Assembly: GCA_022402445.1 (NCBI GenBank)
Contig: JAKRSF010000004.1
Span: 257,876-321,875 of the forward strand
DNA length: 64,000 nucleotides
DNA from: Cyanobacteriota bacterium
GTDB lineage: Bacteria > Cyanobacteriota > Cyanobacteriia > CACIAM-69d
Reading direction: 5' to 3'
Shown: in pieces, positions 1-64,000 of the stretch
How the letters are laid out: every line of letters starts with the position of its first letter
How positions within the stretch are numbered: the first letter of the stretch is position 1
The notes under the pieces: generated by a model
Seen by the model: only the letters and a program-made list of their open reading frames with translations
Told to the model about the DNA's origin: nothing
Database searches by the model: none
Position numbers and translations under genes: made by a program

Positions 1-1141
1 CATTGGCTAAGTTGTTTTGGTGCATGGCCCAATTTTCAGGAAACGCCTTGCGGGTATGGACTTCTAGTGCCCGTTGGTAGGCAGCGATCGCCCGTTCCAC
101 GTTGTCTGCCTGTTCCCCTCGAATGCGATTGCGATAGGCATTGGCCAGGTTGTTTTGGGTCATGGCCCAATCTTCAGGAAACGCCTTGCGGGTATAGACT
201 TCTAGTGCCCGTTGGTAGGCAGCGATCGCCCGCTCCATGTTGTCTGCTCGTTCCCCTCGGATGCGATCGCTGTAAACAAGTGCCAGGTTGTTTTGGGTTC
301 CTGCCCACCTTTCAGGAAACGCCTCGCGGGTATAGACTTCCATGGCTCGTTCGCAGGCGTTGATCGCCCGTTCCAGGTTGTCCGTCCGTTCCCCTCGGAT
401 GCGATTGCGGTAGGCATTGGCAAGGTTGTTTTGGGTCATGGCCCAATCTTCAGGAAACGCCTCGCGAGTTCTGACTGCTAGCGTCCATTCATAGGCGGAG
501 ATCGCCTGTTCCAAGTTATCCGCCCGCTCTCCTCGGATCCGATAGAGGTAAGCATTGGCAAGGTTGTTTTGGGTTGTTGCCCATTGTTCAGGAAATGCCT
601 CGCGGGTGTAGACTTCCAGTGCCCGTTCATATGCCGCGATCGCCAGTTCCAAATTCAGCCAGCGCACCCCCAAGGGAAACTGCTGAATTAAGTTCCCGAA
701 GTTGCCAAAGGTTGCCGCAATTAATTCTGGGTCATTTTGCCCAAGCAAGCGCTGAAAAGAGATAGGAAGCGTTGACAAAAACTCTGGGTTAAACCGGTCC
801 AAATTAGCCTGCCAAAACCCATCAACCTGCGCTGGATCACCTTGGGTTTGGATAATCTGCCCCATCACCTCCCCCACAAACTGATCCATATCTTCCGCAC
901 CGCTCGCCGTGGCTGACTCCAGTCCCAACGCCTGCGCCACCTGCCCCGCAAACTGTCGCAGCCATCCGGCGTTGTTTTGACCATTTTCGGCCCTCTGGTC
1001 AGCAACCAGCCCCATCACCTCCACCAGCCCCGCATCCACCAACTTCTCGTGGGCTTGCAAGACGTTTCCCTCTTCCCCCGTCGGACAAGCCAACAACTGC
1101 TGAATCAATTGCAAATACGCTTGAATGCGCTGCTCGTCCAT
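1..1141 (-). CDS. TPR-repeat protein, N-terminal part of a probable CHAT-domain protein (runs off left edge)
   Basis: The frame is open from an ATG at 1139-1141 to the window edge, so only about 380 N-terminal residues are visible. A leader of about 165 residues begins MDEQRIQAYLQLIQQLL, a type I associate with cyanobacterial CHAT/TPR proteins. It is followed by tandem repeats built around QNNLAN, RIRGERADN, AI.AYERALEVYTR and EAFPEDWA. The repeat period is exactly 46 codons: the DNA word encoding QNNLA recurs at 11, 149, 287, 425 and 563, each 138 bases apart. TPRs are protein-interaction scaffolds, and in this architecture the C-terminus is often a caspase-like CHAT peptidase, which lies outside the window. 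The gene is divergent from xisH with a 122-base gap. Confidence 0.85.
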   Translation of the reverse strand, partial: MDEQRIQAYLQLIQQLLACPTGEEGNVLQAHEKLVDAGLVEVMGLVADQRAENGQNNAGWLRQFAGQVAQALGLESATASGAEDMDQFVGEVMGQIIQTQGDPAQVDGFWQANLDRFNPEFLSTLPISFQRLLGQNDPELIAATFGNFGNLIQQFPLGVRWLNLELAIAAYERALEVYTREAFPEQWATTQNNLANAYLYRIRGERADNLEQAISAYEWTLAVRTREAFPEDWAMTQNNLANAYRNRIRGERTDNLERAINACERAMEVYTREAFPERWAGTQNNLALVYSDRIRGERADNMERAIAAYQRALEVYTRKAFPEDWAMTQNNLANAYRNRIRGEQADNVERAIAAYQRALEVHTRKAFPENWAMHQNNLAN

Positions 1142-1263
1142 GGGGTCGCCTCAATCCTGGGGTGGAAAGTCACTAGATTCCCTCACCTTAGCCCAGGGGC
1201 CGCGATCACGCATCCAGGCCACGGGAGCAGAGTGTTAAGATCTTGAAAGCTTGCATAAACCCC

Positions 1264-1680
1264 ATGGCAGCCAAAGACCTGTTTCACGAAGCCGTCAGAC
1301 GCGCCCTAGAGAAAGAACGGTGGATCATCACCGACGATCCCCTGAGGTTCAAGTTTGGCAACGTCAACTTTCGCATCGATCTAGGGGCAGAGCGCCTACT
1401 AGCCGCAGAACGATCCGGCGAAAAAATTGCCGTCGAGATCAAAAGCTTTTTGAACCCTTCTGCTGTCACCGACTTCTATGCCGCCCTGGGGCAATTCCTC
1501 AGCTATCGCCTTGCCCTAGAATCTATCGAGCCAGACAGAGTTCTCTACCTGGCGATTCCCATTGACTCCTATCAAACATTTTTTCAATATGAATTTACTC
1601 AAATAGCCGTCGAGCGGTATCAAGTTTTGATTGTTGTCTATGACCCAGATCAGGAGAGAATCATTCAATGGATAAAATAG
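1264..1680 (+). CDS. xisH: XisH family protein (fdxN element excision controlling factor)
   Basis: The 138-residue product starts at MAAKDLFHEAVRRALEKERW and matches the XisH family in length and motifs, including NFRIDLGAERL and KIAVEIKSF. The D...E-x-K pattern resembles a PD-(D/E)XK nuclease core. In Anabaena, XisH acts with XisI and the recombinase XisF in fdxN element excision. Most genomes carry XisHI pairs without that element, and neither XisF nor the element is seen here. ATG 1264 is preferred over an upstream in-frame TTG at 1243 because it gives the family length. The 3' end overlaps xisI by 13 bases, so the two are translationally coupled. Confidence 0.9.
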   Translation: MAAKDLFHEAVRRALEKERWIITDDPLRFKFGNVNFRIDLGAERLLAAERSGEKIAVEIKSFLNPSAVTDFYAALGQFLSYRLALESIEPDRVLYLAIPIDSYQTFFQYEFTQIAVERYQVLIVVYDPDQERIIQWIK

Positions 1681-2003
1681 ATCAATACCGAAATCATATC
1701 CAGACTCTTCTTAATCAATATGCCCAGGACGATCCCGTAGAGGAAAATATCGAAGTGCAACTTATCTTTGACCGCGATCGCGACCACTACCAATGGATGA
1801 ATGTCGGTTGGCAGCAGTCCAAACGCATCTACCGCTGCATTATTCACTTTGACATTAAAGACGGAAAAATCTGGCTCCAGCAAAACCTAACTGACCAAAA
1901 CCCCGCTGAAGAATTAGTCGCCATGGGTGTACCCCGAGAAGATATTATCCTCGGTCTCCATCCCCCCTACAAACGCCCCTACACCAACTACGGCGCAGCC
2001 TAG
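1668..2003 (+). CDS. xisI: XisI family protein
   Basis: The 111-residue product begins MDKIDQYRNHIQTLLNQYA and has the family features VQLIFDRDRDHYQWMNVGW and the C-terminal GVPREDIILGLHPPYKRP. XisI is the obligate partner of XisH, and its ATG lies inside the xisH 3' end. The local sequence is more AT-rich than the neighbouring housekeeping genes, which would fit a mobile accessory pair. The biochemical role of stand-alone XisHI pairs is not settled. Confidence 0.9.
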   Translation: MDKIDQYRNHIQTLLNQYAQDDPVEENIEVQLIFDRDRDHYQWMNVGWQQSKRIYRCIIHFDIKDGKIWLQQNLTDQNPAEELVAMGVPREDIILGLHPPYKRPYTNYGAA

Positions 2004-2066
2004 GAAAACCGCCGATATAATCAAAAACAACAGCACGATGCTTTAACCGCACGGGGGCCAACGCCA

Positions 2067-2633
2067 ATGGTTGCCAACACCGACCCGAAGAATCGATGGA
2101 CCACGGCTGACCTGGAATTCTTTCCCGACACCGGCGATCGCTACGAAATCATCGACGGAGACCTCTACGTGACCCGCGCTCCCCATCACAAGCACCAACG
2201 CATCTTGACGCGCCTCTGTAGAGCCCTACCGCTGAAAGATTCAGACAACCGTAGCGGCGAGCCCATTCAAACACCGGGTCTGATCTTTGCTGGGGAAGAA
2301 AATGTAATCCCCGATCTGATCTGGATTAGTGATGAAAAATCCGTCACCTGCATTGATCCGTCGGGACATTTCACGGCGGCCCCTGAATTGGTGGTTGAAG
2401 CTATTTCCCAGAGTTCCCAAGATATTGCCCGCGATCGCCAAGTGAAACTCAAACTCTATTCCCGAGTTGGCGTGCGGGAATATTGGATCATCGATTGGCA
2501 ACAGCAAACCGTTGAGATCTACCGACGATCGCAGGCCCGCCTAGAATTAGTCTTCACCCTCTTTGCAGAAGACGAACTCACCTCGCCCCTCTTCGCCGAC
2601 TTTTCCCTCAAGGTGTCTGAGCTGTTTGATTAA
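2067..2633 (+). CDS. Uma2 family endonuclease-like protein (DUF820)
   Basis: The 188-residue product has the Uma2 fold signature: a start region RYEIIDGDLYVTRAPHHKHQ, then VIPDLIWIS (acidic residue of a PD-(D/E)XK core), ELVVEAISQSS, and D..VKLKLYSRVGVREYWIID. Uma2 proteins are very numerous in cyanobacteria and are predicted nucleases of unknown physiological role. A TATAAT hexamer at 2016-2021 could be its -10 element, suggesting transcription separate from xisHI. A second Uma2 gene lies at 58543-59124. Confidence 0.9.
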   Translation: MVANTDPKNRWTTADLEFFPDTGDRYEIIDGDLYVTRAPHHKHQRILTRLCRALPLKDSDNRSGEPIQTPGLIFAGEENVIPDLIWISDEKSVTCIDPSGHFTAAPELVVEAISQSSQDIARDRQVKLKLYSRVGVREYWIIDWQQQTVEIYRRSQARLELVFTLFAEDELTSPLFADFSLKVSELFD

Positions 2634-2664
2634 TGGGAACTGACGGGGTTTCAGACGATCGCCC

Positions 2665-3174
2665 CTAATCCGCCACCACCCGCAGCAGCCACACAAACAT
2701 CACCCCCAACAGGGCATAGGTCCCCATGGCGATCAACGCATTGAAATCTATGGTGTAGCGATCAGCAAAGGTGGGATTGGTGAACAAATTACTGAAGGGA
2801 GCCACATACGGCCCCGACAGGCTATTAATGCCCTGGGCGAAGACATTATTCGGATTTGCGCCAAATAATTGCAGGACAAAGCGCATCCCCAGCAGGATTT
2901 CTAGCGCCCCAATGAGATAAAAACAGCCCCGTTTTACCCGGCGGATAATTTCATTGCGCCGCGCGATCGCCAGTTGCCGTTCCTCCTCCCGCAGGCGACG
3001 CTCTTCCGCCCGCAGTTGCATTTGGTAGAGCCGCTGGGCTTCGGGGGCCGAATCGCCAGCAAAATCACCGCGCGGTCCGTCCAGATCCGGGCGCTGGGCA
3101 CCGCGATCGCGCGGCAGATCCGCATCATCGTAGGGATTGTTGGGGGGCTCTTGGCCGGGATAGTCGCCGCGCAT
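2665..3174 (-). CDS. YGGT family membrane protein with charged N-terminal extension
   Basis: A 169-residue protein. Residues 1-80 are hydrophilic, rich in Asp, Arg and Pro, with a Glu/Arg-rich probable coiled coil (LRAEERRLREEERQL). Two hydrophobic segments follow, GCFYLIGALEILLGMRFVLQL and ALIAMGTYALLGVMFVWLL, separated by a loop containing GPYVAPFSNLF. This layout fits YGGT-type integral membrane proteins, which in cyanobacteria and plastids are linked to thylakoid or cell-division functions. The frame is open further upstream into the ClC gene; ATG 3174 (MRGDYPGQ) avoids that overlap. Confidence 0.75.
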   Translation of the reverse strand: MRGDYPGQEPPNNPYDDADLPRDRGAQRPDLDGPRGDFAGDSAPEAQRLYQMQLRAEERRLREEERQLAIARRNEIIRRVKRGCFYLIGALEILLGMRFVLQLFGANPNNVFAQGINSLSGPYVAPFSNLFTNPTFADRYTIDFNALIAMGTYALLGVMFVWLLRVVAD

Positions 3175-3250
3175 GGCACCGGGGGGCAGGGATAGTCCCC
3201 ATTCTGCCCCCCCGATGGCCCCGTAACAAGAACCGAATGGCCCAGATCGA

Positions 3251-5998
3251 CTACCGGGCCGCCCGCACAATCAGCGTAGTGCCCCGGTGGCGACGGGCGA
3301 CGATCTTGGGCAAATTGCCGTGGAGCGCCCGCTGCAACAGGCTGTCACGACTTGCGCCGATCGCGATCGCATCGCAGAAATGTTCATCCGCCAGGGCCAG
3401 GATCGTCTCCGCGATTTGGGTGCCCTGGGAGCAGACCGCCCGCGTGGGCACCCGCCGACTCAGCCGCCGCCATGCCCGATCCATCGTCTGCGTTTCCACC
3501 GGCCCCGACTCCGGCGTATGGACCTGACACAAAATCACCTCCGGCGTTTGGCTGAGTTTTGCCAGTCCCGGCATCAGTTGCAGCGCCCGCTGGATATTCG
3601 GGCCGCCGCTGACGGGCACCAGCCACCGATCCAGGCGCGGTTGTGGATACAAATCCCGCAGGGGCGCATGGGGCCGCCGCGCGATCGCGGCAAACACCTC
3701 CTGGGACCATTTCACCAGCAGCACATCACAGGGGGCTTGGCTGATCAGATCATCCGTCACCGTCCCAAAGGCCCGATCCGCCGGAGCCTGCTCCCCCTGC
3801 CAGCCCAGCAAAATGCCATTGGCGTGGCTGCCGTGGATCGTCTCCAAAATCGCCTGGGAAATATTGTGGGTCGTGCGCGCCTGCACATGGATCGGCACCT
3901 GCCACCGCTGGCCGATCGCCACGGCATCATCGAGCCAGGGACGAAACCGGTTCAAATCCACCACCGCCTCCGATGGGGGCCGCCCGTTCGGCACCGGCAC
4001 CACATGCAAACATTCGATCGCGTACTGCCGCTCCTGGGCGATCACCAGGGCCAGCCGCAGCATCGCCCCCGCCGTGTGGGGATTCGCCAGGGGCACCAGC
4101 AACAGCCCCCGCCCCGTCTTCGGTGCCCGCACCCGATAGACCCCATAGGACGGATGCATGGCCCTCGGGCGATCGCGGCGCGGCTCATCCCCCAAGGATT
4201 GCGACTCCAGCCGCAGCAGATCCGATCGCGTCACAATGCCCACCAGCCGCCGCCCCTCCAGCACCGGCAACCGGCTGAGGCGATAGCGACTGAACAGGTA
4301 GCGCACATCCGCCAAACTGTCGTCCACCTGCACGGCCATCGGGTGCGGCGTCATCAGTTCCGTAATGGGCGCATCGGGATCTAATCCGTTATCGGTGGCC
4401 TCCGTTAGGTCCGTTTGGGTGAGAATGCCGATCAGCTCCCCCCCCCGCATCACCGGAAAGCCGCGATGGTGCGATCGCTGGAACGTATCGAGCACCTCCG
4501 TCGCCGTCAGGGTGGCATCGAGGGTTTCCACGGGGCTGTGCATGGCGTCCTGGGCCTGGAGGGCCGCGAGGCGATCGGCGGGGCGACTCCCCTCCGTCGG
4601 ATCAATGCCCCGCAGGGCCAGCAGCCGCCCATAGAGAGATCCCGGATCCACACTTTCCGCCACCAGATAGGACACAACGACCGCCATCATCAGGGGCAGG
4701 ACCACATTAAAATCCGCCGTCATTTCAAAGACGATCGCGATCGCGGTGATCGGCACCCGAGAGACGGCCCCAAAAAATGCCCCCATCCCCACCACCGCAT
4801 AGGTGGCCGGTTCCACCCCCTCCACCAGGCGATCGCCCAGGACCGCCACCAAGGATCCCAAGGACGCCCCCAGCATCAGCGACGGCGCAAACAGCCCCCC
4901 CGTTGCGCCGGAGCCAAAGGCCAGAAGTGTGAGCAGAAAATAGAGGCCGAAGGTGGCCAACTTAATGGGCCAGTCCCCCACGCTGTCCCCCACCAGGGAC
5001 TCGCGCATCCAACTGTAGTTCCAGTAGCCGCTGGGCAGCAGGGCCATAATGCCGCCGGTCACCAGCCCCGCGAGGCCCATCCGCAGGGGGAGCGATCGCC
5101 CCAGCAGACCGGGCAGCCGTTGACCTAGGCGCAAACTGGCCAAAACGCCGCGATTGAACCAGGCCCCCAGGTAGCCCGCCATGAGGCCCAACAGCAGATA
5201 GGCCGGGATTTCCGCCGGATTGAAGGCCGTCACCGCCCGCCCCACGTTCAGGTTCACCGGCAGCGCTTCGCCCCCGAGGATGCGCGCCACCACGGCCCCC
5301 ACGAAGGACGCCAAAATCGCCGGTCCCATGGTCAGGCCCGACACGTCCTGCAACAGTTCTTCAATGACGAACAGCACCCCCGCGATCGGCGCATTGAAGC
5401 CCGCCGCCAAGCCCGCCCCGGCCCCCGCCGCGATCGCCTGGCGTCGATAGTCCGGCGAGGTGGGAATCCAATAGCTCAACTGGGCCGCCAGGGCCGCCCC
5501 CACCTGGACCGTTGGCCCCTGTCGCCCCAGGGTCAGGCCGGAGCCTAGGGTGAGAACCGTCGCCAGCATTTTTGTGACCGCCAGCCGCAGGGCCGCCACC
5601 ATGGGCCGTCCGGTCAGGGCCGCCTTCACCTGGGGAATGCCGCTCCCGGCGGCCTCCGGCGCAAACCGCTGCACCAGCCACCCCGCGATCGCGCAGCCCG
5701 CCAACCCCACCAGCGGCAGCACCAGCCAGGGGGGCCAAGCACCGGAGGCCATCTGCACCCGCCAGGTGCCCACCAGGGCGGAGCCCCATTTCAGGAAAAA
5801 AGCCGCCAAACCCGCCACCAGCCCAATGGTGCAGGCTTCAATCAGGGCCAGGGTCTTGGGCCGCAGCAGGGGCAGCCACAGCCACCGCCCGCGATCGCGC
5901 AGCGATCGCCCCAGATGCCGCAAACCCTCGACCCGGGATCCCCTCGGGGGGGCCGCTCCCGGTTGCCCGGTGCCAAAGCGCTGCCCAAACGGTGCCAC
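3251..5998 (-). CDS. ClC chloride channel/transporter with CBS pair and two C-terminal Usp domains
   Basis: The 915-residue protein has three parts. Residues about 45-455 are a ClC membrane core with GSGIPQVKAAL, GRQGPTVQVGAAL, GFNAPIAGVLFVIEE and a helix-R LYGRLL. A CBS-domain pair follows (TATEVLDTFQRSHHRGFPV and DVRYLFSRYRLSRLPV). Two universal-stress-protein-like domains then begin near GRGLLLVPLANP and DRWLVPVSGGPN. Family members move Cl- alone or exchange it for H+, and CBS/Usp domains usually bind adenine nucleotides. The gating glutamate of the GREGP motif is Gln160 here (codon CAG, 5519-5521), while the inner glutamates in VIEE are kept. Convergent with nothing; pmbA lies upstream on the same strand. 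Confidence 0.93.
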   Translation of the reverse strand: MAPFGQRFGTGQPGAAPPRGSRVEGLRHLGRSLRDRGRWLWLPLLRPKTLALIEACTIGLVAGLAAFFLKWGSALVGTWRVQMASGAWPPWLVLPLVGLAGCAIAGWLVQRFAPEAAGSGIPQVKAALTGRPMVAALRLAVTKMLATVLTLGSGLTLGRQGPTVQVGAALAAQLSYWIPTSPDYRRQAIAAGAGAGLAAGFNAPIAGVLFVIEELLQDVSGLTMGPAILASFVGAVVARILGGEALPVNLNVGRAVTAFNPAEIPAYLLLGLMAGYLGAWFNRGVLASLRLGQRLPGLLGRSLPLRMGLAGLVTGGIMALLPSGYWNYSWMRESLVGDSVGDWPIKLATFGLYFLLTLLAFGSGATGGLFAPSLMLGASLGSLVAVLGDRLVEGVEPATYAVVGMGAFFGAVSRVPITAIAIVFEMTADFNVVLPLMMAVVVSYLVAESVDPGSLYGRLLALRGIDPTEGSRPADRLAALQAQDAMHSPVETLDATLTATEVLDTFQRSHHRGFPVMRGGELIGILTQTDLTEATDNGLDPDAPITELMTPHPMAVQVDDSLADVRYLFSRYRLSRLPVLEGRRLVGIVTRSDLLRLESQSLGDEPRRDRPRAMHPSYGVYRVRAPKTGRGLLLVPLANPHTAGAMLRLALVIAQERQYAIECLHVVPVPNGRPPSEAVVDLNRFRPWLDDAVAIGQRWQVPIHVQARTTHNISQAILETIHGSHANGILLGWQGEQAPADRAFGTVTDDLISQAPCDVLLVKWSQEVFAAIARRPHAPLRDLYPQPRLDRWLVPVSGGPNIQRALQLMPGLAKLSQTPEVILCQVHTPESGPVETQTMDRAWRRLSRRVPTRAVCSQGTQIAETILALADEHFCDAIAIGASRDSLLQRALHGNLPKIVARRHRGTTLIVRAAR

Positions 5999-6063
5999 GG
6001 TTTTGTTTCGATTTCTGGGATAAGTGATCGCGGGAGAACTTTAGGACGCCATGCGATCGCCCC

Positions 6064-7431
6064 CTAGCCCGATCGCCCCGTCACCGACAGGCCCTCCACC
6101 GCCATCGACGGGGTGCGGCAGGAGCCATTCCAGTCCGCATCACCCCCCAACAGGGTCACCTGCTTGAGGGCGCTGTAGACATTGCCCGCCACCATGGTGT
6201 CCTTGACGCGGCCAATGATTTCGCCATTGCGGACCCAGTAGCCCAGATCCACATTGATGGAAAAGTCGCCGGAGATGCCCGGTCCGCCGCCGAGGATTTG
6301 ATCCACCACCAGGCCGTTGCCCAACTGTTTAATTAAATCCTCCAGGGTGCCGTAACCCGGAGCGATCGCGAAATTGAACAGTCCCGGCGTCGCATAGCTG
6401 CCCAGACCGGGCCGGAAACCGTTGCCCGTGGTGCCCATGCCCAGCCGCCGCCCGGTGGTGCGATCGCAGTAGAACGATTTCAAAACGCCCCGATCAATAA
6501 ACGTCAACGCCCGCGTGGGGGTGCCCTCATCATCAAAGGGGCAACTGTACGGCCCCTCCGTCGGCACCTGGGCGATCGTCAGTTTGTCCGACAGCACCAC
6601 CTCCCCCAGGCGACTGTCCGCCAGCATCCCCTGGCCGGAACCGCTGCGCCCCCCCCAGGGGGACGATCCCTCAAATACTTGCTTACCATTGAGGGCCGCC
6701 TGGACCGTGCCCCAGAGCATATCCGCCGCCTTCGAGGTGAACAGCACCGGCACCCGGCGATCAGTCACCGCCGCCGCCTCCGATGCCCAGGCCAGCCGCT
6801 GGATCAACTGCCGCGCGATCGCGTCCGGCGACAGGCCATCCCGCTGGGTTTGCCCATCGGAAACATAGAGAAAATCATCGCCGCGCACCCATTCCGTGGA
6901 CATGAAACAGCCCAAGGTCGTGTCGCTATAGCCGCAGTCGAGCCCTTTCGAGTTAACCAGGCGCGTCGTTTCCAGGTCACATTCCCACTCCGCCGAGCAC
7001 AGCACCTCCGGGTACACGTCCCGCACCGCCGCGATCGCTGCGCGGCCCCATTCAATGCACTGCTCCACCGGTACCGGCCGCCCCAGGTCCGGATAAACCG
7101 CCGTGGCCGTCCCGTCCGCCAGATCAATCTCCTCCGGCTCATTGAGATCACTGAGGGCCAGCGCCCGCGCCACCAGCACCGACGCCTCCACCGGCCCATA
7201 GGCCACCGCCAGCCCCGGTCGCCCATCGCGCCAGAGCCGCAGGGCCGTCCCCGCCGACTGGGCACTCTCGATTTGCTTGAGACGGTTCGCCTCAAAAAAA
7301 ACCGGCCGCGACAGGGACTGGGACTGAAACACCTCCGCCGCCTGGGCCCCCGATCGCAGGGCCTGTTCAATCAACGCTTCGGGGACGAGCCCCGGGGCAG
7401 CCCCCTGTTCCGATCGGTGTTGAGACCCCAT
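6064..7431 (-). CDS. pmbA: TldD/PmbA family protein, PmbA (TldE)-like
   Basis: The 455-residue protein matches the PmbA/TldE branch of the TldD/TldE metalloprotease family. The N-terminal segment has ALIEQALRSGAQAAEVF and LRLWRDGRPGLAVAYG. The centre has VLFTSKAADMLWGTVQAALNGK. The C-terminal half has DDEGTPTRALTFIDRGVLKSF and GDFSINVDLGYWVRNGEI. No HExxxH zinc motif is present, as expected for the non-catalytic partner; TldD itself is not in the window. The E. coli complex processes peptides such as microcin B17 and CcdA. The cyanobacterial substrate is unknown. Divergent from guaB3 across a 278-base gap. Confidence 0.9.
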   Translation of the reverse strand: MGSQHRSEQGAAPGLVPEALIEQALRSGAQAAEVFQSQSLSRPVFFEANRLKQIESAQSAGTALRLWRDGRPGLAVAYGPVEASVLVARALALSDLNEPEEIDLADGTATAVYPDLGRPVPVEQCIEWGRAAIAAVRDVYPEVLCSAEWECDLETTRLVNSKGLDCGYSDTTLGCFMSTEWVRGDDFLYVSDGQTQRDGLSPDAIARQLIQRLAWASEAAAVTDRRVPVLFTSKAADMLWGTVQAALNGKQVFEGSSPWGGRSGSGQGMLADSRLGEVVLSDKLTIAQVPTEGPYSCPFDDEGTPTRALTFIDRGVLKSFYCDRTTGRRLGMGTTGNGFRPGLGSYATPGLFNFAIAPGYGTLEDLIKQLGNGLVVDQILGGGPGISGDFSINVDLGYWVRNGEIIGRVKDTMVAGNVYSALKQVTLLGGDADWNGSCRTPSMAVEGLSVTGRSG

Positions 7432-7709
7432 AAGGCAAATCAGGCAAATGTCCTATTTAATGTCGAGTGGGCCGCCGCGATCGCCGCATCCCTTGGCCCC
7501 CGATTCCGTTCCGGCCACCGCCACACGGGTCGCCCATGGCCCCGGCGAATGCCCCAAATTGTACCCCCCCGTGCGATCGCGCGGCCCACAGCCATCCCTT
7601 CGATCAGCGGATCTCGAAATCGTCCCAACCCACCGCCGCCACCGCGATCGCGCAGACTGCTAGATTTGATACCCTAGCTTAAATACGACGTTGGGAGCGA
7701 GACAGCGCA

Positions 7710-8873
7710 GTGGATATTCAACTTGGACGGGGCAAAACCGCGCGCCGCGCATACGGCATTGACGAAATCGCGCTTGTGCCGGGTCCAAGAACCCTTGACC
7801 CGAGCCTTGCCAACACCCGCTGGACCATCGGCGGCATCGAGCGCGACATCCCCATCATCGCCAGCGCCATGGACGGCGTGGTGGATGTGAATATGGCCGT
7901 GCGTCTCTCCCAGCTCGGCGCGATCGGCGTCATCAACCTCGAAGGGGTCCAAACCCGCTACGACGATCCAAACCCCCAACTCGATCGCATCGCCGCCGTC
8001 GGCAAAGACGAATTCGTCGGCCTGATGCAGGAACTCTACGCCGAACCCATTAAAGAAGACCTGATCGCCAAGCGCATCCGCGAAGTCAAGGAGCAAGGGG
8101 GCATCGCCGCCGTCAGCGCCACCCCCGCCGCCGCCCTCAAGTTTGGCAGCGCGATCGCCGAAGCCGGAGCCGACCTACTCTTCATCCAAGCCACCGTCGT
8201 CTCCACCGCCCACCTCTCCCCCGAGGCCGTCACCCCCCTGGACCTAGCCAAATTCTGCCAGGACATGCCCATGCCCGTGGCCCTGGGGAACTGCGTCACC
8301 TACGAAGTGGCCCTGAATCTGATGAAAGCCGGAGCCGCCGCCGTCATGGTGGGCATTGGCCCCGGTGCCGCCTGCACCTCCCGGGGCGTCCTGGGCGTCG
8401 GCGTGCCCCAAGCCACCGCCGTATCCGACTGCGCCGCCGCGAGGGATGACTACTTCCGCGAAACCGGCACCTACGTGCCCATCATTGCCGATGGGGGCCT
8501 GGTGACCGGCGGCGACATCTGCAAGTGCATCGCCTGCGGGGCGGATGCGGTGATGATCGGCTCCCCCTTTGCGCGGGCCGCCGGGGCACCGGGGCGCGGC
8601 TTCCACTGGGGCATGGCCACCCCGAGCCCGGTCCTGCCGCGCGGCACCCGCATCAATGTGGGCACCACCGGCACCCTCGAAGAAATTCTGGTGGGTCCCG
8701 CCAAGCTCGACGACGGCACCCACAACCTGCTCGGAGCCCTCAAAACCAGCATGGGCACCCTCGGGGCGAAGGATCTTAAGGAAATGCAGCAGGTGGAGGT
8801 GGTGATTGCGCCCTCGTTGCTGACGGAGGGCAAGGTGTACCAAAAGGCCCAGCAGCTTGGCATGGGCAAATAG
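7710..8873 (+). CDS. guaB3: GuaB3 family IMP dehydrogenase-related protein
   Basis: The 387-residue TIM-barrel protein starts at GTG 7710 ([19 protein letters not shown]). It keeps the IMPDH/GMPR active-site loop [21 protein letters not shown] region with Cys222, then [20 protein letters not shown] and [12 protein letters not shown] domains are absent, as is typical of GuaB3, a paralogue found in cyanobacteria and actinobacteria. Work on the Synechocystis enzyme reported GMP reductase activity, so a purine-salvage role is more likely than IMP dehydrogenase. trxA follows in the same direction, an arrangement common in cyanobacteria. Confidence 0.93.
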
Positions 8874-8953
8874 GCCAACCCCCCGGAGCCCTTCCCTATA
8901 CAATGGAAAGTAGCGGAGACGCATGTTTCCGTTCACTCCTCACACCACTTTTT

Positions 8954-8982
8954 CGCCTGGGCTACGGCTCGGGCGTTTTTTT
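8954..8982 (+). terminator. Rho-independent terminator of guaB3
   Basis: An 8-bp stem (8955-8962 with 8967-8974, two G-U pairs) is closed by a UACG tetraloop, extended by an outer C-G pair, and followed by seven T at 8976-8982. It lies 80 bases past the guaB3 stop. The rest of the 304-base guaB3-trxA gap holds the trxA promoter described separately and no gene. Confidence 0.8.
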
Positions 8983-9131
8983 GGCTTTTTGGGGGGTGGT
9001 GGGCCGCGATCGCGGCGGCATCGGCCCAAGGCAGCGGCCCCCGCCCCGGAGGTGGTCAAGGCTCCGGAGCCCTGAAAAATTGACAGCCCCAGGGGCGATC
9101 GCGGGGCTCAGGCGTTGTATTGCCACCCGAT

Positions 9132-9140
9132 TGGTATACT
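9132..9140 (+). promoter_or_regulatory. Probable trxA promoter (extended -10)
   Basis: TGG followed by TATACT (9135-9140) forms an extended -10 element 38 bases before the trxA ATG. A weak TTGTAT at 9115 sits 14 bases upstream. A perfect TTGACA at 9080 is too far (49 bases) to pair with it. It lies downstream of the guaB3 terminator, so trxA probably has its own transcript. Confidence 0.5.
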
Positions 9141-9177
9141 ATGAGGCTATATCGCAGTCATTGAAGGATCGCCTGGC

Positions 9178-9501
9178 ATGTCAGCAGCTGCCGCCGTCAC
9201 CGATCAAACGTTTAAAGAAGACGTTTTAGAGAGTCCCATCCCCGTTTTGGTTGATTTCTGGGCCCCCTGGTGCGGTCCCTGCCGCATGGTTGCCCCGGTG
9301 GTCGATGAAATTGCCAAGGAGTACGACGGCCGCATCAAGGTCGTGAAGCTCAATACGGACGACAATCCGAACACCGCAAGCCAGTACGGCATCCGCAGCA
9401 TTCCGACGCTGATGCTGTTCAAGGACGGCGAGAAGGTAGAAATCGTGGTGGGGGCAGTGCCCCGTACGACCCTGGCGACGACCCTGGAGAAGCACCTGTA
9501 G
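9178..9501 (+). CDS. trxA: Thioredoxin (m-type)
   Basis: The 107-residue protein has the WCGPC redox motif at 31-35, the preceding VLVDFWAP strand, the cis-proline segment [14 protein letters not shown] and a C-terminal helix. It is a standard m-type thioredoxin, reducing target disulfides in the cytosol with electrons from ferredoxin- or NADPH-thioredoxin reductase. The guaB3-trxA order is common in cyanobacteria. Confidence 0.97.
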
Positions 9502-9642
9502 GTAGCCCCACGGAACGATCGCGCGGGCCATGGCGGCGACCCCGGACAGATAAGGATAGGCTCGCGCCATGGCAGCCTCGACATGATTAGGGCGATTCGG
9601 TCGTGGTCCATCCTGGGCCGTCGCGGCCAGAGGCGGTCGCCA

Positions 9643-9678
9643 AACGTCTCGGATCAATGGAGATCTGAGACGTTTTTT
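9643..9678 (+). terminator. Rho-independent terminator between trxA and the LOG gene
   Basis: A 13-bp stem with one mismatch (9643-9655 pairing with 9662-9674, AACGTCTC...GAGACGTT) has a 6-base loop and six T at 9673-9678. It is 141 bases after trxA and 34 bases before the next gene, so it separates their transcripts. Confidence 0.8.
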
Positions 9679-9711
9679 GATCGACGTTGGTGAGTTTTTG
9701 AGGCGATCCGA

Positions 9712-10797
9712 ATGGCCCCGTCGTTTCCCGTTTCCGATGCTGAACACCTCATGGGCCGCGATGCCCTGCGATCGGCCCTGCTGGAGTTGGTGGATCGGCT
9801 GCCGGCGGTGGAGCACGGCTCCTTGATCCAGGAGGCTTTGACCGCGATCCTTGAACTGGCGGCCACGCGGACTGATCGCCTGGACTGGAAGATTCTGGTG
9901 GGGTCGCTCCAGGATTTGCAGCGGGGCGTTGAGGCGTTTTACGATCGCCGCGCCGTGCGGAAGGTCACCCTGTTTGGGTCGGCGCGCCTGTCGGAAACTT
10001 CGCCGGAGTACGCGATCGCGCGGGAATTTGCCCAGCGGATCGTCGAGCGCGGCTTCATGGTGCTCACCGGAGCGGGGGGCGGCATCATGCAGGCGGGCAA
10101 TGAGGGGGCCGGGGCAGAGCATTCCTTTGGCCTCAATATCGACCTGCCCTTCGAGCAAACCGCCAACCCGTTTATTGACGGCGACGAGAAGCTCATTGAC
10201 TTCAAATACTTTTTCATCCGCAAGCTCTTTTTCCTGCGGGAGAGCGATGGGGTGGTGCTCTGTCCCGGCGGTTTCGGGACCCAGGATGAAGCCTTTGAAT
10301 GTTTGACCCTACTGCAAACGGGCAAATTTGGCCCCGCGCCGGTGGTGCTGCTTGATCGACCGGGCGGCAGCTATTGGCATGAGTGGGAGCTATTCCATCG
10401 GGACCATTTGGCCAAGGCGGGGTTGATTTCGCCGGAGGATCTGGGCCTGTATACCCTCACCGATGAGGTGGCCGTGGCCTGCGACGCGATCGCCAACTTC
10501 TATCGCATCTACCATTCCAGCCGCTACGTGGGCGATCGCCTGGTGCTGCGGCTGCGGGCGGACCTGACCGACGAGGCCGTCGAGGAACTTAACCACAGCT
10601 TCAGCGACATCGTGACGGAGGGGCGCATCGAAAAAACCGCCGCCCTGCCCGCCGAGAGCCAATGCACCACCGCCCACCTGCCCCGGCTGGTGCTGTCGTT
10701 TGATCGCGTCAGCCTCGCGCGACTCCATCAATTGGTGCATCAGATCAACCGCTACGAACCCGTTTCGACCCCCCGACCCGACTTTTCCATCCGTTAG
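9712..10797 (+). CDS. LOG family protein (lysine-decarboxylase-like Rossmann fold)
   Basis: The 361-residue protein contains the two LOG-family hallmarks: GAGGGIM at 120-126 and PGGFGTQDE at 185-193. About 80 residues precede the Rossmann core, and a C-terminal tail of about 90 residues resembles long cyanobacterial members. LOG proteins are phosphoribohydrolases that release free bases from nucleoside 5'-monophosphates, including cytokinins in plants. Longer bacterial versions resemble PpnN-type nucleosidases. Substrate here is not predictable. The ATG at 9712 directly follows the terminator region. Confidence 0.88.
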   Translation: MAPSFPVSDAEHLMGRDALRSALLELVDRLPAVEHGSLIQEALTAILELAATRTDRLDWKILVGSLQDLQRGVEAFYDRRAVRKVTLFGSARLSETSPEYAIAREFAQRIVERGFMVLTGAGGGIMQAGNEGAGAEHSFGLNIDLPFEQTANPFIDGDEKLIDFKYFFIRKLFFLRESDGVVLCPGGFGTQDEAFECLTLLQTGKFGPAPVVLLDRPGGSYWHEWELFHRDHLAKAGLISPEDLGLYTLTDEVAVACDAIANFYRIYHSSRYVGDRLVLRLRADLTDEAVEELNHSFSDIVTEGRIEKTAALPAESQCTTAHLPRLVLSFDRVSLARLHQLVHQINRYEPVSTPRPDFSIR

Positions 10798-10920
10798 GGG
10801 CCACGGGGAACGAATTTCGCCGCTAAAATGCCCGTCAGGGACGCGATCGCCCGTGACCGCCCCCTTGGCCGTGCTCAAACGCCAATCCTTCATTCCCCTT
10901 CGCCCCATCCCCCCGTCACC

Positions 10921-11325
10921 ATGTTCAAACGCAAGCCAACCCTCCCCAGCGTCACCTACCTCGCCGAAGGCAGCAACTTCCAGGGCAACCTGCGCACGGC
11001 GGGGGGCCTACGCATTGACGGCGAAGTCCACGGCACCGTCGAGGTGGGGGGCGATCTGGAGGTGTCCGCCACCGGCAGTATCGAAGGGCCGGAGGTGAAG
11101 GCCAACAATATCTTTCTCCAGGGGGCCGTCAAGGGCAATGTCATCGCTGGGGGCACCCTGAGCCTGAGCCGCACGGCGCGCCTGGAGGGGGATGTGATTG
11201 CCGCGTCCCTCAATATCGAAATGGGCGCGTTCTATGTGGGCCATATCGTCACCCAAAACGAACCGCCCCCGGCCCTGCCCTCGGCCCCCGCGTTCCCGAA
11301 GCTGGTGGGACGCAGTGACGATTAA
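10921..11325 (+). CDS. Bactofilin (polymer-forming cytoskeletal protein)
   Basis: A 134-residue protein starting MFKRKPTLPSVTYLAEGSNF. The central region is a regular right-handed beta-helix pattern of short hydrophobic/Gly repeats (GNLRTAGGLRIDGEVHGTV, GDLEVSATGSIEGPEV, GNVIAGGTLSLS). It is flanked by short disordered ends, the bactofilin layout. Bactofilins polymerise without nucleotide and scaffold envelope proteins. An upstream in-frame GTG/ATG extension (from 10828) lacks family similarity and is rejected. A TAAAAT at 10824-10829 may be the -10 element. Confidence 0.88.
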   Translation: MFKRKPTLPSVTYLAEGSNFQGNLRTAGGLRIDGEVHGTVEVGGDLEVSATGSIEGPEVKANNIFLQGAVKGNVIAGGTLSLSRTARLEGDVIAASLNIEMGAFYVGHIVTQNEPPPALPSAPAFPKLVGRSDD

Positions 11326-11436
11326 TTAGGGCAAGGTTGCGGGGGCGGTGGGGTAAATCTGCCGCTTGGGGTTGGCGCGATCGCGGCGATCCTTAGGTTC
11401 CTGCGCCAGTTTCCTGCGCCCGGTCCTCGGTGGGGC

Positions 11437-12027
11437 CTAGGGGCGAACCGTTGTGGTGGGGCTGCCGGGATAGGCGGGGTAGAAATCGCGGGGGCGATCG
11501 CGGCCATCGATGCACTGGGCCATGGTGAGGTCGCGATCGCGATCGAGGGCCGTCTGCAAACCGGTCACGCAGTCCGCCAACCGCAGGGGCAGCAGGGTGC
11601 GGCGGCAGTGATCCAGCACCGGTAGCACCTCCCCTTCCGGGTTCAGGGTTTGGATGGCGCTTGTGCATTGGGCCATTTCCACCGGGCGGCGCGAGAGGCG
11701 GCAATGATCCACCGCCTGGTCAATGGTGGCGGGCGTTGTTGCCATCAGGTGGGCCGTGCAGGCTTCCAGTTGCTCGGGCCGCAGGACATAGGCGCAGGCT
11801 ACGGCGATGCGATCGTCCTCTAGGCCAAAGCTTGCGAGGGTGGTGGCGCATCCCTCGAAGGAGTAGGGATCGTAGGGGGCATAGGGCCGCAGGGTGGTGC
11901 GGCTGTCGCTGCGGCCGGTGCTGGTGCTGGCTTCGGCGGCGGGCAGGTTCGTGACGGAAATCGCCCCGAGGACGCCCAAGGCGAGGGCAGGGATGAGGCG
12001 GCGCAGGGGGGCTTTCAAGGGAATCAT
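11437..12027 (-). CDS. Secreted Cys-rich protein of unknown function
   Basis: Taking ATG 12027, the product has 196 residues with an N-terminal signal sequence (PLKAPLRRLIPALALGVLGAI then a cleavage-like AAEAS). The mature part has regularly spaced Cys in a repeated pattern: ACAYVLRPEQLEAC, VDHCRLSR, MAQCTSAI, LDHCRRT, ADCVTGL, MAQCIDG. This suggests three or four short helical disulfide-linked repeats outside the cytosol. I do not recognise a named family. The longer reading frame begins in Arg/Pro-rich sequence that is unlikely to be translated. Confidence 0.7.
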   Translation of the reverse strand: MIPLKAPLRRLIPALALGVLGAISVTNLPAAEASTSTGRSDSRTTLRPYAPYDPYSFEGCATTLASFGLEDDRIAVACAYVLRPEQLEACTAHLMATTPATIDQAVDHCRLSRRPVEMAQCTSAIQTLNPEGEVLPVLDHCRRTLLPLRLADCVTGLQTALDRDRDLTMAQCIDGRDRPRDFYPAYPGSPTTTVRP

Positions 12028-12132
12028 CTCCAAAGGGTCTGAATCGGTATGGATGGGGTGAGGGGGCGATCGCGGGAGGTGGGCGGCTCGGGTGGGTGGC
12101 CGGAGCGCGCCCCATGCCCTGCAATCCTGAAA

Positions 12133-12171
12133 CAAGGGGTTTTTTAATCAATCCCTTGCCCCGACCGGTTG
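12133..12171. repeat. Dispersed palindrome copy (CAAGGGG / CCCTTG) plus one 13-mer
   Basis: CAAGGGG at 12133-12139 is mirrored by CCCTTG at 12153-12158 around an AT-rich loop. It is followed at 12159-12171 by CCCCGACCGGTTG. The same composite (palindrome, then CCCCAACC-type 13-mers) recurs at 41371-41455. It lies in the gap between the DUF427 gene and the secreted protein gene. Confidence 0.65.
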
Positions 12172-12218
12172 AGCGGTGGGGACATCAGGTTTAGGGGAGA
12201 CGCGTCGGGTGACGGGCG

Positions 12219-12512
12219 CTAGCTGGCCGCGATCGCGATGCCAACGTTCTTATAGAAGGCCACATACCCGGCGATGTTTCGGGCGGCGTCCTTCGGGGTG
12301 GGGTAATACCAAGCGGCATCCTTGAGGGTTTTGCCGTTGGCGACGATGCTGTAGTAGCTGGCGACCCCTTTCCAGGAGCAGGTGGTGTGGGTGTCGGTGG
12401 GGACAAAATGGTCCGCCGCGATCGCATCGGGGGGGAAGTAGTAATTGCCTTCCACCTGCTCACAGCGATCGCTCTGGGCGAGGACAATGCCGTCAAGGGT
12501 TGCGGTGACCAT
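12219..12512 (-). CDS. DUF427 domain-containing protein
   Basis: The 97-residue protein matches DUF427 along its full length: VEGNYYFPPDAI, then the core CSWKGVASYYSIVANGK, then DAAWYYPTPKDAARNIAGYVAF. The family forms a small beta-barrel-like fold of unknown activity and is common in actinobacteria and cyanobacteria. It starts at ATG 12512 and has no clear operon partner. Confidence 0.9.
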   Translation of the reverse strand: MVTATLDGIVLAQSDRCEQVEGNYYFPPDAIAADHFVPTDTHTTCSWKGVASYYSIVANGKTLKDAAWYYPTPKDAARNIAGYVAFYKNVGIAIAAS

Positions 12513-12698
12513 AGGATTTAAGACGTTTGGGACGCGCTCGGGTTCTGGATCTGGGGGCCTGTCGCCGTTGAGTCTAGCAAATTGGGGCGATCGCGGTCCC
12601 CTCCGCCGGTGGCCCCAGGGGGATTTAGGGTAGGGGGGAAACCCGCCGTTCTAGGTAAATTAAGCCAGGATGGAAGGGAGCCCAGAAGAGCAACGGTG

Positions 12699-14303
12699 AT
12701 GTTTGCGCAAGGCGACATTCTACGCGATCGCTATCGCCTCGATAGCAAACTCAGCACCAGCCCCCAGCGGGAAAGCTGGCTAGCGGAGGATGTGGGTGAT
12801 GGCACCTACGTGACGGTGAAACTGCTGCCGGTGGGGGGCACCACCCGCTGGGAGGACATCAAACTCATCGAGCGGGAGGCGCAAATCCTCGAGGTGCTGC
12901 ACCATCCGCGCATTCCCCAATTCCGGGACTATTTCGCCCTAGACGACGCGGACGGCCCCGCCGGACGCGGCCATTGGTTCGCCCTGGTGACCACCTATAT
13001 CCCCGGCCAGTCCCTCCAGCAGCAGCTCGCCAGGGGCCACAGTTTCGCGATCGCGGAGGTGCGGGCGATCCTAGAGGCGGTGCTAGAAATCCTGGCGATG
13101 CTGCACGATCGCCGCCCACCGCTCCTGCACCGGGACATCAAACCCAGCAACCTGGTGCGGGGGGAAGATGGGGAAATTTATTTGATTGATTTCGGTTCCG
13201 TCCAGGTGCGCCCTCGGGATTTGGGGGCCACGTTCACCGTGGCGGGCACCTATGGCTATACGCCCATTGAACAGTTTGGGGCCCAGGCGGTGCCCGCGTC
13301 GGATCTTTATGCCCTGGGGATGACGGCGGTGCATTTGCTGACGGGCCAGTCGCCCGCTTCCCTGCCCCACAAAAATCTGCGGGTCCAATTCCACGATCAG
13401 TTGCCCAAACGGTGCCCGGAATTTCTGGTGCAGTGGCTTGATCGCGTGACGGCGGCGGATGCGGAGGAGCGGTTTGTGGATGGGGCGGCGGCGTTGGCGG
13501 CCCTGCGGCGGGGTCCGGCAATTTCCCGAGGGTTGTCCTCCCGTACGGGGGCGATCGCAGACCCATCCCGGGCCATGGAGCTACCGCGATTGCGGCGGGT
13601 GAAGCTGTCGCGATCGTCGTCGCACCTGGTGATCGAGGTGCCGTCCCAGTTCACGGTGACCTATTGGCAGCCGTTCCTAGACAAAATTCGGGCGATCGGG
13701 CCATGGCTGCGGCGGGGACGCGATCGCTGGCAGCAGCTCGACGCCACCGCCAAAACCTATTGGATCGTCGGCGGCGCGATCGCCCTTTTTCTCCTGGCCC
13801 TCGTGACGCCGGGGGGCCTGCCGATGGTGATCGCCAGTCTCCTCGCCCTGCCCATCAAGGCCGTTTCGGCGGTGCTGTCGCTCCTATTTCCCCTGCTGCT
13901 GACGGCCTATCTGGTGTCGGCGATCAGCGCGGGGGCCTACTTTGAAAGCACGGCCCTTTTTTTCACGGAGCACCATTGCGATCGCTACCAGCGGGGGCTC
14001 TTTGGGCGGCATCCCCTGCGCGTCAAGCTCACGGAGGTGGCGGGGGTCCACACCGTGCCGGTGGTGATGGGCTCGGGTCAGGTGCATTCTGGCCTGATTC
14101 TGGATCTGCATCCCCACGCAAAATTGCCCCCCGGCGGCGAGGCGATCGCGGCCCAGGCGATCGGCACCCACCTGACGGAGGAGGAGGTGCTGTGGCTGGG
14201 CGACGAGATCCAATCCTGGCTCATTGAGCGTGCCCACGAACGGGCCGTGCGGGCGGCGGCGAAGGATGGGCCGGCCAACCCATTGCCGCCGCCGGAACCC
14301 TAG
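12699..14303 (+). CDS. Membrane-anchored serine/threonine protein kinase
   Basis: A 534-residue protein from ATG 12699. The kinase domain (about 8-290) has Lys41 (VKLL), Glu60, the catalytic HRDIKPSN at 144-151, DFGS at 164-167 and the activation-segment GTYGYTPIEQF. The glycine-rich loop is degenerate (KLSTSPQRESW instead of GxGxxG), as in some cyanobacterial SPK-type kinases. Two hydrophobic stretches follow (WIVGGAIALFLLALV; LSLLFPLLLTAYLVSAI), then a domain of about 130 residues of unknown type. It is probably a Hanks-type kinase with a cytosolic catalytic domain. Confidence 0.9.
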   Translation: MFAQGDILRDRYRLDSKLSTSPQRESWLAEDVGDGTYVTVKLLPVGGTTRWEDIKLIEREAQILEVLHHPRIPQFRDYFALDDADGPAGRGHWFALVTTYIPGQSLQQQLARGHSFAIAEVRAILEAVLEILAMLHDRRPPLLHRDIKPSNLVRGEDGEIYLIDFGSVQVRPRDLGATFTVAGTYGYTPIEQFGAQAVPASDLYALGMTAVHLLTGQSPASLPHKNLRVQFHDQLPKRCPEFLVQWLDRVTAADAEERFVDGAAALAALRRGPAISRGLSSRTGAIADPSRAMELPRLRRVKLSRSSSHLVIEVPSQFTVTYWQPFLDKIRAIGPWLRRGRDRWQQLDATAKTYWIVGGAIALFLLALVTPGGLPMVIASLLALPIKAVSAVLSLLFPLLLTAYLVSAISAGAYFESTALFFTEHHCDRYQRGLFGRHPLRVKLTEVAGVHTVPVVMGSGQVHSGLILDLHPHAKLPPGGEAIAAQAIGTHLTEEEVLWLGDEIQSWLIERAHERAVRAAAKDGPANPLPPPEP

Positions 14304-14406
14304 AACCCGTGGGGCTGTAGGCTCGGAAGGTAGGGATTCCAGGGTTTCTAAGGCCCCCGTCCCGCCAGATTTTTTTCAGTTCAATCTCCTCAAAATTCCC
14401 CATCCT

Positions 14407-14916
14407 ATGGCTGCGACCCCCTTGACCCCCCTGCGATCGCTGGACCCGCGCGATCGCTTTTCGATCACCTTTGCGCCCCTCGACTGGGGGGACCTCTACC
14501 GGCAGGCGGACGACCCGGCCAATGGGGCGATCGTGGTGATGGGGGGCACCGTGCGCCAGCAGACGGACGGCAAGCCGGTTCAAGCGTTGGCCTACCAAGC
14601 CTATGAACCCATGGCGATCGCGGTGTTTCAGCAAATTGCCGCCCAGATCCGCGATCGCTGGCCCGCCGTCAACCGCATCATCATCCACCACCGCACCGGC
14701 ACCCTCGCGATCGGTGAACTGAGCGTCCTGGTGGCCGTCGGCTGTCCCCACCGGGCCGAAGCATTTGAAGCCTGTCGCTTCGCGATCGACACCCTCAAAC
14801 ACAACGCCCCCATCTGGAAAAAGGAACATTGGGCCGACGGCTCCAGCGACTGGGTGAGCATCGGGGCCTGCGAAACCCTAGGCGGCGCAGATCATGCCCC
14901 AGCAGATTCCCCATAA
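14407..14916 (+). CDS. moaE: Molybdopterin synthase catalytic subunit MoaE
   Basis: The 169-residue protein carries the MoaE signature: GGTVR at 46-50, YQAYEPMA, the His-Arg motif HHRTGTLAIGELSVLVAV, CPHRAEAFEACRFAIDTLK, and PIWKKEHW at 135-142 with the active-site Lys. MoaE with MoaD adds two sulfurs to precursor Z (cPMP) to form molybdopterin. moaD is not adjacent. ATG 14407 gives the family length; the longer frame upstream is not conserved-looking. Confidence 0.95.
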   Translation: MAATPLTPLRSLDPRDRFSITFAPLDWGDLYRQADDPANGAIVVMGGTVRQQTDGKPVQALAYQAYEPMAIAVFQQIAAQIRDRWPAVNRIIIHHRTGTLAIGELSVLVAVGCPHRAEAFEACRFAIDTLKHNAPIWKKEHWADGSSDWVSIGACETLGGADHAPADSP

Positions 14917-15166
14917 AATTCCCCAACGGATCCCAAAGACGCCCCGCGATCGCCCCACCCCTAGGCCAGTTTCAGAAGCGCCCAGCCCCCCAGGAACCCC
15001 CGCGTCCCCCTTGGCAGAATCACCGTGCTAGAACTGCGGAAAGCAAGGTTGATGGGTAGACCGCTCAGCCCCAACGCAACCGGATAGACGGGTCCAGTGC
15101 TGGGGCTTGGATCCCTGGGGTGGAGGCTGGGTCTAGGGGCTTGGGCTGGATTCTTGGGCTGGACTC

Positions 15167-16111
15167 ATGGACTGGATGATTGATGCGCGCGACCTCACCA
15201 AACGCTTTGACCGCCACATCGCCGTGGATGGCATCAGCTTGGCGATCGCCCCTGGGGAAGTCTATGGCCTGATTGGCCCCAACGGTGCCGGTAAAACCAC
15301 CCTGATTCGGATGCTCGCCGCCGTCGATCCCCCCACCCTCGGGGAGGTGTACATCAATGGTTTTGCCGTGGGCGATCGCCGCCAGCGCCACCACATCGCC
15401 CGGTGCATCGGCTTTTTGCCCGACGATTTTCCGGTCTATGACGATCTGCTGGTGCGGGACTACCTGGAATATTTCGGGCGGCTTTATGGGCTCCATGGCC
15501 TTGCCCTCGAAGGGCGCATTTATGACGTGCTGACCCTGGTGCAGTTGGATCAAAAGCGCGATGCAATCATCGGCACCCTGTCGCGGGGGATGAAACAGCG
15601 CCTGAGCCTTGCCCGGACGGTGCTCCATGGGCCGTCCCTACTGCTGCTGGATGAGCCGGTGTCGGGCCTAGATCCGATCGCGCGGCAGGAGTTTCGCCAA
15701 ATTATCCGCAGTTTGCACGGGGCGGGGATGACGGTGCTGATCTCGTCCCATGTGCTCAGCGATCTGGCGGAACTCTGCACCTGCGTGGGCATTATGGAAA
15801 CGGGGAACCTGGTGGCGAGCGCGCCCCTGACGGATCTCTATGACCAGTTTTCGCACCAGACGCTGCACCTGGGGGTTTTGGAGCACCTCGAGGACCTGCG
15901 GGCTTTGCTGGAGCGCCATCCCCTGCTGGGTGCCCTGGTGGTGGACCGCGATCGCCAGACCATTACGGCCCGCTTCAGGGGCTCCGATCGCGATCGCGCG
16001 GCCCTGCTCCAGGACATTGTGGCCGCCGCCATTCCCCTGGTGGAGTTCCGGTGCGATCGCGACAATCTCGAACAAATTTTCCTTAAGCTAGATCGCCGCC
16101 AAACCTCATGA
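15167..16111 (+). CDS. ABC transporter ATP-binding protein (export type)
   Basis: The 314-residue ATPase has Walker A GPNGAGKTT, Q-loop region GFLPDDFPVY, signature LSRGMKQR, Walker B LLLLDEP and the H-loop SSHVLSDL. About 90 residues of C-terminal domain follow. Its last four bases overlap the permease start (ATGA), so the two form an exporter pair. The substrate is not predictable. The 250-base gap upstream holds only short direct repeats of CTTGGGCTGGA type. Confidence 0.93.
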   Translation: MDWMIDARDLTKRFDRHIAVDGISLAIAPGEVYGLIGPNGAGKTTLIRMLAAVDPPTLGEVYINGFAVGDRRQRHHIARCIGFLPDDFPVYDDLLVRDYLEYFGRLYGLHGLALEGRIYDVLTLVQLDQKRDAIIGTLSRGMKQRLSLARTVLHGPSLLLLDEPVSGLDPIARQEFRQIIRSLHGAGMTVLISSHVLSDLAELCTCVGIMETGNLVASAPLTDLYDQFSHQTLHLGVLEHLEDLRALLERHPLLGALVVDRDRQTITARFRGSDRDRAALLQDIVAAAIPLVEFRCDRDNLEQIFLKLDRRQTS

Positions 16112-18030
16112 GCGCTTCTTCTCCCCCCCGCCGCCGCCGCGCCCCAAAAGCCTTGGCCCTGTGGGGTGATCGCCTGGGCCACTGGAACCCGCAACTGTGG
16201 CGGGAACTTCAGGGACTCATCAGTAGGAAAACCTTGGTGCTGGCGCTGTTATGCAGCCTGATTTTGCAGATTGCCTTTGGCCTCCTGTGCCTTTCCCCCG
16301 TGAGTAACCTGGTGGAGTCTAACCCCCTCGAGCTCCAGCGTGTCTTTCCCCATGCCTCGGCGATCGCGCTCCACACCTGCCTCAGCGACAAATATGCCCA
16401 GACCGGCAGCGAGCCCAGCCCCCAGGCGTTCTATGGGCACTGTAGCGGCGATCGCCACCCCGTCGTCCAAACCTGGCTCAAGCAAAACCTCAAGCAGGGC
16501 TACGGCTTCTACCTCTACACCAATCGCTATTGCACCGGCCCCATCATTTCAGACACCTCAGCTCCCCTGTGCCTCGCCGATGGCAGGGGGGGCTATGGGG
16601 TGAACTGGCCCCTGCTGGTGCGGGAAATGCTGCCCTGGTGGCGCTGGTTCGTCATGGCCCTGGTGGCGGTCGGCGGGGCCTACTGCATCAGCAATAGCTG
16701 GGCCAATGAAACGAAATTGGGCACGCTGGCCTTCATTCGCCTGAGCCCGGAGTCGCGATCGCGGCTGCTGCTAGGGAAACTGCTCGGCACCCCGGCCCTG
16801 GTCTACGGCACCGCCTTGAGCCTAGTGCCCCTCCACCTGTGGCTGTCCTGCATCAATCCGCTGCCCTGGGGGTTCAAGCTCGCCAGCGACGGTTTCGCGA
16901 TCGCCCTAGCGGGCACGGTCCTGGTGGCAAGCCTCACGGCCTCGATCTGGACCGGCACCCCCAGCCTCCCCCTGCTGGCCCTGGTGATCCCCCTGCTGAT
17001 CCTGGGCAGCACCATCATGGGGGCTAGTGATGTGGCCACCTACGGCACCAGCAACGGCCCCCACGCCCAATGGTATGGCCTCGAACTATTTGAGGAACCC
17101 ACCCTGGTGCTGCTGTTGGGCATTGGGGTGCTGCTGGCCCTGGCCCAAGTGCTGTGGCAGTCGGCCATTCGGCGGTTTGATGATCCCTGCGGCACCCCCA
17201 TGACCCGGCGGCAAGCCTACGGCGTTGCGATCGCCCTCAATGGCCTCGCGATCGGCTTCTTTTTCCCCATCAGCCCCACCAACGGGGTCAGCACCCTGCA
17301 ATCCTGGGGCGCGGTGGCCGCCGGGTTGATTCTCTACCAAATGTTTGCCATCTGGGCGCTCTTCCCCGACCGGCAACGGCTGCTGGACTGGTGCCGCTAT
17401 CGTCACCTGGATCGCACCGCCGCTAAGGAATCGGGACGGGTCGCATTCCACCGCAGGGCGAGCGGCCTCGGGCAGTGGATCTGGCATGAGGATAGCCCCC
17501 CCCTGGCGGTGCCTGCGATCCTGACGGGCCTGACGATGATCCTGTGGAGCCCCTGGGCGATCGCCATGGGCCTGCGCATTGCCCAGGGGTTTAATCCCGA
17601 TCGCCCCGCCCTCTCCCTCTCGGCGCAGGATCCGTGGTTCTGTTTGGGGGGTCTCCTGATCCCCACCGCCCTGATCACCGCCCTGCTGGCCCTCTGCACC
17701 TGGCAGTTTTTGGTGTTCCACCCCAAGGGCCGCTCCTGGATTGTGTGGACGATTTTTGGGGTGACGATCCTGCCCATGGCCCTGCTCCTGGTGGTGCTGT
17801 TCTTGGTGGATGGACCGGAGAATATGCCCCTGTGGCCCTGGCTACTCACCCTGTCGGGGCCGGTGCTGTTGCCGCAGGTTGCCTTGGGCCTCCATAGCCT
17901 GCTGGAGTTCGCTAAGGCGATCGCGATCGCCTTAGTTCCCCTGGCCCTGTGCTTGAGGGTCACCACCCGCACCCTACGGCACCTGGGACGCAGCGAAAGC
18001 CAAGCCCTCCTCGGTGACGGCAAGGGTTAA
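16108..18030 (+). CDS. ABC transporter permease protein
   Basis: A 640-residue polytopic membrane protein with about 10-12 hydrophobic segments. One is near residue 45 (TLVLALLCSLILQIAFGLLC). A large extracytoplasmic loop of about 100 residues with several Cys follows (HTCLSDKY, YGHCSGD, NRYCTGP, APLCLAD). Further helices include WFVMALVAVGGAYCISNSW. The segment NETKLGTLAFIRLSPESRSRLL is typical of ABC-2-like permeases next to the membrane. It partners the overlapping ATPase gene. Confidence 0.85.
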   Translation: MSASSPPRRRRAPKALALWGDRLGHWNPQLWRELQGLISRKTLVLALLCSLILQIAFGLLCLSPVSNLVESNPLELQRVFPHASAIALHTCLSDKYAQTGSEPSPQAFYGHCSGDRHPVVQTWLKQNLKQGYGFYLYTNRYCTGPIISDTSAPLCLADGRGGYGVNWPLLVREMLPWWRWFVMALVAVGGAYCISNSWANETKLGTLAFIRLSPESRSRLLLGKLLGTPALVYGTALSLVPLHLWLSCINPLPWGFKLASDGFAIALAGTVLVASLTASIWTGTPSLPLLALVIPLLILGSTIMGASDVATYGTSNGPHAQWYGLELFEEPTLVLLLGIGVLLALAQVLWQSAIRRFDDPCGTPMTRRQAYGVAIALNGLAIGFFFPISPTNGVSTLQSWGAVAAGLILYQMFAIWALFPDRQRLLDWCRYRHLDRTAAKESGRVAFHRRASGLGQWIWHEDSPPLAVPAILTGLTMILWSPWAIAMGLRIAQGFNPDRPALSLSAQDPWFCLGGLLIPTALITALLALCTWQFLVFHPKGRSWIVWTIFGVTILPMALLLVVLFLVDGPENMPLWPWLLTLSGPVLLPQVALGLHSLLEFAKAIAIALVPLALCLRVTTRTLRHLGRSESQALLGDGKG

Positions 18031-18063
18031 CCCCATGGCCCCACTAAACCAGGCTTCTACCCT

Positions 18064-19319
<1,256 letters not shown>

Positions 19320-19332
19320 ACGAAATCTAGAG

Positions 19333-19566
19333 CTAAGCGTCAGCCGACTGCTGCTGCTCACTCGACATCCCATACTTACGCAGGAACCGCTCCACGCGCC
19401 CCTCCGTATCAATGATCTTCTGGGTTCCCGTATAAAACGGATGATTCCCCGACCACACATCCACATGCAACTCCGGCTGGGTAGACCCCACCGTCATCAC
19501 CATCTCGCCGTTGCAGTACACCTTCGCTTCCGGGTACCACTCCGGATGAATATTCGGCTTCGGCAC
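19333..19566 (-). CDS. rpmE: 50S ribosomal protein L31
   Basis: The 77-residue protein matches the cyanobacterial/plastid L31: MPKPNIHPEWYPEAKVYCNG, GSTQPELHVDVWSGNHPF, and YTGTQKIIDTEGRVERF. Only one Cys (18) is present, so the CxxC zinc site of C+ L31 is missing. This is usual in this group and makes zinc dependence unlikely. It bridges the central protuberance to the 30S head. Confidence 0.97.
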   Translation of the reverse strand: MPKPNIHPEWYPEAKVYCNGEMVMTVGSTQPELHVDVWSGNHPFYTGTQKIIDTEGRVERFLRKYGMSSEQQQSADA

Positions 19567-19652
19567 AGCCGTACCTCCCTAACAACAACAACAACCAATC
19601 CAAAACCAACCGCCCGTCAACGAATCGACCGCAGCGGTCACCTGAAAGCGAA

Positions 19653-20066
19653 TTAACGCTTCGAGAACTGAGGCGCTTTCCGAGCCTTCTTGAGACCGTA
19701 CTTCTTCCGCTCCTTCGCCCGGGGATCACGGGTCAAGAACCCTTCCACCTTCAAAGGCTTGCGGTTTTCCGGCGCAATCTGGCACAGGGCCCGGGCCACA
19801 CCCAAACGGATCGACTCCGCCTGACCCGTCAGGCCGCCCCCATTGACGCTCACCAGCACGTCGTACTCCCCTTCCAAACCCAGGGTTTCCAACGGCACCC
19901 GCGCCGCCGCCAAATAGGCCGGATTCCCTTGCAGATAATCCGCCCCTTCACGGCCATTGATCGTCAAATTGCCCGTCCCCGGCACCAGACGCACGCGCGC
20001 CACCGAGGTTTTACGACGGCCCGTACCGCGATACATCACGCGGCCATTGGATGCGCTAGCCTGCAT
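19653..20066 (-). CDS. rpsI: 30S ribosomal protein S9
   Basis: The 137-residue protein has the S9 core [17 protein letters not shown] and [18 protein letters not shown], and the C-terminal QFSKR that contacts P-site tRNA. The start is 3 bases after the rplM stop, the usual L13-S9 pair. Confidence 0.98.
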
Positions 20067-20069
20067 AGT

Positions 20070-20522
20070 TTAGTTACCTCCAGGAATGGTTTGGATCGTC
20101 AGGGTTTCCGGCTGCTGAGCCCCATGGGGATGATCGCTGCCCGCATAGACCTTCAGCTTCGTGAACAGCTTGCGCCCGAGGGAATTCTTCGGCAGCATCC
20201 CCCGCACCGCCTGCTCGACGATCCGCTCCGGCAAACGCCCTTGCAGCTTCTCAAAGGTCTCCTCCTTCATCCCCCCGGGACGGCCCGAGTGGCGACGGTA
20301 GACCTTTTGCGATCGCTTTTTGCCCGTCACATCAATCTTGTCGGCATTGACCACCACCACGAAATCCCCCGTATCCAGGTGGGGCGTGTAGGTGGGCTTA
20401 TTTTTGCCCCGCAGGACCATGGCCACCTCGGTCGCCAAGCGGCCCAGGCGCTGCCCAGAGGCATCAACCACATACCACCGACGGTCGATGGTATCGAGGG
20501 AAGGAACGTGTGTTTTCGTCAT
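20070..20522 (-). CDS. rplM: 50S ribosomal protein L13
   Basis: 150 residues from ATG 20522 ([20 protein letters not shown]). Family motifs include [29 protein letters not shown] and [13 protein letters not shown]. An upstream ATG at 20558 adds 12 untypical residues and is not favoured. L13 is an early 50S assembly protein. Confidence 0.97.
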
Positions 20523-20632
20523 AGCCCAGAGTGGAAAAGTTGGAATAGAACGCTGCAAACTGAATCGCGGCCAAGCTGGGGAACCGGAGGTGGCCGCCGG
20601 AAACGGGGGTAACTCGCCTAGGGCCGGTGAGT

Positions 20633-21532
20633 CTAGCCTGTGGCAGGCACCAGGTAGCGGGGCAGGGCGTTGACCCCCAAATGCTCGAAGGGATTCTCAG
20701 GATACCCGATCGCCATCAGGCAAAGACCACAGGGCGGTGCCGCATATTTCACGTGATCGCGAGCCTCCTGTCGCCAGATTTCCGTGAAGCTCTCCGGCGA
20801 ATGCCAGCCGCGCCCCACCTGAACCAACATGCCCACCAGCAACCGCATCATGCCGTACAGAAAACCGCTCGCCTGCACCTCAATCTCCACGATCGCCCCG
20901 CGCCGCCGACACCACGCCTCCTGCACCTCCACCCAAGAATGGGGACGGTTCGACCCCGCCCGGTGGAACGCCGCCAAATGATGCCGCCCCACCAGCGGAT
21001 CCAACGCCGCCTGCATCCGCCCCTCATCCAGCGTCTCGTGGTAGTAGTGCCACGAAAACGGCGCAAGAAACAGATTCGGCCTCGCATCCGTATACAACGT
21101 ATAGCGATAGCGCCGCCAGGACGCCGAGAACCGCGCATGCCAGTCCGACGGCACCTCCGCCGACGCCAGCACAATCACATCCCCCGGCAGCCGAGTATTG
21201 AGCACATTGGCCCACTTCTGGGGCGGAATCGGACTGGCCACATCAAAATGACCCACCTGGGCCGCCGCATGGACCCCCGAATCCGTACGCCCCGCCCCGT
21301 GCAGCGTCACCGGATGACCCGCAAACGACGCGATCGTCGTCTCCAAATCCTCCTGCACGCTGCGATCGCGCGGTTGCCGCTGCCAGCCATGGAACCGAGT
21401 CCCCACATACTGAATCGCCAAAGCAATGCGCCGCTGCCCATGAGCCGACAGATCCAACCGATCAGACTGCTCCGACCGGCCCTCCCCGCCACTCACCGCC
21501 GCCACATCCATCGCCCCAGCCACCTCAGCCAT
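20633..21532 (-). CDS. truA: tRNA pseudouridine(38-40) synthase TruA
   Basis: 299 residues with [13 protein letters not shown], the catalytic [13 protein letters not shown] (nucleophile Asp), RYRYTLYT and [14 protein letters not shown]. It modifies U38-40 of the tRNA anticodon arm. The first 33 residues precede the usual start of the fold, so the true start could be internal. It sits between rplQ and rplM as in many cyanobacteria. Confidence 0.96.
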
Positions 21533-21551
21533 CGGATCTCAACCCTTGACC

Positions 21552-21902
21552 CTACACCAGCTCAATAATGGCCATCTCAGCATTATCCCCACGGCGAGGC
21601 ACCGTCCGCAGAATCCGCGTATAGCCCCCCTCCCGCTGCCCGTAGCGCTCCTCAGCACCCGCAAACAGCGCATGGACCAACTGCTTATCGTAGAGATAAC
21701 CCAACGCACGACGGCGGGCATTCAAAGACCCATCCTTCGCCAATTGAATAATTCGATCCGCCTCCGAACGAACCGCCCTAGCCCGGGCCTTCGTCGTCTT
21801 AATTTGACCATTGCGGATTAGCTCGGTCGTCAGCGACCGCAGGAGGGCGCGGCGCTGGTCCGCAGGCTTACCGAGCTTAGGAACGCGGCGACTGTGACGC
21901 AT
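21552..21902 (-). CDS. rplQ: 50S ribosomal protein L17
   Basis: 116 residues beginning [20 protein letters not shown], with [18 protein letters not shown], the L17 signature. The usual position directly downstream of rpoA is kept (120-base gap). L17 lines the 50S tunnel exit side. Confidence 0.98.
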
Positions 21903-22022
21903 AGCTCTTTACTGTTTAACTGACCAAACAATCATGGTATCAGACTATTCCTTCCCATAGACCGGAAAGGCTTGACAACCGAACATCCCCAACCTAGAAA
22001 CCACCCCATAAAGAAGCAGCAA

Positions 22023-22964
22023 CTACTTGGCGACCTTCTCCTGGGGCAACGTAATCCCCAGACGACGTTGGAGCGCTTCAATCACCTCCTCCGCCGACTT
22101 TTGACCAAAGTTCTTGATCTCCAGCAGATCCTCCTGGGTAAACTCCAGCAAATCCGCCACCGTATTGATCTGCGCCCGCTTCAAGCAGTTGTACGCCCGC
22201 ACCGACAGTTGCAACTCCTCAATCGGAATCTGGCTGCTCGGATCCTGGTTATCCTTCTGCTCGCTCGGCGTTGCTTCCAGGGTGAAATCCTTCAGCGGAT
22301 TGAATAAATCCACCAAAATCGTCGCCGCCTGACTCAACGCCTGCTGGGGCGAAATGCTGCCATTGGTCCAAATCTCCAGCACCAGGCGATCCTGCTCCGT
22401 GGACTCGCCCACCCGGGCATCCTCCACCGAATAGTTCACCTTCCGCACCGGCATGAACACCGCATCAATTTGCAGGAAATCAATGGCCCCAGACTCTTCC
22501 TGGCGGCGTTCCACGGACTCATAGCCGTAGCCCCGCTCCACCCGGAATTCCATCTCCAGGGTCGCTCCCTCCGCCAACGACGCGATGTACTGGGTCGGAT
22601 CGACCACCTCCACCTCCGTCGGCAGATCAAACGACTCCGCCGTCACCACCGAAGGCCCCTTGGCCAGCAACCGACCGATTTGCGGCTGGTTAGAATGGCT
22701 ACGGAGCACCAGCTCTTTCATGTTGAGCAGGATATCGAGCACATCCTCCCGCACCCCCGGCACGGTGGAAAATTCGTGGCTCACGCCAGCAATCCGCACG
22801 GAGGTGACGGAGGTGCCCTCTAGGTTAGACAGCAACACCCGACGCAGGGCATTGCCGACCGTGGTGCCCTGACCGCGATCAAGGGGCCCCAGCACGAATT
22901 TGCTGTACTGATTGCGACTAATGTCGTTGTTGGATTCAACGCACTCAATCTGAAACTGCGGCAC
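22023..22964 (-). CDS. rpoA: RNA polymerase subunit alpha
   Basis: The start is GTG 22964: cyanobacterial RpoA begins with PQFQIECVES, and a GGAGG ribosome-binding site sits just upstream. The in-frame ATGs further upstream (to 23090) lie before that site. This gives 313 residues. The N-terminal domain has VGNALRRVLLSNLEG (assembly with beta subunits). A linker follows, and the C-terminal domain has ELQLSVRAYNCLKRAQIN and LEIKNFGQKSAEEV for UP-element and activator contact. Confidence 0.97.
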   Translation of the reverse strand: MPQFQIECVESNNDISRNQYSKFVLGPLDRGQGTTVGNALRRVLLSNLEGTSVTSVRIAGVSHEFSTVPGVREDVLDILLNMKELVLRSHSNQPQIGRLLAKGPSVVTAESFDLPTEVEVVDPTQYIASLAEGATLEMEFRVERGYGYESVERRQEESGAIDFLQIDAVFMPVRKVNYSVEDARVGESTEQDRLVLEIWTNGSISPQQALSQAATILVDLFNPLKDFTLEATPSEQKDNQDPSSQIPIEELQLSVRAYNCLKRAQINTVADLLEFTQEDLLEIKNFGQKSAEEVIEALQRRLGITLPQEKVAK

Positions 22965-23124
22965 GATGTAGCCTCCCAGCCCGCTGTCAATTACCGATGG
23001 CTGCCATGGGGGCAGCCCTGCCCCGTGGGACGTATGGATGGCCATCCGATGGCCTTGGCCAAAACGACAACAAGCGCTCCCCCGAACCACATTCAGAGGA
23101 TCGCTCGCGTCGATTGGATCGGCC

Positions 23125-23520
23125 CTACACGCGACGGCGCTTCGGCGGACGGCAGCCGTTATGGGGAATTGGCGTCACGTCGCGGATCAGCGTGATTTCG
23201 AGACCGGCCCCCTGCAGGGCGCGGATGGCGGTTTCACGGCCGGAGCCGGGACCGGTGACCATGACTTCCGTCTGGCGCATGCCCTGCTCGACGGCGCGGC
23301 GGGCGGCGGACTCAGCGGCGGTCTGGGCGGCGAAGGGGGTGCCTTTTTTGGCCCCTTTGAAGCCGCTGGAACCGGCGGAGGCCCAGGAAATGACGTCACC
23401 CTTGAGGTCGGTGATGGTGACGATGGTGTTGTTGAACGTCGATTGGATGTGGGCCACACCGCTGGGGACGTTCTTTTTCTGCTTGCGGGAACCCGATCGC
23501 TTCGGGGATTGTTTTGCCAT
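23125..23520 (-). CDS. rpsK: 30S ribosomal protein S11
   Basis: 131 residues from ATG 23520 ([16 protein letters not shown]). A TTG three codons upstream is possible but less likely. Motifs are [29 protein letters not shown] and the C-terminal [13 protein letters not shown]11 contacts mRNA in the platform. Confidence 0.98.
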
Positions 23521-23584
23521 GGCTGCCAACTACCTAACTGCTGCTTCGATGGTCGATTAATGGGGGGGGCGACAAGGGGCGAGA

Positions 23585-23965
23585 TTACTTTCTCGGTGCC
23601 TTCTTCTTCCCTGCCACGGTGCGGCGGCCGCCCCGACGGGTCCGGGCGTTGGTGCGGGTCCGCTGGCCGCGCACGGGCAGGCCGGCCCGGTGACGGCGAC
23701 CCCGGTAGCAGCCGATATCCATCAACCGTTTGATGGACATGGCTTCAAAACGCCGCAGGTCCCCTTCGATCTGATAGTTCTGTTCGACTTCGGCGCGCAG
23801 TGCGGTGACGTCACTGTCGCTGAGGTCTTTGATGCGGGTGTCCGGGTTGACCCCGGTTGCCGCCAAGATTTGCTTTGATCGGGTGAGGCCAACGCCGTAA
23901 ATGTACGTTAGGCCGATTTCAACCCGCTTGTCGCGAGGTAAGTCTACTCCAGCAATCCGTGCCAC
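23585..23965 (-). CDS. rpsM: 30S ribosomal protein S13
   Basis: 126 residues beginning [24 protein letters not shown], with [19 protein letters not shown] and a basic KKAPRK tail. S13 is in the 30S head and contacts P-site tRNA and L5. It follows rpmJ in the usual alpha-operon order. Confidence 0.98.
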
Positions 23966-24132
23966 GCCTGTTAGGTCTCCCTAATCAACCACTCAACAAT
24001 GTTTCGATTGAATTTTGTTTCCTTCTGGAAACGGGGGTAGCGCTGCTGTCTCTGTCGAGAGCGCCCGTCGCTACCCCGTCGGGGGCTTGGGGAGTCGGTG
24101 TCCCCGCTGTGCGCGATCGCGCGTTCAGCGTT

Positions 24133-24246
24133 TTAGCCCTGCCGTTGCTTGTGCTTCGGGTTCGAGCAGATGACCATGACCCGGCCCCGACGACGGATGA
24201 CCCGGCATTTGTCACACATTTTCCGAACGGACGCTCTGACTTTCAT
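24133..24246 (-). CDS. rpmJ: 50S ribosomal protein L36
   Basis: The 37-residue ORF reads [19 protein letters not shown] then a basic C-terminus ending [10 protein letters not shown]. It keeps all four zinc ligands (Cys11, Cys14, Cys27, His32), the C+ form. It lies between infA and rpsM. Confidence 0.97.
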
Positions 24247-24350
24247 GGTTTTTGCAAAGTCTACAAACTTTAGATGGTAGCACTACGAACGGGACGATTG
24301 AAAGCGTCCACAGGAAGGGCAAACGGAGGGGTTTGCCTGGGTTGGAGGGT

Positions 24351-24578
24351 CTATCGCTTGTTTTTGAGGCGATAGGTGATCCGCCCTTTGGTCAGGTCAT
24401 AGGGCGTGAGCTCCACTTTGACGCGATCGCCGGGCAGGATTTTGATGTAGTTCCGCCGAATCTTTCCCGAGATGTGGGCTAGGACATTGAACCCGTTGTC
24501 GAGATCGACGCGGAACATCGCGTTGGGGAGGGATTCTGTGACCGTACCCTCCATTTCGATGAGGTCTTGCTTGGACAA
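24351..24578 (-). CDS. infA: Translation initiation factor IF-1
   Basis: The 75-residue OB-fold protein begins [20 protein letters not shown] and continues [20 protein letters not shown] and [20 protein letters not shown], full family length. The only start that gives the conserved N-terminus is TTG at 24576-24578, preceded by a strong GGAGG. A non-ATG start on an initiation factor gene may be regulatory. IF-1 binds the 30S A site during initiation. Confidence 0.96.
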
Positions 24579-24681
24579 TGGGAGGATCCTCCGGGGAAAG
24601 CTGCAAGGACTGGGGGTGAAATGCGGATTTTTATCGGGGAACTGAAAAAGGTGGAATTAATCGAATTTAAAGGGCGCTCCG

Positions 24682-25248
24682 TTAGGGCGCGATCGCATCC
24701 TTGAGCCGCTGGGTAACTTCGGCCATGGGGGCGTCGCCATCGATGGAGATGAGGGCGGGGCGATCACCGTAGAAATCCACGATGGGGGCGGTGTTTTCGT
24801 GGAATACCTGGAGACGCCGCTCAATGACTTCACGGGTGTCGTCGCTGCGCCCTTGATCCTGCCCCCGGGCCAGCAGCCGCTCGATGAGCACCGCGTCATC
24901 CACCTTGAGGTTAATGATGCGATCGCTAGTTTGTCCCATGGCCTCTAGCAGCTCATCCAACTGGCGGGCCTGGGCCACGTTGCGGGGGAACCCATCGAGG
25001 ATCCAACCCTGGGCGGTGTCGGTCTGGCTGAGGCGATCGCGGATCATATCCAGGATCAAGCTATCGGGCACCAGATCCCCACGATCCATGTAATCCTTCG
25101 CCTTTTGGCCCAGGGGCGTTTGGTTCGCCACGGAATCGCGCAGAATATCCCCCGTCGAAATGTGGGGGATCCCCAGCCAGTCCGCCAGCACCTTTGCCTG
25201 GGTGCCCTTACCGGCCCCAGGGGGGCCAAGGAAAATCAATCTCGTCAC
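24682..25248 (-). CDS. adk: Adenylate kinase
   Basis: 188 residues with P-loop [10 protein letters not shown] at 8-17, [17 protein letters not shown] and a short LID segment ([12 protein letters not shown]) lacking zinc Cys, the short bacterial form. It interconverts ATP+AMP and 2 ADP. Its ATG overlaps the secY stop by four bases, so translation is coupled. Confidence 0.98.
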
Positions 25249-26570
25249 TGTTTCACCATGCCTTCATAACGCTGCGAGATCACGTAGGTTTGCACCTGCT
25301 TGGCCGTATCGATCGCCACCCCCACAATGATCAGGAATGAGGTCGCCCCAAGCCCCTGGAAGGTCCGGATATTCGTCGCGCTCTCCACCGCCGTCGGCAA
25401 AAAGGCCACCAACCCCAAGAAGATTGCCCCCAGGAAGGTCAACCGGTCCAAAATCTGCTGGATCCGCCGACTCGTCGCCTGCCCCGGTCGGATGCCCGGA
25501 ATACTGGCCCCCATCTTTTTCAGGTTCTGGGCCATGTCCACCGGATTCACCACCAGGGACGCATAGAAATAGCTGAAGAACAGGATCAGCACCAGGTACA
25601 CCAGGGCGTAGAGCCAAGGGGTCACACCGGTAGGGCTGAGGTAGCTCGCCGCCCGGGCCAGCAGTTCATTGTTCGTAAACTGGGCCAGGGACGCGGGCAG
25701 CACCAGCACCGCCGTCGCGAAAATGATCGGCATCACGCCCCCCTGGTTGAGGCGCAGGGGCAAATAGCTGCTGCGCTCCGGGTAGCTGCGGCGACCCACC
25801 TGGCGACGGGCCGACACGATCGGAATCCGCCGCGCCCCCTCCTGCACAAACACAATCCCCACGATCGTCGCCAAAAAGGCCAGCATCAGGATCACAATGC
25901 CGCCGATGGTCTCGCGATCGCCGTTTTGGGCCAGCTCCAGGGTTTGCCCCACCGCCCGGGGGAACGTGGACACAATATTGATAAAAATCAACAGGGACGC
26001 CCCATTGCCGATGCCCCGCTCCGTGATCAGTTCCCCGATCCACATCACGAACATCGATCCCGCCGTCAGGGCCAGCACCGCCTTAATGCCAAACAGCAGC
26101 CCCGGATCCGGCACCACCCCCGGCAGGTTCGACACCCACAGGGCAATGCCCACACTCTGGATCACCGCCCAGCCCAGGGCCACATAGCGGGTGATCTGGG
26201 AAATCTTACGACGCCCCGCCTCCCCCTCATTCTTCTGTAGATCCTCCAGGGAAGGCAGGGCCGCCGTCAGCAACTGGATGATGATCGAAGCGTTGATAAA
26301 CGGCAGGATCCCCAGGGCGAAAATCCCCAGGGCCGACAGGCCGCCACCGGAAAAAATATCTAGAAATCCGACGATTCCCCCCAGTTGGCTGTTCTCGATC
26401 GCCTGGGTGAAGGCCACCCGATCGATGCCTGGAACCGGCAGAAAAATGCCCAATCTTACAAGGATTAATAGGCCCACCGTAACCAGAACACGACCCCGCA
26501 GACCCGCCGCTTGGGCCATCTGCAAAAAGGTTTCTTGAGCGGTGGGCTTTCGATCTCGACTGACAACCAT
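25245..26570 (-). CDS. secY: Preprotein translocase subunit SecY
   Basis: The 441-residue protein has ten hydrophobic segments. Family motifs include [32 protein letters not shown] (plug and TM2), the cytosolic loop QEGARRIPI and [20 protein letters not shown]. SecY forms the channel of the Sec translocon. In cyanobacteria one SecY serves both plasma and thylakoid membranes. Confidence 0.98.
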
Positions 26571-26725
26571 AGCCGCAGCACTGTGAAGTAGGAGGAATTA
26601 ACGGAGCCCTTTCATCTTAGGTAATCCACGGGGAAAGCGACGTAAAACTCGCCTGCGGGCCATGGGAGACTGACCCCGAAACGTGGATCGTTCCGTCGCC
26701 CTCATCCCCGCCGCAAGCGAGATCC

Positions 26726-27169
26726 CTAAGCCACCGTGCAGGTGCCGCCCGCCGCCTCGATTTTTTGCCGCGCCGAGGCGGTGAAGGCCGCCGCTTCAAC
26801 GGTCAGGGCTACGCTCAGTTCGCCGTGGCCCAGGATTTTCAGGGGGCCGTCATTGGTGGTGACGATGCCCGCATCCATCAGGGACCCCAGGTTGACGGCG
26901 CTGCCAGCGGCCAGATCCGCCAAGCGGCCCACGTTGATGATGGTGAACTGCTTCGGATTCACCAAGGGGAAGTGCTTGAGTTTGGGCACCCGGCGGTACA
27001 GGGGCATTTGACCCCCTTCAAACCCAGGGCGGGTGCCGCTACCGGAGCGGGATTTTTGACCCCGCATCCCGAAGCCGCAGCTTGCGCCTTGGCCGGCGGA
27101 GATGCCGCGACCGACCCGGCGGCGGCGTTTGGTGGAACCCTCTTGAGGGCGGGCGTCTTCGATTCTCAT
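26726..27169 (-). CDS. rplO: 50S ribosomal protein L15
   Basis: 147 residues from ATG 27169 ([20 protein letters not shown]). The Gly-rich segment [19 protein letters not shown] and the C-terminal [19 protein letters not shown] are typical. The frame is open further upstream to 27250, but that part is not family sequence. Confidence 0.97.
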
Positions 27170-27265
27170 GTTCTTTAACCGTTGTGGCGCTCTGTTCAGG
27201 GGGGCGATCGCGCGGGCAACCGCCGGGGGAATAGCTCGAAAGGAGGACAACCTTAACGATCGCAG

Positions 27266-27286
27266 CCTAGGGATCCATCCCCTAGG
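27266..27286 (-). other. Hairpin in the rpsE-rplO intercistronic gap
   Basis: CCTAGGG (27266-27272) and CCCTAGG (27280-27286) form a perfect 7-bp stem with a 7-base loop. No T-run follows, so it is more likely an mRNA processing or stability element than a terminator. The 180-base gap holds no gene; it sits where rpmD (L30) is in other bacteria. Confidence 0.45.
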
Positions 27287-27349
27287 GCTTCAGGGAACCT
27301 TGACCTATAAGGAAGCCGCGATCGCGACCCCCCAGCAGGTCATGCCACC

Positions 27350-27874
27350 CTAGGAGGCGTACAGCTTTTCGATGGGCACATCGCGATCGGCAGCGATGTC
27401 CGTGAACGTGCGCAAGCGATCCAAGGCATCGATCGCCGCCCGAGCATTATTCAGAGGATTGCTCGAACCCAACTGCTTCGCCAGCACGTTCTTCACGCCC
27501 GCCAGCTCCAGCACGGTCCGCACCGCACCCCCAGCAATTACCCCGGTACCCGGAGCCGCCGGACGCACCATCACCTTCGCACCACCCCCAAACCCATTGG
27601 TGGGGTGAGGAATCGTGCTGCCCTTGATGATGGGCACATCCACCAGGTTCTTCTTACCGTCCGCAACGCCCTTCTTCACGGCCCCGATCACGTCAGCGGC
27701 TTTACCCACCCCGACGCCCACCTGGCCCTGCTCGTTACCGACCACCACAATGGCCCGGAAACTCAGCTTTTTACCGCCCTTGACCACCTTGGTGACCCGG
27801 CGGATTTGCACCACCCGCTCTTGCCAATCCGACTCTTTTTCGCGGCTGCGGCTGCTCTTGCGACGATTTGCCAT
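27350..27874 (-). CDS. rpsE: 30S ribosomal protein S5
   Basis: 174 residues with [37 protein letters not shown] and [21 protein letters not shown]5 contributes to decoding accuracy near the mRNA entry site. The N-terminus ([20 protein letters not shown]) is of cyanobacterial length. Confidence 0.98.
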
Positions 27875-27901
27875 CGAGAGATCCTCCTAATTCCCAGTGC
27901 T

Positions 27902-28267
27902 CTAGAACTCCAGTCCGGCCTCGCGAGCCGCTTCCGCCAGGGCCTTCACACGACCGTGGTACAGATTACCGCCGCGATCAAACACCACCTGCTCGATGCC
28001 CTGGGCCTTGGCCCGCTCCGCCACCAATTTGCCCACGGCAACGGAAGCATCGCAGGTGGCACCATTGCCCTCGACCTGGGTCCGCACGTCGGGATCGACG
28101 GTGGACGCGGAGACGAGGGTGTGGTGTTTCGTATCGTCGATGATCTGGGCGTAGATATGCTGGTTGGACCGAAATACGCACAGTCTGGGCCGCTCCGGCG
28201 TACCGGAAACCTTGCGGCGGACCCGCCGGTGGCGGCGGCGCACCAATTCCTTGCGACTGACACTCAT
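27902..28267 (-). CDS. rplR: 50S ribosomal protein L18
   Basis: 121 residues starting [20 protein letters not shown], with [20 protein letters not shown] and the C-terminal [20 protein letters not shown]. It binds 5S rRNA. The start overlaps the rplF stop by one base. Confidence 0.98.
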
Positions 28268-28806
28268 TATTTCTTACCTGTCTTACCTGCCTTGCGTCGA
28301 ACCACTTCGCCTTGATAGCGAATTCCTTTGCCCTTGTAGGGTTCTGGCGGACGAACGGCACGGATTCGCGCGGCCGTGTTGCCGACAATCTCTTTGTCAA
28401 TGCCGGAGACGAGCACGTTGGTGTTGTTCTCGACGGCGAACTGAATGCCCTCGGGGGCAGGGATTTCCACCGGGTGGCTGTAGCCCACAATCAGGGTGAT
28501 GCTGTTGCCCTGGGATTGGGCGCGGTAGCCGACCCCTTGGATTTCCAGACGGCGCTGGAAGCCGGTGGAAACGCCATCCACCATGTTGGCCAGCAGGGTG
28601 CGGCACAGGCCGTGGCGCTGGCGGGCGGGGCGGGATTCGTCCCGACGGATGACTTGAATGGTTTCCCCTTCCTGTTCAAACAGAACTTCGGGGGGAAAGG
28701 TCCGGGTGAGTTCGCCCTTAGGCCCCTTCACGGTCACGGTTTGGCCGTCAAAGGCGACGGTTACTTTTGCCGGGATGGGGACGGGGCGCTTGCCAATACG
28801 CGACAT
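28267..28806 (-). CDS. rplF: 50S ribosomal protein L6
   Basis: 179 residues beginning [20 protein letters not shown], with two L6 repeats and the C-terminal signature [21 protein letters not shown]6 lies near the GTPase-associated centre. Confidence 0.98.
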
Positions 28807-28848
28807 GTTGATCGCTCCTCCAATTGCCTTACTATCGCCAACCGCGCC

Positions 28849-29250
28849 TTACCAAACGAAGCAGAGGACTTCGCCGCCGACCCCTTCGCGACGGGCGTCG
28901 CGATCGGTCATGATGCCCTTTGAGGTGGAGATGATGGCGATGCCAATCCCACCGAGGACGCGCGGCAGCTCTCGCTTGTTGGAATACACGCGCAAGCCGG
29001 GTTTGCTGATGCGCTTGAGGGAGGTGATGATGGGACGGCGCTGTTTGCCTTTGTATTTCAAGGCGATGACGAGCGATCGCTTAACCCCTTCTCCCGTTTC
29101 TTCGACCCCAGCCACGAACCCTTCTGACTGAAGGACTTGGGCAATGCTTCGGGTCAGGTTCGTCGCAGGAACTTGCGTCGTTTGATGACGCGCCAAGCTC
29201 GCATTTCTAATGCGAGTCAGCATATCTGCAATCGGATCATTAACTGCCAT
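28849..29250 (-). CDS. rpsH: 30S ribosomal protein S8
   Basis: 133 residues: N-terminal [18 protein letters not shown] and C-terminal [21 protein letters not shown]8 binds 16S helix 21 and in E. coli is the spc-operon repressor. A target site in this leader was not identified. Confidence 0.98.
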
Positions 29251-29273
29251 ACTTCGCTCCTTGCAACGGTGAC

Positions 29274-29819
29274 TTAGCTCTCCCGAAAGGGCATTCCCAT
29301 TTCTTTGAGAAGGGCTCGACCTTCTTCATCGGTCTGGGCGGTGGTGATGATGGAAATGTCCATCCCGCGGATTTGATCGATGCTGTCGTAGTCGATCTCT
29401 GGGAAGATCAACTGCTCCCGCAAACCCAGGGAGTAGTTGCCACGACCGTCGAAGCTTTTGGGGCTGATCCCACGGAAGTCGCGAATACGGGGCAAGCTCA
29501 GGGAAATGAGGCGATCAAGGAAGTTGTACATCTTCTGCGATCGCAGGGTCACCATGATGCCGACGGGCATACCTTGACGGAGCTTGAAGCCCGCGATCGC
29601 CTTTTTGGCCCGGGTGACCACCGGCTTTTGACCGGTGATGGTGGCGATTTCCTCTAGGGAAGATTCGAGGGCCTTCGCATTCTGGGAGGCCTCCCCGAGG
29701 CCCCGGTTGACAACAACCTTGACCACCTTGGGGACCTGGTGGATGTTCTCGTACTGAAACTGCTCCATGAGTTTCGGCACGATCGTGTCTTGATAGAGTT
29801 TTTTCAGTCGTGGTGCCAT
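29274..29819 (-). CDS. rplE: 50S ribosomal protein L5
   Basis: 181 residues from ATG 29819 ([20 protein letters not shown]). Motifs include [39 protein letters not shown] and [20 protein letters not shown]. An ATG-extended frame upstream (29852) is not conserved. L5 binds 5S rRNA and P-site tRNA. Confidence 0.98.
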
Positions 29820-29922
29820 AGCTGCTACTGTTCGCGCATAACGCATTACCAAGGGAACGGGTCGCTAGTGGGGGCCTGGAACCGGGCGGTCGGGGGCTGA
29901 TCCCTAGCGTTCCGCATCGGAA

Positions 29923-30300
29923 TTAGTCGATAATTTCGCCCGTTTTTTTGAGCATTCGCACCTTACGGCCATCCTCGGTCAGGGTGTAGCAGATGCGGCT
30001 GGCAACCTTTTCCTTTTCCGAATACAGCATCACGTTGGAGCTGTGGATGGGAAATTCCCGGCGTTCAATGCTGCCGGATTCCCCTTCGGCGGTGGGTTTG
30101 ATGTGCTTGGTTTTGAGGTTGACGTCCTTGACGAGCACTTGGCTGGTGGTGGGCATCACCTGGAGAACTTCGCCGACTTTCCCCTTGTCCTTACCGGAGA
30201 TCACCTGCACGGTGTCGCCCTTTTTGACGTGCATTTTGTGGCGCACGGGCTTGCCGTTGGCATTGATCTTCTTGAGTCGGCTGTTGGTACGCATGGCCAT
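29923..30300 (-). CDS. rplX: 50S ribosomal protein L24
   Basis: 125 residues with the KOW segment [20 protein letters not shown]. The start at 30300 abuts the rplN stop directly; an ATG two codons later is equally possible. L24 initiates 50S assembly. Confidence 0.97.
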
Positions 30301-30669
30301 TTACAGCACCTCCGGGGCGAGGGAAACAATCTTGAGGAAGTTCTTGTCGCGCAGTTCCCGGGCGATGGGGCCAAAGACGCGGGTGCCGCGAGGGTTCCCT
30401 TCCTTGTTGATGATGACCGCCGCGTTGTCGTCGAAGCGGATGCTCATGCCGCTGTCGCGACGGATGTTTTTCTTGGTGCGGACGATGACGGCGCGCACCA
30501 CGTCGGAGCGCTTGACGGCCATGTTGGGGATGGCGTCCTTGACGACGCCGATAATCACGTCCCCGACGAAGCCATAGCGGCGGTTGCCGCCCCCGACGAC
30601 GCGGATGCACATGATTTTGCGGGCACCGCTGTTATCCGCCACATTGAGAATCGTTTCTTGCTGGATCAT
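30301..30669 (-). CDS. rplN: 50S ribosomal protein L14
   Basis: 122 residues beginning [20 protein letters not shown], with [20 protein letters not shown] and [20 protein letters not shown], the complete L14 family pattern. It forms a subunit bridge with 16S rRNA. Confidence 0.98.
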
Positions 30670-30674
30670 CGAAC

Positions 30675-30923
30675 CTACCTCGGGGCGCTTTCGAGAATGT
30701 CGGCAACGGCCCAGCGCTTGGAACGGCTCAGGGGGCGGGTCTCACGAATCCGCACGCGATCGCCAATTCGGCACTGGTTTTCTTCGTCATGGGCTTTGTA
30801 ACGGCGCGTGCGAACCACAATCTTGCCGTACTTCGGGTGGGCGGCGCGGTTTTCGACCGCCACCACCACCGTCTTGTCCATCTTGTCGCTCACTACGCGA
30901 CCAACCCGTTCTTTAACTGCCAT
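30675..30923 (-). CDS. rpsQ: 30S ribosomal protein S17
   Basis: 82 residues: [20 protein letters not shown], then [20 protein letters not shown] and [15 protein letters not shown]. It is an OB-fold early 16S binder and follows rpmC by 6 bases. Confidence 0.98.
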
Positions 30924-30929
30924 AGGGCT

Positions 30930-31172
30930 TTACTCCTCTTGCGCTGCGGCGGACGATTCGGACTGGGGGGCGATCGCCAACTGACGCTCGCGCTCCACCG
31001 TCAGTAGCTGCGACAGTTCATGCTTGGCGTGCGTGAACTCGTGGGGCTTGACCTCCTGACGGGTGGCCCGCTTCATGCGCAGTTGGAACAGTTGTTGTTT
31101 AATGGCCAGGATGCGATCGCCCAGGGCGCGATCATCTAAAGCTCTGGCATCAGCAATCTTCGGAAGAGACAT
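30930..31172 (-). CDS. rpmC: 50S ribosomal protein L29
   Basis: 80 residues, two-helix L29: DDRALGDRILAIKQQLFQLR and EFTHAKHELSQLLTVERERQ. The Ala/Ser/Glu tail is typical of cyanobacteria. L29 lies at the peptide exit next to L23. Confidence 0.96.
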   Translation of the reverse strand: MSLPKIADARALDDRALGDRILAIKQQLFQLRMKRATRQEVKPHEFTHAKHELSQLLTVERERQLAIAPQSESSAAAQEE

Positions 31173-31177
31173 AGACC

Positions 31178-31600
31178 TTACGAATCCGTATCAGGTGGGC
31201 GCACGATAAACTTCGTCTTCAGGGGCATCTTGAAGGCCGCCAACCGCATCGCCTCGCGGGCGGTCGCCTCCGGCACACCCTTGATTTCGTACAGAATGCG
31301 ACCGGGCTTAATCACCGCCACCCAAAACTCCGGAGACCCCTTACCGGAACCCATTCGGGTTTCCGCCGGGCGCATCGTCACCGGCTTATCGGGGAAAATG
31401 CGGATCCAGATCTTCCCACCCCGGCGGATGTAGCGCGTCATGGCCCGGCGGCCCGCCTCGATCTGTCGGGAGGTAATCCAGCCACACTCCAGCGCCTGCA
31501 GGGCATAATCGCCAAAGTTGAGGGAATTACCACGGGTCGCCATGCCACTCATGCGACCGCGCTGTTGCTTGCGGAACTTAGTTCGTCTTGGACTCAGCAT
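31178..31600 (-). CDS. rplP: 50S ribosomal protein L16
   Basis: 140 residues: [20 protein letters not shown], then [40 protein letters not shown] and a conserved C-terminus. L16 orients tRNA at the A site. It follows rpsC by 6 bases. Confidence 0.98.
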
Positions 31601-31606
31601 GGCGTC

Positions 31607-32347
31607 TTATCCTTCATTCGAGCGGTCTTCAAACTGTTGGCGACGGCGCGGCTGGCGACGACGCGGCTGGCTCGCAGGGGCCACGGTGGTCTCTTCCTGA
31701 CCCGGAATGATCTCCCCTTTGAAGACCCAAACCTTGATGCCCAGGATCCCGTAGATGGTGCTAGCGGTGCGGTAGGCGTAGTCAATGTCCGCCCGCAGGG
31801 TATGCAGGGGCACACGCCCTTCCCGGGTCCATTCGCTCCGGGCGATTTCCGCCCCGTTCAAACGGCCACTCACCTGCACCTTGATGCCCTCAGCCCCGGC
31901 CCGTTGAGCCCGCTGGATGGCGTTGCGCACCACCCGACGGAACGAAACCCGCCGTTCGAGCTGCTGGGCAATGTAGTCCGCCACCAGGCCCGCATCCGCA
32001 TCCACCCGAGGCACTTCCACCACGTTGATACGGATCTGGCGATCGCGGCTACCCAGGCGCGTTTGCAAACCCGAGCGCAGACTCTCGATCCCGCTACCGC
32101 CGCGACCCACCACAACCCCAGGACGAGCCGTGTGGATCTCCAGATCAATCTGATCCGCCTTCCGCTCAATGCGAACCCGAGAAATGCCCGCATTGCTATT
32201 GCGATTCAGCGTCCCATCCACATAGGCCCGAATCGCATGATCCTCCTGGAGCAACTCCGAATAGCGCGGCCCCGTGGCAAACCAGCGGGAGCGGTGCTCC
32301 TGGGTAATTCCCAGGCGGAAACCAACCGGATTAATTTTGTGTCCCAT
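31607..32347 (-). CDS. rpsC: 30S ribosomal protein S3
   Basis: 246 residues beginning [20 protein letters not shown], with KH-domain [19 protein letters not shown] and [17 protein letters not shown] near the C-terminus. A basic Arg/Gln-rich tail of about 30 residues extends past the core. S3 lines the mRNA entry tunnel. Confidence 0.98.
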
Positions 32348-32403
32348 AACTTAGCCGCTAATCGCTTCCTTCAGGTATGCGTAACTCTCGTCGTCCTCTG
32401 CCC

Positions 32404-32763
32404 CTAATCCTCAGCCTCCGCCGGAGCCACCGCCACCGTAATGTGGCACGTCGGCTTACGGATCTGATAGGCCCGACCCTGGGCCCGGGGACGGAAGCGG
32501 CGCAGCACCGGCCCTTGGTCCGCAAACGCAGTACTAACCGTCAGGTCACGCGGATCCAGCCCCGCATTATGCTCCGCATTCGCCACCGCAGAACGCAGCA
32601 CCTTCAGCACCGGTTCGCAGGCCCGATAGGGCATAAACTCCAGAACAATCAGCGCTTCCGCATAGCTGCGGCCACGGATTTGATCCAAAACCCGTCGCAC
32701 CTTCCGGGGGGACATGCGCACGTAGCGCGCCGTCGCCTTTACTTCAACAGTGTCGATTGCCAT
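32404..32763 (-). CDS. rplV: 50S ribosomal protein L22
   Basis: 119 residues with [20 protein letters not shown] and a tunnel loop ending [19 protein letters not shown]. Its beta-hairpin lines the exit tunnel and is a macrolide-resistance site in other bacteria. Confidence 0.98.
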
Positions 32764-32784
32764 CGAACCGATCTCCTCCTATCG

Positions 32785-33060
32785 CTATTTGCGTCCCTTC
32801 TTGTCCTTCACGTGGCCCCGGAAGGTCCGCGTCGGCGCAAATTCACCCAGCTTGTGTCCAACCATTTGCTCAGACACGTACACGGGCACATGTTGACGCC
32901 CATTGTGAACAGCGATGGTATGGCCGACCATCTGCGGCAGAATCGTCGAAGCCCGAGACCAGGTTTTGATGACCTGTTTATCGCCCTTGGCGTTGAGGGT
33001 TTCGATTTTTTTGAGTAGTTTATCGGCCACAAAGGGGCCTTTCTTTAGGGAACGAGCCAT
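32785..33060 (-). CDS. rpsS: 30S ribosomal protein S19
   Basis: 91 residues: [20 protein letters not shown], then [20 protein letters not shown] and [15 protein letters not shown]. It is a head protein that pairs with S13. Confidence 0.98.
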
Positions 33061-33132
33061 AAGCCTGGGGGGTTAAGCCAACAACAGTGGATCTTGCAAA
33101 ATTGGGCTTGCAAACGGACCAGCAAGGGAACC

Positions 33133-33996
33133 TTAGGCGTTCCGTCCGCCCCGTCCGCGTTTCGAGGACTTCCGGCGACGGCGCACAATGTACTTGTTGC
33201 TCGTCTTGTTCTTCTTGCGGGTCTTGTAACCCAAGGTCGGCTTACCCCAAGGGGTCACCGGGCCGGAACGGCCGATGGGCGCGCGACCCTCACCACCACC
33301 GTGGGGGTGATCCACCGGGTTCATGACGCTACCGCGAACCTTCGGACGGCGGCCCAACCAGCGGCGACGACCGGCTTTACCCAAGCTGAGGTTCCGGTGT
33401 TCGGCATTGCCGACGCTGCCGATGGTGGCCAGACATTCCTTGCGGACCATGCGCACCTCGGAGGAGGGCAGTTTCAGGGTCACGTAGTCCCCTTCCTTGG
33501 CGACCACCTGGGCGGAAGCACCGGCGGCCCGCACAATCTGGCCACCGCGACCGGCGACGAGTTCCACGTTGTGGACGGCGGTACCGAGGGGCACGTTCGC
33601 CAGGGGCATGGTGTTGCCGGTTTCGATGGGGGAGCCCACGCCGGATTGCACCTTGTCGCCCACCTTCAGGCCAGCGGGCCAGAGGATGTAGCGTTTTTCG
33701 CCGTCCTCGTAGTGCAGGAGGGCGAGGCGGGCGTTGCGGTTGGGGTCGTACTCGATCGCGGCGACCTTAGCCACCACCCCGAGTTTGTCGCGCCGGAAAT
33801 CGACTTTCCGATACAGCTTTTTGTGGCCCCCACCGCGACGGCGGCTGGTGATGACGCCTCGGTTGTTGCGGCCCTTGGCGCGGTGCTTGTGGTAAGTCAG
33901 GGACTTTTCAGGTTCGGTTTTCGTAATTTCTGCGAAATCCGAGACGCTGGCCTGACGAACGCTAGGCGTATAGGGTCGATAAGAACGAATACCCAT
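33133..33996 (-). CDS. rplB: 50S ribosomal protein L2
   Basis: 287 residues. It has [19 protein letters not shown] and [20 protein letters not shown], then [19 protein letters not shown] carrying the His implicated near the peptidyl-transferase centre, and a basic C-terminus. Full family length. Confidence 0.98.
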
Positions 33997-34022
33997 GGTG
34001 TTGTAATCCTCCTTTTATGACC

Positions 34023-34340
34023 CTAAACTTCCGGGAACAGAACAATCGAGTCGCCTTCGGCCAGGGTCACGATCGCCCGTTTGCGCTGGGCACGGCGACC
34101 GGCAAATTTCCCGATGCGGCGGCTCTTTTGGGGCGGGTTGTGGGTATTAACCTTGACAACCTTGACGGAGAACAACTGCTCGATCGCGGCCTTGATGTCC
34201 GGCTTGGTGGCGCTGGGCACCACATCGAAGACATATTTATTGTCCTCAAGCTGGATCGTGGCCTTTTCCGTCACAATCGGACGGAGCACAATATCCGCTA
34301 GGGCGCGGGCATCAAGCCGCGTGGTGGTCTTAAGCGTCAC
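34023..34340 (-). CDS. rplW: 50S ribosomal protein L23
   Basis: 105 residues from a GTG at 34338-34340 ([20 protein letters not shown]). The start is chosen because AGGAGG lies 6 bases upstream, inside the end of rplD; the open frame further up (to 34415) is rplD in another frame. The overlap with rplD is 11 bases, so the genes are coupled. Motifs are [19 protein letters not shown] and [21 protein letters not shown]23 docks trigger factor and SRP at the exit. Confidence 0.95.
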
Positions 34341-34965
34341 CGTAAACCTCCTGAATCTTCGCAAGGGCCGTGGAGGTCGCAACAATTTTGTCGGCGACCA
34401 GAATATCGAACACATTGAGGTGCTCGGCGGTGATCAGCCGCAGCCGCTGCACATTCCGCGCGGAGCGGTACACGGTCTCATCCCGCTCGGACAGGATCAT
34501 CAGCACCTTGGCCTCGGGGTCGATGCCCCACCGCGCGATCGCGGCGATCAGGTCACGGGTCTTGGGGGCGCTGAAGCGATCCGCAAACTCTTCCACCACC
34601 ACCAGATCCTCAGCGCGGCTCTGGAAAGCGGTCCGCAGGGCCAAACGGCGCTCCTTGCGGTTCATCTTCTGGGAATAATCCCGGGGCTTCGGACCAAAGA
34701 TCACACCGCCACCCCGCCACAGGGGAGACCGGATCGAACCGGCCCGGGCGCGGCCCGTCCCCTTCTGCCGCCAAGGCTTGCGGCCACCGCCACGAACTTC
34801 GGCACGGGTTTTGGTGCTGGCGGTACCCTGGCGGGCATTGGCCAGTTGGCGCACTAGGGCCCGGTGAACAATATGCTCGGCGCTCTCTTCACGGGCAACG
34901 CGCAGGTCGAGCTCTGCGCTACCGGCTTCTTTGCCGTCCCAATCTTTAACAATGCAATTAACCAT
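34330..34965 (-). CDS. rplD: 50S ribosomal protein L4
   Basis: 211 residues from ATG 34965 ([20 protein letters not shown]); a GTG three codons earlier is less likely. The tunnel loop [19 protein letters not shown] is intact, followed by [19 protein letters not shown]. In E. coli L4 also attenuates its own S10 operon, relevant because this operon leader carries a terminator-like hairpin. Confidence 0.97.
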
Positions 34966-35025
34966 GTTTCCCACTCCACTACCGGCCGCCGTGCGGCTCG
35001 ATTCTCAAATCAGACCGAGCTGGTC

Positions 35026-35670
35026 CTAAGCCTTCGCGCGACCGACACGCTTCGCCGGCACAATATTCAGCAGCGTACCGGCCTTGCCGGGAACGGCCCC
35101 TTTGATCAGCAGCAGGTTACGCTCTGCATCCACCCGCACCACCGTCAGTTTGCGGACGGTGACCTGGGCGTCGCCCATGTGACCGGCCATGCGCTTACCG
35201 GGATAGACCCGACCGGGGGTGGTACCGGCACCGGTGGAACCGGGCAGGCGGTGGTTCTTAGAACCGTGGCCCATGGGACCCCGGCGGAAGTTGTGACGCT
35301 TTTGATAACCGGCGAAACCGCGACCAATGCTGGTGCCGGCCACGTCCACGAACTGACCATCTTCAAAGATGGATGCGCCGATGGACTGCCCCAGGGTCAG
35401 GTCGCCCACTTCGGCTAAGCGATATTCTTTGAGGTGCCGCAGGGGCTCACTGCCGGACTTGGCCAGGTGACCCCGCTCCGGGCGGGATAGGTTCTTTTCT
35501 TTAACGTCGCCATAGCCAAGCTGGACGGCGCAATAACCATCCGTTTCGTTGGTCTTAATTTGGGTGACTTTGCACGGCCCGGCTTGGACGACGGTGACCG
35601 CGATGGAGCGCCCTGCGTCGTCAAAAATCTGGGTCATGCCCAACTTGGTTCCGAGGATGCCAAGAGACAT
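35026..35670 (-). CDS. rplC: 50S ribosomal protein L3
   Basis: 214 residues beginning [20 protein letters not shown], with [20 protein letters not shown] and [20 protein letters not shown]. It is the first gene of the cluster (rpsJ is not adjacent), preceded by AAGGAGAG. L3 is an early assembly protein near the peptidyl-transferase centre. Confidence 0.98.
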
Positions 35671-35770
35671 GGAAATCTCTCCTTAGTTGAGTTTGCGATG
35701 GAGGAAGGGATTGCGCCCGTGTGCGGCAACGACCCGCATCGATCCCGACGGCTTGCCCGTTTCCGGCCAC

Positions 35771-35799
35771 AAAAAGCCTCCCAAATCGCTCTTTGGGAG
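35771..35799 (-). terminator. Terminator-like hairpin in the ribosomal-operon leader (possible attenuator)
   Basis: On the minus strand CTCCCAAA (35792-35799) pairs with TTTGGGAG (35778-35785) around a 6-base loop. GC and then five U (35771-35775) follow. It lies 100 bases before the rplC start and about 180 bases after the predicted transcription start. No second promoter is visible between it and rplC, so transcripts of the operon must read through it. It could alternatively end glyS transcripts. Confidence 0.7.
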
Positions 35800-35984
35800 A
35801 CGCGATCGCGTAGGCTACCGGATTGTGCTTTTTTTGGGGTTAGGGCAAGCCGATGGAAACCCGGTTAACTGCATCTCAGATACAGCTCGTGTGCGCCCAG
35901 ACTTAGATGGCAAGCCACCCAGTATCTGCTTGGATCAAGCCGAACTGCGGAGCCATTCGACCCGAATTTTGGCGACGGCTTTAT

Positions 35985-36013
35985 ATCATAGGTCACCGGT
36001 GAGCCCTTGTCTA
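35985..36013 (-). promoter_or_regulatory. Promoter of the rplC ribosomal operon
   Basis: Minus strand: -35 TAGACA (36008-36013), exactly 17 bases, -10 TATGAT (35985-35990). A start near 35978 would give a 5' leader of about 308 nt. It lies inside the 507-base glyS-rplC gap, which holds this promoter, the leader hairpin and nothing else I can recognise as a gene. Confidence 0.6.
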
Positions 36014-36177
36014 TAAATTTTTCGGGCCGGAGGGGGCGATCGCGGGGCCGATGGGCGCGGGGGGCGTGGTGGTCTAGGTTACAGCTTTTTAATCTTTTTC
36101 GGATTTTGGGGCTGCTTGTCAGAAGTTGATGACTTTTTGGGAGGTGGGGGCGATCGCGAGGTTGACTTCAAGGGACG

Positions 36178-38361
36178 CTATTCGCCTTTGACGATCGCGC
36201 TGAAGTCGGCCAGGATCCGGGCGTGGTTGCGCAACAGGCCCAGGAGGTTGAGGCGGTTGCGGCGGACGGCGGCCTCGTCGGCCATGACCAGGACGCTGTC
36301 GTCCCCATCGAAGAACCGGGCGACGGTGGGGGCGATTTGGCTGAGGCCGTCCACGAGGGTTTGGTAGTTGCGATCGCGGCGGGCGGTTTCCGCGATCGGT
36401 TCGAGGGCCACCAGGGCGTCGTAGAGGGCCTGTTCGCTGGCCTGCTCGAAATGGCTGGGATCCACGCAGGGGGCCACCGCCAGGGTTTGGGTATCCAGAT
36501 CCCCCTTGGTGGCGAGTTTGGCGGCGCGGTTGATGGTGGCGTAGAGGGGGGTCAATGCGCCACTGCTCCGCAGGTTTTGGAGGAAACGGGCGCGGGTGAG
36601 GGCATCGAGGGGGTCGCGCAGGGCGGCGCGGGCATAGGCGGCGTCCCCATCCCCCATGACGGCGTTGGCGAGGTCGTAGTCGATGCCTTGCTCGTCCTCA
36701 AGCAGGGTGCGGATCCGCTGGGTAAGAAAATCCGCCAGTTGCGGCCCCATGGCCTTTTCGCCCCAGAGGTCGGCGTTGTCGGGTTCGATCAGGGCTTCGA
36801 GGTCGAGGGCCAATTCCCCATCCCACAAGATATTGAGGATGGCGTTGGCGGCGCGGCGCAGGGCGAAGGGGTCGGAGGAGCCGGTGGGGACGGTGCCGAG
36901 GCTAAAGATGCCGGTGAGGGTGTCGAGGCGATCGGCGAGGCCGACGATGCGACCGGCGAAGGTTTGGGGCAATACGTCCCCGGCCCCTTTGGGTAGGTAG
37001 TGTTCTGCGATCGCGATCGCGACGGCCTCCGGTTCACCGCAGGCGCGGGCGTACTTTTCCCCCATGGAGCCCTGGAGTTCGGGGAACTCGAAGACCATTT
37101 GGGTGACCAGATCCGCTTTGCACAGCAGAGCGGCCCGGTGGGAGATTGCGCGATCGGCTTCGGGGGCATTGAGGGCAGCGCAGAGGCGATCGGCAAAACT
37201 GACGATGCGATCGACCTTTTGGCGCATGGAGCCCAGCTCGTCCTGGAAGGTCACCGTTTCCAGTTTGGGCAGGTAGGCTTCGAGGGGCTGTTTGAGGTCG
37301 CTGCGGTAGAAAAATTGCCCGTCACTCAGGCGCGCCCGCACCACGCGGCCATTTCCTTCAGCGATGACGGCGGCCTGGTCTGGATCCCCGTTGGAAATGG
37401 CGATGAAGTTGGGCAGAAGGGCTCCGCCGCTGGCATCCCCATCGGTGCTGGGAGCATACACGGGGAAATAGCGCTGGTGGGTCACCATGACCGTGGTGCT
37501 GACCTCCGGGGGGAGTTCCAAAAATTCGCGATCAAATTGGCCCACCACCACGGATGGGAATTCGGTCAGGTCGCGCACTTCTGCTAATAAATCCGCCGGG
37601 AGGGGGGCGCTGCCGCCGAGTTTCAGGGCCGTTTCGCGCACCTGCTGTTCGATGAGCTGCTGCCGCTCCGCCGGATCCACGATGACCCCGGCATTACGCA
37701 GGGTTTCGCGATAGGCCGTGGCAGTTTCCAGTTCAAAGGACGCCGGATGGAGCACCCGATGGCCCCTAGAGATGCGATCGGCCTGGAGGATTTCGGCGGG
37801 GCGATCGCCCCGTTCGGGCCGGATGGTGAGGGTCACGGGGAGGATGCCATCGTCCAAAAGGGCCACCAGCCAGCGGATCGGGCGCGGGAAGCGCAATTCC
37901 CCATCGCTCCAGCGCATGAACCTTTTTCCCTCAAGGGCGCTCACCCATTGGGGGGCCAACTCCGTCAGCAGGTCCGCCGTGGGACGGCCCGCCACGGTGC
38001 GCTGCAAAAAGACAAACTCCCCCTTGTCCGTGGGGCGAATTTTCAGATCCGTCACCGTGGCCCCGTAGCGCTTCGCGAACCCTTCGGCGGCGGGGGTGGG
38101 TTTGCCGTCGGTGGTGCCCCCGGCGAAGGCGGCCTTGGCGGGCGGTCCCTTGAGTTCTTCGTCGAGGTCCGGCTGGCGATCGGGCAGCCCATCGATGAGG
38201 ACCGCGAGGCGGCGCGGCGTCCCAAAGACCTGCACCGTCCCGTGGGGGAGATTGGCCTCCGTCAGACTGGCGGGGATTTTGGCTTGCCATTGGCGGCAGG
38301 CTTGGGCCACGAAACTGGCGGGGAGTTCTTCGGTGCCGACTTCAAACAGGAATGCGGGCAT
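36178..38361 (-). CDS. glyS: Glycyl-tRNA synthetase beta subunit
   Basis: The 727-residue protein begins MPAFLFEVGTEELPASFVAQ, the invariant GlyS N-terminus. It has IRWLVALLDDGILPVTLTIR, VSTTVMVTHQRYFPVYAP and FADRLCAALNAPEADRAI, and an HD-like C-terminal part ending in an anticodon-binding-type helical domain. It forms the alpha2beta2 enzyme with GlyQ, which is not in the window. It precedes the ribosomal operon on the same strand. Confidence 0.97.
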   Translation of the reverse strand: MPAFLFEVGTEELPASFVAQACRQWQAKIPASLTEANLPHGTVQVFGTPRRLAVLIDGLPDRQPDLDEELKGPPAKAAFAGGTTDGKPTPAAEGFAKRYGATVTDLKIRPTDKGEFVFLQRTVAGRPTADLLTELAPQWVSALEGKRFMRWSDGELRFPRPIRWLVALLDDGILPVTLTIRPERGDRPAEILQADRISRGHRVLHPASFELETATAYRETLRNAGVIVDPAERQQLIEQQVRETALKLGGSAPLPADLLAEVRDLTEFPSVVVGQFDREFLELPPEVSTTVMVTHQRYFPVYAPSTDGDASGGALLPNFIAISNGDPDQAAVIAEGNGRVVRARLSDGQFFYRSDLKQPLEAYLPKLETVTFQDELGSMRQKVDRIVSFADRLCAALNAPEADRAISHRAALLCKADLVTQMVFEFPELQGSMGEKYARACGEPEAVAIAIAEHYLPKGAGDVLPQTFAGRIVGLADRLDTLTGIFSLGTVPTGSSDPFALRRAANAILNILWDGELALDLEALIEPDNADLWGEKAMGPQLADFLTQRIRTLLEDEQGIDYDLANAVMGDGDAAYARAALRDPLDALTRARFLQNLRSSGALTPLYATINRAAKLATKGDLDTQTLAVAPCVDPSHFEQASEQALYDALVALEPIAETARRDRNYQTLVDGLSQIAPTVARFFDGDDSVLVMADEAAVRRNRLNLLGLLRNHARILADFSAIVKGE

Positions 38362-38514
38362 GGGTGGGCGATCGCGGAGGAACAGCTAGATAAAAAACGG
38401 TGAACTGAAACGGTCGATGGCGGCGGCGCAACGGTTGCCTCTCCCCATCAAACCCCAACAGTTTATATCGACCGGGCGATCGCCCGAAGTCCGCAACGGC
38501 CCCAGGAACGTCCT

Positions 38515-39165
38515 TCAACCGACGGCGGCCCAAATCCCCATCAGGGCGATCGCGATCGCCAGGGCCAGCCAGAGTCCTCGGCCATCGAAGGTCACCGCAT
38601 CGGCGGGCGGCGGCGGCGGATTGAGCCAAGGGTTTTCCGGCGGCTTCGGCTTCGGCGGCGGGATCTTGCTGGCGGCAAAGCGATCGCCCGACCCATCCTC
38701 CAGCTTCGACAGGTCCGGAATCGCCGTGAGCCACTCCGGGCGGCGGGCCAACTGGGGCGCTTCCAGGATCACCAGCAGCCGCTTAGCCTGCTTGCGCGTA
38801 TCGAGTTGCGGATGCTTGCACAGGGCGCGGCATTGCTCCAGGGCCACCTCGCGATCGCCCAGGGCCTCGCGGGTCATCACCGTCCACACCTGAATCTCTC
38901 CCCCCAGGGGCGAATTGGGCATCACCCCCCGGCGGGCCTGGTCAAACTGGGCGATCGCATCCCGGTAGCGCCCCCGCTCGAAGGCATCCCGGCCCCGGAG
39001 ATAGGCTTCGCGCGAGCGGCCCTGCACCTCGGCCTCCAGTTCCCCCACCGGAATCGCCGCGATCGCCCGATCCACGGCCCGATCCGCCGCCCGATCCACC
39101 CCCGGCGTCCGGGAAGCCTCCGCCTCGCTAGGGTCTAAATTGCTGCTTAAATTCTCTGAATCCAC
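38515..39165 (-). CDS. TPR-like protein with C-terminal membrane anchor, unknown function
   Basis: A 216-residue protein. A central helical segment AYLRGRDAFERGRYRDAIAQ followed by EIQVWTVMTREALGDREVAL resembles one to two TPRs. Then comes a Pro/Lys-rich linker (PPPKPKPPENPWLNPPPPP) and a single C-terminal hydrophobic helix WLALAIAIALMGIWAAVG. This is a tail-anchored layout. I know similar TPR proteins in cyanobacteria but no function. Confidence 0.75.
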   Translation of the reverse strand: MDSENLSSNLDPSEAEASRTPGVDRAADRAVDRAIAAIPVGELEAEVQGRSREAYLRGRDAFERGRYRDAIAQFDQARRGVMPNSPLGGEIQVWTVMTREALGDREVALEQCRALCKHPQLDTRKQAKRLLVILEAPQLARRPEWLTAIPDLSKLEDGSGDRFAASKIPPPKPKPPENPWLNPPPPPADAVTFDGRGLWLALAIAIALMGIWAAVG

Positions 39166-39244
39166 GCTGACAGGGATTAGCTTTCCGTTGGGTTAATCTT
39201 AACGAGGAAACCTTGCAAGGGGATCGCGAACGCCCTCCCATCCT

Positions 39245-39781
39245 ATGAAATTGTCCCCCACGGTCCTTGGCGCGCTCTTGGGTCTCAGCGCGATCGCGAT
39301 CAGTAGCCTAGGGCCAATGATCCCCGAGGCCGCCGCCCAGGGCCAATCGTTCAACAACAACACCCCCGGCGCGGTGCCGGAGCCCGCCTGCCGCCGCCCG
39401 GTGCCCCTGATGCCCGTCGGTGGCAGCGAGCCGGAGGTGGTCAAGCGGGTTTCGCCCCCCGGTTTCATCCTCACCCGCAGCAATTGGAATACGGACTTCA
39501 TTGTGACCAATGACTTCCTCTTCAATAGCTTTCTGGTGCGAATTTTCTTCAGAGATGGCGGCAACTACAGCGTGGAAGCCAATCTGAAATATGCGGACGG
39601 TACCGCTGATCGCATCTACGACAGCCGTGTTTCCGTCCAAGCTAATGAGTTTTTCCGCACCTATGGCTTCCCCCGCCGCCAGCCGGGACGCACCCTCCAG
39701 CCCTACCAGGTCCATGTGAAGGTGGGCAATACGGGCACGATTGGCAATATCTATGTGCTGTCGGTCTATGGCTGTAGTTGA
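39245..39781 (+). CDS. Secreted protein of unknown function
   Basis: 178 residues with a clear signal peptide (VLGALLGLSAIAISSLGPM then EAAAQGQ). The mature part has FILTRSNWNTDFIVTNDFLF, VRIFFRDGGNYSVEANLKYA and DGTADRIYDSRVSVQANEFF, suggesting a beta-rich domain, and ends with a lone Cys. The neighbour at 39881-40306 (opposite strand, convergent) is also a secreted beta-type protein with a YADG motif, so they may be distantly related. Confidence 0.75.
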   Translation: MKLSPTVLGALLGLSAIAISSLGPMIPEAAAQGQSFNNNTPGAVPEPACRRPVPLMPVGGSEPEVVKRVSPPGFILTRSNWNTDFIVTNDFLFNSFLVRIFFRDGGNYSVEANLKYADGTADRIYDSRVSVQANEFFRTYGFPRRQPGRTLQPYQVHVKVGNTGTIGNIYVLSVYGCS

Positions 39782-39880
39782 GGGCCGCCGTTAGTTAAAA
39801 GTTAAAAGCCACCGTTGACGACGATCGCCCCGATGAAGGGCTGTGGGGGGCGATCGCGGCCTCCAGCGGCCCAGGGTTCC

Positions 39881-40306
39881 CTAGCGGCCGAAGGGGCTGA
39901 AGGGATTCGCTGACGGGGCTCGTCCAAACTGGATATGGCCCGTTTGGCAGAGGTTGTAGGGATCTTCCAGGAGGGCTTCGCTGCCGTCGGCGTAGACCGC
40001 CTTGATGCGGAAGTCGCACTGGGCCTGCCGCAGTTCTAGGTAATTAAATTCCATGTCGATGAAGCTGCCGCTCCTGAGGATGCGCTGCCCCAGCAGTTCC
40101 CGCCAGGTGTTGACGTAGTAGGGCGTGATGTAGAGGGCGTAGATGCTGCGGCGGGGGTCGTTGTTGCGGAAGCGGATCAGGGTGCGGCGGTTTTCGTCCT
40201 GGGGATTTTGCCACTGGGCTTGGGCGGGGGTGGCTCCCAAGAGGTTGATGCTGAGGGCTGCGCTGACCGCGATCGCGCCCCCCAGCAGACTAGGGCGATT
40301 CAGCAT
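39881..40306 (-). CDS. Secreted protein of unknown function
   Basis: 141 residues with a signal peptide (LGGAIAVSAALSINLLG then ATPAQAQW). The mature part has RTLIRFRNNDPRRSIYALYI, YNLCQTGHIQFG, a CDFRIKAVYADGSEA segment and two Cys that could pair. It resembles short cyanobacterial periplasmic proteins with no known function. Confidence 0.75.
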   Translation of the reverse strand: MLNRPSLLGGAIAVSAALSINLLGATPAQAQWQNPQDENRRTLIRFRNNDPRRSIYALYITPYYVNTWRELLGQRILRSGSFIDMEFNYLELRQAQCDFRIKAVYADGSEALLEDPYNLCQTGHIQFGRAPSANPFSPFGR

Positions 40307-40402
40307 AGGTGGGTGTTCCCTCCGGCAATGGCCCCGTGATGGGGGAGGTTGAATGGGTGTGGTGAATAGGCAATAGCTTAACCCTAGGCTTGGCGATCGC
40401 GG

Positions 40403-41251
40403 TTATTCCGGCGGTGGGGCGGGGTGGATGATCGGGCTGTGGGGGGGGCGGGGTTGGAGGGTGTGGTGGGCCTTGAGCCCTAGGGCAATTTCCTGGTGGA
40501 GGTGTTGGTGGTAGTCCCTGGCGCGATCGCGGAGGGTGCGGGCGTGCCAGCCGATGGTGCCGGCGTTGAGGGTGGGGCCGTCGGGGTGGGGCTGCTGATC
40601 CCAGTCGTCGCCGAGGGCGGTGCGATTTTCCCGCAGGATCCGTTCGGCCTGGAGGGCTTGGATGATGTCCTGGCGCAGGGTCTGTAGGGTGGCGATCGCG
40701 TCGGTGCCCGGTGCGAGGGTCTGGAGATCGGGGGTATCGGAAAAGTCTGGGGTGGTGACGGCCTCAAGCTGGGTTTGGACGGCCACGGCGCGCACCAGTT
40801 GGTTGTAGCGCACGGCATCGCGCACGAGGGGCAGGAGCGATCGCTGGCTGAGGCGTTTTTGGTGCTCGTCCCGCTCCCCCGCGATCGCAATGGGCAGGCC
40901 CGTCACCGCCGCGATCGCTAGGGTCCATTGCATAAATAAACCCCAATTCAGGACCGCTTGCCCCGTCACTAGGGCATAGAGCCAGCAGCCCACCACGGCA
41001 AAGGGGGCCACAAACAGGACCAATCCCACGGTCCAGATGGTGACCATTAACCCCAACTGCCCCAAGCGCCCCAGGCGATCGCGCAGGCCCCGTCCCCACT
41101 GGCCCCGACGGCTGGGGGATCGATGCTCATCCCGGCGGGCTTCCCCCAGGAGCGTGTCCCAATCGAGGCCCGTGAGCGTCTGAAACTGCCCTGGGGAGAT
41201 GGTGAGGGCGTCGAAGGGCGGGGGCAGGGGTGGAACATCGGGGGCGGCCAT
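40403..41251 (-). CDS. Membrane protein of unknown function
   Basis: 282 residues. After a hydrophilic N-terminus with GQFQTLTGLDWDTLLGEARR there are two to three hydrophobic helices (LGLMVTIWTVGLVLFVAPFA; WLYALVTGQAVL; WTLAIAAVTGLPIAIAG). A cytosolic helical C-terminal half of about 140 residues follows, ending in a Pro/His-rich tail. The long C-terminal helix (LQTLRQDIIQALQAERILR) may form a coiled coil. No named family recognised. Confidence 0.72.
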   Translation of the reverse strand: MAAPDVPPLPPPFDALTISPGQFQTLTGLDWDTLLGEARRDEHRSPSRRGQWGRGLRDRLGRLGQLGLMVTIWTVGLVLFVAPFAVVGCWLYALVTGQAVLNWGLFMQWTLAIAAVTGLPIAIAGERDEHQKRLSQRSLLPLVRDAVRYNQLVRAVAVQTQLEAVTTPDFSDTPDLQTLAPGTDAIATLQTLRQDIIQALQAERILRENRTALGDDWDQQPHPDGPTLNAGTIGWHARTLRDRARDYHQHLHQEIALGLKAHHTLQPRPPHSPIIHPAPPPE

Positions 41252-41370
41252 GGAAGATCACCAGGTGCAGCTACCTCTATGCTAGGGCCGCGATCGCGGG
41301 GGCTACCACCGGCCAAGCCACTTTCCTAAGCGGTTTCAGCGCCTGCCCCCCTCCCCTCCCTTCCCTAAGA

Positions 41371-41455
41371 CAAGGGGTTTAAACCCCTTGCCCCAACCTG
41401 TAGCCCCAACCTGTAGCCCCAACCAGTTGCCCCAACCAGTTGCCCCAATCTGTTA
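41371..41455. repeat. Perfect 20-bp palindrome followed by five 13-bp tandem repeats
   Basis: CAAGGGGTTTAAACCCCTTG at 41371-41390 is a perfect palindrome. It is followed by CCCCAACCTGTAG twice, CCCCAACCAGTTG twice and CCCCAATCTGTTA (41391-41455). The 233-base gap between the membrane protein and the MalK-like gene holds only this. A related copy is at 12133-12171. Confidence 0.85.
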
Positions 41456-41484
41456 CCCCGACTGACTTGGCCAATCATTCAGCC

Positions 41485-42801
41485 CTAGGGTCGCACCGCC
41501 GCCCCCGTGGCCGGATCGAACAGGTGCATCCGCTCCGGCGGAATCGATAGCCAAAGCTGCTCGCCCACCGGAGCCGTGTGATCCCCCTCTAGGCGCACCT
41601 GCCACGACCCCAGGGCGCTGGCCCCCGCATCGAGCGATCGCAGGAAACTGCCATCCAGGGGCTCCACATGGGCGATCGTTTCCGCCCCGAGGGCCTCCAG
41701 GCGCTGGATTTGCACCGGCAGATTTTTCGGCGCAGGCAGGCCCATCTGCCAATGCTCGGGCCGAATCCCCAACAGCAGCGCCCGCCCGTCATAGGGGGCC
41801 AACGGCTCGCCCCACAGTTCCGGCAGGGTCATGCGAAAGTCGCCGTTATTGAGCAGGGTGGGCGCTTTCACCCAAACGGGGAAGAGGTTGATGGCGGGCG
41901 AACCAATAAATTCCGCCACGAATCGGTTGGCGGGCTGGCGATAGATTTCCAGGGGCGGCGCAAGCTGCTGAATTTGGCCGCCGTTCATCACCGCCACGCG
42001 ATCGCCCATGGTCATGGCCTCCACCTGGTCATGGGTGACGTAGATCGTGGTGGTGCCCAGGCGCTTTTGCAGTTGCACGAGCTGCGATCGCGTCTCCGCC
42101 CGCAACTTGGCATCGAGATTACTCAAGGGCTCATCCATTAAAAAGGCCGACGGCTGCCGCGCGATCGCCCGCCCCAGGGCCACCCGCTGCTTTTGGCCCC
42201 CCGACAGTTCCTTCGGCAGCCGCCCCAAAAGCCCCTCGATCTGGAGCATTGCCGCCACTTGGTTCACCCGCTCCGCCACCTGCACCTCCTCGGGCGAACG
42301 GTAGCGCCAGGGCGTCGGCAACCCCCGCGTGAGGCCCACCAGGGCGCGATCGCCCCACCCCCGCCAGCGATCGCCAGTCCCCAGAGCCGCCCCCGAAGTT
42401 GCCCCGGAATCTAGCCCCAGACCCATCCGCCGCAGGCCAAACGCCAGATTGTCATAGACCGTCAGGTGCGGATACAGCGCATAACTCTGGAACACCATCG
42501 CCATATCCCGCGCCTTCGGCGGCAGGGCCGTCACCTCGCGATCGCCCACCCAAATGCGCCCCCCCGTCGGCTGCTCCAGCCCCGCGATCGCCCGCAGCAG
42601 CGTACTCTTGCCACAGCCCGACGGCCCCACCAGCACCAAAAACTCCCCATCCGCCACGGCCAAATCCACCCGCCGCAGCACCGACACCCCACTCCCCCCG
42701 CGATCGCGCGGCGGAAACGTCTTATACAAACTCTCGATCGCAACCCGAGCCACACCAACCTCCTCATCCCCCGCCGCCACCGGCCTAGGGGCCATAACCA
42801 T
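41485..42801 (-). CDS. MalK/UgpC-type ABC transporter ATP-binding protein
   Basis: The 438-residue ATPase has Walker A GPSGCGKST, Q-loop MVFQSYALYPHLT, signature LSGGQKQR, Walker B FLMDEPLSNLDAKLR and H-loop YVTHDQVEAMTMGDR. A C-terminal TOBE-type region of about 150 residues follows. Between the Q-loop and the signature lies an extra segment of about 45 residues (from GLDSGATSG to WRYRSPEE). Relatives import sugars, glycerol-3-phosphate or compatible solutes. No permease is adjacent, so it may be a shared ATPase. Confidence 0.9.
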   Translation of the reverse strand: MVMAPRPVAAGDEEVGVARVAIESLYKTFPPRDRGGSGVSVLRRVDLAVADGEFLVLVGPSGCGKSTLLRAIAGLEQPTGGRIWVGDREVTALPPKARDMAMVFQSYALYPHLTVYDNLAFGLRRMGLGLDSGATSGAALGTGDRWRGWGDRALVGLTRGLPTPWRYRSPEEVQVAERVNQVAAMLQIEGLLGRLPKELSGGQKQRVALGRAIARQPSAFLMDEPLSNLDAKLRAETRSQLVQLQKRLGTTTIYVTHDQVEAMTMGDRVAVMNGGQIQQLAPPLEIYRQPANRFVAEFIGSPAINLFPVWVKAPTLLNNGDFRMTLPELWGEPLAPYDGRALLLGIRPEHWQMGLPAPKNLPVQIQRLEALGAETIAHVEPLDGSFLRSLDAGASALGSWQVRLEGDHTAPVGEQLWLSIPPERMHLFDPATGAAVRP

Positions 42802-42896
42802 AAACTCCCTAAGAACCCCTAAGAATCCCTAGCCCTTCGCAATCTTCCCCGAGAAACCCCCCAACAGCCCACAAAAAAACCAACAAAAAAAACCAT

Positions 42897-42925
42897 AAAA
42901 AAACAGGGGTGCGACGCACGCCCCC
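42897..42925 (-). terminator. Terminator of the psaF-psaJ-psaL operon
   Basis: Minus strand: a GC-rich stem (GGG, one bulged base, GTGC pairing with GCACCCC) with a GTC loop, then TG and seven T (42897-42903). It is 48 bases after the psaL stop. Confidence 0.75.
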
Positions 42926-42973
42926 CCGATTCCAGATTCCAGAAACTAAAACAAACTCAAGCTTAGGCGCGAT

Positions 42974-43465
42974 CTACGACGACCAAACGCCCCGGGCAAT
43001 CTCCACCAACGGAGCCACATAGGGCGTCGTGCAGAGGAAATAGGCAAAGAACGCACCGCCGCAGCCCCCAATCAAGAAGCTACCCGCGAACTCGCTCCAA
43101 CCGCCCTTCGTGGACAGATCCGCCGGAGCCGTCGGAGCCGTCACCGACGCCAGCGGCGCACCCGAGCCCACGGCCCCATAGATCGACAGGCAAACCGTCA
43201 GGATCGACACCAAACCCACCGACGCCAACAGACCGGCCAAATCGCCGTACTCCGTTGCCCGCAGGGGACCGAGCAGCGCAAACGGCCCATAGAGCAAATA
43301 GCCATGGGCCATGCCCACCTCCAAACCACGCCGCGCCGGCGACAGGTTCGGACGATAGGCCGGCAGCGCTTGGATAAACGCCTTGCTAAAACCCGAACCG
43401 GAAATCGGGGTAGACAGGTGACCGACTTGGGGATCGCCGGTATGGGAAACCACGTCAATCGACAT
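42974..43465 (-). CDS. psaL: Photosystem I reaction centre subunit XI
   Basis: 163 residues: GDPQVGHLSTPISGSGFSKA, LPAYRPNLSPARRGLEVGMA and HGYLLYGPFALLGPLR, with two or three transmembrane helices. PsaL mediates PSI oligomerisation. It lies downstream of psaF-psaJ rather than beside psaI, which is absent from both flanks. Confidence 0.97.
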   Translation of the reverse strand: MSIDVVSHTGDPQVGHLSTPISGSGFSKAFIQALPAYRPNLSPARRGLEVGMAHGYLLYGPFALLGPLRATEYGDLAGLLASVGLVSILTVCLSIYGAVGSGAPLASVTAPTAPADLSTKGGWSEFAGSFLIGGCGGAFFAYFLCTTPYVAPLVEIARGVWSS

Positions 43466-43644
43466 AATTACAAAAAGTCCTTCTAACGCTGTGCGTGCAA
43501 TTCACCAACGCCGCCCCGCAGGAACGGCCCTTGGCCCAGCGGCAACCACAACGGTTACGCGGGCAGTGATAACGAAAGGCTCAACCTCCGCTACATCCGC
43601 ACCGCGCCGCGATCGCCCCAAGACCTCGCTCGATTCATGGGCCA

Positions 43645-43675
43645 GATCAACTGAATCGTAGATCTTCAATTGATC
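43645..43675 (-). other. Hairpin in the psaJ-psaL gap
   Basis: GATCAATTGA and TCAGTTGATC (as read on the minus strand) pair over 10 bp with one G-U and an 11-base loop, 22 bases after psaJ. No U-run follows, so an RNA processing or stability element is more likely than a terminator. The rest of the 231-base gap contains no psaI or other gene. Confidence 0.5.
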
Positions 43676-43696
43676 CATCCATCAGCCGACCTGCGC

Positions 43697-43822
43697 CTAG
43701 AACGGCGTCGTCAGCATGTCCGGCACAAAGCGGTTGAACTCAATCAAAATCCCGGCGGTGACCGTCATCCAGAGGGTCGCCAGCACGGGAGCAGTGGACA
43801 GATATCGTTGCAAATCTTTCAT
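43697..43822 (-). CDS. psaJ: Photosystem I reaction centre subunit IX
   Basis: The 41-residue ORF reads [20 protein letters not shown], then a single membrane helix with [18 protein letters not shown], the full PsaJ pattern. It lies 53 bases after psaF. PsaJ stabilises PsaF and peripheral chlorophylls. Confidence 0.97.
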
Positions 43823-43875
43823 TGCGGCATTCTCCTAACCAACCAGCACGGGGTTCGCGATCGCCAGGGGAAACC

Positions 43876-44358
43876 CTAGCGCGGGGAAACGGTGATTTCG
43901 TCGTCCTTGGCAAACATCTTGCCGCCGCTGTACTCACCAAAGGCGAGCAACGGCCAGGTGGCCCCGCTGAGGGAGCACTTGACGGCCAGGGGCACGTCGA
44001 TGACGATTTCCATCTCTTCGGGATTCTTGGACTTCTTCGCCGCCTGTAGGTAGGACCGGCCAGCCCAGCCAATCCAACCGGCGATGTACAGGAACATCAC
44101 GCCAGGGATCACGAACTCGGACAGGTGGGCGAGGTTGCCATCCGCAATCAGGTGGGGCAGCCCCTCTTCGCCACACAGCAGGGTGGAATAGGACTCAAAA
44201 CGGGCTTTATCTTGGGCGGTGGCCGCAGCCTTAGCACGCTGAACGAAGGCCGGCGTTTCACCGCAGGGCTTCAGGTTCGCGTAATAGTCTGCCTTGGCGA
44301 CGGGGGCAAACCCCAGCCAGAGGCACGCCGCGAGGACGAGTGCAAACAGTTGTCGCAT
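43876..44358 (-). CDS. psaF: Photosystem I reaction centre subunit III
   Basis: 160 residues with a signal peptide (FALVLAACLWLGFAPVAKA), then DYYANLKPCGETPAFVQRAK and YSTLLCGEEGLPHLIADGNL with the conserved Cys pair. A membrane helix VIPGVMFLYIAGWIGWAG and a C-terminal VSPR follow. The mature N-terminal domain is lumenal and helps dock cytochrome c6 or plastocyanin. A good AAGGAAA site precedes the ATG. Divergent from tsaD. Confidence 0.97.
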   Translation of the reverse strand: MRQLFALVLAACLWLGFAPVAKADYYANLKPCGETPAFVQRAKAAATAQDKARFESYSTLLCGEEGLPHLIADGNLAHLSEFVIPGVMFLYIAGWIGWAGRSYLQAAKKSKNPEEMEIVIDVPLAVKCSLSGATWPLLAFGEYSGGKMFAKDDEITVSPR

Positions 44359-44545
44359 AGATTGTTTCCTTCTGTGCCGTGAAACAATTACGGGTTTTAG
44401 AAAATAGTGAAGTTGACTGTGGCCGCAGCCCGCGCGCGTGGGAGTGAAGATCCCTTGCGATGGTTGCCTTGGGGGCGATCGCCAACGCTAAACTGCTACT
44501 AACAGCCCATACTTCCACCCAAAATATCAGCGCAGCCGAGATTCC

Positions 44546-45736
44546 ATGACCGTCGCTTTAGCAATTGAAACAAGTTGTGATGAAACTGCCGTGGCGATTG
44601 TTAAAGATCGTCAAGTTTTAAGTAGTATTGTTGCGTCCCAGGTGAAGCTCCATGAACCCTACGGGGGGATTGTGCCGGAGGTGGCGTCCCGGGGCCATGT
44701 GGCGGATCTGAATCCGGCGATCGCGCGGGCGTTGGAGGAGGCGGATCTGGCGGGGGGCTGGGGGGCGATTGATGCGATCGCGGCCACCTGCGCGCCCGGT
44801 CTGGTGGGGGCGCTGCTGACGGGGGTGACGGCGGCGAAGACGCTGGCGATGGTGCATGGCAAGCCCTTTTTGGGGGTGCATCATCTGGAGGGCCATGTGT
44901 ATGCGTCCTATTTGACGGATCCGACCCTGGAGCCGCCGTTTTTGTGTTTGCTGGTGTCGGGGGGCCACACGAGTTTGCTGGCGGTGCGCGGCTGTGGGGA
45001 CTACGGCGCGATCGGCGAGACCCGGGACGATGCGGTGGGCGAAGCGTTTGATAAGGTGGCGCGGCTGCTGGGGTTGGGCTATCCGGGGGGACCGGTGATT
45101 GATCGGCTGGCGGCGACGGGGAATCCGGCGGCGTTTGCGTTTCCGGAGGGGCGGGTGTCGCTGCCTGGTGGGGGGGTGCATCCCTACGATACGAGTTTCA
45201 GTGGCCTGAAGACGGCGGTGCGCTACACCATTGAGCGGCTGGGGCGAGAAAAGCCGGGGGAACCGTTGCCGATCGCGGATCTGGCGGCGAGTTTCCAGGC
45301 GGCGGTGGTGCGGGCGCTGGTGAAGCGGACGATCGCGGCGGCGCAGGATCTGGGTTTTTCGACGATCGCGGTGGGGGGCGGTGTGGCGGCGAATCGGGGG
45401 CTGCGATCGGCCCTAGCGGCGGCGGCGGACCCCCTGGGCCTGAAGGTGGTGTTCCCGCCGATGGCCTACTGCACGGACAATGCGGCGATGATTGCCTGCG
45501 CGGCGGTGGCCCATTTCGAGGCGGGGCGGCGATCGCCGATGAATCTGGGGGCGCGATCGCGGCTGGCCATCACCGATACCCTATCCCTCTATGGGGCGGA
45601 GCGATCGCCCTCGGCCCCGTTGCGGGAGGACTCCCTAGGGGAACGGGGCGGGCCTGAACCGGTGCGTCCTTCGGGCGATCGGCCCGTGGTGGGTGCGGCC
45701 CCGCTGGCCTCCGGCATGGTCCCGAGGCAGCCATAG
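44546..45736 (+). CDS. tsaD: tRNA N6-threonylcarbamoyladenosine transferase TsaD, with C-terminal extension
   Basis: The 396-residue protein has ETSCDE at 8-13, HHLEGH at 112-117 (metal ligands), LVSGGHTSL and [11 protein letters not shown]. The fold normally ends near [12 protein letters not shown] (about residue 348). The last 48 residues are Pro/Ser/Gly/Arg-rich and lie over the 3' end of the opposite-strand cyclase gene (148-base overlap). It makes t6A37 in ANN-decoding tRNAs with TsaB/C/E. Confidence 0.96.
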
Positions 45737-48000
45737 CTCAAGAAACGATTGCGCCCCTGGCGTTTGGCCTGGAACATGGCCATGTCCGCCCGCTCCAGCA
45801 GTTGTTTGGGGTCGGTGCCGTCGGTGGGGAAAAAGGCGATGCCAATGCTGGTGGTGACGGCCATGGTTTGCCCTTCGATCTGGTAGGGGCGCGAGATGGT
45901 TTCCACCACCTTACGGGCGACGCGATCGGCCACCTGGTGCCGGGGAATGGCGGGCAGCAGGACGGCAAATTCATCGCCCCCCAACCGGGCCACGGTGTCG
46001 CTGCTGCGCAGGTCGGCGCTGAGCCGTTGGGCCACCTCCTTGAGCAGCAGATCCCCCGCGTGGTGGCCGTAGGTGTCGTTGACGGCCTTGAAGCCATCGA
46101 GGTCGAGGAACATGACGGCCCCGTAGAGGTGGTTGTCGTCGGCCCAGGTGAGGGCTTGGGTGAGGCGCTCCTGGAGCAGTTGGCGGTTGGGCAGGCCCGT
46201 GAGCAGGTCGTGGGTGGCCTGGTAGCGCAGGAAGTCTTCGGAGATGCGGAGCTGTTCGTTGTGGCTGCGCAGTTCGGCGGCGGTGCGTTTGAGTTCCTCT
46301 TCCATGTGCCGCTGGTCGGTGATGTCCCGCAGGACGCCCACGAGGAAGAGGTTGCCGGCGCGATCGCGGTGGAGGGAGCGTTTGGTGAGGAAGATGCGAT
46401 CGCCCTGGCCGTCGGGGGAGCGGTCTGGGGCGGCGGGGCTGGGCAGGCGGGATTCCGATTCTTGGATTTCGCCCGTGGCGAAGGTGCGCAGATCCTGGGT
46501 GGCGATCGCGGCGGCCAGGGCGGGGGGCAGCACATCTTCGGCGCGGCGATCGATCAGGGCTTCGAGGGGATAGCCCAGGAATTCGCAGAAGGCGCGGTTG
46601 AGGACGATCCAGCGGCGATCGCGATCCTTGACGAAAACCGGGTCGGGGATGGTGTCAATGATTTGGTTCAAAAATTCCTTCGAACGGGCCAATTCCTGCT
46701 GCCGTCGGGCCACCTGAACGGTGATCAGCAGGCCGGACCCCACCCAGGCCAGCAGGGGCGGCACCAGGGGAACCCACCCCCCCGCGATCGCCAGCAGGCC
46801 ATAGGCGATCGCCGCGATCGCCCCGGCACCGGCCACCAGCCCCCCCAGGGCCACCCAGGACAGGGGCCGCCACGCACAGAGGGCACCGCCCCCCAGGGCA
46901 AAGGCCAGAATTCCTACCCCTTCGAGCCAGTCGGGCAGGGTCCACAGGGGCGATCGCGCCCCCAGGGCTAGATCCAGCAGTTGGCTGACGAACTGGGCCT
47001 GTAATTCAACCCCATAGACCGGATCGGGGGTGCCATCCACGCGATCGCGCGATCGCAGGGTGCTGTAGGCCGTGTAGGTATAGTCCTTGAGGCTCTCCGT
47101 GGTGGCCCCCACCAGCACCACCTTGCCGCGAAAGGTCTCCGGTGCAACACGCCCCTGGAGGGTTTCCCAGAGGGACACCTCCGCGATCGAGCCGGACGGG
47201 CCACGGAAATCCGCCAGAATTTGATAGCCCGCCTCCGTCTGGGTTTGCACATAGCTCCCGGCCCCCGACGGCAGCGGATCAATCGCCGCACGGCCCCAGC
47301 GCAAACCGTAGGGATCCGTGGCGCTGCGCGATCGCAACTCAAGGCCCAACGGTTCCAAATAACGCTGGGCCAACAGCAGCGACAGGCTCGCAAAGCGACG
47401 GCGATCGCCCGTCCTCGGGTCATCGGCCCACCAATAGAGCAGATGGCGACGCACCAGCCCATCGCGGTCCAGGACAATGTTATTAAATCCGGCCCCCCGC
47501 TCCGTATCGAGGATCGGCGGCGGCAGGACCCCCTCGGAAAACCCATCCCCCATGCGCCGAATCGCCACTAGGGAGGGAATATCCCGAAAGGCCGCCTCTA
47601 GCTGGGCCGCACCCCCCTTGATGGGCACATCGCGATAAAAATCTAGGCCGATCGCGGCGGGCTGGGCCGCTGCAATCCGGCGCAACAGTTGGGCCATGGT
47701 GCCGTCATCAATGGGCCAACTGCCGAAGGATTGGATGTCTTTTTCCTTGACCCCGACGATGACAATGCGGGTTTCGGCGCTCTGGGGGGGGCGCGATCGC
47801 ACCAGGGCATCGTAGGCCGTCAGTTCCCAGCTTTCGAGCCAGCCCAGTTGGCGCACCCCCACCAGGGCCAACCCCACCAGCACCGAGGCCAGCAGCGATC
47901 GCAGGATTGGGCCACCGTCCCTAGACGGCCGTAAATCTGCGGGGGGGCGCAATCGCGGCCCGACCGTTCCCTTGAACCGCCTGCGTTGCCACACTGCCAT
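45589..48000 (-). CDS. Diguanylate cyclase with CHASE2 sensor, three membrane helices and PAS domain
   Basis: 803 residues. An N-terminal membrane helix ([18 protein letters not shown]) is followed by an extracytoplasmic CHASE2 domain (about 60-330: [31 protein letters not shown]). Three helices, a short coiled coil, a PAS domain ([20 protein letters not shown]) and GGDEF at 674-678 follow. RSSD lies five residues before GGDEF, an intact inhibitory I-site. It should make c-di-GMP. The last 50 or so residues after LSYGCLG are low-complexity and overlap tsaD antiparallel. Confidence 0.93.
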
Positions 48001-48058
48001 CTGGGTCCGTCATTGCACGGTTTGCCAATCGATGCACGCTGCGGATCGGGCCGCTCGG

Positions 48059-48382
48059 TTACCGCGATCGCCGGGCCGAAAAGAGCGACTCGATCAAGCT
48101 ACTGCGCCGCTGGAGCCGCTGGGCCCGTCGCACCCGCGCCGATTCCAGGGTTTCGTAGTGGTGCCGCCGCGTCCGGGGCCGGGTGGGCAGACCATCAAGC
48201 CCCTCCTCGAACCCCAGCAGCGTAATCGGCCCCCGTTCCCCCTGGAGCCAGACGGTGACGATCGCGCCGCCCACCCCACCAATGGCCGCCAGCAACAGCG
48301 CCCCTCCCCAGGGGTAGCCTCCCAAGAGCAGCCCCAGGAAAAAGATCAGGAGCCAGATGAGACCGGCATAAACGTAGTTCAT
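48059..48382 (-). CDS. Small membrane protein of unknown function
   Basis: 107 residues from ATG 48382 (MNYVYAGLIWLLIFFLGLLL); an ATG 12 codons upstream is possible. Two adjacent membrane helices (the second GGALLLAAIGGVGGAIVTVW) are followed by an Arg-rich cytosolic tail of about 50 residues (RRHHYETLESARVRRAQRL). Unrecognised. Confidence 0.65.
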   Translation of the reverse strand: MNYVYAGLIWLLIFFLGLLLGGYPWGGALLLAAIGGVGGAIVTVWLQGERGPITLLGFEEGLDGLPTRPRTRRHHYETLESARVRRAQRLQRRSSLIESLFSARRSR

Positions 48383-48554
48383 CGCGCCCGTACTCGGTAT
48401 ACGTCCATATGCGTCCATCGCTAGCTTAGGCCATTGGGCCTGTCGGGGTCGCCGCCGATCGCCCGATTTAAGATCCCAGGGTTGCCGAAACCAGGTCCGA
48501 AACCAGGTCCGGGGGCCGCCGCTGGGGTTTCCCCGCGCCAGGGGCCGTTGTCCG

Positions 48555-50138
48555 CTAGATCGCCCGCCGTGCGGCCAGTTGCTCCAATTGTGGATCGAGG
48601 CTTTGGGTGGTGTCTACGGTGAAAACCCGTGTTGCTTCGGTGGCACCAAAGGGTTCGGCGGCGGCGGCTTGGGCGTCGAGCAGGTCGGCGGTGGCGTCGG
48701 CGATGTCCCCCTGGCGCTGCTGGAGGCGATCGCGCAAGACCTCTAGGGGCGCGGTGCAGTGGACGATGGTGGCCGGGAGATGGGCCTGATCGGCTCCGGT
48801 CAACACCGCCTGCCGCAGGGCGTGGCGATCGTACTTCGCATCGAGGATCACGTCATAGCCCGCCTGGGCGAGGGCAAGGCCCAAGTCCGTGAGCTGGCCG
48901 TAGGTTTTTTCGGTCATTTCGGCGCTGTAGAGGGTTTGCGGCCCCTTTTCGTCCAGGGGAACGCCGCCGAGATGTTTGCGCACGGCGTCTGATCGCAGGC
49001 GTACCCCCCGATGGCGACGGGCGATTTGTTGGGCGACGGTGCTTTTACCGGAACCCGAAAGGCCGCTCATGATCCACAGGTGACCGGCGCGATCGCGGCT
49101 GTAGTCGGCGGCTTGGCGGTAGTAGTTGGCGGCGACGGTGGCGGCGCGATCGCGATCGGCCTGGGGGATGGCCGGATCACCGAGCAGGAATGAGGTCACC
49201 TTAGCACGCACATAGGTCTGGCGGCTGAGGTAGAGGGGCAGAACGTGCAGCCCGTCCCAGTCCCCCGTGCGTTCGCAGTATTCGTTCAGGAAGGCGTTGG
49301 CGAGGTCCGCGCGGCCCCGAGCTTCTAGATCCATCACCGTGAAGGCCACGTCGTACATCACATCCACAAACCGGAACGGTTCATTGAATTCGATGCAGTC
49401 AAACAGCATCGGTCGCCCCTGCCATTGGCAGATGTTGCCCAGGTGCAGGTCGCCGTGGCAGTTCCGCACAAATCCCCCGGCGGCGCGATCGCGCAGGAGT
49501 TGCGATCGCTGCTCAAAAAATGCCTCGGTCCAAGCTTTGGTGGCGTCAAACTGCTCCTGGGTTTGGGGGCCGCCGATGTAGCCCTCGGTCTGGGCGAAAT
49601 TTTCGTCAAAGGCCAGTTTCACCCGCTCCGGTGCGCCAAAGCTGGCGATGTAGTCATCCGTGGGTGCGCTTTGATGAAACTCCGCCACCACCCGCGCCAG
49701 GTCGATCACCGTCGCTTCGGTCACCTCACCCCGGTCAAAGGCGGCGCTCAGGAGGGTTTCCTGGGGAAATTGGCGCATTTTGACGGCATAGTCCACCGCC
49801 GCCGGGTCGTCGATCGCCGTCAGGGCAAATTGTTCTGGGTTTTCAGACGCACGCGCGGCCTCCGTCGGGGCGATCGCCACCACCTCCAGGTATAAATCCG
49901 CCGCCGATCGCCGATTGAGTTCCAGTTCGCGATCGCAGCATTCCCGGCGTTTTTCCGGCGTGGAGTAGTCCAAAAAGCCAAAATTCACCGGCTTTTTGAG
50001 TTTGTACACCACCTCCCCCGTCAGGAACACATAGGACACATGGGTTTGGAGCAGGGCGATCGGTTCCACCACCGGATGGGGATAGAACGCCGGTTGCAGC
50101 ATCTGTTCAACGAGGGGCGGGAGGGTTGCGGCGGCCAT
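48555..50138 (-). CDS. Bifunctional aminoglycoside-phosphotransferase-like / P-loop kinase fusion
   Basis: 527 residues. Residues 1-330 are an APH/ChoK-like domain with VYKLKKPVNFGFLDYSTPEK, catalytic CHGDLHLGNICQWQ and FDCIEFNEPFRFVDVMYDVA. From about residue 355 there is a P-loop kinase domain with GLSGSGKSTVAQQIARRH and a RSDAVRKHLGG segment. This COG2187-COG0645 fusion occurs in many proteobacteria and cyanobacteria with unknown substrate. Confidence 0.88.
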   Translation of the reverse strand: MAAATLPPLVEQMLQPAFYPHPVVEPIALLQTHVSYVFLTGEVVYKLKKPVNFGFLDYSTPEKRRECCDRELELNRRSAADLYLEVVAIAPTEAARASENPEQFALTAIDDPAAVDYAVKMRQFPQETLLSAAFDRGEVTEATVIDLARVVAEFHQSAPTDDYIASFGAPERVKLAFDENFAQTEGYIGGPQTQEQFDATKAWTEAFFEQRSQLLRDRAAGGFVRNCHGDLHLGNICQWQGRPMLFDCIEFNEPFRFVDVMYDVAFTVMDLEARGRADLANAFLNEYCERTGDWDGLHVLPLYLSRQTYVRAKVTSFLLGDPAIPQADRDRAATVAANYYRQAADYSRDRAGHLWIMSGLSGSGKSTVAQQIARRHRGVRLRSDAVRKHLGGVPLDEKGPQTLYSAEMTEKTYGQLTDLGLALAQAGYDVILDAKYDRHALRQAVLTGADQAHLPATIVHCTAPLEVLRDRLQQRQGDIADATADLLDAQAAAAEPFGATEATRVFTVDTTQSLDPQLEQLAARRAI

Positions 50139-50348
50139 GGGGATAGGTGGGGGGGGTAAACAAACCGTGGGGGATGCCCGAACGGCGACGGGGCAAGCAA
50201 TGGCTCACCCAATCAACCAACAAACCGCAAAACTGCACAATGTACAACTGTTTCCGGTGCAACGGCCCCCGCGATCGCCCCCGCTGCGGCCCATGCTCAC
50301 AAAAAATCGCCCAACACACGGCAAAATTGCCATTAAAAAATTGCCATT

Positions 50349-50377
50349 AAAAAAGGGAACTGGCTGAACCAATTCCC
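50349..50377 (-). terminator. Terminator downstream of rplY
   Basis: Minus strand: GGGAATTGG (50369-50377) pairs with CCAGTTCCC (50355-50363, one G-U) around a 5-base loop, followed by six U (50349-50354). It lies 84 bases after the rplY stop. The rest of the 322-base gap has two direct copies of ATTGCCATTAAAAA and no gene. Confidence 0.85.
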
Positions 50378-50460
50378 CCTGGGGATCCCGTAGGGCGATC
50401 GCGCATCCCATCGACGTTGCGATCGCCAGGGAACCCGTGAAAGTCTAAAAACTTGAGACC

Positions 50461-50757
50461 TTAGCCCTGGGTGTAGAAGCTCAGGTGATAGACCACCTTG
50501 TCCTTCCAGGGGTGCCGCTGGATTTCGTGCAGGACGGTTTCAGCGGTCCAGTCTTCGCTGGGAATCGACACCTGAATGGGGGTCTTGTTTTCCCGGGCAT
50601 CGCGCACCAGGAATTCCACTTCCTTGGCATCGAGGGTCACCAGGATCGACTCGCCGCCCTTGTGGCCGTAGATGTTGGCGGGGATGCGGCCGCTGCGGCG
50701 CAGGGCCTTGGGCTTTTGGCTCAGATCGCGCAGTTCGCAGGCAATGGACAAACCCAT
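50461..50757 (-). CDS. rplY: 50S ribosomal protein L25 (short form, 5S-binding domain only)
   Basis: 98 residues: SQKPKALRRSGRIPANIYGH, GGESILVTLDAKEVEFLVRD and VLHEIQRHPWKDKVVYHLSF, the L25 N-terminal domain. The C-terminal CTC extension of long L25 is absent, as in cyanobacteria. It binds 5S rRNA loop E. Confidence 0.93.
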   Translation of the reverse strand: MGLSIACELRDLSQKPKALRRSGRIPANIYGHKGGESILVTLDAKEVEFLVRDARENKTPIQVSIPSEDWTAETVLHEIQRHPWKDKVVYHLSFYTQG

Positions 50758-50905
50758 GGGATTTTAGCTCCTATTGTGAGGTTCGAGGGATGTTTAAACG
50801 GTCGATGCCTCGAACGGTATCGTCGGTGCGGCGGGCGACAACCATCGCAGCGCCGGTCGCTGATCCTAGCATCCGGCGGCGTCATTTTTAGAGTTTTCGC
50901 GCAGA

Positions 50906-51067
50906 TCAAGGCAGGGCCATGGCGCGATAGGTCAAGGCCCCCACAATCCAATAGGTCAGCAGCCACGCGAGGCTCAGGCCCAGCAGGGTGCCCAACAGGA
51001 TTTGGATGGCCTGCCGGGAGATGAAACCGAGGGCGCTGGAGATGCCGCGCAGAAAGGGCGATCGCAT
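50906..51067 (-). CDS. 53-residue single-helix membrane protein, unknown
   Basis: ATG 51067 opens a frame for MRSPFLRGISSALGFISRQA, then a strongly hydrophobic segment (IQILLGTLLGLSLAWLLTYW) and a short tail ending AMALP. It begins 47 bases after the thrS stop on the same strand, so it is probably co-transcribed. Amphipathic N-terminus plus one membrane helix is a coding-like pattern, but I know no family. Confidence 0.5.
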   Translation of the reverse strand: MRSPFLRGISSALGFISRQAIQILLGTLLGLSLAWLLTYWIVGALTYRAMALP

Positions 51068-51114
51068 GGGCTCGTACCAAAGGGGGGCAGCGGTCTAGAA
51101 AATCCAGAAAAAAT

Positions 51115-52950
51115 CTAGAAGTTCGTGCGGGATTGGTTGGCCGCCACCGCGCGATCGCACACCGTCGCCACCGCGATCGCGCCCAAATCCCCCGCCGATC
51201 GCGTCCGCACACTCAGGGCATTATTTTCCACCTCCTGCGCCCCCACGATCGCCATCACCGGCACCTTCTCCTTCTCCGCCGTCCGCACAATCTTGCCCAG
51301 GCGATCGCCCGACTGATCCACCTCCGCCCGAATTCCTAGCAAGCGCATCTGGGCCACCACCTCCTCCGCAAACGGACGGAAATCATCCCCCACCGGCAGC
51401 AAACGCACCTGCACCGGAGCCAGCCAGAACGGGAAATCCCCCGCATACTCCTCAATCAAAATGCCAATCAACCGCTCCAGTGACCCAAACGGAGCCCGGT
51501 GAATCATCACCGGCCGCTGACGGCTGCCATCTTCCGCCACATACTCCAACTCAAACCGCTCCGGCAGGTTGTAATCCACCTGCACCGTCCCCAACTGCCA
51601 CTCCCGCTCCAGGGCATCCCGGAAAATGAAATCCAGCTTCGGGCCATAGAACGCCGCCTCCCCCGGAGCCTCAAACGACTCCATCCCCAGGGTCGCAACC
51701 GCATTGCGAATCGCACTTTCCGCCTTATTCCACGCCTCATCCGAACCGATATATTTATCCGACGCCGGATCGCGGAAACTCAAGCGCGCCTTGAAATTCT
51801 TCAGTTGCAGATCCCCAAACACCGACAGGATCAGATCCACCACCTTCAAAAACTCATCCGCCAACTGATCCGGCCGCACAAACAGGTGGGAATCATCCAC
51901 CGTGAAGCCCCGCACCCGCGTCAGGCCCCCCAATTCCCCCGACTGCTCATAGCGGTAGACCGTCCCAAATTCCGCCAGCCGCATGGGCAGTTCCCGATAG
52001 GACCGCAGTTGATTCTTATAAATCTGGATGTGGAACGGACAGTTCATGGGCTTGAGCACAAACCCCTGTTCCGCCGCCGCCGATTCCGCATCCTCGGCCA
52101 TCATCGGGAACATATCTTCCTTGTAGTTCTGCCAATGGCCCGACACCTTAAAGAGGTCCACGCGGGCGATGTGGGGACTCACTACGGGCAGATAGCCCCG
52201 GGCCACCTGTTCCTTTTTGAGATAATCCTCCAGCAGGCTCCGCAGCAGGGTGCCCTTGGGGGTCCATAGGGGCAGGCCGGGGCCGACGGCATCGGCGAAG
52301 AGGAAGAGACCCAGTTCTTTGCCCAGTTTGCGGTGGTCGCGCTTGAGGGCTTCTTCCTTGCGGCGCTTGTATTCCGCGAGCTGTTCGGGGGTTTCCCAGG
52401 CGGTGCCGTAGATGCGCTGGAGTTGTTGGCGGTTGGCGTCCCCGCGCCAGTAGGCTCCGGCCACGGTTTCCAGTTCGATCGCCTTGGGGTTCAGGTCAGC
52501 GGTGGATTCAACGTGGGGACCGGCGCATAGATCCCACCATTGATCCCCCAGGTGGTAGAGGGTGATCGGTTCGGTTTTGATGTCGTCGAGGATTTCGAGT
52601 TTGTAGGGTTCGCCGAGGGCTTCGATGCGGCGGCGGGCTTCGTCGCGGGTGACCTCTTCGCGGATGACGGGGAGTTTTTTATTGATGATTTTGACCATCT
52701 CTTTTTTGATGGCCTTCAGGTCCGCTTCGGTGAAGGGTTCGGGGCTGTCGAAGTCGTAATAAAAACCGGATTCAATCCAGGGGCCGATGGTGACCTGCGC
52801 CTTGGGGAAGAGCCGCTGCACCGCCATGGCCATGACGTGGGAGGTGGTGTGGCGGATTTTTTTCAGGGTTTCCGATTCGCTGGTGCGCGGCAGGCTGATG
52901 GGGGCGGCGCTGGGGGAGTTTTGTTCGACTGCGGCGGGTTGTTGAACCAT
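51115..52950 (-). CDS. thrS: Threonyl-tRNA synthetase
   Basis: 611 residues. The N-terminal TGS domain is missing; the protein starts with a short linker and then the editing domain (HTTSH at 34-38, and CAGPH). The class II core follows, with MNCPFHIQIYKNQLRSYREL, FTVDDSHLF and RAPFGSLERLIGILIEEY, then the anticodon-binding domain. TGS-less ThrRS of this length is normal in cyanobacteria. It charges tRNA-Thr and edits Ser-tRNA-Thr. Confidence 0.96.
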   Translation of the reverse strand: MVQQPAAVEQNSPSAAPISLPRTSESETLKKIRHTTSHVMAMAVQRLFPKAQVTIGPWIESGFYYDFDSPEPFTEADLKAIKKEMVKIINKKLPVIREEVTRDEARRRIEALGEPYKLEILDDIKTEPITLYHLGDQWWDLCAGPHVESTADLNPKAIELETVAGAYWRGDANRQQLQRIYGTAWETPEQLAEYKRRKEEALKRDHRKLGKELGLFLFADAVGPGLPLWTPKGTLLRSLLEDYLKKEQVARGYLPVVSPHIARVDLFKVSGHWQNYKEDMFPMMAEDAESAAAEQGFVLKPMNCPFHIQIYKNQLRSYRELPMRLAEFGTVYRYEQSGELGGLTRVRGFTVDDSHLFVRPDQLADEFLKVVDLILSVFGDLQLKNFKARLSFRDPASDKYIGSDEAWNKAESAIRNAVATLGMESFEAPGEAAFYGPKLDFIFRDALEREWQLGTVQVDYNLPERFELEYVAEDGSRQRPVMIHRAPFGSLERLIGILIEEYAGDFPFWLAPVQVRLLPVGDDFRPFAEEVVAQMRLLGIRAEVDQSGDRLGKIVRTAEKEKVPVMAIVGAQEVENNALSVRTRSAGDLGAIAVATVCDRAVAANQSRTNF

Positions 52951-53166
52951 GGATTTCGCGTCCCTGTGGTGGTCTCTTGTCCCGATGGCGGGGGGCGGCT
53001 AAGGCTTGCGATTCTATCCTAACGGGGGGCGGGGGCGGCGGGCGCGATCGCGATTTTGGCGCGGGAATGGTTTTCGAGGCGGTTTCCTGGGTAGTTTGTT
53101 AGGGGGTTTAAGTTTTTCTTAACTTTCTAACGTTGACGGATCTGGCGGCTTTGGAGGGCGATCGCG

Positions 53167-54165
53167 ATGGGTGAGCAGAGGTGGGTGGAGGAGGAGGCGT
53201 CGGAGGTGCTGCGGACTTTGGAGTCGCGCCCGTGGTTTTCGTGGCAGCGATCGATGTTGCAGTTGCGCGGGTCGGTGCTGCCGTCGATTTGGCGGCGGGT
53301 GCTGGGGATGACGCTATATGCGGTGGTGATTGTGCTGGCGGATCAGCGGGGCTACCGGGTGGATTTGCCGGTGCTGGGGAATTTGATCCCGAGTATTGTG
53401 CTGGGTTTGCTGCTGGTGTTCCGCACGAATACGGCCTATGACCGGTTCTGGGAGGGGCGCAAAATCTGGGGCAGTTTGCTGAGTACGGCGCGGCTGCTGG
53501 TGCGGAATATGAACTTTGTGGTGCGGACGACGGAGGAGGGCGATCGCGCGGAAAAGGTGGCCTATATGCGGATGGTGCCAGCGTTGATCGCGGCCATTAA
53601 GCACCATTTACGGGGGGAGCCGTTGTCCCCGGCGGTGGTGGCGCGGGTGGTGCGGCGATCGCCCCAGGGTGGGCCGGATGGGTCGGAGTTGATGCCGCTA
53701 GATCTGATGAATGGTTTGGCGGATTATTTCCAGCGGCTCTATGAGGGGAAGCGCATCGATGCCCATGTGTTTGTGGAATTGAACCGCCATTTAGATGGTT
53801 TGACGTTGGATTTGGGGCGCACCCAGCGGATTTTGCGGACGCCGCTGCCCCATGCCTATGCGGTTCACCTGAAGCATTTGCTGTTGATCTATTGCCTGAC
53901 GTTGCCGTTCCAATTTGTGGGGGCTTTGGGGTGGTCTACGGTTCCGGCGGTGGGGATTATTAGTTTTGCGCTGTTGGGGATTGAGGAGATTGGCCAGGAG
54001 ATCGAAAATCCCTTTGGCTATGATGCGAATGATCTGCCGCTGGATGAGTTTTGTCGGCTGCTGAGGCTGGATGTGGAGCGGTTGATTGAGTATGGGGAGT
54101 TGCCGATGGGGGATGGGCTGCCGTTGCCGTCGCCTCGGGCGGATCTGCCATCACTAAGGTCTTAG
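53167..54165 (+). CDS. Bestrophin family ion channel
   Basis: 332 residues with four hydrophobic segments (VLGMTLYAVVIVLADQRG; LIPSIVLGLLLVFRTN; YAVHLKHLLLIYCLTLPF; VPAVGIISFALLGIEEIG). The bacterial bestrophin motifs NTAYDRFWEGRKIWGSL and EIENPFGYDANDLPLDEFC are present. Bacterial relatives are pentameric anion or cation channels; plant and algal versions move Cl- or HCO3- across thylakoids. The product here could serve either membrane. Confidence 0.93.
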   Translation: MGEQRWVEEEASEVLRTLESRPWFSWQRSMLQLRGSVLPSIWRRVLGMTLYAVVIVLADQRGYRVDLPVLGNLIPSIVLGLLLVFRTNTAYDRFWEGRKIWGSLLSTARLLVRNMNFVVRTTEEGDRAEKVAYMRMVPALIAAIKHHLRGEPLSPAVVARVVRRSPQGGPDGSELMPLDLMNGLADYFQRLYEGKRIDAHVFVELNRHLDGLTLDLGRTQRILRTPLPHAYAVHLKHLLLIYCLTLPFQFVGALGWSTVPAVGIISFALLGIEEIGQEIENPFGYDANDLPLDEFCRLLRLDVERLIEYGELPMGDGLPLPSPRADLPSLRS

Positions 54166-54212
54166 GTCGGGGTTGATTGGACTGGTGGGGCGGGGGGCTG
54201 AAGCTTCTTGTC

Positions 54213-54457
54213 TCAGGGGTTGGTGAGGTCGTTGAGCGATCGCCCCAAATACAGTTCTAAAAAGTCGCGGGCGGCGTCAGGATTGAGGACCATCAGGGCA
54301 TCAACGATCTTGGGGATCGCATCGCCGGTCGGATCGCGTGTTTCGTGGAACCAGTTGCCAACGGTGCCGCGCGATATGCCCATGGTGACGGCTAGGCGGT
54401 TTTGCGGGATGCGGTGACGGATGAGGAGGTTCTGAGGGCGTTGCCTGCTTTTCCCAT
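54213..54457 (-). pseudogene. Frameshifted copy of the small HTH gene
   Basis: ATG 54457 opens MGKAGNALR and then runs to a TAG. Shifting frame by one base after codon 9 restores NLLIRHRIPQNRLAVTMGIS, then a full-length HTH protein to the TGA at 54213-54215 (ending LYLGRSLNDLTNP). Aligned to the intact neighbour at 54464-54709, exactly one base is missing at the Arg9 codon. The two genes are tandem, 6 bases apart. Confidence 0.8.
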
Positions 54458-54463
54458 GGCCGT

Positions 54464-54709
54464 CTAGAGGTTATTGAGTTCTTCGAGCGATCGCCCGAGG
54501 TAAAGCTCGACAAAATCACGGGCGGCGGCAGGATTAATCGCTATCAGGGCATCGACGATCCTGGGAATCGCTTCAGCCGCAGGATCACGGGATTCCGAAA
54601 ACCAATGATTAACCGTTGAGCGGTTAACTTCCATCACGACAGCAAGGCGATTTTGCGAAATGCCGTGGTTTTGGAGCACGTAGCGGAGCGAGTGACCAGC
54701 TTTTCCCAT
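54464..54709 (-). CDS. Small helix-turn-helix regulator
   Basis: 81 codons from ATG 54709, starting MGKAGHSLRYVLQNHGISQN. The Xre-like helix-turn-helix is RLAVVMEVNRSTVNHWFSES, followed by PRIVDALIAINPAAARDFVELYLG. I associate this short MGKAG...LYLG family with cyanobacteria. It is divergent from the small gene and restriction-modification gene, an arrangement reminiscent of C (controller) proteins. Control of that locus is inference only. An extended frame upstream to 54787 is less likely. Confidence 0.8.
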   Translation of the reverse strand: MGKAGHSLRYVLQNHGISQNRLAVVMEVNRSTVNHWFSESRDPAAEAIPRIVDALIAINPAAARDFVELYLGRSLEELNNL

Positions 54710-54834
54710 CGCCCCATCGTCCCAAAGCTGCATATCGGCGTAAAGATTTGCGATCGGAAACAGTGCAATGCTTCCAATTGGAATCATCTCAGCCTAAGAT
54801 CGTGCTTGCAATTGGAACCATTAAGGGCACGGTT

Positions 54835-55086
54835 ATGGACGATTCGAGGATAGAAGCGCCTGTTGATCGCGATTTGCTGACGGAAGTGAGTCGGTTGGAT
54901 AGTCGCTATAACCGGTTGGTGTTGGTGGGCGAGGTGGCTTGGGTGGAGGGGATTATGAAATTGCTGCACCGGCTGCGGGTGGGGGAGATTGGCCTGTGGA
55001 GTCCGCCGGTGGCGACGGGGCGACCGGGGCAGGTGTTGCGGATTTTGGCGCGGCCCCTTTCGCGCGATCGCCCTTGCGATAATTGA
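54835..55086 (+). CDS. Small protein of unknown function upstream of the restriction-modification gene
   Basis: 83 residues from ATG 54835 (MDDSRIEAPVDRDLLTEVSR). It has VSRLDSRYNRLVLVGEVAWV, EGIMKLLHRLRVGEIGLWSP and a basic tail. It looks like a small soluble alpha/beta protein with no recognised motif. It ends 28 bases before the restriction-modification start and is probably in the same operon. Confidence 0.6.
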   Translation: MDDSRIEAPVDRDLLTEVSRLDSRYNRLVLVGEVAWVEGIMKLLHRLRVGEIGLWSPPVATGRPGQVLRILARPLSRDRPCDN

Positions 55087-55114
55087 TGGATCTGACCGGC
55101 TGGGGGAGATGGGT

Positions 55115-58100
55115 ATGGATGCGATCGCGACGGCTATAGCGAATTATTTGAAGGCGCTGCACGCGAACCGGGCGACGGGGGCCACGGTGGCGGAAACGAC
55201 CCACTATCCGGCGCTGCAAACGCTGCTGGATGCGATCGGGGCGGATCTGAAACCGGCGGTGCGCTGCATTGTGGGCCTGAGTAATCAGGGGGCGGGGATG
55301 CCGGATGGGGGGCTGTTTGTGGCGTCGCAGTTCGCGAAGGGGGAGGCGCTGCCGCAAAATCCTGCCCAGCCGGAGCGGGGGGTGATCGAGGCGAAGGGGG
55401 TGGGGGCGGATGTGCGGAAGGTGGCGCGATCGGAGCAGGTCAAAAAGTATTGGCTGACCTATCGCCAGGTGCTGGTGACGAGTTTCCGGGAGTTTCTGTT
55501 GGTGGGGGAGGTGGACGATCGCCAGACGGTTTTGGAGTCGTTTAGTTTTGCGCCGACGGTGGATGCGTTTTGGCAGTTGGCGGCGAATCCGCGATCGCTC
55601 CCGAAGGAAACGGCTGAACAGTTTGTTGAGTTTATTAAACGGGTGATGCTTTCGCGGGCCAAGATCGCGACGCCGGAGCAGGTGGCGTGGTTTTTGGCGT
55701 CCTATGCGCGGGATGCGCGATCGCGGATTGAGGCGGCGGAGGTGGATGGGCCGTTGCCGATCTTGATCAAGATTCGGGAAAGTTTTGAGGCGGGTTTGGG
55801 GATTCAGTTTGACCGCGATCGCGGCGATCGCTTTTTCCGCTCGACGTTGGTGCAGACGTTGTTCTATGGCATTTTTTCGGCGTGGGTAATCTGGCATCGA
55901 GAGCGGGATGGGCGACCGAGCGATTTTTCTTGGGACATATCCTGGCGATATTTACAGGTGCCCGTGCTGCAATCGCTATTTCACAAATTAAGTGATCCAA
56001 TAATTCTTGAAACCCTAGATCTTGTTGAGCTGTTTGATCGGACGGCTAGTGTTTTAAATCGGGTGGTGCGCTCCGAGTTTTTTAGTCAGTTTGAGGATTC
56101 TAAGGCGGTTCAATATTTCTATGAGCCTTTTCTAGAGGCGTTTGATCCAGTCCTACGGAAAGAGTTTGGGGTATGGTACACGCCGCCGGAAGTGGTGCGC
56201 TACATGGTGGAACGGGTTGATCGTGTTTTGCGCGAGGAACTCGGTTGCAAAGATGGGCTAGCAAATCCCGATGTTTATGTGCTTGATCCCTGCTGTGGAA
56301 CGGGGGCTTATTTGGTGGCGGTCATCGAGAAAATTGCTGAGACTTTGGCCCTTAAAACAGATGATGGGGCCATAGGTTCCCTGGAGGGAATGACGGATGA
56401 GAAACAAAGCTTAAAGGAGATTGTATTAAATCGGATTTTTGGTTTTGAGCTGTTAACGGCACCTTTCACAATTGCCCATTTACAAATTGCGCTGAAGTTG
56501 AATGAGTTTGGTGATCCCCTATCGCTGCATCGTCAGGGACGGGAGCGTGTGAGCATTTTTCTAACCAATGCGCTGACGGGCTGGGTGCAGTCGGTAGATG
56601 TAGAGCAACGCAGTTTAGAGTTTATGACTGCGTTCGAGCAGGAACGGGATGCGGCAGATAAAATCAAGCAGAAACAGCCAATTCTTGTCGTTATAGGAAA
56701 TCCGCCCTACAACAGTTTTGCGGGAATTGCTGTTGATGAGGAGCGAGAGCTGTCGGAAGCCTACCGAACGGTTCAGAAGGTTGCAAAACCCCAGGGGCAG
56801 GGGCTCAATGATTTGTATGTGCGCTTCTTTCGGATGGCGGAGCGGCGAATTGTTGAACAGACTCAGCGCGGAATTGTTTGTTTCATTTCCAATTATTCCT
56901 GGCTGGATGGACTGTCGTTTACGGGAATGCGAGAGCGCTATCTCAATTCATTTGATCGAATCTACATCGACAATCTCAACGGCGATAAGTACGCAACGGG
57001 CAAGATGACGCCGGATGGTCAGCCGGATCCAAGTGTGTTTTCAACGGACTGGAATCGAGAAGGAATTCAGGTGGGAACTGCGGTTGCTTTACTGTTAAAG
57101 AAGCGAGAACAGGAAGATTCAAAGCGTAAATTTGCGGAGATTCTTTACCGAGACTTTTGGGGAAAGTCGAAACTGAAAGACTTAGAATGTGAAGTAAAAC
57201 CTTCACGAGTCAGAAAATATTTAAGAATCAAGCCAAGTCTCAATTTAGGTTTGCCATTCAAATCAAAATCTGTTACAGCAAATTATTTTGACTGGCCCTT
57301 GCTCGTTGAAATTTTTCCTTTGTCTTTCCCCGGAGTTAAAACGAGCAGAGATGATGGACTGATAGACATCGATAGAGCAAACCTAGTGGAGAGAATTAGC
57401 AAGTATTTCTCAGAAGAGATCAGCGATCAGGAAATGTTGGCAATGTCTCCAACTTTGATGAATGACGCATCTCGTTTCAATGCAAGAGAAACGCGCAATT
57501 TTCTAAAAAGCAGAGGTGTAATTGAAGAGAACTTTATTTTGTATTGCTATCGACCTTTTGATCTTCGCTTCTTGTATTGGGAGCCAGAAACAAAGCTCCT
57601 AGACGAGAAAAGGAAAGAATATCGTGAATTAATTTGCCCCGAAAACATATGGATTTGCGCTGCGCAAAAACATCGTCGTTCTTTTGATCCCCCAATCATT
57701 TCACGAAATATTTCATCCTTGCATGTAATTGAAAGAGGAGCAAATATATTTCCCTTGAAAAGGAAGCCAATCACAGAAGGAAAGATATTTGGTGACAAAG
57801 AATTAACTTGGAATATTTCTCTAAAAACAAAAGAATACTGCTCTTTAGAAAAGATTGAAGATCTCTTCTTTCATGTTGCATCTGTGCTTTATGCCGTTAA
57901 GTACAGAACTGAAAATAGTGATGTATTGAAGCAAGATTGGCCGCGTATTCCATTGCCTAATGATCGCGCCCTGCTGCAACAATCTGCCGAACTCGGGCAA
58001 CGCATCGCCCATCTTCTCGACCCCGAAACCCCCATCCCCGGCATCACTAGCGGCACCGTCGAACCCCCATACCGCGCGATCGCCATCCCCACCACCACCC

Positions 58101-58531
58101 ACGGCAACACCATCAAAGGCGACGACCTAATCCTCAGCGCCAACTGGGGCAACGGCGGCAACGGCAAACCCGTCATGCCCGGAAAAGGCAAAGCCATCAA
58201 CCGTCCCTATACCTCCCAAGAACAGGAACTCATGGGCGACAACGCGATCGCCCTTCTCGGCAGCACCACCTACGACATTCACCTCAACGAAACAACCTAT
58301 TGGAAGAACATCCCCGAGCGCGTTTGGAAATACACCATTGGCGGCTATCAAGTCCTCAAAAAATGGCTGAGTTATCGGGATCAAAAAGTCCTAGGACGCC
58401 CCCTAAAACCCGCCGAAGTACGCCACCTACTCGACACCGCCCGCCGCATCAGCGCCATCATTTTGCTCGAACCCGACCTCGACGCCAACTACGAAGCCAT
58501 CAAACAAAATCCCTACCCCTGGCCCAAATAG
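55115..58531 (+). CDS. Single-chain restriction-modification enzyme (nuclease-methyltransferase-specificity, Type IIG with Type ISP C-terminus)
   Basis: 1138 residues from ATG 55115, chosen for a GGGGGAG site 6 bases upstream; an ATG two codons earlier is possible. Residues 1-110 have a PD-(D/E)XK-like nuclease (AETTHYPAL, PD at 63-64, IEAKG with E92 and K94). A helical linker follows. The N6-adenine methyltransferase has DPCCGTGAYL (D391) and GNPPYNSF (N529-Y532). The C-terminus has the Type ISP specificity signature WKYTIGGYQVLKKWLSYRD. No helicase is present, so it is Type IIG-like. The 3' half before 57960 is AT-rich and HIP1-free. Confidence 0.9.
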   Translation: MDAIATAIANYLKALHANRATGATVAETTHYPALQTLLDAIGADLKPAVRCIVGLSNQGAGMPDGGLFVASQFAKGEALPQNPAQPERGVIEAKGVGADVRKVARSEQVKKYWLTYRQVLVTSFREFLLVGEVDDRQTVLESFSFAPTVDAFWQLAANPRSLPKETAEQFVEFIKRVMLSRAKIATPEQVAWFLASYARDARSRIEAAEVDGPLPILIKIRESFEAGLGIQFDRDRGDRFFRSTLVQTLFYGIFSAWVIWHRERDGRPSDFSWDISWRYLQVPVLQSLFHKLSDPIILETLDLVELFDRTASVLNRVVRSEFFSQFEDSKAVQYFYEPFLEAFDPVLRKEFGVWYTPPEVVRYMVERVDRVLREELGCKDGLANPDVYVLDPCCGTGAYLVAVIEKIAETLALKTDDGAIGSLEGMTDEKQSLKEIVLNRIFGFELLTAPFTIAHLQIALKLNEFGDPLSLHRQGRERVSIFLTNALTGWVQSVDVEQRSLEFMTAFEQERDAADKIKQKQPILVVIGNPPYNSFAGIAVDEERELSEAYRTVQKVAKPQGQGLNDLYVRFFRMAERRIVEQTQRGIVCFISNYSWLDGLSFTGMRERYLNSFDRIYIDNLNGDKYATGKMTPDGQPDPSVFSTDWNREGIQVGTAVALLLKKREQEDSKRKFAEILYRDFWGKSKLKDLECEVKPSRVRKYLRIKPSLNLGLPFKSKSVTANYFDWPLLVEIFPLSFPGVKTSRDDGLIDIDRANLVERISKYFSEEISDQEMLAMSPTLMNDASRFNARETRNFLKSRGVIEENFILYCYRPFDLRFLYWEPETKLLDEKRKEYRELICPENIWICAAQKHRRSFDPPIISRNISSLHVIERGANIFPLKRKPITEGKIFGDKELTWNISLKTKEYCSLEKIEDLFFHVASVLYAVKYRTENSDVLKQDWPRIPLPNDRALLQQSAELGQRIAHLLDPETPIPGITSGTVEPPYRAIAIPTTTHGNTIKGDDLILSANWGNGGNGKPVMPGKGKAINRPYTSQEQELMGDNAIALLGSTTYDIHLNETTYWKNIPERVWKYTIGGYQVLKKWLSYRDQKVLGRPLKPAEVRHLLDTARRISAIILLEPDLDANYEAIKQNPYPWPK

Positions 58532-58542
58532 GTCATGCAAAA

Positions 58543-59124
58543 ATGCAAACCGCCAAGCTAACCCTCGCCCCCTGGACCGTCGAAGACTATCACCGGATGA
58601 TCGCCGCAGGCATCCTAGACGATCGCGCCGTCGAACTAATTGAAGGGCAAATCTACGCCATGGTCCCCGAAGGTCCAGAACACGCCTACAGCGAACAAAC
58701 CCTCGCCGATCGCTTCCGTCAACTGCTACGCGATCGCGCCTGCATCCGCGAAGACAAACCCATCACCCTCGCCAACACCGACTCCGAACCCGAGCCCGAC
58801 ATCGCGATCGCGCGCGGCACCCCCCTCGACTACGCCTACCGCCACCCTAGCGCCGCCGACCTGCTCCTGATCGTTGAAATCGCCAACACCACCCTGCGAA
58901 CCGACCTAACCCGAAAACGCGACCTCTACGCCCGCGCAGGCATCCCCGAATATTGGGTCGTGGATCTACAAAGCCGCCGCCTCGAAATCTTCCGCAACCC
59001 CGACGGCACCACCTACCGCGATCGCCAAACCATCACCAGCGAAACCGATCGCACAATCGCCCCCCTCGCCTTCCCCGATACCGCGATCGCCCTCGCCGAC
59101 ATCCTGCCGCCGCCCCTTCCGTAA
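58543..59124 (+). CDS. Uma2 family endonuclease-like protein
   Basis: 193 residues from ATG 58543, 11 bases after the restriction-modification gene. It has LTLAPWTVEDYHRMIAAGIL, EPDIAIARG, the acidic VEIANTTLRTDLTRKRDLYA and GIPEYWVVDLQSRRLEIFRN, a complete Uma2 core. It is probably co-transcribed with the upstream enzyme. Whether it takes part in restriction is unknown. Confidence 0.9.
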   Translation: MQTAKLTLAPWTVEDYHRMIAAGILDDRAVELIEGQIYAMVPEGPEHAYSEQTLADRFRQLLRDRACIREDKPITLANTDSEPEPDIAIARGTPLDYAYRHPSAADLLLIVEIANTTLRTDLTRKRDLYARAGIPEYWVVDLQSRRLEIFRNPDGTTYRDRQTITSETDRTIAPLAFPDTAIALADILPPPLP

Positions 59125-59129
59125 CCCCC

Positions 59130-59150
59130 TTCGCAACGCAATATTGCGAA
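59130..59150. promoter_or_regulatory. Palindromic candidate operator before the DUF2605 gene
   Basis: TTCGCAA (59130-59136) and TTGCGAA (59144-59150) form a perfect inverted repeat with a 7-base spacer. The inner CGCAATATTGCG (59137-59148) is itself a perfect palindrome. A TAAGAT at 59164-59169 may be the -10 box of the following gene, so a regulator could bind next to it. A bidirectional terminator role is less likely because T-runs are absent. Confidence 0.45.
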
Positions 59151-59203
59151 ACGTAAATTGCGTTAAGATTAGGGAAAGCCGTACGCTGATAACCACGCCG
59201 CGC

Positions 59204-59542
59204 ATGTCCACGCCCCTGCCGTCTGAGCCCAACCTTCTGAAGGCCGTCTTAGAACCGCTCCTGGAGGATTTTCAGCACTGGTTCGGGCGATCGCGATCGC
59301 TCCTAGAGTCCGAGCAACTGTCCTTCCTGAGTGTGGAACAGCAGCACCAGATCCTAGAGCGCATCCGCCAAGCCCAGCAGGAAGTGAGCGCCGCCCAGAT
59401 CATGTTTCGGGCCACGGGAGCCCAGGTGGGGGTCGAAACCCGCACCATCATGCCCTGGCACCAACTGCTGACGGAATGCTGGCAGGTGGCCATGCGCTAC
59501 CGCGCGGAGCAGGCGATCGCCGCCGATCCAACGGCCCAGTAG
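59204..59542 (+). CDS. DUF2605 domain-containing protein
   Basis: 112 residues from ATG 59204. EPNLLKAVLEPLLEDFQHWF, LSVEQQHQILERIRQAQQEV and PWHQLLTECWQVAMRYRAEQ match the cyanobacteria-specific DUF2605 family. No function is known. It pairs with the DUF2973 gene, a common arrangement. Confidence 0.9.
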   Translation: MSTPLPSEPNLLKAVLEPLLEDFQHWFGRSRSLLESEQLSFLSVEQQHQILERIRQAQQEVSAAQIMFRATGAQVGVETRTIMPWHQLLTECWQVAMRYRAEQAIAADPTAQ

Positions 59543-59636
59543 TCCAATCCAGCTTGAGTCCGGTTTGAGTCAATCGTTGAGTCGATGGCCCCAGGGCCGT
59601 CTGAGCGCGCCCCGAGGGGACCGGTCGCGAGGCGCG

Positions 59637-59984
59637 ATGAACCCATCTCATAGGAAGAGATCCATCGTGTTGCACCTGTTGTACCTGTTGGCATTTACGC
59701 TGTTGGCCTTCATTGCGGTGGGCAATCTCATCCGCAATATCCTGCGGCTCGGGCGCGATGCGGGCCGCAATCCGGCGACGATGACGGATAGTCCGAATCC
59801 AATGCCGCGATCGCAGTTCGTTGGGCCAATCCATCCGGAAATGCTGGACGATCGCGGTCAGCCGATCCGGGAGCCGCTGCTGGTGATGAAATCCATCTCC
59901 TTAGAAGATGCCCGCGATCGCCTCAAGTCGCTGTATGAGGCATCCCCCAGCGCAGCGCCCGACGAGCGTGAAGAAAATTCTTAA
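59637..59984 (+). CDS. DUF2973 domain-containing membrane protein
   Basis: 115 residues if ATG 59637 is used. A GTG at 59667 gives the family-typical MLHLLYLLAFTLLAFIAVGN start, and either is possible. One membrane helix is followed by GNLIRNILRLGRDAG, HPEMLDDRGQPIREPLLVMK and SLEDARDRLKSLYEASP, the DUF2973 signature. The family is cyanobacteria-specific with unknown function. Confidence 0.88.
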   Translation: MNPSHRKRSIVLHLLYLLAFTLLAFIAVGNLIRNILRLGRDAGRNPATMTDSPNPMPRSQFVGPIHPEMLDDRGQPIREPLLVMKSISLEDARDRLKSLYEASPSAAPDEREENS

Positions 59985-60035
59985 TTTCTGAACTTTTGCC
60001 ACCGTTCCCCAGGAACGCGATCGCCGCTTCAGCCC

Positions 60036-60458
60036 GTGCCCTACCCAAATGTCCTAGATCCCGCCCTCGTCGGCACCTATCCCGCCGCCGCAAAGGCCGG
60101 AGGGGGCTACGTCTGGGATGCGGTGCTGGAATACCGGGTCTGGTGCTATCCCAGGGCCGGAGCGGAGGATCTCCACGGGGGCTCGGACTACTACTATGCC
60201 TTCGCGTCCGGTGACGAAGCCCAGGCATTTTCGGCCCAGACTCCGGGGGCGCAGCCTCCCCTGGCCCTAGTGCTCCAGGAGGAGTACCTCGATGAGGTTG
60301 AACCGGGCCAGTATATTCACATAAAAAAGCGCCGGGTCGCCGAGTGGCCCGTCGCCTTCCTCTCGCGTCCCCGCCGCACGCCGATGACGATTCCGAATTT
60401 CCTGGCCCCGAATGCCCCCGAGAACCGGCTAGAAATCCTGCGCGGCACGGCTCCCTGA
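60036..60458 (+). CDS. Conserved protein of unknown function
   Basis: 140 residues from GTG 60036. The core is AKAGGGYVWDAVLEYRVWCY, YYYAFASGDEAQAFSAQTPG, LALVLQEEYLDE and VAEWPVAFLSRPRR. I recall this core as stand-alone or attached to GNAT-annotated proteins, but no acetyl-CoA motif is present here. Function unknown. It is 51 bases after the DUF2973 gene. Confidence 0.7.
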   Translation: MPYPNVLDPALVGTYPAAAKAGGGYVWDAVLEYRVWCYPRAGAEDLHGGSDYYYAFASGDEAQAFSAQTPGAQPPLALVLQEEYLDEVEPGQYIHIKKRRVAEWPVAFLSRPRRTPMTIPNFLAPNAPENRLEILRGTAP

Positions 60459-60527
60459 GGACGAGGCGGGTGGCGATGGGGCTGGTGATGGAACTGCCTT
60501 CGGGATGGATTCCCTTGCACCGATCGC

Positions 60528-60623
60528 GGCCCTCACCCTAAATCCCTCGCCCAGGCTAGGAAAGGGACTTTTTCTGACTCCCCTTTGGCCGATTGGGGAG
60601 ACGGGGTTGGGGGATGAGAGGCC
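60528..60623. repeat. Palindromic dispersed repeat (CCCTCACCCTAAATCCCTC type)
   Basis: The stretch starts GGCCCTCACCCTAAATCCCT and ends GGGGGATGAGAGGCC, an imperfect inverted repeat. Internal hairpins include CTCCCC...GGGGAG. The wording closely resembles a repeat class I have seen in many cyanobacterial intergenic regions. It fills most of the 221-base gap between two convergent genes. Confidence 0.6.
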
Positions 60624-60679
60624 CTAGCTGAATCCGTGCAAGGGGTCTAGGGGCTGTGCGCCGCCCCCAGGGGTTTGCT

Positions 60680-61729
60680 TCATCCGGAATCCCTGCCCCT
60701 GGCCGCGCGTTCCGTGAGCCATTGGCCCAAATCCGCGAGGGCAAAGGTGGCCGCCTGGGGACCGCAACCGACGGCCCAAATGCTGTCCGCGAGGCCGCGC
60801 GTTTGGCCCCGCCGCACCACGTCCAGCCGTTGCCAGAGGGGATGGCTGAGCCATGCAACCTGGCGATCGCCCGAGGGGCGGGGGCGCACCACATCGACGG
60901 AGTAGATCAGGAAATCCGCTTCGATGCGATTGAGGGCTTCGAGGGACAGGATATCGGCGAACCGGTCGGGCTGCTCCTGGGCGGGACCGTTGAGGCCCAC
61001 CGCTTGGAAGATGGTGCCGGAGAAGGATTGCCCGAGGTAGAGCCGCACGCTGCCCGGTAGGAAACGGATGAAGGAAAAGCTGGGGGGGTTGGGGCCGAGG
61101 CGATCGCGCAGGGCGTCGGCTTCGGCGTGCCAGCGATCCATCAGGGTGGTGGCGGCATCGGCGCGGCCCAGGGCTTTGCCGTAGAGCTGCACGTTATCGC
61201 GCCAGGTGGCCCCCAGGGTTTCTGAGAGGACCGTCGGGGCGATCGCGGCGAGGCGTTCATAGATGGGGCCATGGCGCACGTTGCTGCCTAGGATCAGGTC
61301 CGGCTGAAGGGCGACGATCGCCTCCAAACTGGGCCGCAATTCTGTCCCCACCGGGGCCGCCGATCCGGCGCGATCGCGCAGCCACCGGCCATAGCGATCG
61401 TCCTCCGGCAGGGCGATCGTCCCCACGGGCACCACCCCCAACGACAGGGCCGTATCCGTCGCCTCCACCGTCAGGGTCACCACCCGCAGGGGCCGCGCGG
61501 GCACCGTGGCCGTTCCCCTGGCATGGGCGATCGCCACCGTGGGCACCGTCGCCGCTGGGGCATTGAGGGCGCGATCGGGCACAGAATCGGGCACGATGCC
61601 CTGGCAGCCGCATCCCAATAGGGCGATCGCGATCGCCACCACCGCCCGCCCCGGCGATCGCCCCCTACCAGCGCACAAAATAGCCCAGGCGTACCGTCCG
61701 TCCGCGACCGGCAGTGTTGTAGATATCAT
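60680..61729 (-). CDS. Iron-siderophore ABC transporter substrate-binding lipoprotein (FecB/FepB-like)
   Basis: 349 residues with a lipoprotein signal (RAVVAIAIALLGC, Cys40 as lipid anchor). The periplasmic binding-protein fold has PLRVVTLTVEATDTALSLGV, LQPDLILGSNVRHGPIYERL, TVLSETLGATWRDNVQLYGK and RFADILSLEALNRIEADFLI. The start lies 64 bases inside the receptor 3' end, so the two are coupled. It should hand the siderophore to a FecCDE-type importer, which is outside the window. Confidence 0.9.
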   Translation of the reverse strand: MISTTLPVADGRYAWAILCAGRGRSPGRAVVAIAIALLGCGCQGIVPDSVPDRALNAPAATVPTVAIAHARGTATVPARPLRVVTLTVEATDTALSLGVVPVGTIALPEDDRYGRWLRDRAGSAAPVGTELRPSLEAIVALQPDLILGSNVRHGPIYERLAAIAPTVLSETLGATWRDNVQLYGKALGRADAATTLMDRWHAEADALRDRLGPNPPSFSFIRFLPGSVRLYLGQSFSGTIFQAVGLNGPAQEQPDRFADILSLEALNRIEADFLIYSVDVVRPRPSGDRQVAWLSHPLWQRLDVVRRGQTRGLADSIWAVGCGPQAATFALADLGQWLTERAARGRDSG

Positions 61730-64000
61730 CCGTCTGTAGTTGTGAAACGATGGGAAAAAAGTCCGTATCCAACAGGTTTTCGATGCCCAGCTCTAGGGTT
61801 CCTGGCCCCAGATCCAGGGTGCTGATGAAGTCCAGGGTGGCGTAGCTGTTGACCGATCGCTGGCCAAAGGCGGCCTCATTTTCGAAGCGATCGCGGCTGC
61901 CCACCAGGAGCAGTTGCAGGCGATTGGTCCAGCCGGGGAGGGTTTCGTTTTCCACGTAGGTGGTCAGCTTCAGGGGCGCAATGCGGTAGCCATTGAGGGG
62001 GTCGTAGTTGCCATCGTCCGCCGTATCCACCTCCCCTTCGGACCAGGTGAGGGTGCCCCCCAGCCGCCAAACGTCGCTGGGCTGCCAGTCGATCGCCGCC
62101 TCGATGCCGTAGATCCGCTCCGGTGCCCGCAGCACTTCGCCGGGGGCCGTGAAGCTGGTGCCGTTTTCGGACTGGTTATAAAACCCCACCAGCGACGCTT
62201 GCAGGGTGGACCAGTTGCCCCGGATGCCCGCCTCGAAGTGGTTTACCGTCTGGGCTTCGGGCTTGAGGTCTTCTACGGAAAAGCCCGCCGGGGCATTGCG
62301 CAGGGCCAGCCCCACATCCGCGAGGGAAAAGCCCTGGGCAAAGCTGGCGAAGAGGTTCACGCGATCGCTCAGGTCCAAGACGGCTCCGGCATTGAACAGC
62401 AGGGCGTCGTAGTTGAGGTCACCCCCCGCGATCGCGTTGCCCGCCAGGGTGGTGAAATCGTCCACATCGACGCTGACGTTTTCGTAGCGCAGGCCGCCGA
62501 TGAGTCGGAAGCGATCGCTCACGGCCCAATTCGCTTGGGTGAACAGACCGAGGCCACTCTGGCGCACCGGGGGCGACCACACGCGATCGTCAATGCGGCG
62601 GAAGGTGAGGCCACCGCTGCGATCGAAGGCGTCGCCGTCCATGATGCCCACCAGTTGCGCCGTCTTTTCGTTGCTGTAGTCCGCCCCCCACAGGATCCGC
62701 AGGCGATCGGCGTCATCCAGGGGTGTATTGAATTGCAGCCGCCCGCCAAAGCGCTCCGATTCCACCCGGGATTGGTTGATGGAGTTCCCTAAGCTGGCGA
62801 AGTCCCGCCCATCGAAGGGGAAAAACCGCGTCAGATAGTCCCGGTAGTAGACATTGGCTTTCATGTCGCCGCCGAAGACGCGATCGTTGGTGTACTCCAA
62901 ATTAATGAAGGTGTTGCGGCTGCGCTGGGGATCTTCTAGCTCTAGGCCCCGCAGGGCTTCGGCCCGCTGGCGTCCCGCGCGATCGCCCACCGCCGGATCC
63001 GTGGTGTAGTCCGTTTCCTGGGTGCTGTCGAAGTGGTTGAAGACAATTTGCAGCCGCTGGCCCGGATCAATTTCCGCCCCGATCTTGGCGAATAAATTTA
63101 AGGTGTCCGCATCCGCAAGACCCCCCTGGCCGTTGGGATCCGGGGGAATGATGTTGCCGCGCCCGTCAAAAAAGTCGCTGGTCCAGCCGAAGGAGGCCGA
63201 CAGGCTGTAGTCAAGATTGTCCGAGCGGCCCGAGAAGGTTTGGGTGAAGCTGCCGCCGAAGCTGTCGCCAAGATCCGTCGGGGCGAACTCGATGCCCGCG
63301 CGGGTGGTGGCCTCAAAGCCGTCCTCGCTGGGGGTGCGGGTGATGATATTGACGACGCCGCCCGTGGCCCCGTCGCCGTAGAGGGCCGTGGGGCCGCGCA
63401 GGACTTCGATGCGTTCGATCGCGCTGGGGTCGATGGTTTGCAGATCCCGCAGGACGTTGCGGCTGGTGGATTGGGGCACGCCGTCGATGAGGACCGAGAG
63501 ATTGCGGCCCCGCAGGGATTGGCCAAAGATGCTGGCGCTGCCGGTGCTGGGGGCGAGGCCGGGGACCAGGCGGCTGAGGATGGAGCCGAGGTCGCGGTTG
63601 AGGCGGGTTTGGGCGTCGATGGCCTCGCGATCGATGACGGTGACCGATCGCGGCACGTCGTCAATTTCCTCTTCGGTGCGGGTGGCGGTGACGACGATTT
63701 GGATGGCGTTCGGGGCTGCCGGGGCCGGTTCGGTCGCTGCGGGATCAACCGCTTCGGGATCCGCCGATTCAGGATCCATCGCGTCGGCGGTGGCGGGGTC
63801 CGTGGCGATCGCGTCGGCGGCGGGGGTGAGGGTGAGGGCGAGGCCGCGATCGCTCGGGATCACCTGTACGGCGGGCACGGTATCGGCACTGCCGCCGCGA
63901 ATGGTGGCGCGGATGCGGTTGAGGCCGTCCGGTTCAATGGTGACGGTTTCGATGCCCGCCGCTGGTTGCTCGAAGGTGAGGCGATCGCGGCGATCGGCCA
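61665..64000 (-). CDS. TonB-dependent siderophore receptor with N-terminal AMIN-type domain (runs off right edge)
   Basis: The frame is open from the stop at 61665 to the window end, so the N-terminus is missing. The visible part starts with an AMIN-like segment (RLTFEQPAAGIETVTIEPDG), then an Ala/Asp/Pro linker, TonB box IVVTATRTEEEI, a plug (LRGRNLSVLIDGVPQ; IERIEVLRGPTALYGDGATG) and a 22-strand barrel. The C-terminus ends GRTVRLGYFVRW. AMIN-plug-barrel receptors are typical cyanobacterial outer-membrane siderophore transporters. Confidence 0.93.
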   Translation of the reverse strand, partial: ADRRDRLTFEQPAAGIETVTIEPDGLNRIRATIRGGSADTVPAVQVIPSDRGLALTLTPAADAIATDPATADAMDPESADPEAVDPAATEPAPAAPNAIQIVVTATRTEEEIDDVPRSVTVIDREAIDAQTRLNRDLGSILSRLVPGLAPSTGSASIFGQSLRGRNLSVLIDGVPQSTSRNVLRDLQTIDPSAIERIEVLRGPTALYGDGATGGVVNIITRTPSEDGFEATTRAGIEFAPTDLGDSFGGSFTQTFSGRSDNLDYSLSASFGWTSDFFDGRGNIIPPDPNGQGGLADADTLNLFAKIGAEIDPGQRLQIVFNHFDSTQETDYTTDPAVGDRAGRQRAEALRGLELEDPQRSRNTFINLEYTNDRVFGGDMKANVYYRDYLTRFFPFDGRDFASLGNSINQSRVESERFGGRLQFNTPLDDADRLRILWGADYSNEKTAQLVGIMDGDAFDRSGGLTFRRIDDRVWSPPVRQSGLGLFTQANWAVSDRFRLIGGLRYENVSVDVDDFTTLAGNAIAGGDLNYDALLFNAGAVLDLSDRVNLFASFAQGFSLADVGLALRNAPAGFSVEDLKPEAQTVNHFEAGIRGNWSTLQASLVGFYNQSENGTSFTAPGEVLRAPERIYGIEAAIDWQPSDVWRLGGTLTWSEGEVDTADDGNYDPLNGYRIAPLKLTTYVENETLPGWTNRLQLLLVGSRDRFENEAAFGQRSVNSYATLDFISTLDLGPGTLELGIENLLDTDFFPIVSQLQTDDIYNTAGRGRTVRLGYFVRW

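Follow-up and report, generated by a model that had tools for sequence, protein, structure and literature searches.

Two or three probably independent modules around a divergent HTH/small-protein gene pair and a Type IIG/IIL-like enzyme in a cyanobacterial genome

Analysis of the window (the whole 64,000-nucleotide stretch of cyanobacterial DNA studied here) suggests that the HTH gene, the gene for an 83-residue protein, the nuclease-methylase gene and the Uma2 gene described below are two or three independent modules lying end to end, not one four-gene system. We assign a probability of roughly 0.7 to this reading. The conserved unit of the locus, as judged from sequence comparison, is the HTH gene together with the 83-residue gene, while the enzyme appears complete alone, its catalytic motifs being invariant in its homologues. 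The locus had been proposed earlier, in a sequence-only reading, as a compact restriction island built around a divergent promoter. All four genes were recovered by open reading frame and domain searches (Table 1), and the tight spacing and a promoter region organized beyond chance were also borne out; what did not hold is that the four genes form one conserved system.

Table 1. Features of the locus (window positions).
Feature	Position or length	Strand	Details
Second tandem HTH copy	54213..54457	-	frameshifted near codon 10, decayed; 58% identical to intact copy
Cro/C1-type HTH gene	54464..54709	-	81 aa, MGKAGHSLRYVLQNHG...; HTH_3 E 2.5e-6
Putative operator 1	54770..54785	.	GCTTCCAATTGGAATC, dyad TTCCAATTGGAA
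Putative -10-like box	54795..54800	+	TAAGAT, between the putative operators
Putative operator 2	54804..54819	.	GCTTGCAATTGGAACC
Small gene	54835..55086	+	83 aa, unnamed cyanobacterial small-protein family
Small-gene-to-enzyme gap	28 bp	+	
Restriction-modification enzyme, Type IIG/IIL-like	55115..58531	+	1138 aa; RBS GGGGGAG
N-terminal nuclease region	55115..55804	+	PD-(D/E)XK motif P63 D64 ... E92 x K94
Type_ISP_C target-recognition region (TRD)	57305..58393	+	residues 731-1093, E 3.9e-43
Enzyme-to-Uma2 gap	11 bp	+	
Uma2-family gene	58543..59124	+	193 aa; PF05685 E 8.8e-38

The enzyme, the Uma2 gene and their neighbourhoods

The enzyme reads as a full-length and fairly ordinary Type IIG/IIL-like fusion, with nuclease, methylase and TRD all within one chain. 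Its Pfam matches are N6_Mtase/Eco57I and Type_ISP_C, its best PADLOC model is REase_MTase_IIG (E 9.7e-97) and, among proteins of solved structure, it is closest to 7lo5 (E 1.8e-32; profile 1.2e-48), followed by LlaGI and LlaBIII. Its similarity to both 7lo5 and LlaGI starts near residue 317, ahead of the methylase. Across the full-length homologues aligned, P63-D64 and E92-x-K94 of the nuclease, which is assigned at the motif level, are invariant, as are DPCCGTG (391–397) and NPPY (529–532) of the methylase. An AlphaFold model of the enzyme built with four sequences was poor (pLDDT 39.6).

Enzymes of the Type IIG/IIL group (DrdV, with PDB entries 7lo5/7lvv; MmeI; BpuSI) have the same architecture, namely a single chain with an N-terminal nuclease, a gamma N6-adenine methylase and a C-terminal TRD, and no helicase. 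Identity of the window enzyme to 7lo5 is low and the nuclease domains align by motif only. With Type ISP enzymes it shares the methylase-TRD unit (residues ~317–987) and the Type_ISP_C tail, but these carry a helicase-like ATPase between nuclease and methylase, for which the window enzyme gave no match in Pfam and PADLOC searches. Type ISP has been described as resembling Type IIL apart from this inserted ATPase, which is essential to Type ISP cleavage (PMC4872093). The window enzyme, in which no helicase was matched, therefore belongs to Type IIG/IIL and not to a new kind. The domain reading made from sequence alone was thus sound, whereas the ISP-like tail without a helicase, which it had pointed out, is normal for Type IIG/IIL (PMC4872093).

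Cyanobacteria and alphaproteobacteria both have relatives of the enzyme, with identities of up to 53%, and the full-length ones (40–53% identical) are annotated as stand-alone restriction-modification (R-M) enzymes. A search of plasmid records gave 29 relatives with a coverage of 80% or more, and most among the matches listed are annotated as type ISP R-M. The 'Type ISP' enzymes of Rhizobium, Sphingomonas and Azospirillum plasmids are full-length homologues (40–47% identical) which are found singly or with other neighbours, but never with the HTH/small pair; the Borreliella lp25 enzyme is a weaker relative (24.5% identity) and is likewise single-chain. The GC content falls to 0.38–0.42 at 57000–58000, over the TRD region, whereas the sequence farther away on either side has about 0.6. 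The specificity segment may have been exchanged, and low GC over the TRD would then be expected.

None of 14 enzyme-homologue loci, with flanks of about 1.5–3.5 kb, carries the HTH gene, the small gene or Uma2. In two of the three closest cyanobacterial homologues (genomes G094 and G005) these three genes are found on other contigs only, and in the third (G115) the sole Uma2 gene of the contig lies 44 kb away from the enzyme. The closest HTH/small pairs, those of genomes G002 and G004, occur without the enzyme. The refuting condition named in the sequence-only reading itself thus counts against a four-gene system. HTH and small gene, on the other hand, are strongly co-conserved, and this half of the proposal has gained support. 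If the four genes formed a restriction system of their own, with the small protein and Uma2 as new accessories, this would fit the compact layout with its 28- and 11-bp gaps and the divergent regulated promoter, but since the enzyme co-occurs with the other three genes in no homologue locus examined and is complete by itself, we regard such a system as very improbable. Against the reading as separate modules it may be said that small gene, enzyme and Uma2 lie so near one another, which could mean that joint expression was selected for.

Uma2 is represented by at least 8 matches in the source genome and by 5–14 in each of 8 genomes, and the family (COG4636/PF05685), which is abundant in cyanobacteria, is regarded in earlier work as specific to them and as probably acting solo (PMC2701414). 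The window gene is an ordinary member; no difference from the family was found. Another open reading frame with weak Uma2 similarity is present at window positions 2067–2633 (G000:C7:260020–260415). Among the nearest-neighbour proteins of HTH/small pairs, 7 of 89 are Uma2 proteins, seemingly above the abundance of the family, and the proximity of Uma2 to the pair may not be accidental.

The genes bestrophin and DUF2605, which flank the locus in the window, are located on separate contigs in the relatives used for an empty-site comparison, so that no insertion boundary can be drawn. A Yfr1 small RNA at window positions 8913–8977 (49.8 bits) supports the cyanobacterial origin of the DNA.

The HTH/small pair and its divergent promoter

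The open reading frame of the HTH gene reaches 54787. However, alignment of the family, in which the protein start MG[KR]AG or similar is conserved, sets the start at the ATG at 54709 (MGKAGHSLRY...). With this start, both putative operators fall in a true intergenic space of 125 bp (54710–54834). The pair of operators in the window was equalled by 1 of 1000 shuffles (P about 0.001), and the layout of the divergent promoter goes beyond chance. A sigma-70 promoter scan of the divergent region returned no passing hit, and the TAAGAT box was missed by the consensus scan. The HTH/small intergenic spaces as a group contain a short sequence in duplicate, often with dyad symmetry and usually with ~30–40 bp between the copies; the sequence varies by locus and the layout is constant. 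The best 16-mer pair beats dinucleotide shuffles at the 0.05 level in 38 of 49 such regions, where about 2.5 would be expected.

A whole-genome search for further exact operator sites found none beyond the two in the window. We rejected a wider regulon of the window HTH protein on this ground, and the restriction of the exact pattern to these two sites suggests that the protein controls only this promoter.

Upstream of the HTH start codon, the leader (60 bases) is itself conserved at ~60 loci, with the form TTTAC-N13-CTCTGACANNAT..GGGGC-ATG (for example L058:6687–6732). An imperfect hairpin in the leader abuts the start codon (pairing 225/300 against 206 in shuffles, with 0 of 1000 as high). 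It may serve translational control or be a DNA site. In the sister genomes G002 and G004, which carry the pairs nearest to the window gene in the HTH tree, two intact tandem HTH copies are present with the small gene divergent from them.

The small family has the core pattern IGs..V..tI..LH...fAE...WSp..PTgnPGEVmsiL.R. Pfam, NCBIfam, PHROG and PDB searches gave no match to the family, and the window protein had none in PADLOC either. Its AlphaFold model (pLDDT 74, pTM 0.55) has a beta-alpha-beta core of moderate confidence, for which the PDB gave no significant fold match (best E 1.1). In the searches made here the family is confined to cyanobacteria, plasmids included. In viral contigs neither a small-family relative nor one of the enzyme was confirmed, and a phage origin of the pair was rejected on this ground.

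The 81 HTH loci inspected fall into three groups: in 37 the small gene lies next to the HTH gene and divergent from it, in 43 no small gene was detected and in one it lies elsewhere. Where both genes are present, the small gene is therefore adjacent and divergent in 37 of 38 loci. An independent set of 80 small genes from named cyanobacterial genomes gave the same geometry, the HTH gene being immediately upstream and divergent in all 11 cases in which it is nearby. The remaining 69 small genes lack an HTH gene of the window family, in a sample biased towards copies without HTH, as the search pattern came from a narrower alignment, the full diverse set being too variable. Genomes G008 and G032 have many small genes and zero HTH matches, and the source genome carries further HTH/small pairs at G000:C13 and G000:C6. 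At about half of the HTH loci a small gene was not detected, so the two genes do not form an obligate pair.

Several other arrangements of the small family were observed. At 17 loci among L116–L195, members lie behind a different, same-strand HTH-like gene (for example L166:2501–2926). On Trichormus variabilis plasmid D (L115) they are near parG and a replication gene, and in Nodosilinea (L139:362–1510) one is near a ParM/StbA-looking gene which has no Pfam match. In G049 and G032 (L089–L093, L099–L102), several copies are located near contig ends, as if beside repeats.

Links to DNA-modification clusters and a possible mechanism

Members of the HTH family are also found with Dnd and HNH_2 genes. 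Across 116 genomes, 12 of 56 HNH_2 genes adjoin an HTH gene of the window family, against an expectation of 0.02. The arrangement is dndB-HTH-HTH|small-HNH-dndC at L128 and L129 and dndC-HTH|small-dndD-dndE at L159. HTH members lie in or beside Dnd and HNH_2 genes at L065, L128, L129, L159, L200, L219, L231 and L235, and likewise at L237, L239, L241–L245 and L247. At many of these loci the HTH and nuclease genes converge and their stop codons overlap. Open reading frames of ~110 aa matching the C-terminal part of DndC alone (L219:5307–5654, L237:5691–5978 and L241:2848–3189) sit directly behind the small gene or beside the HTH gene in Dnd clusters. That dnd genes are enriched and unusually arranged in Nostocales had been noted in a 2021 survey (PMC8569181); neither the HTH nor the small gene is mentioned in the searched passages of this survey or of a 2024 reappraisal (PMC10853773).

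Dnd or HNH genes accompany 10 of 49 HTH/small pairs and 6 of the 43 loci that have the HTH gene alone, and most neighbours are unrelated. As judged from PADLOC neighbour content, the defence genes near HTH loci are similar whether or not the small gene is present, so that the Dnd/HNH link is one of the HTH family and not specifically of the pair. On the HTH tree, built from a short alignment with many forks unresolved, the Dnd/HNH context has to be gained or lost independently at least 6 times. The subclade with the window gene (23 rows) has zero Dnd members, and a search of 14 kb of the window around the locus matched no Dnd homologue. The Dnd and HNH_2 clusters of cyanobacteria carry the same HTH family, and sometimes the small gene, but their modification chemistry and enzymes are unrelated to those of the window.

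Based on the twin operators and the conserved layout, we suggest that the first module (54464–55086) would be an autoregulated pair of a Cro/C1-type repressor and a divergent partner of ~80 residues. A dimer of the repressor most likely binds the two locus-specific operators flanking the promoter and, once bound, would silence both directions; the small protein most likely works with or against its repressor. The second module (55115–58531) would be a solitary Type IIG/IIL-like enzyme which, by homology, would methylate adenine in an asymmetric site and cut unmethylated DNA at a fixed distance without an ATP motor. The third would be the Uma2 gene, one of many. Given the 28- and 11-bp gaps, transcription of the small gene, the enzyme and Uma2 probably starts at one promoter here, that of the small gene. 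Gene spacing makes it conceivable, at slightly less than even odds, that the repressor sets the level of the enzyme in this strain.

Like the C proteins of R-M systems and phage Cro/CI, the window HTH is a small HTH protein beside its own operator pair and is likely to repress itself. It differs from them in being divergent from a conserved small protein and in its locus-specific operators, and unlike the C proteins its family lies mostly away from R-M genes. An operator pair at its own promoter, as in C proteins, was found, while conservation of the HTH gene with R-M genes was seen at 0 of the 14 loci. The name controller, given to it in the sequence-only reading, is fair as a tentative one, in view of the link of the family to DNA-modification clusters elsewhere.

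The pair might be a cassette by which cyanobacteria regulate DNA-modification and restriction operons in particular, serving much as the C proteins do in R-M systems, with the window as a Type IIG instance. The excess of HNH_2 genes beside the family (12/56 against 0.02), the Dnd layouts containing the pair at L128, L129 and L159, the repeated changes of Dnd context on the tree and the start of the enzyme 28 bp downstream of the small gene all point this way. However, Dnd or HNH genes are found at only 10/49 pairs and 6/43 HTH-only loci, the subclade of the window gene is without a Dnd member and relatives of the enzyme manage without the pair, and we consider such a specialisation possible but rather doubtful. 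Slightly more tentative still is the proposal that a hitherto undescribed cyanobacterial cassette, made up of a Cro/C1-type repressor with twin operators and a divergent partner which relieves or tunes repression, has been repeatedly recruited to control operons of DNA-marking defence, several times in Dnd-HNH clusters elsewhere and here with a Type IIG enzyme. Much less probable is a type II toxin-antitoxin pair with the HTH protein as antitoxin and the small protein as toxin. Two small genes with an autoregulated promoter are features that such a pair could have, as are numerous paralogues within one genome, plasmid copies next to parG and rep genes and a patchy distribution. But the genes are divergent and not co-transcribed, where a toxin-antitoxin pair would be an obligate one-operon pairing, and solo small genes are many: 69/80 in the one, HTH-poor sample have no such HTH gene, and G008 and G032 have many and no HTH match. 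The small protein also has no toxin-like motif or fold match. The reading as separate modules, with the HTH/small pair as the conserved one, is the one we prefer.

The enzyme by itself adds one more Type IIG specificity, and the greater interest lies in the HTH/small pair. Cyanobacteria carry this unnamed pair widely and in several copies per genome, its operator code can be read, and its HTH family is strongly linked to phosphorothioation and HNH-nuclease clusters. The pair would offer a handle on a small-protein family that is nameless in the databases searched, as well as a testable handle on how cyanobacteria control DNA-modification systems that are toxic to themselves.
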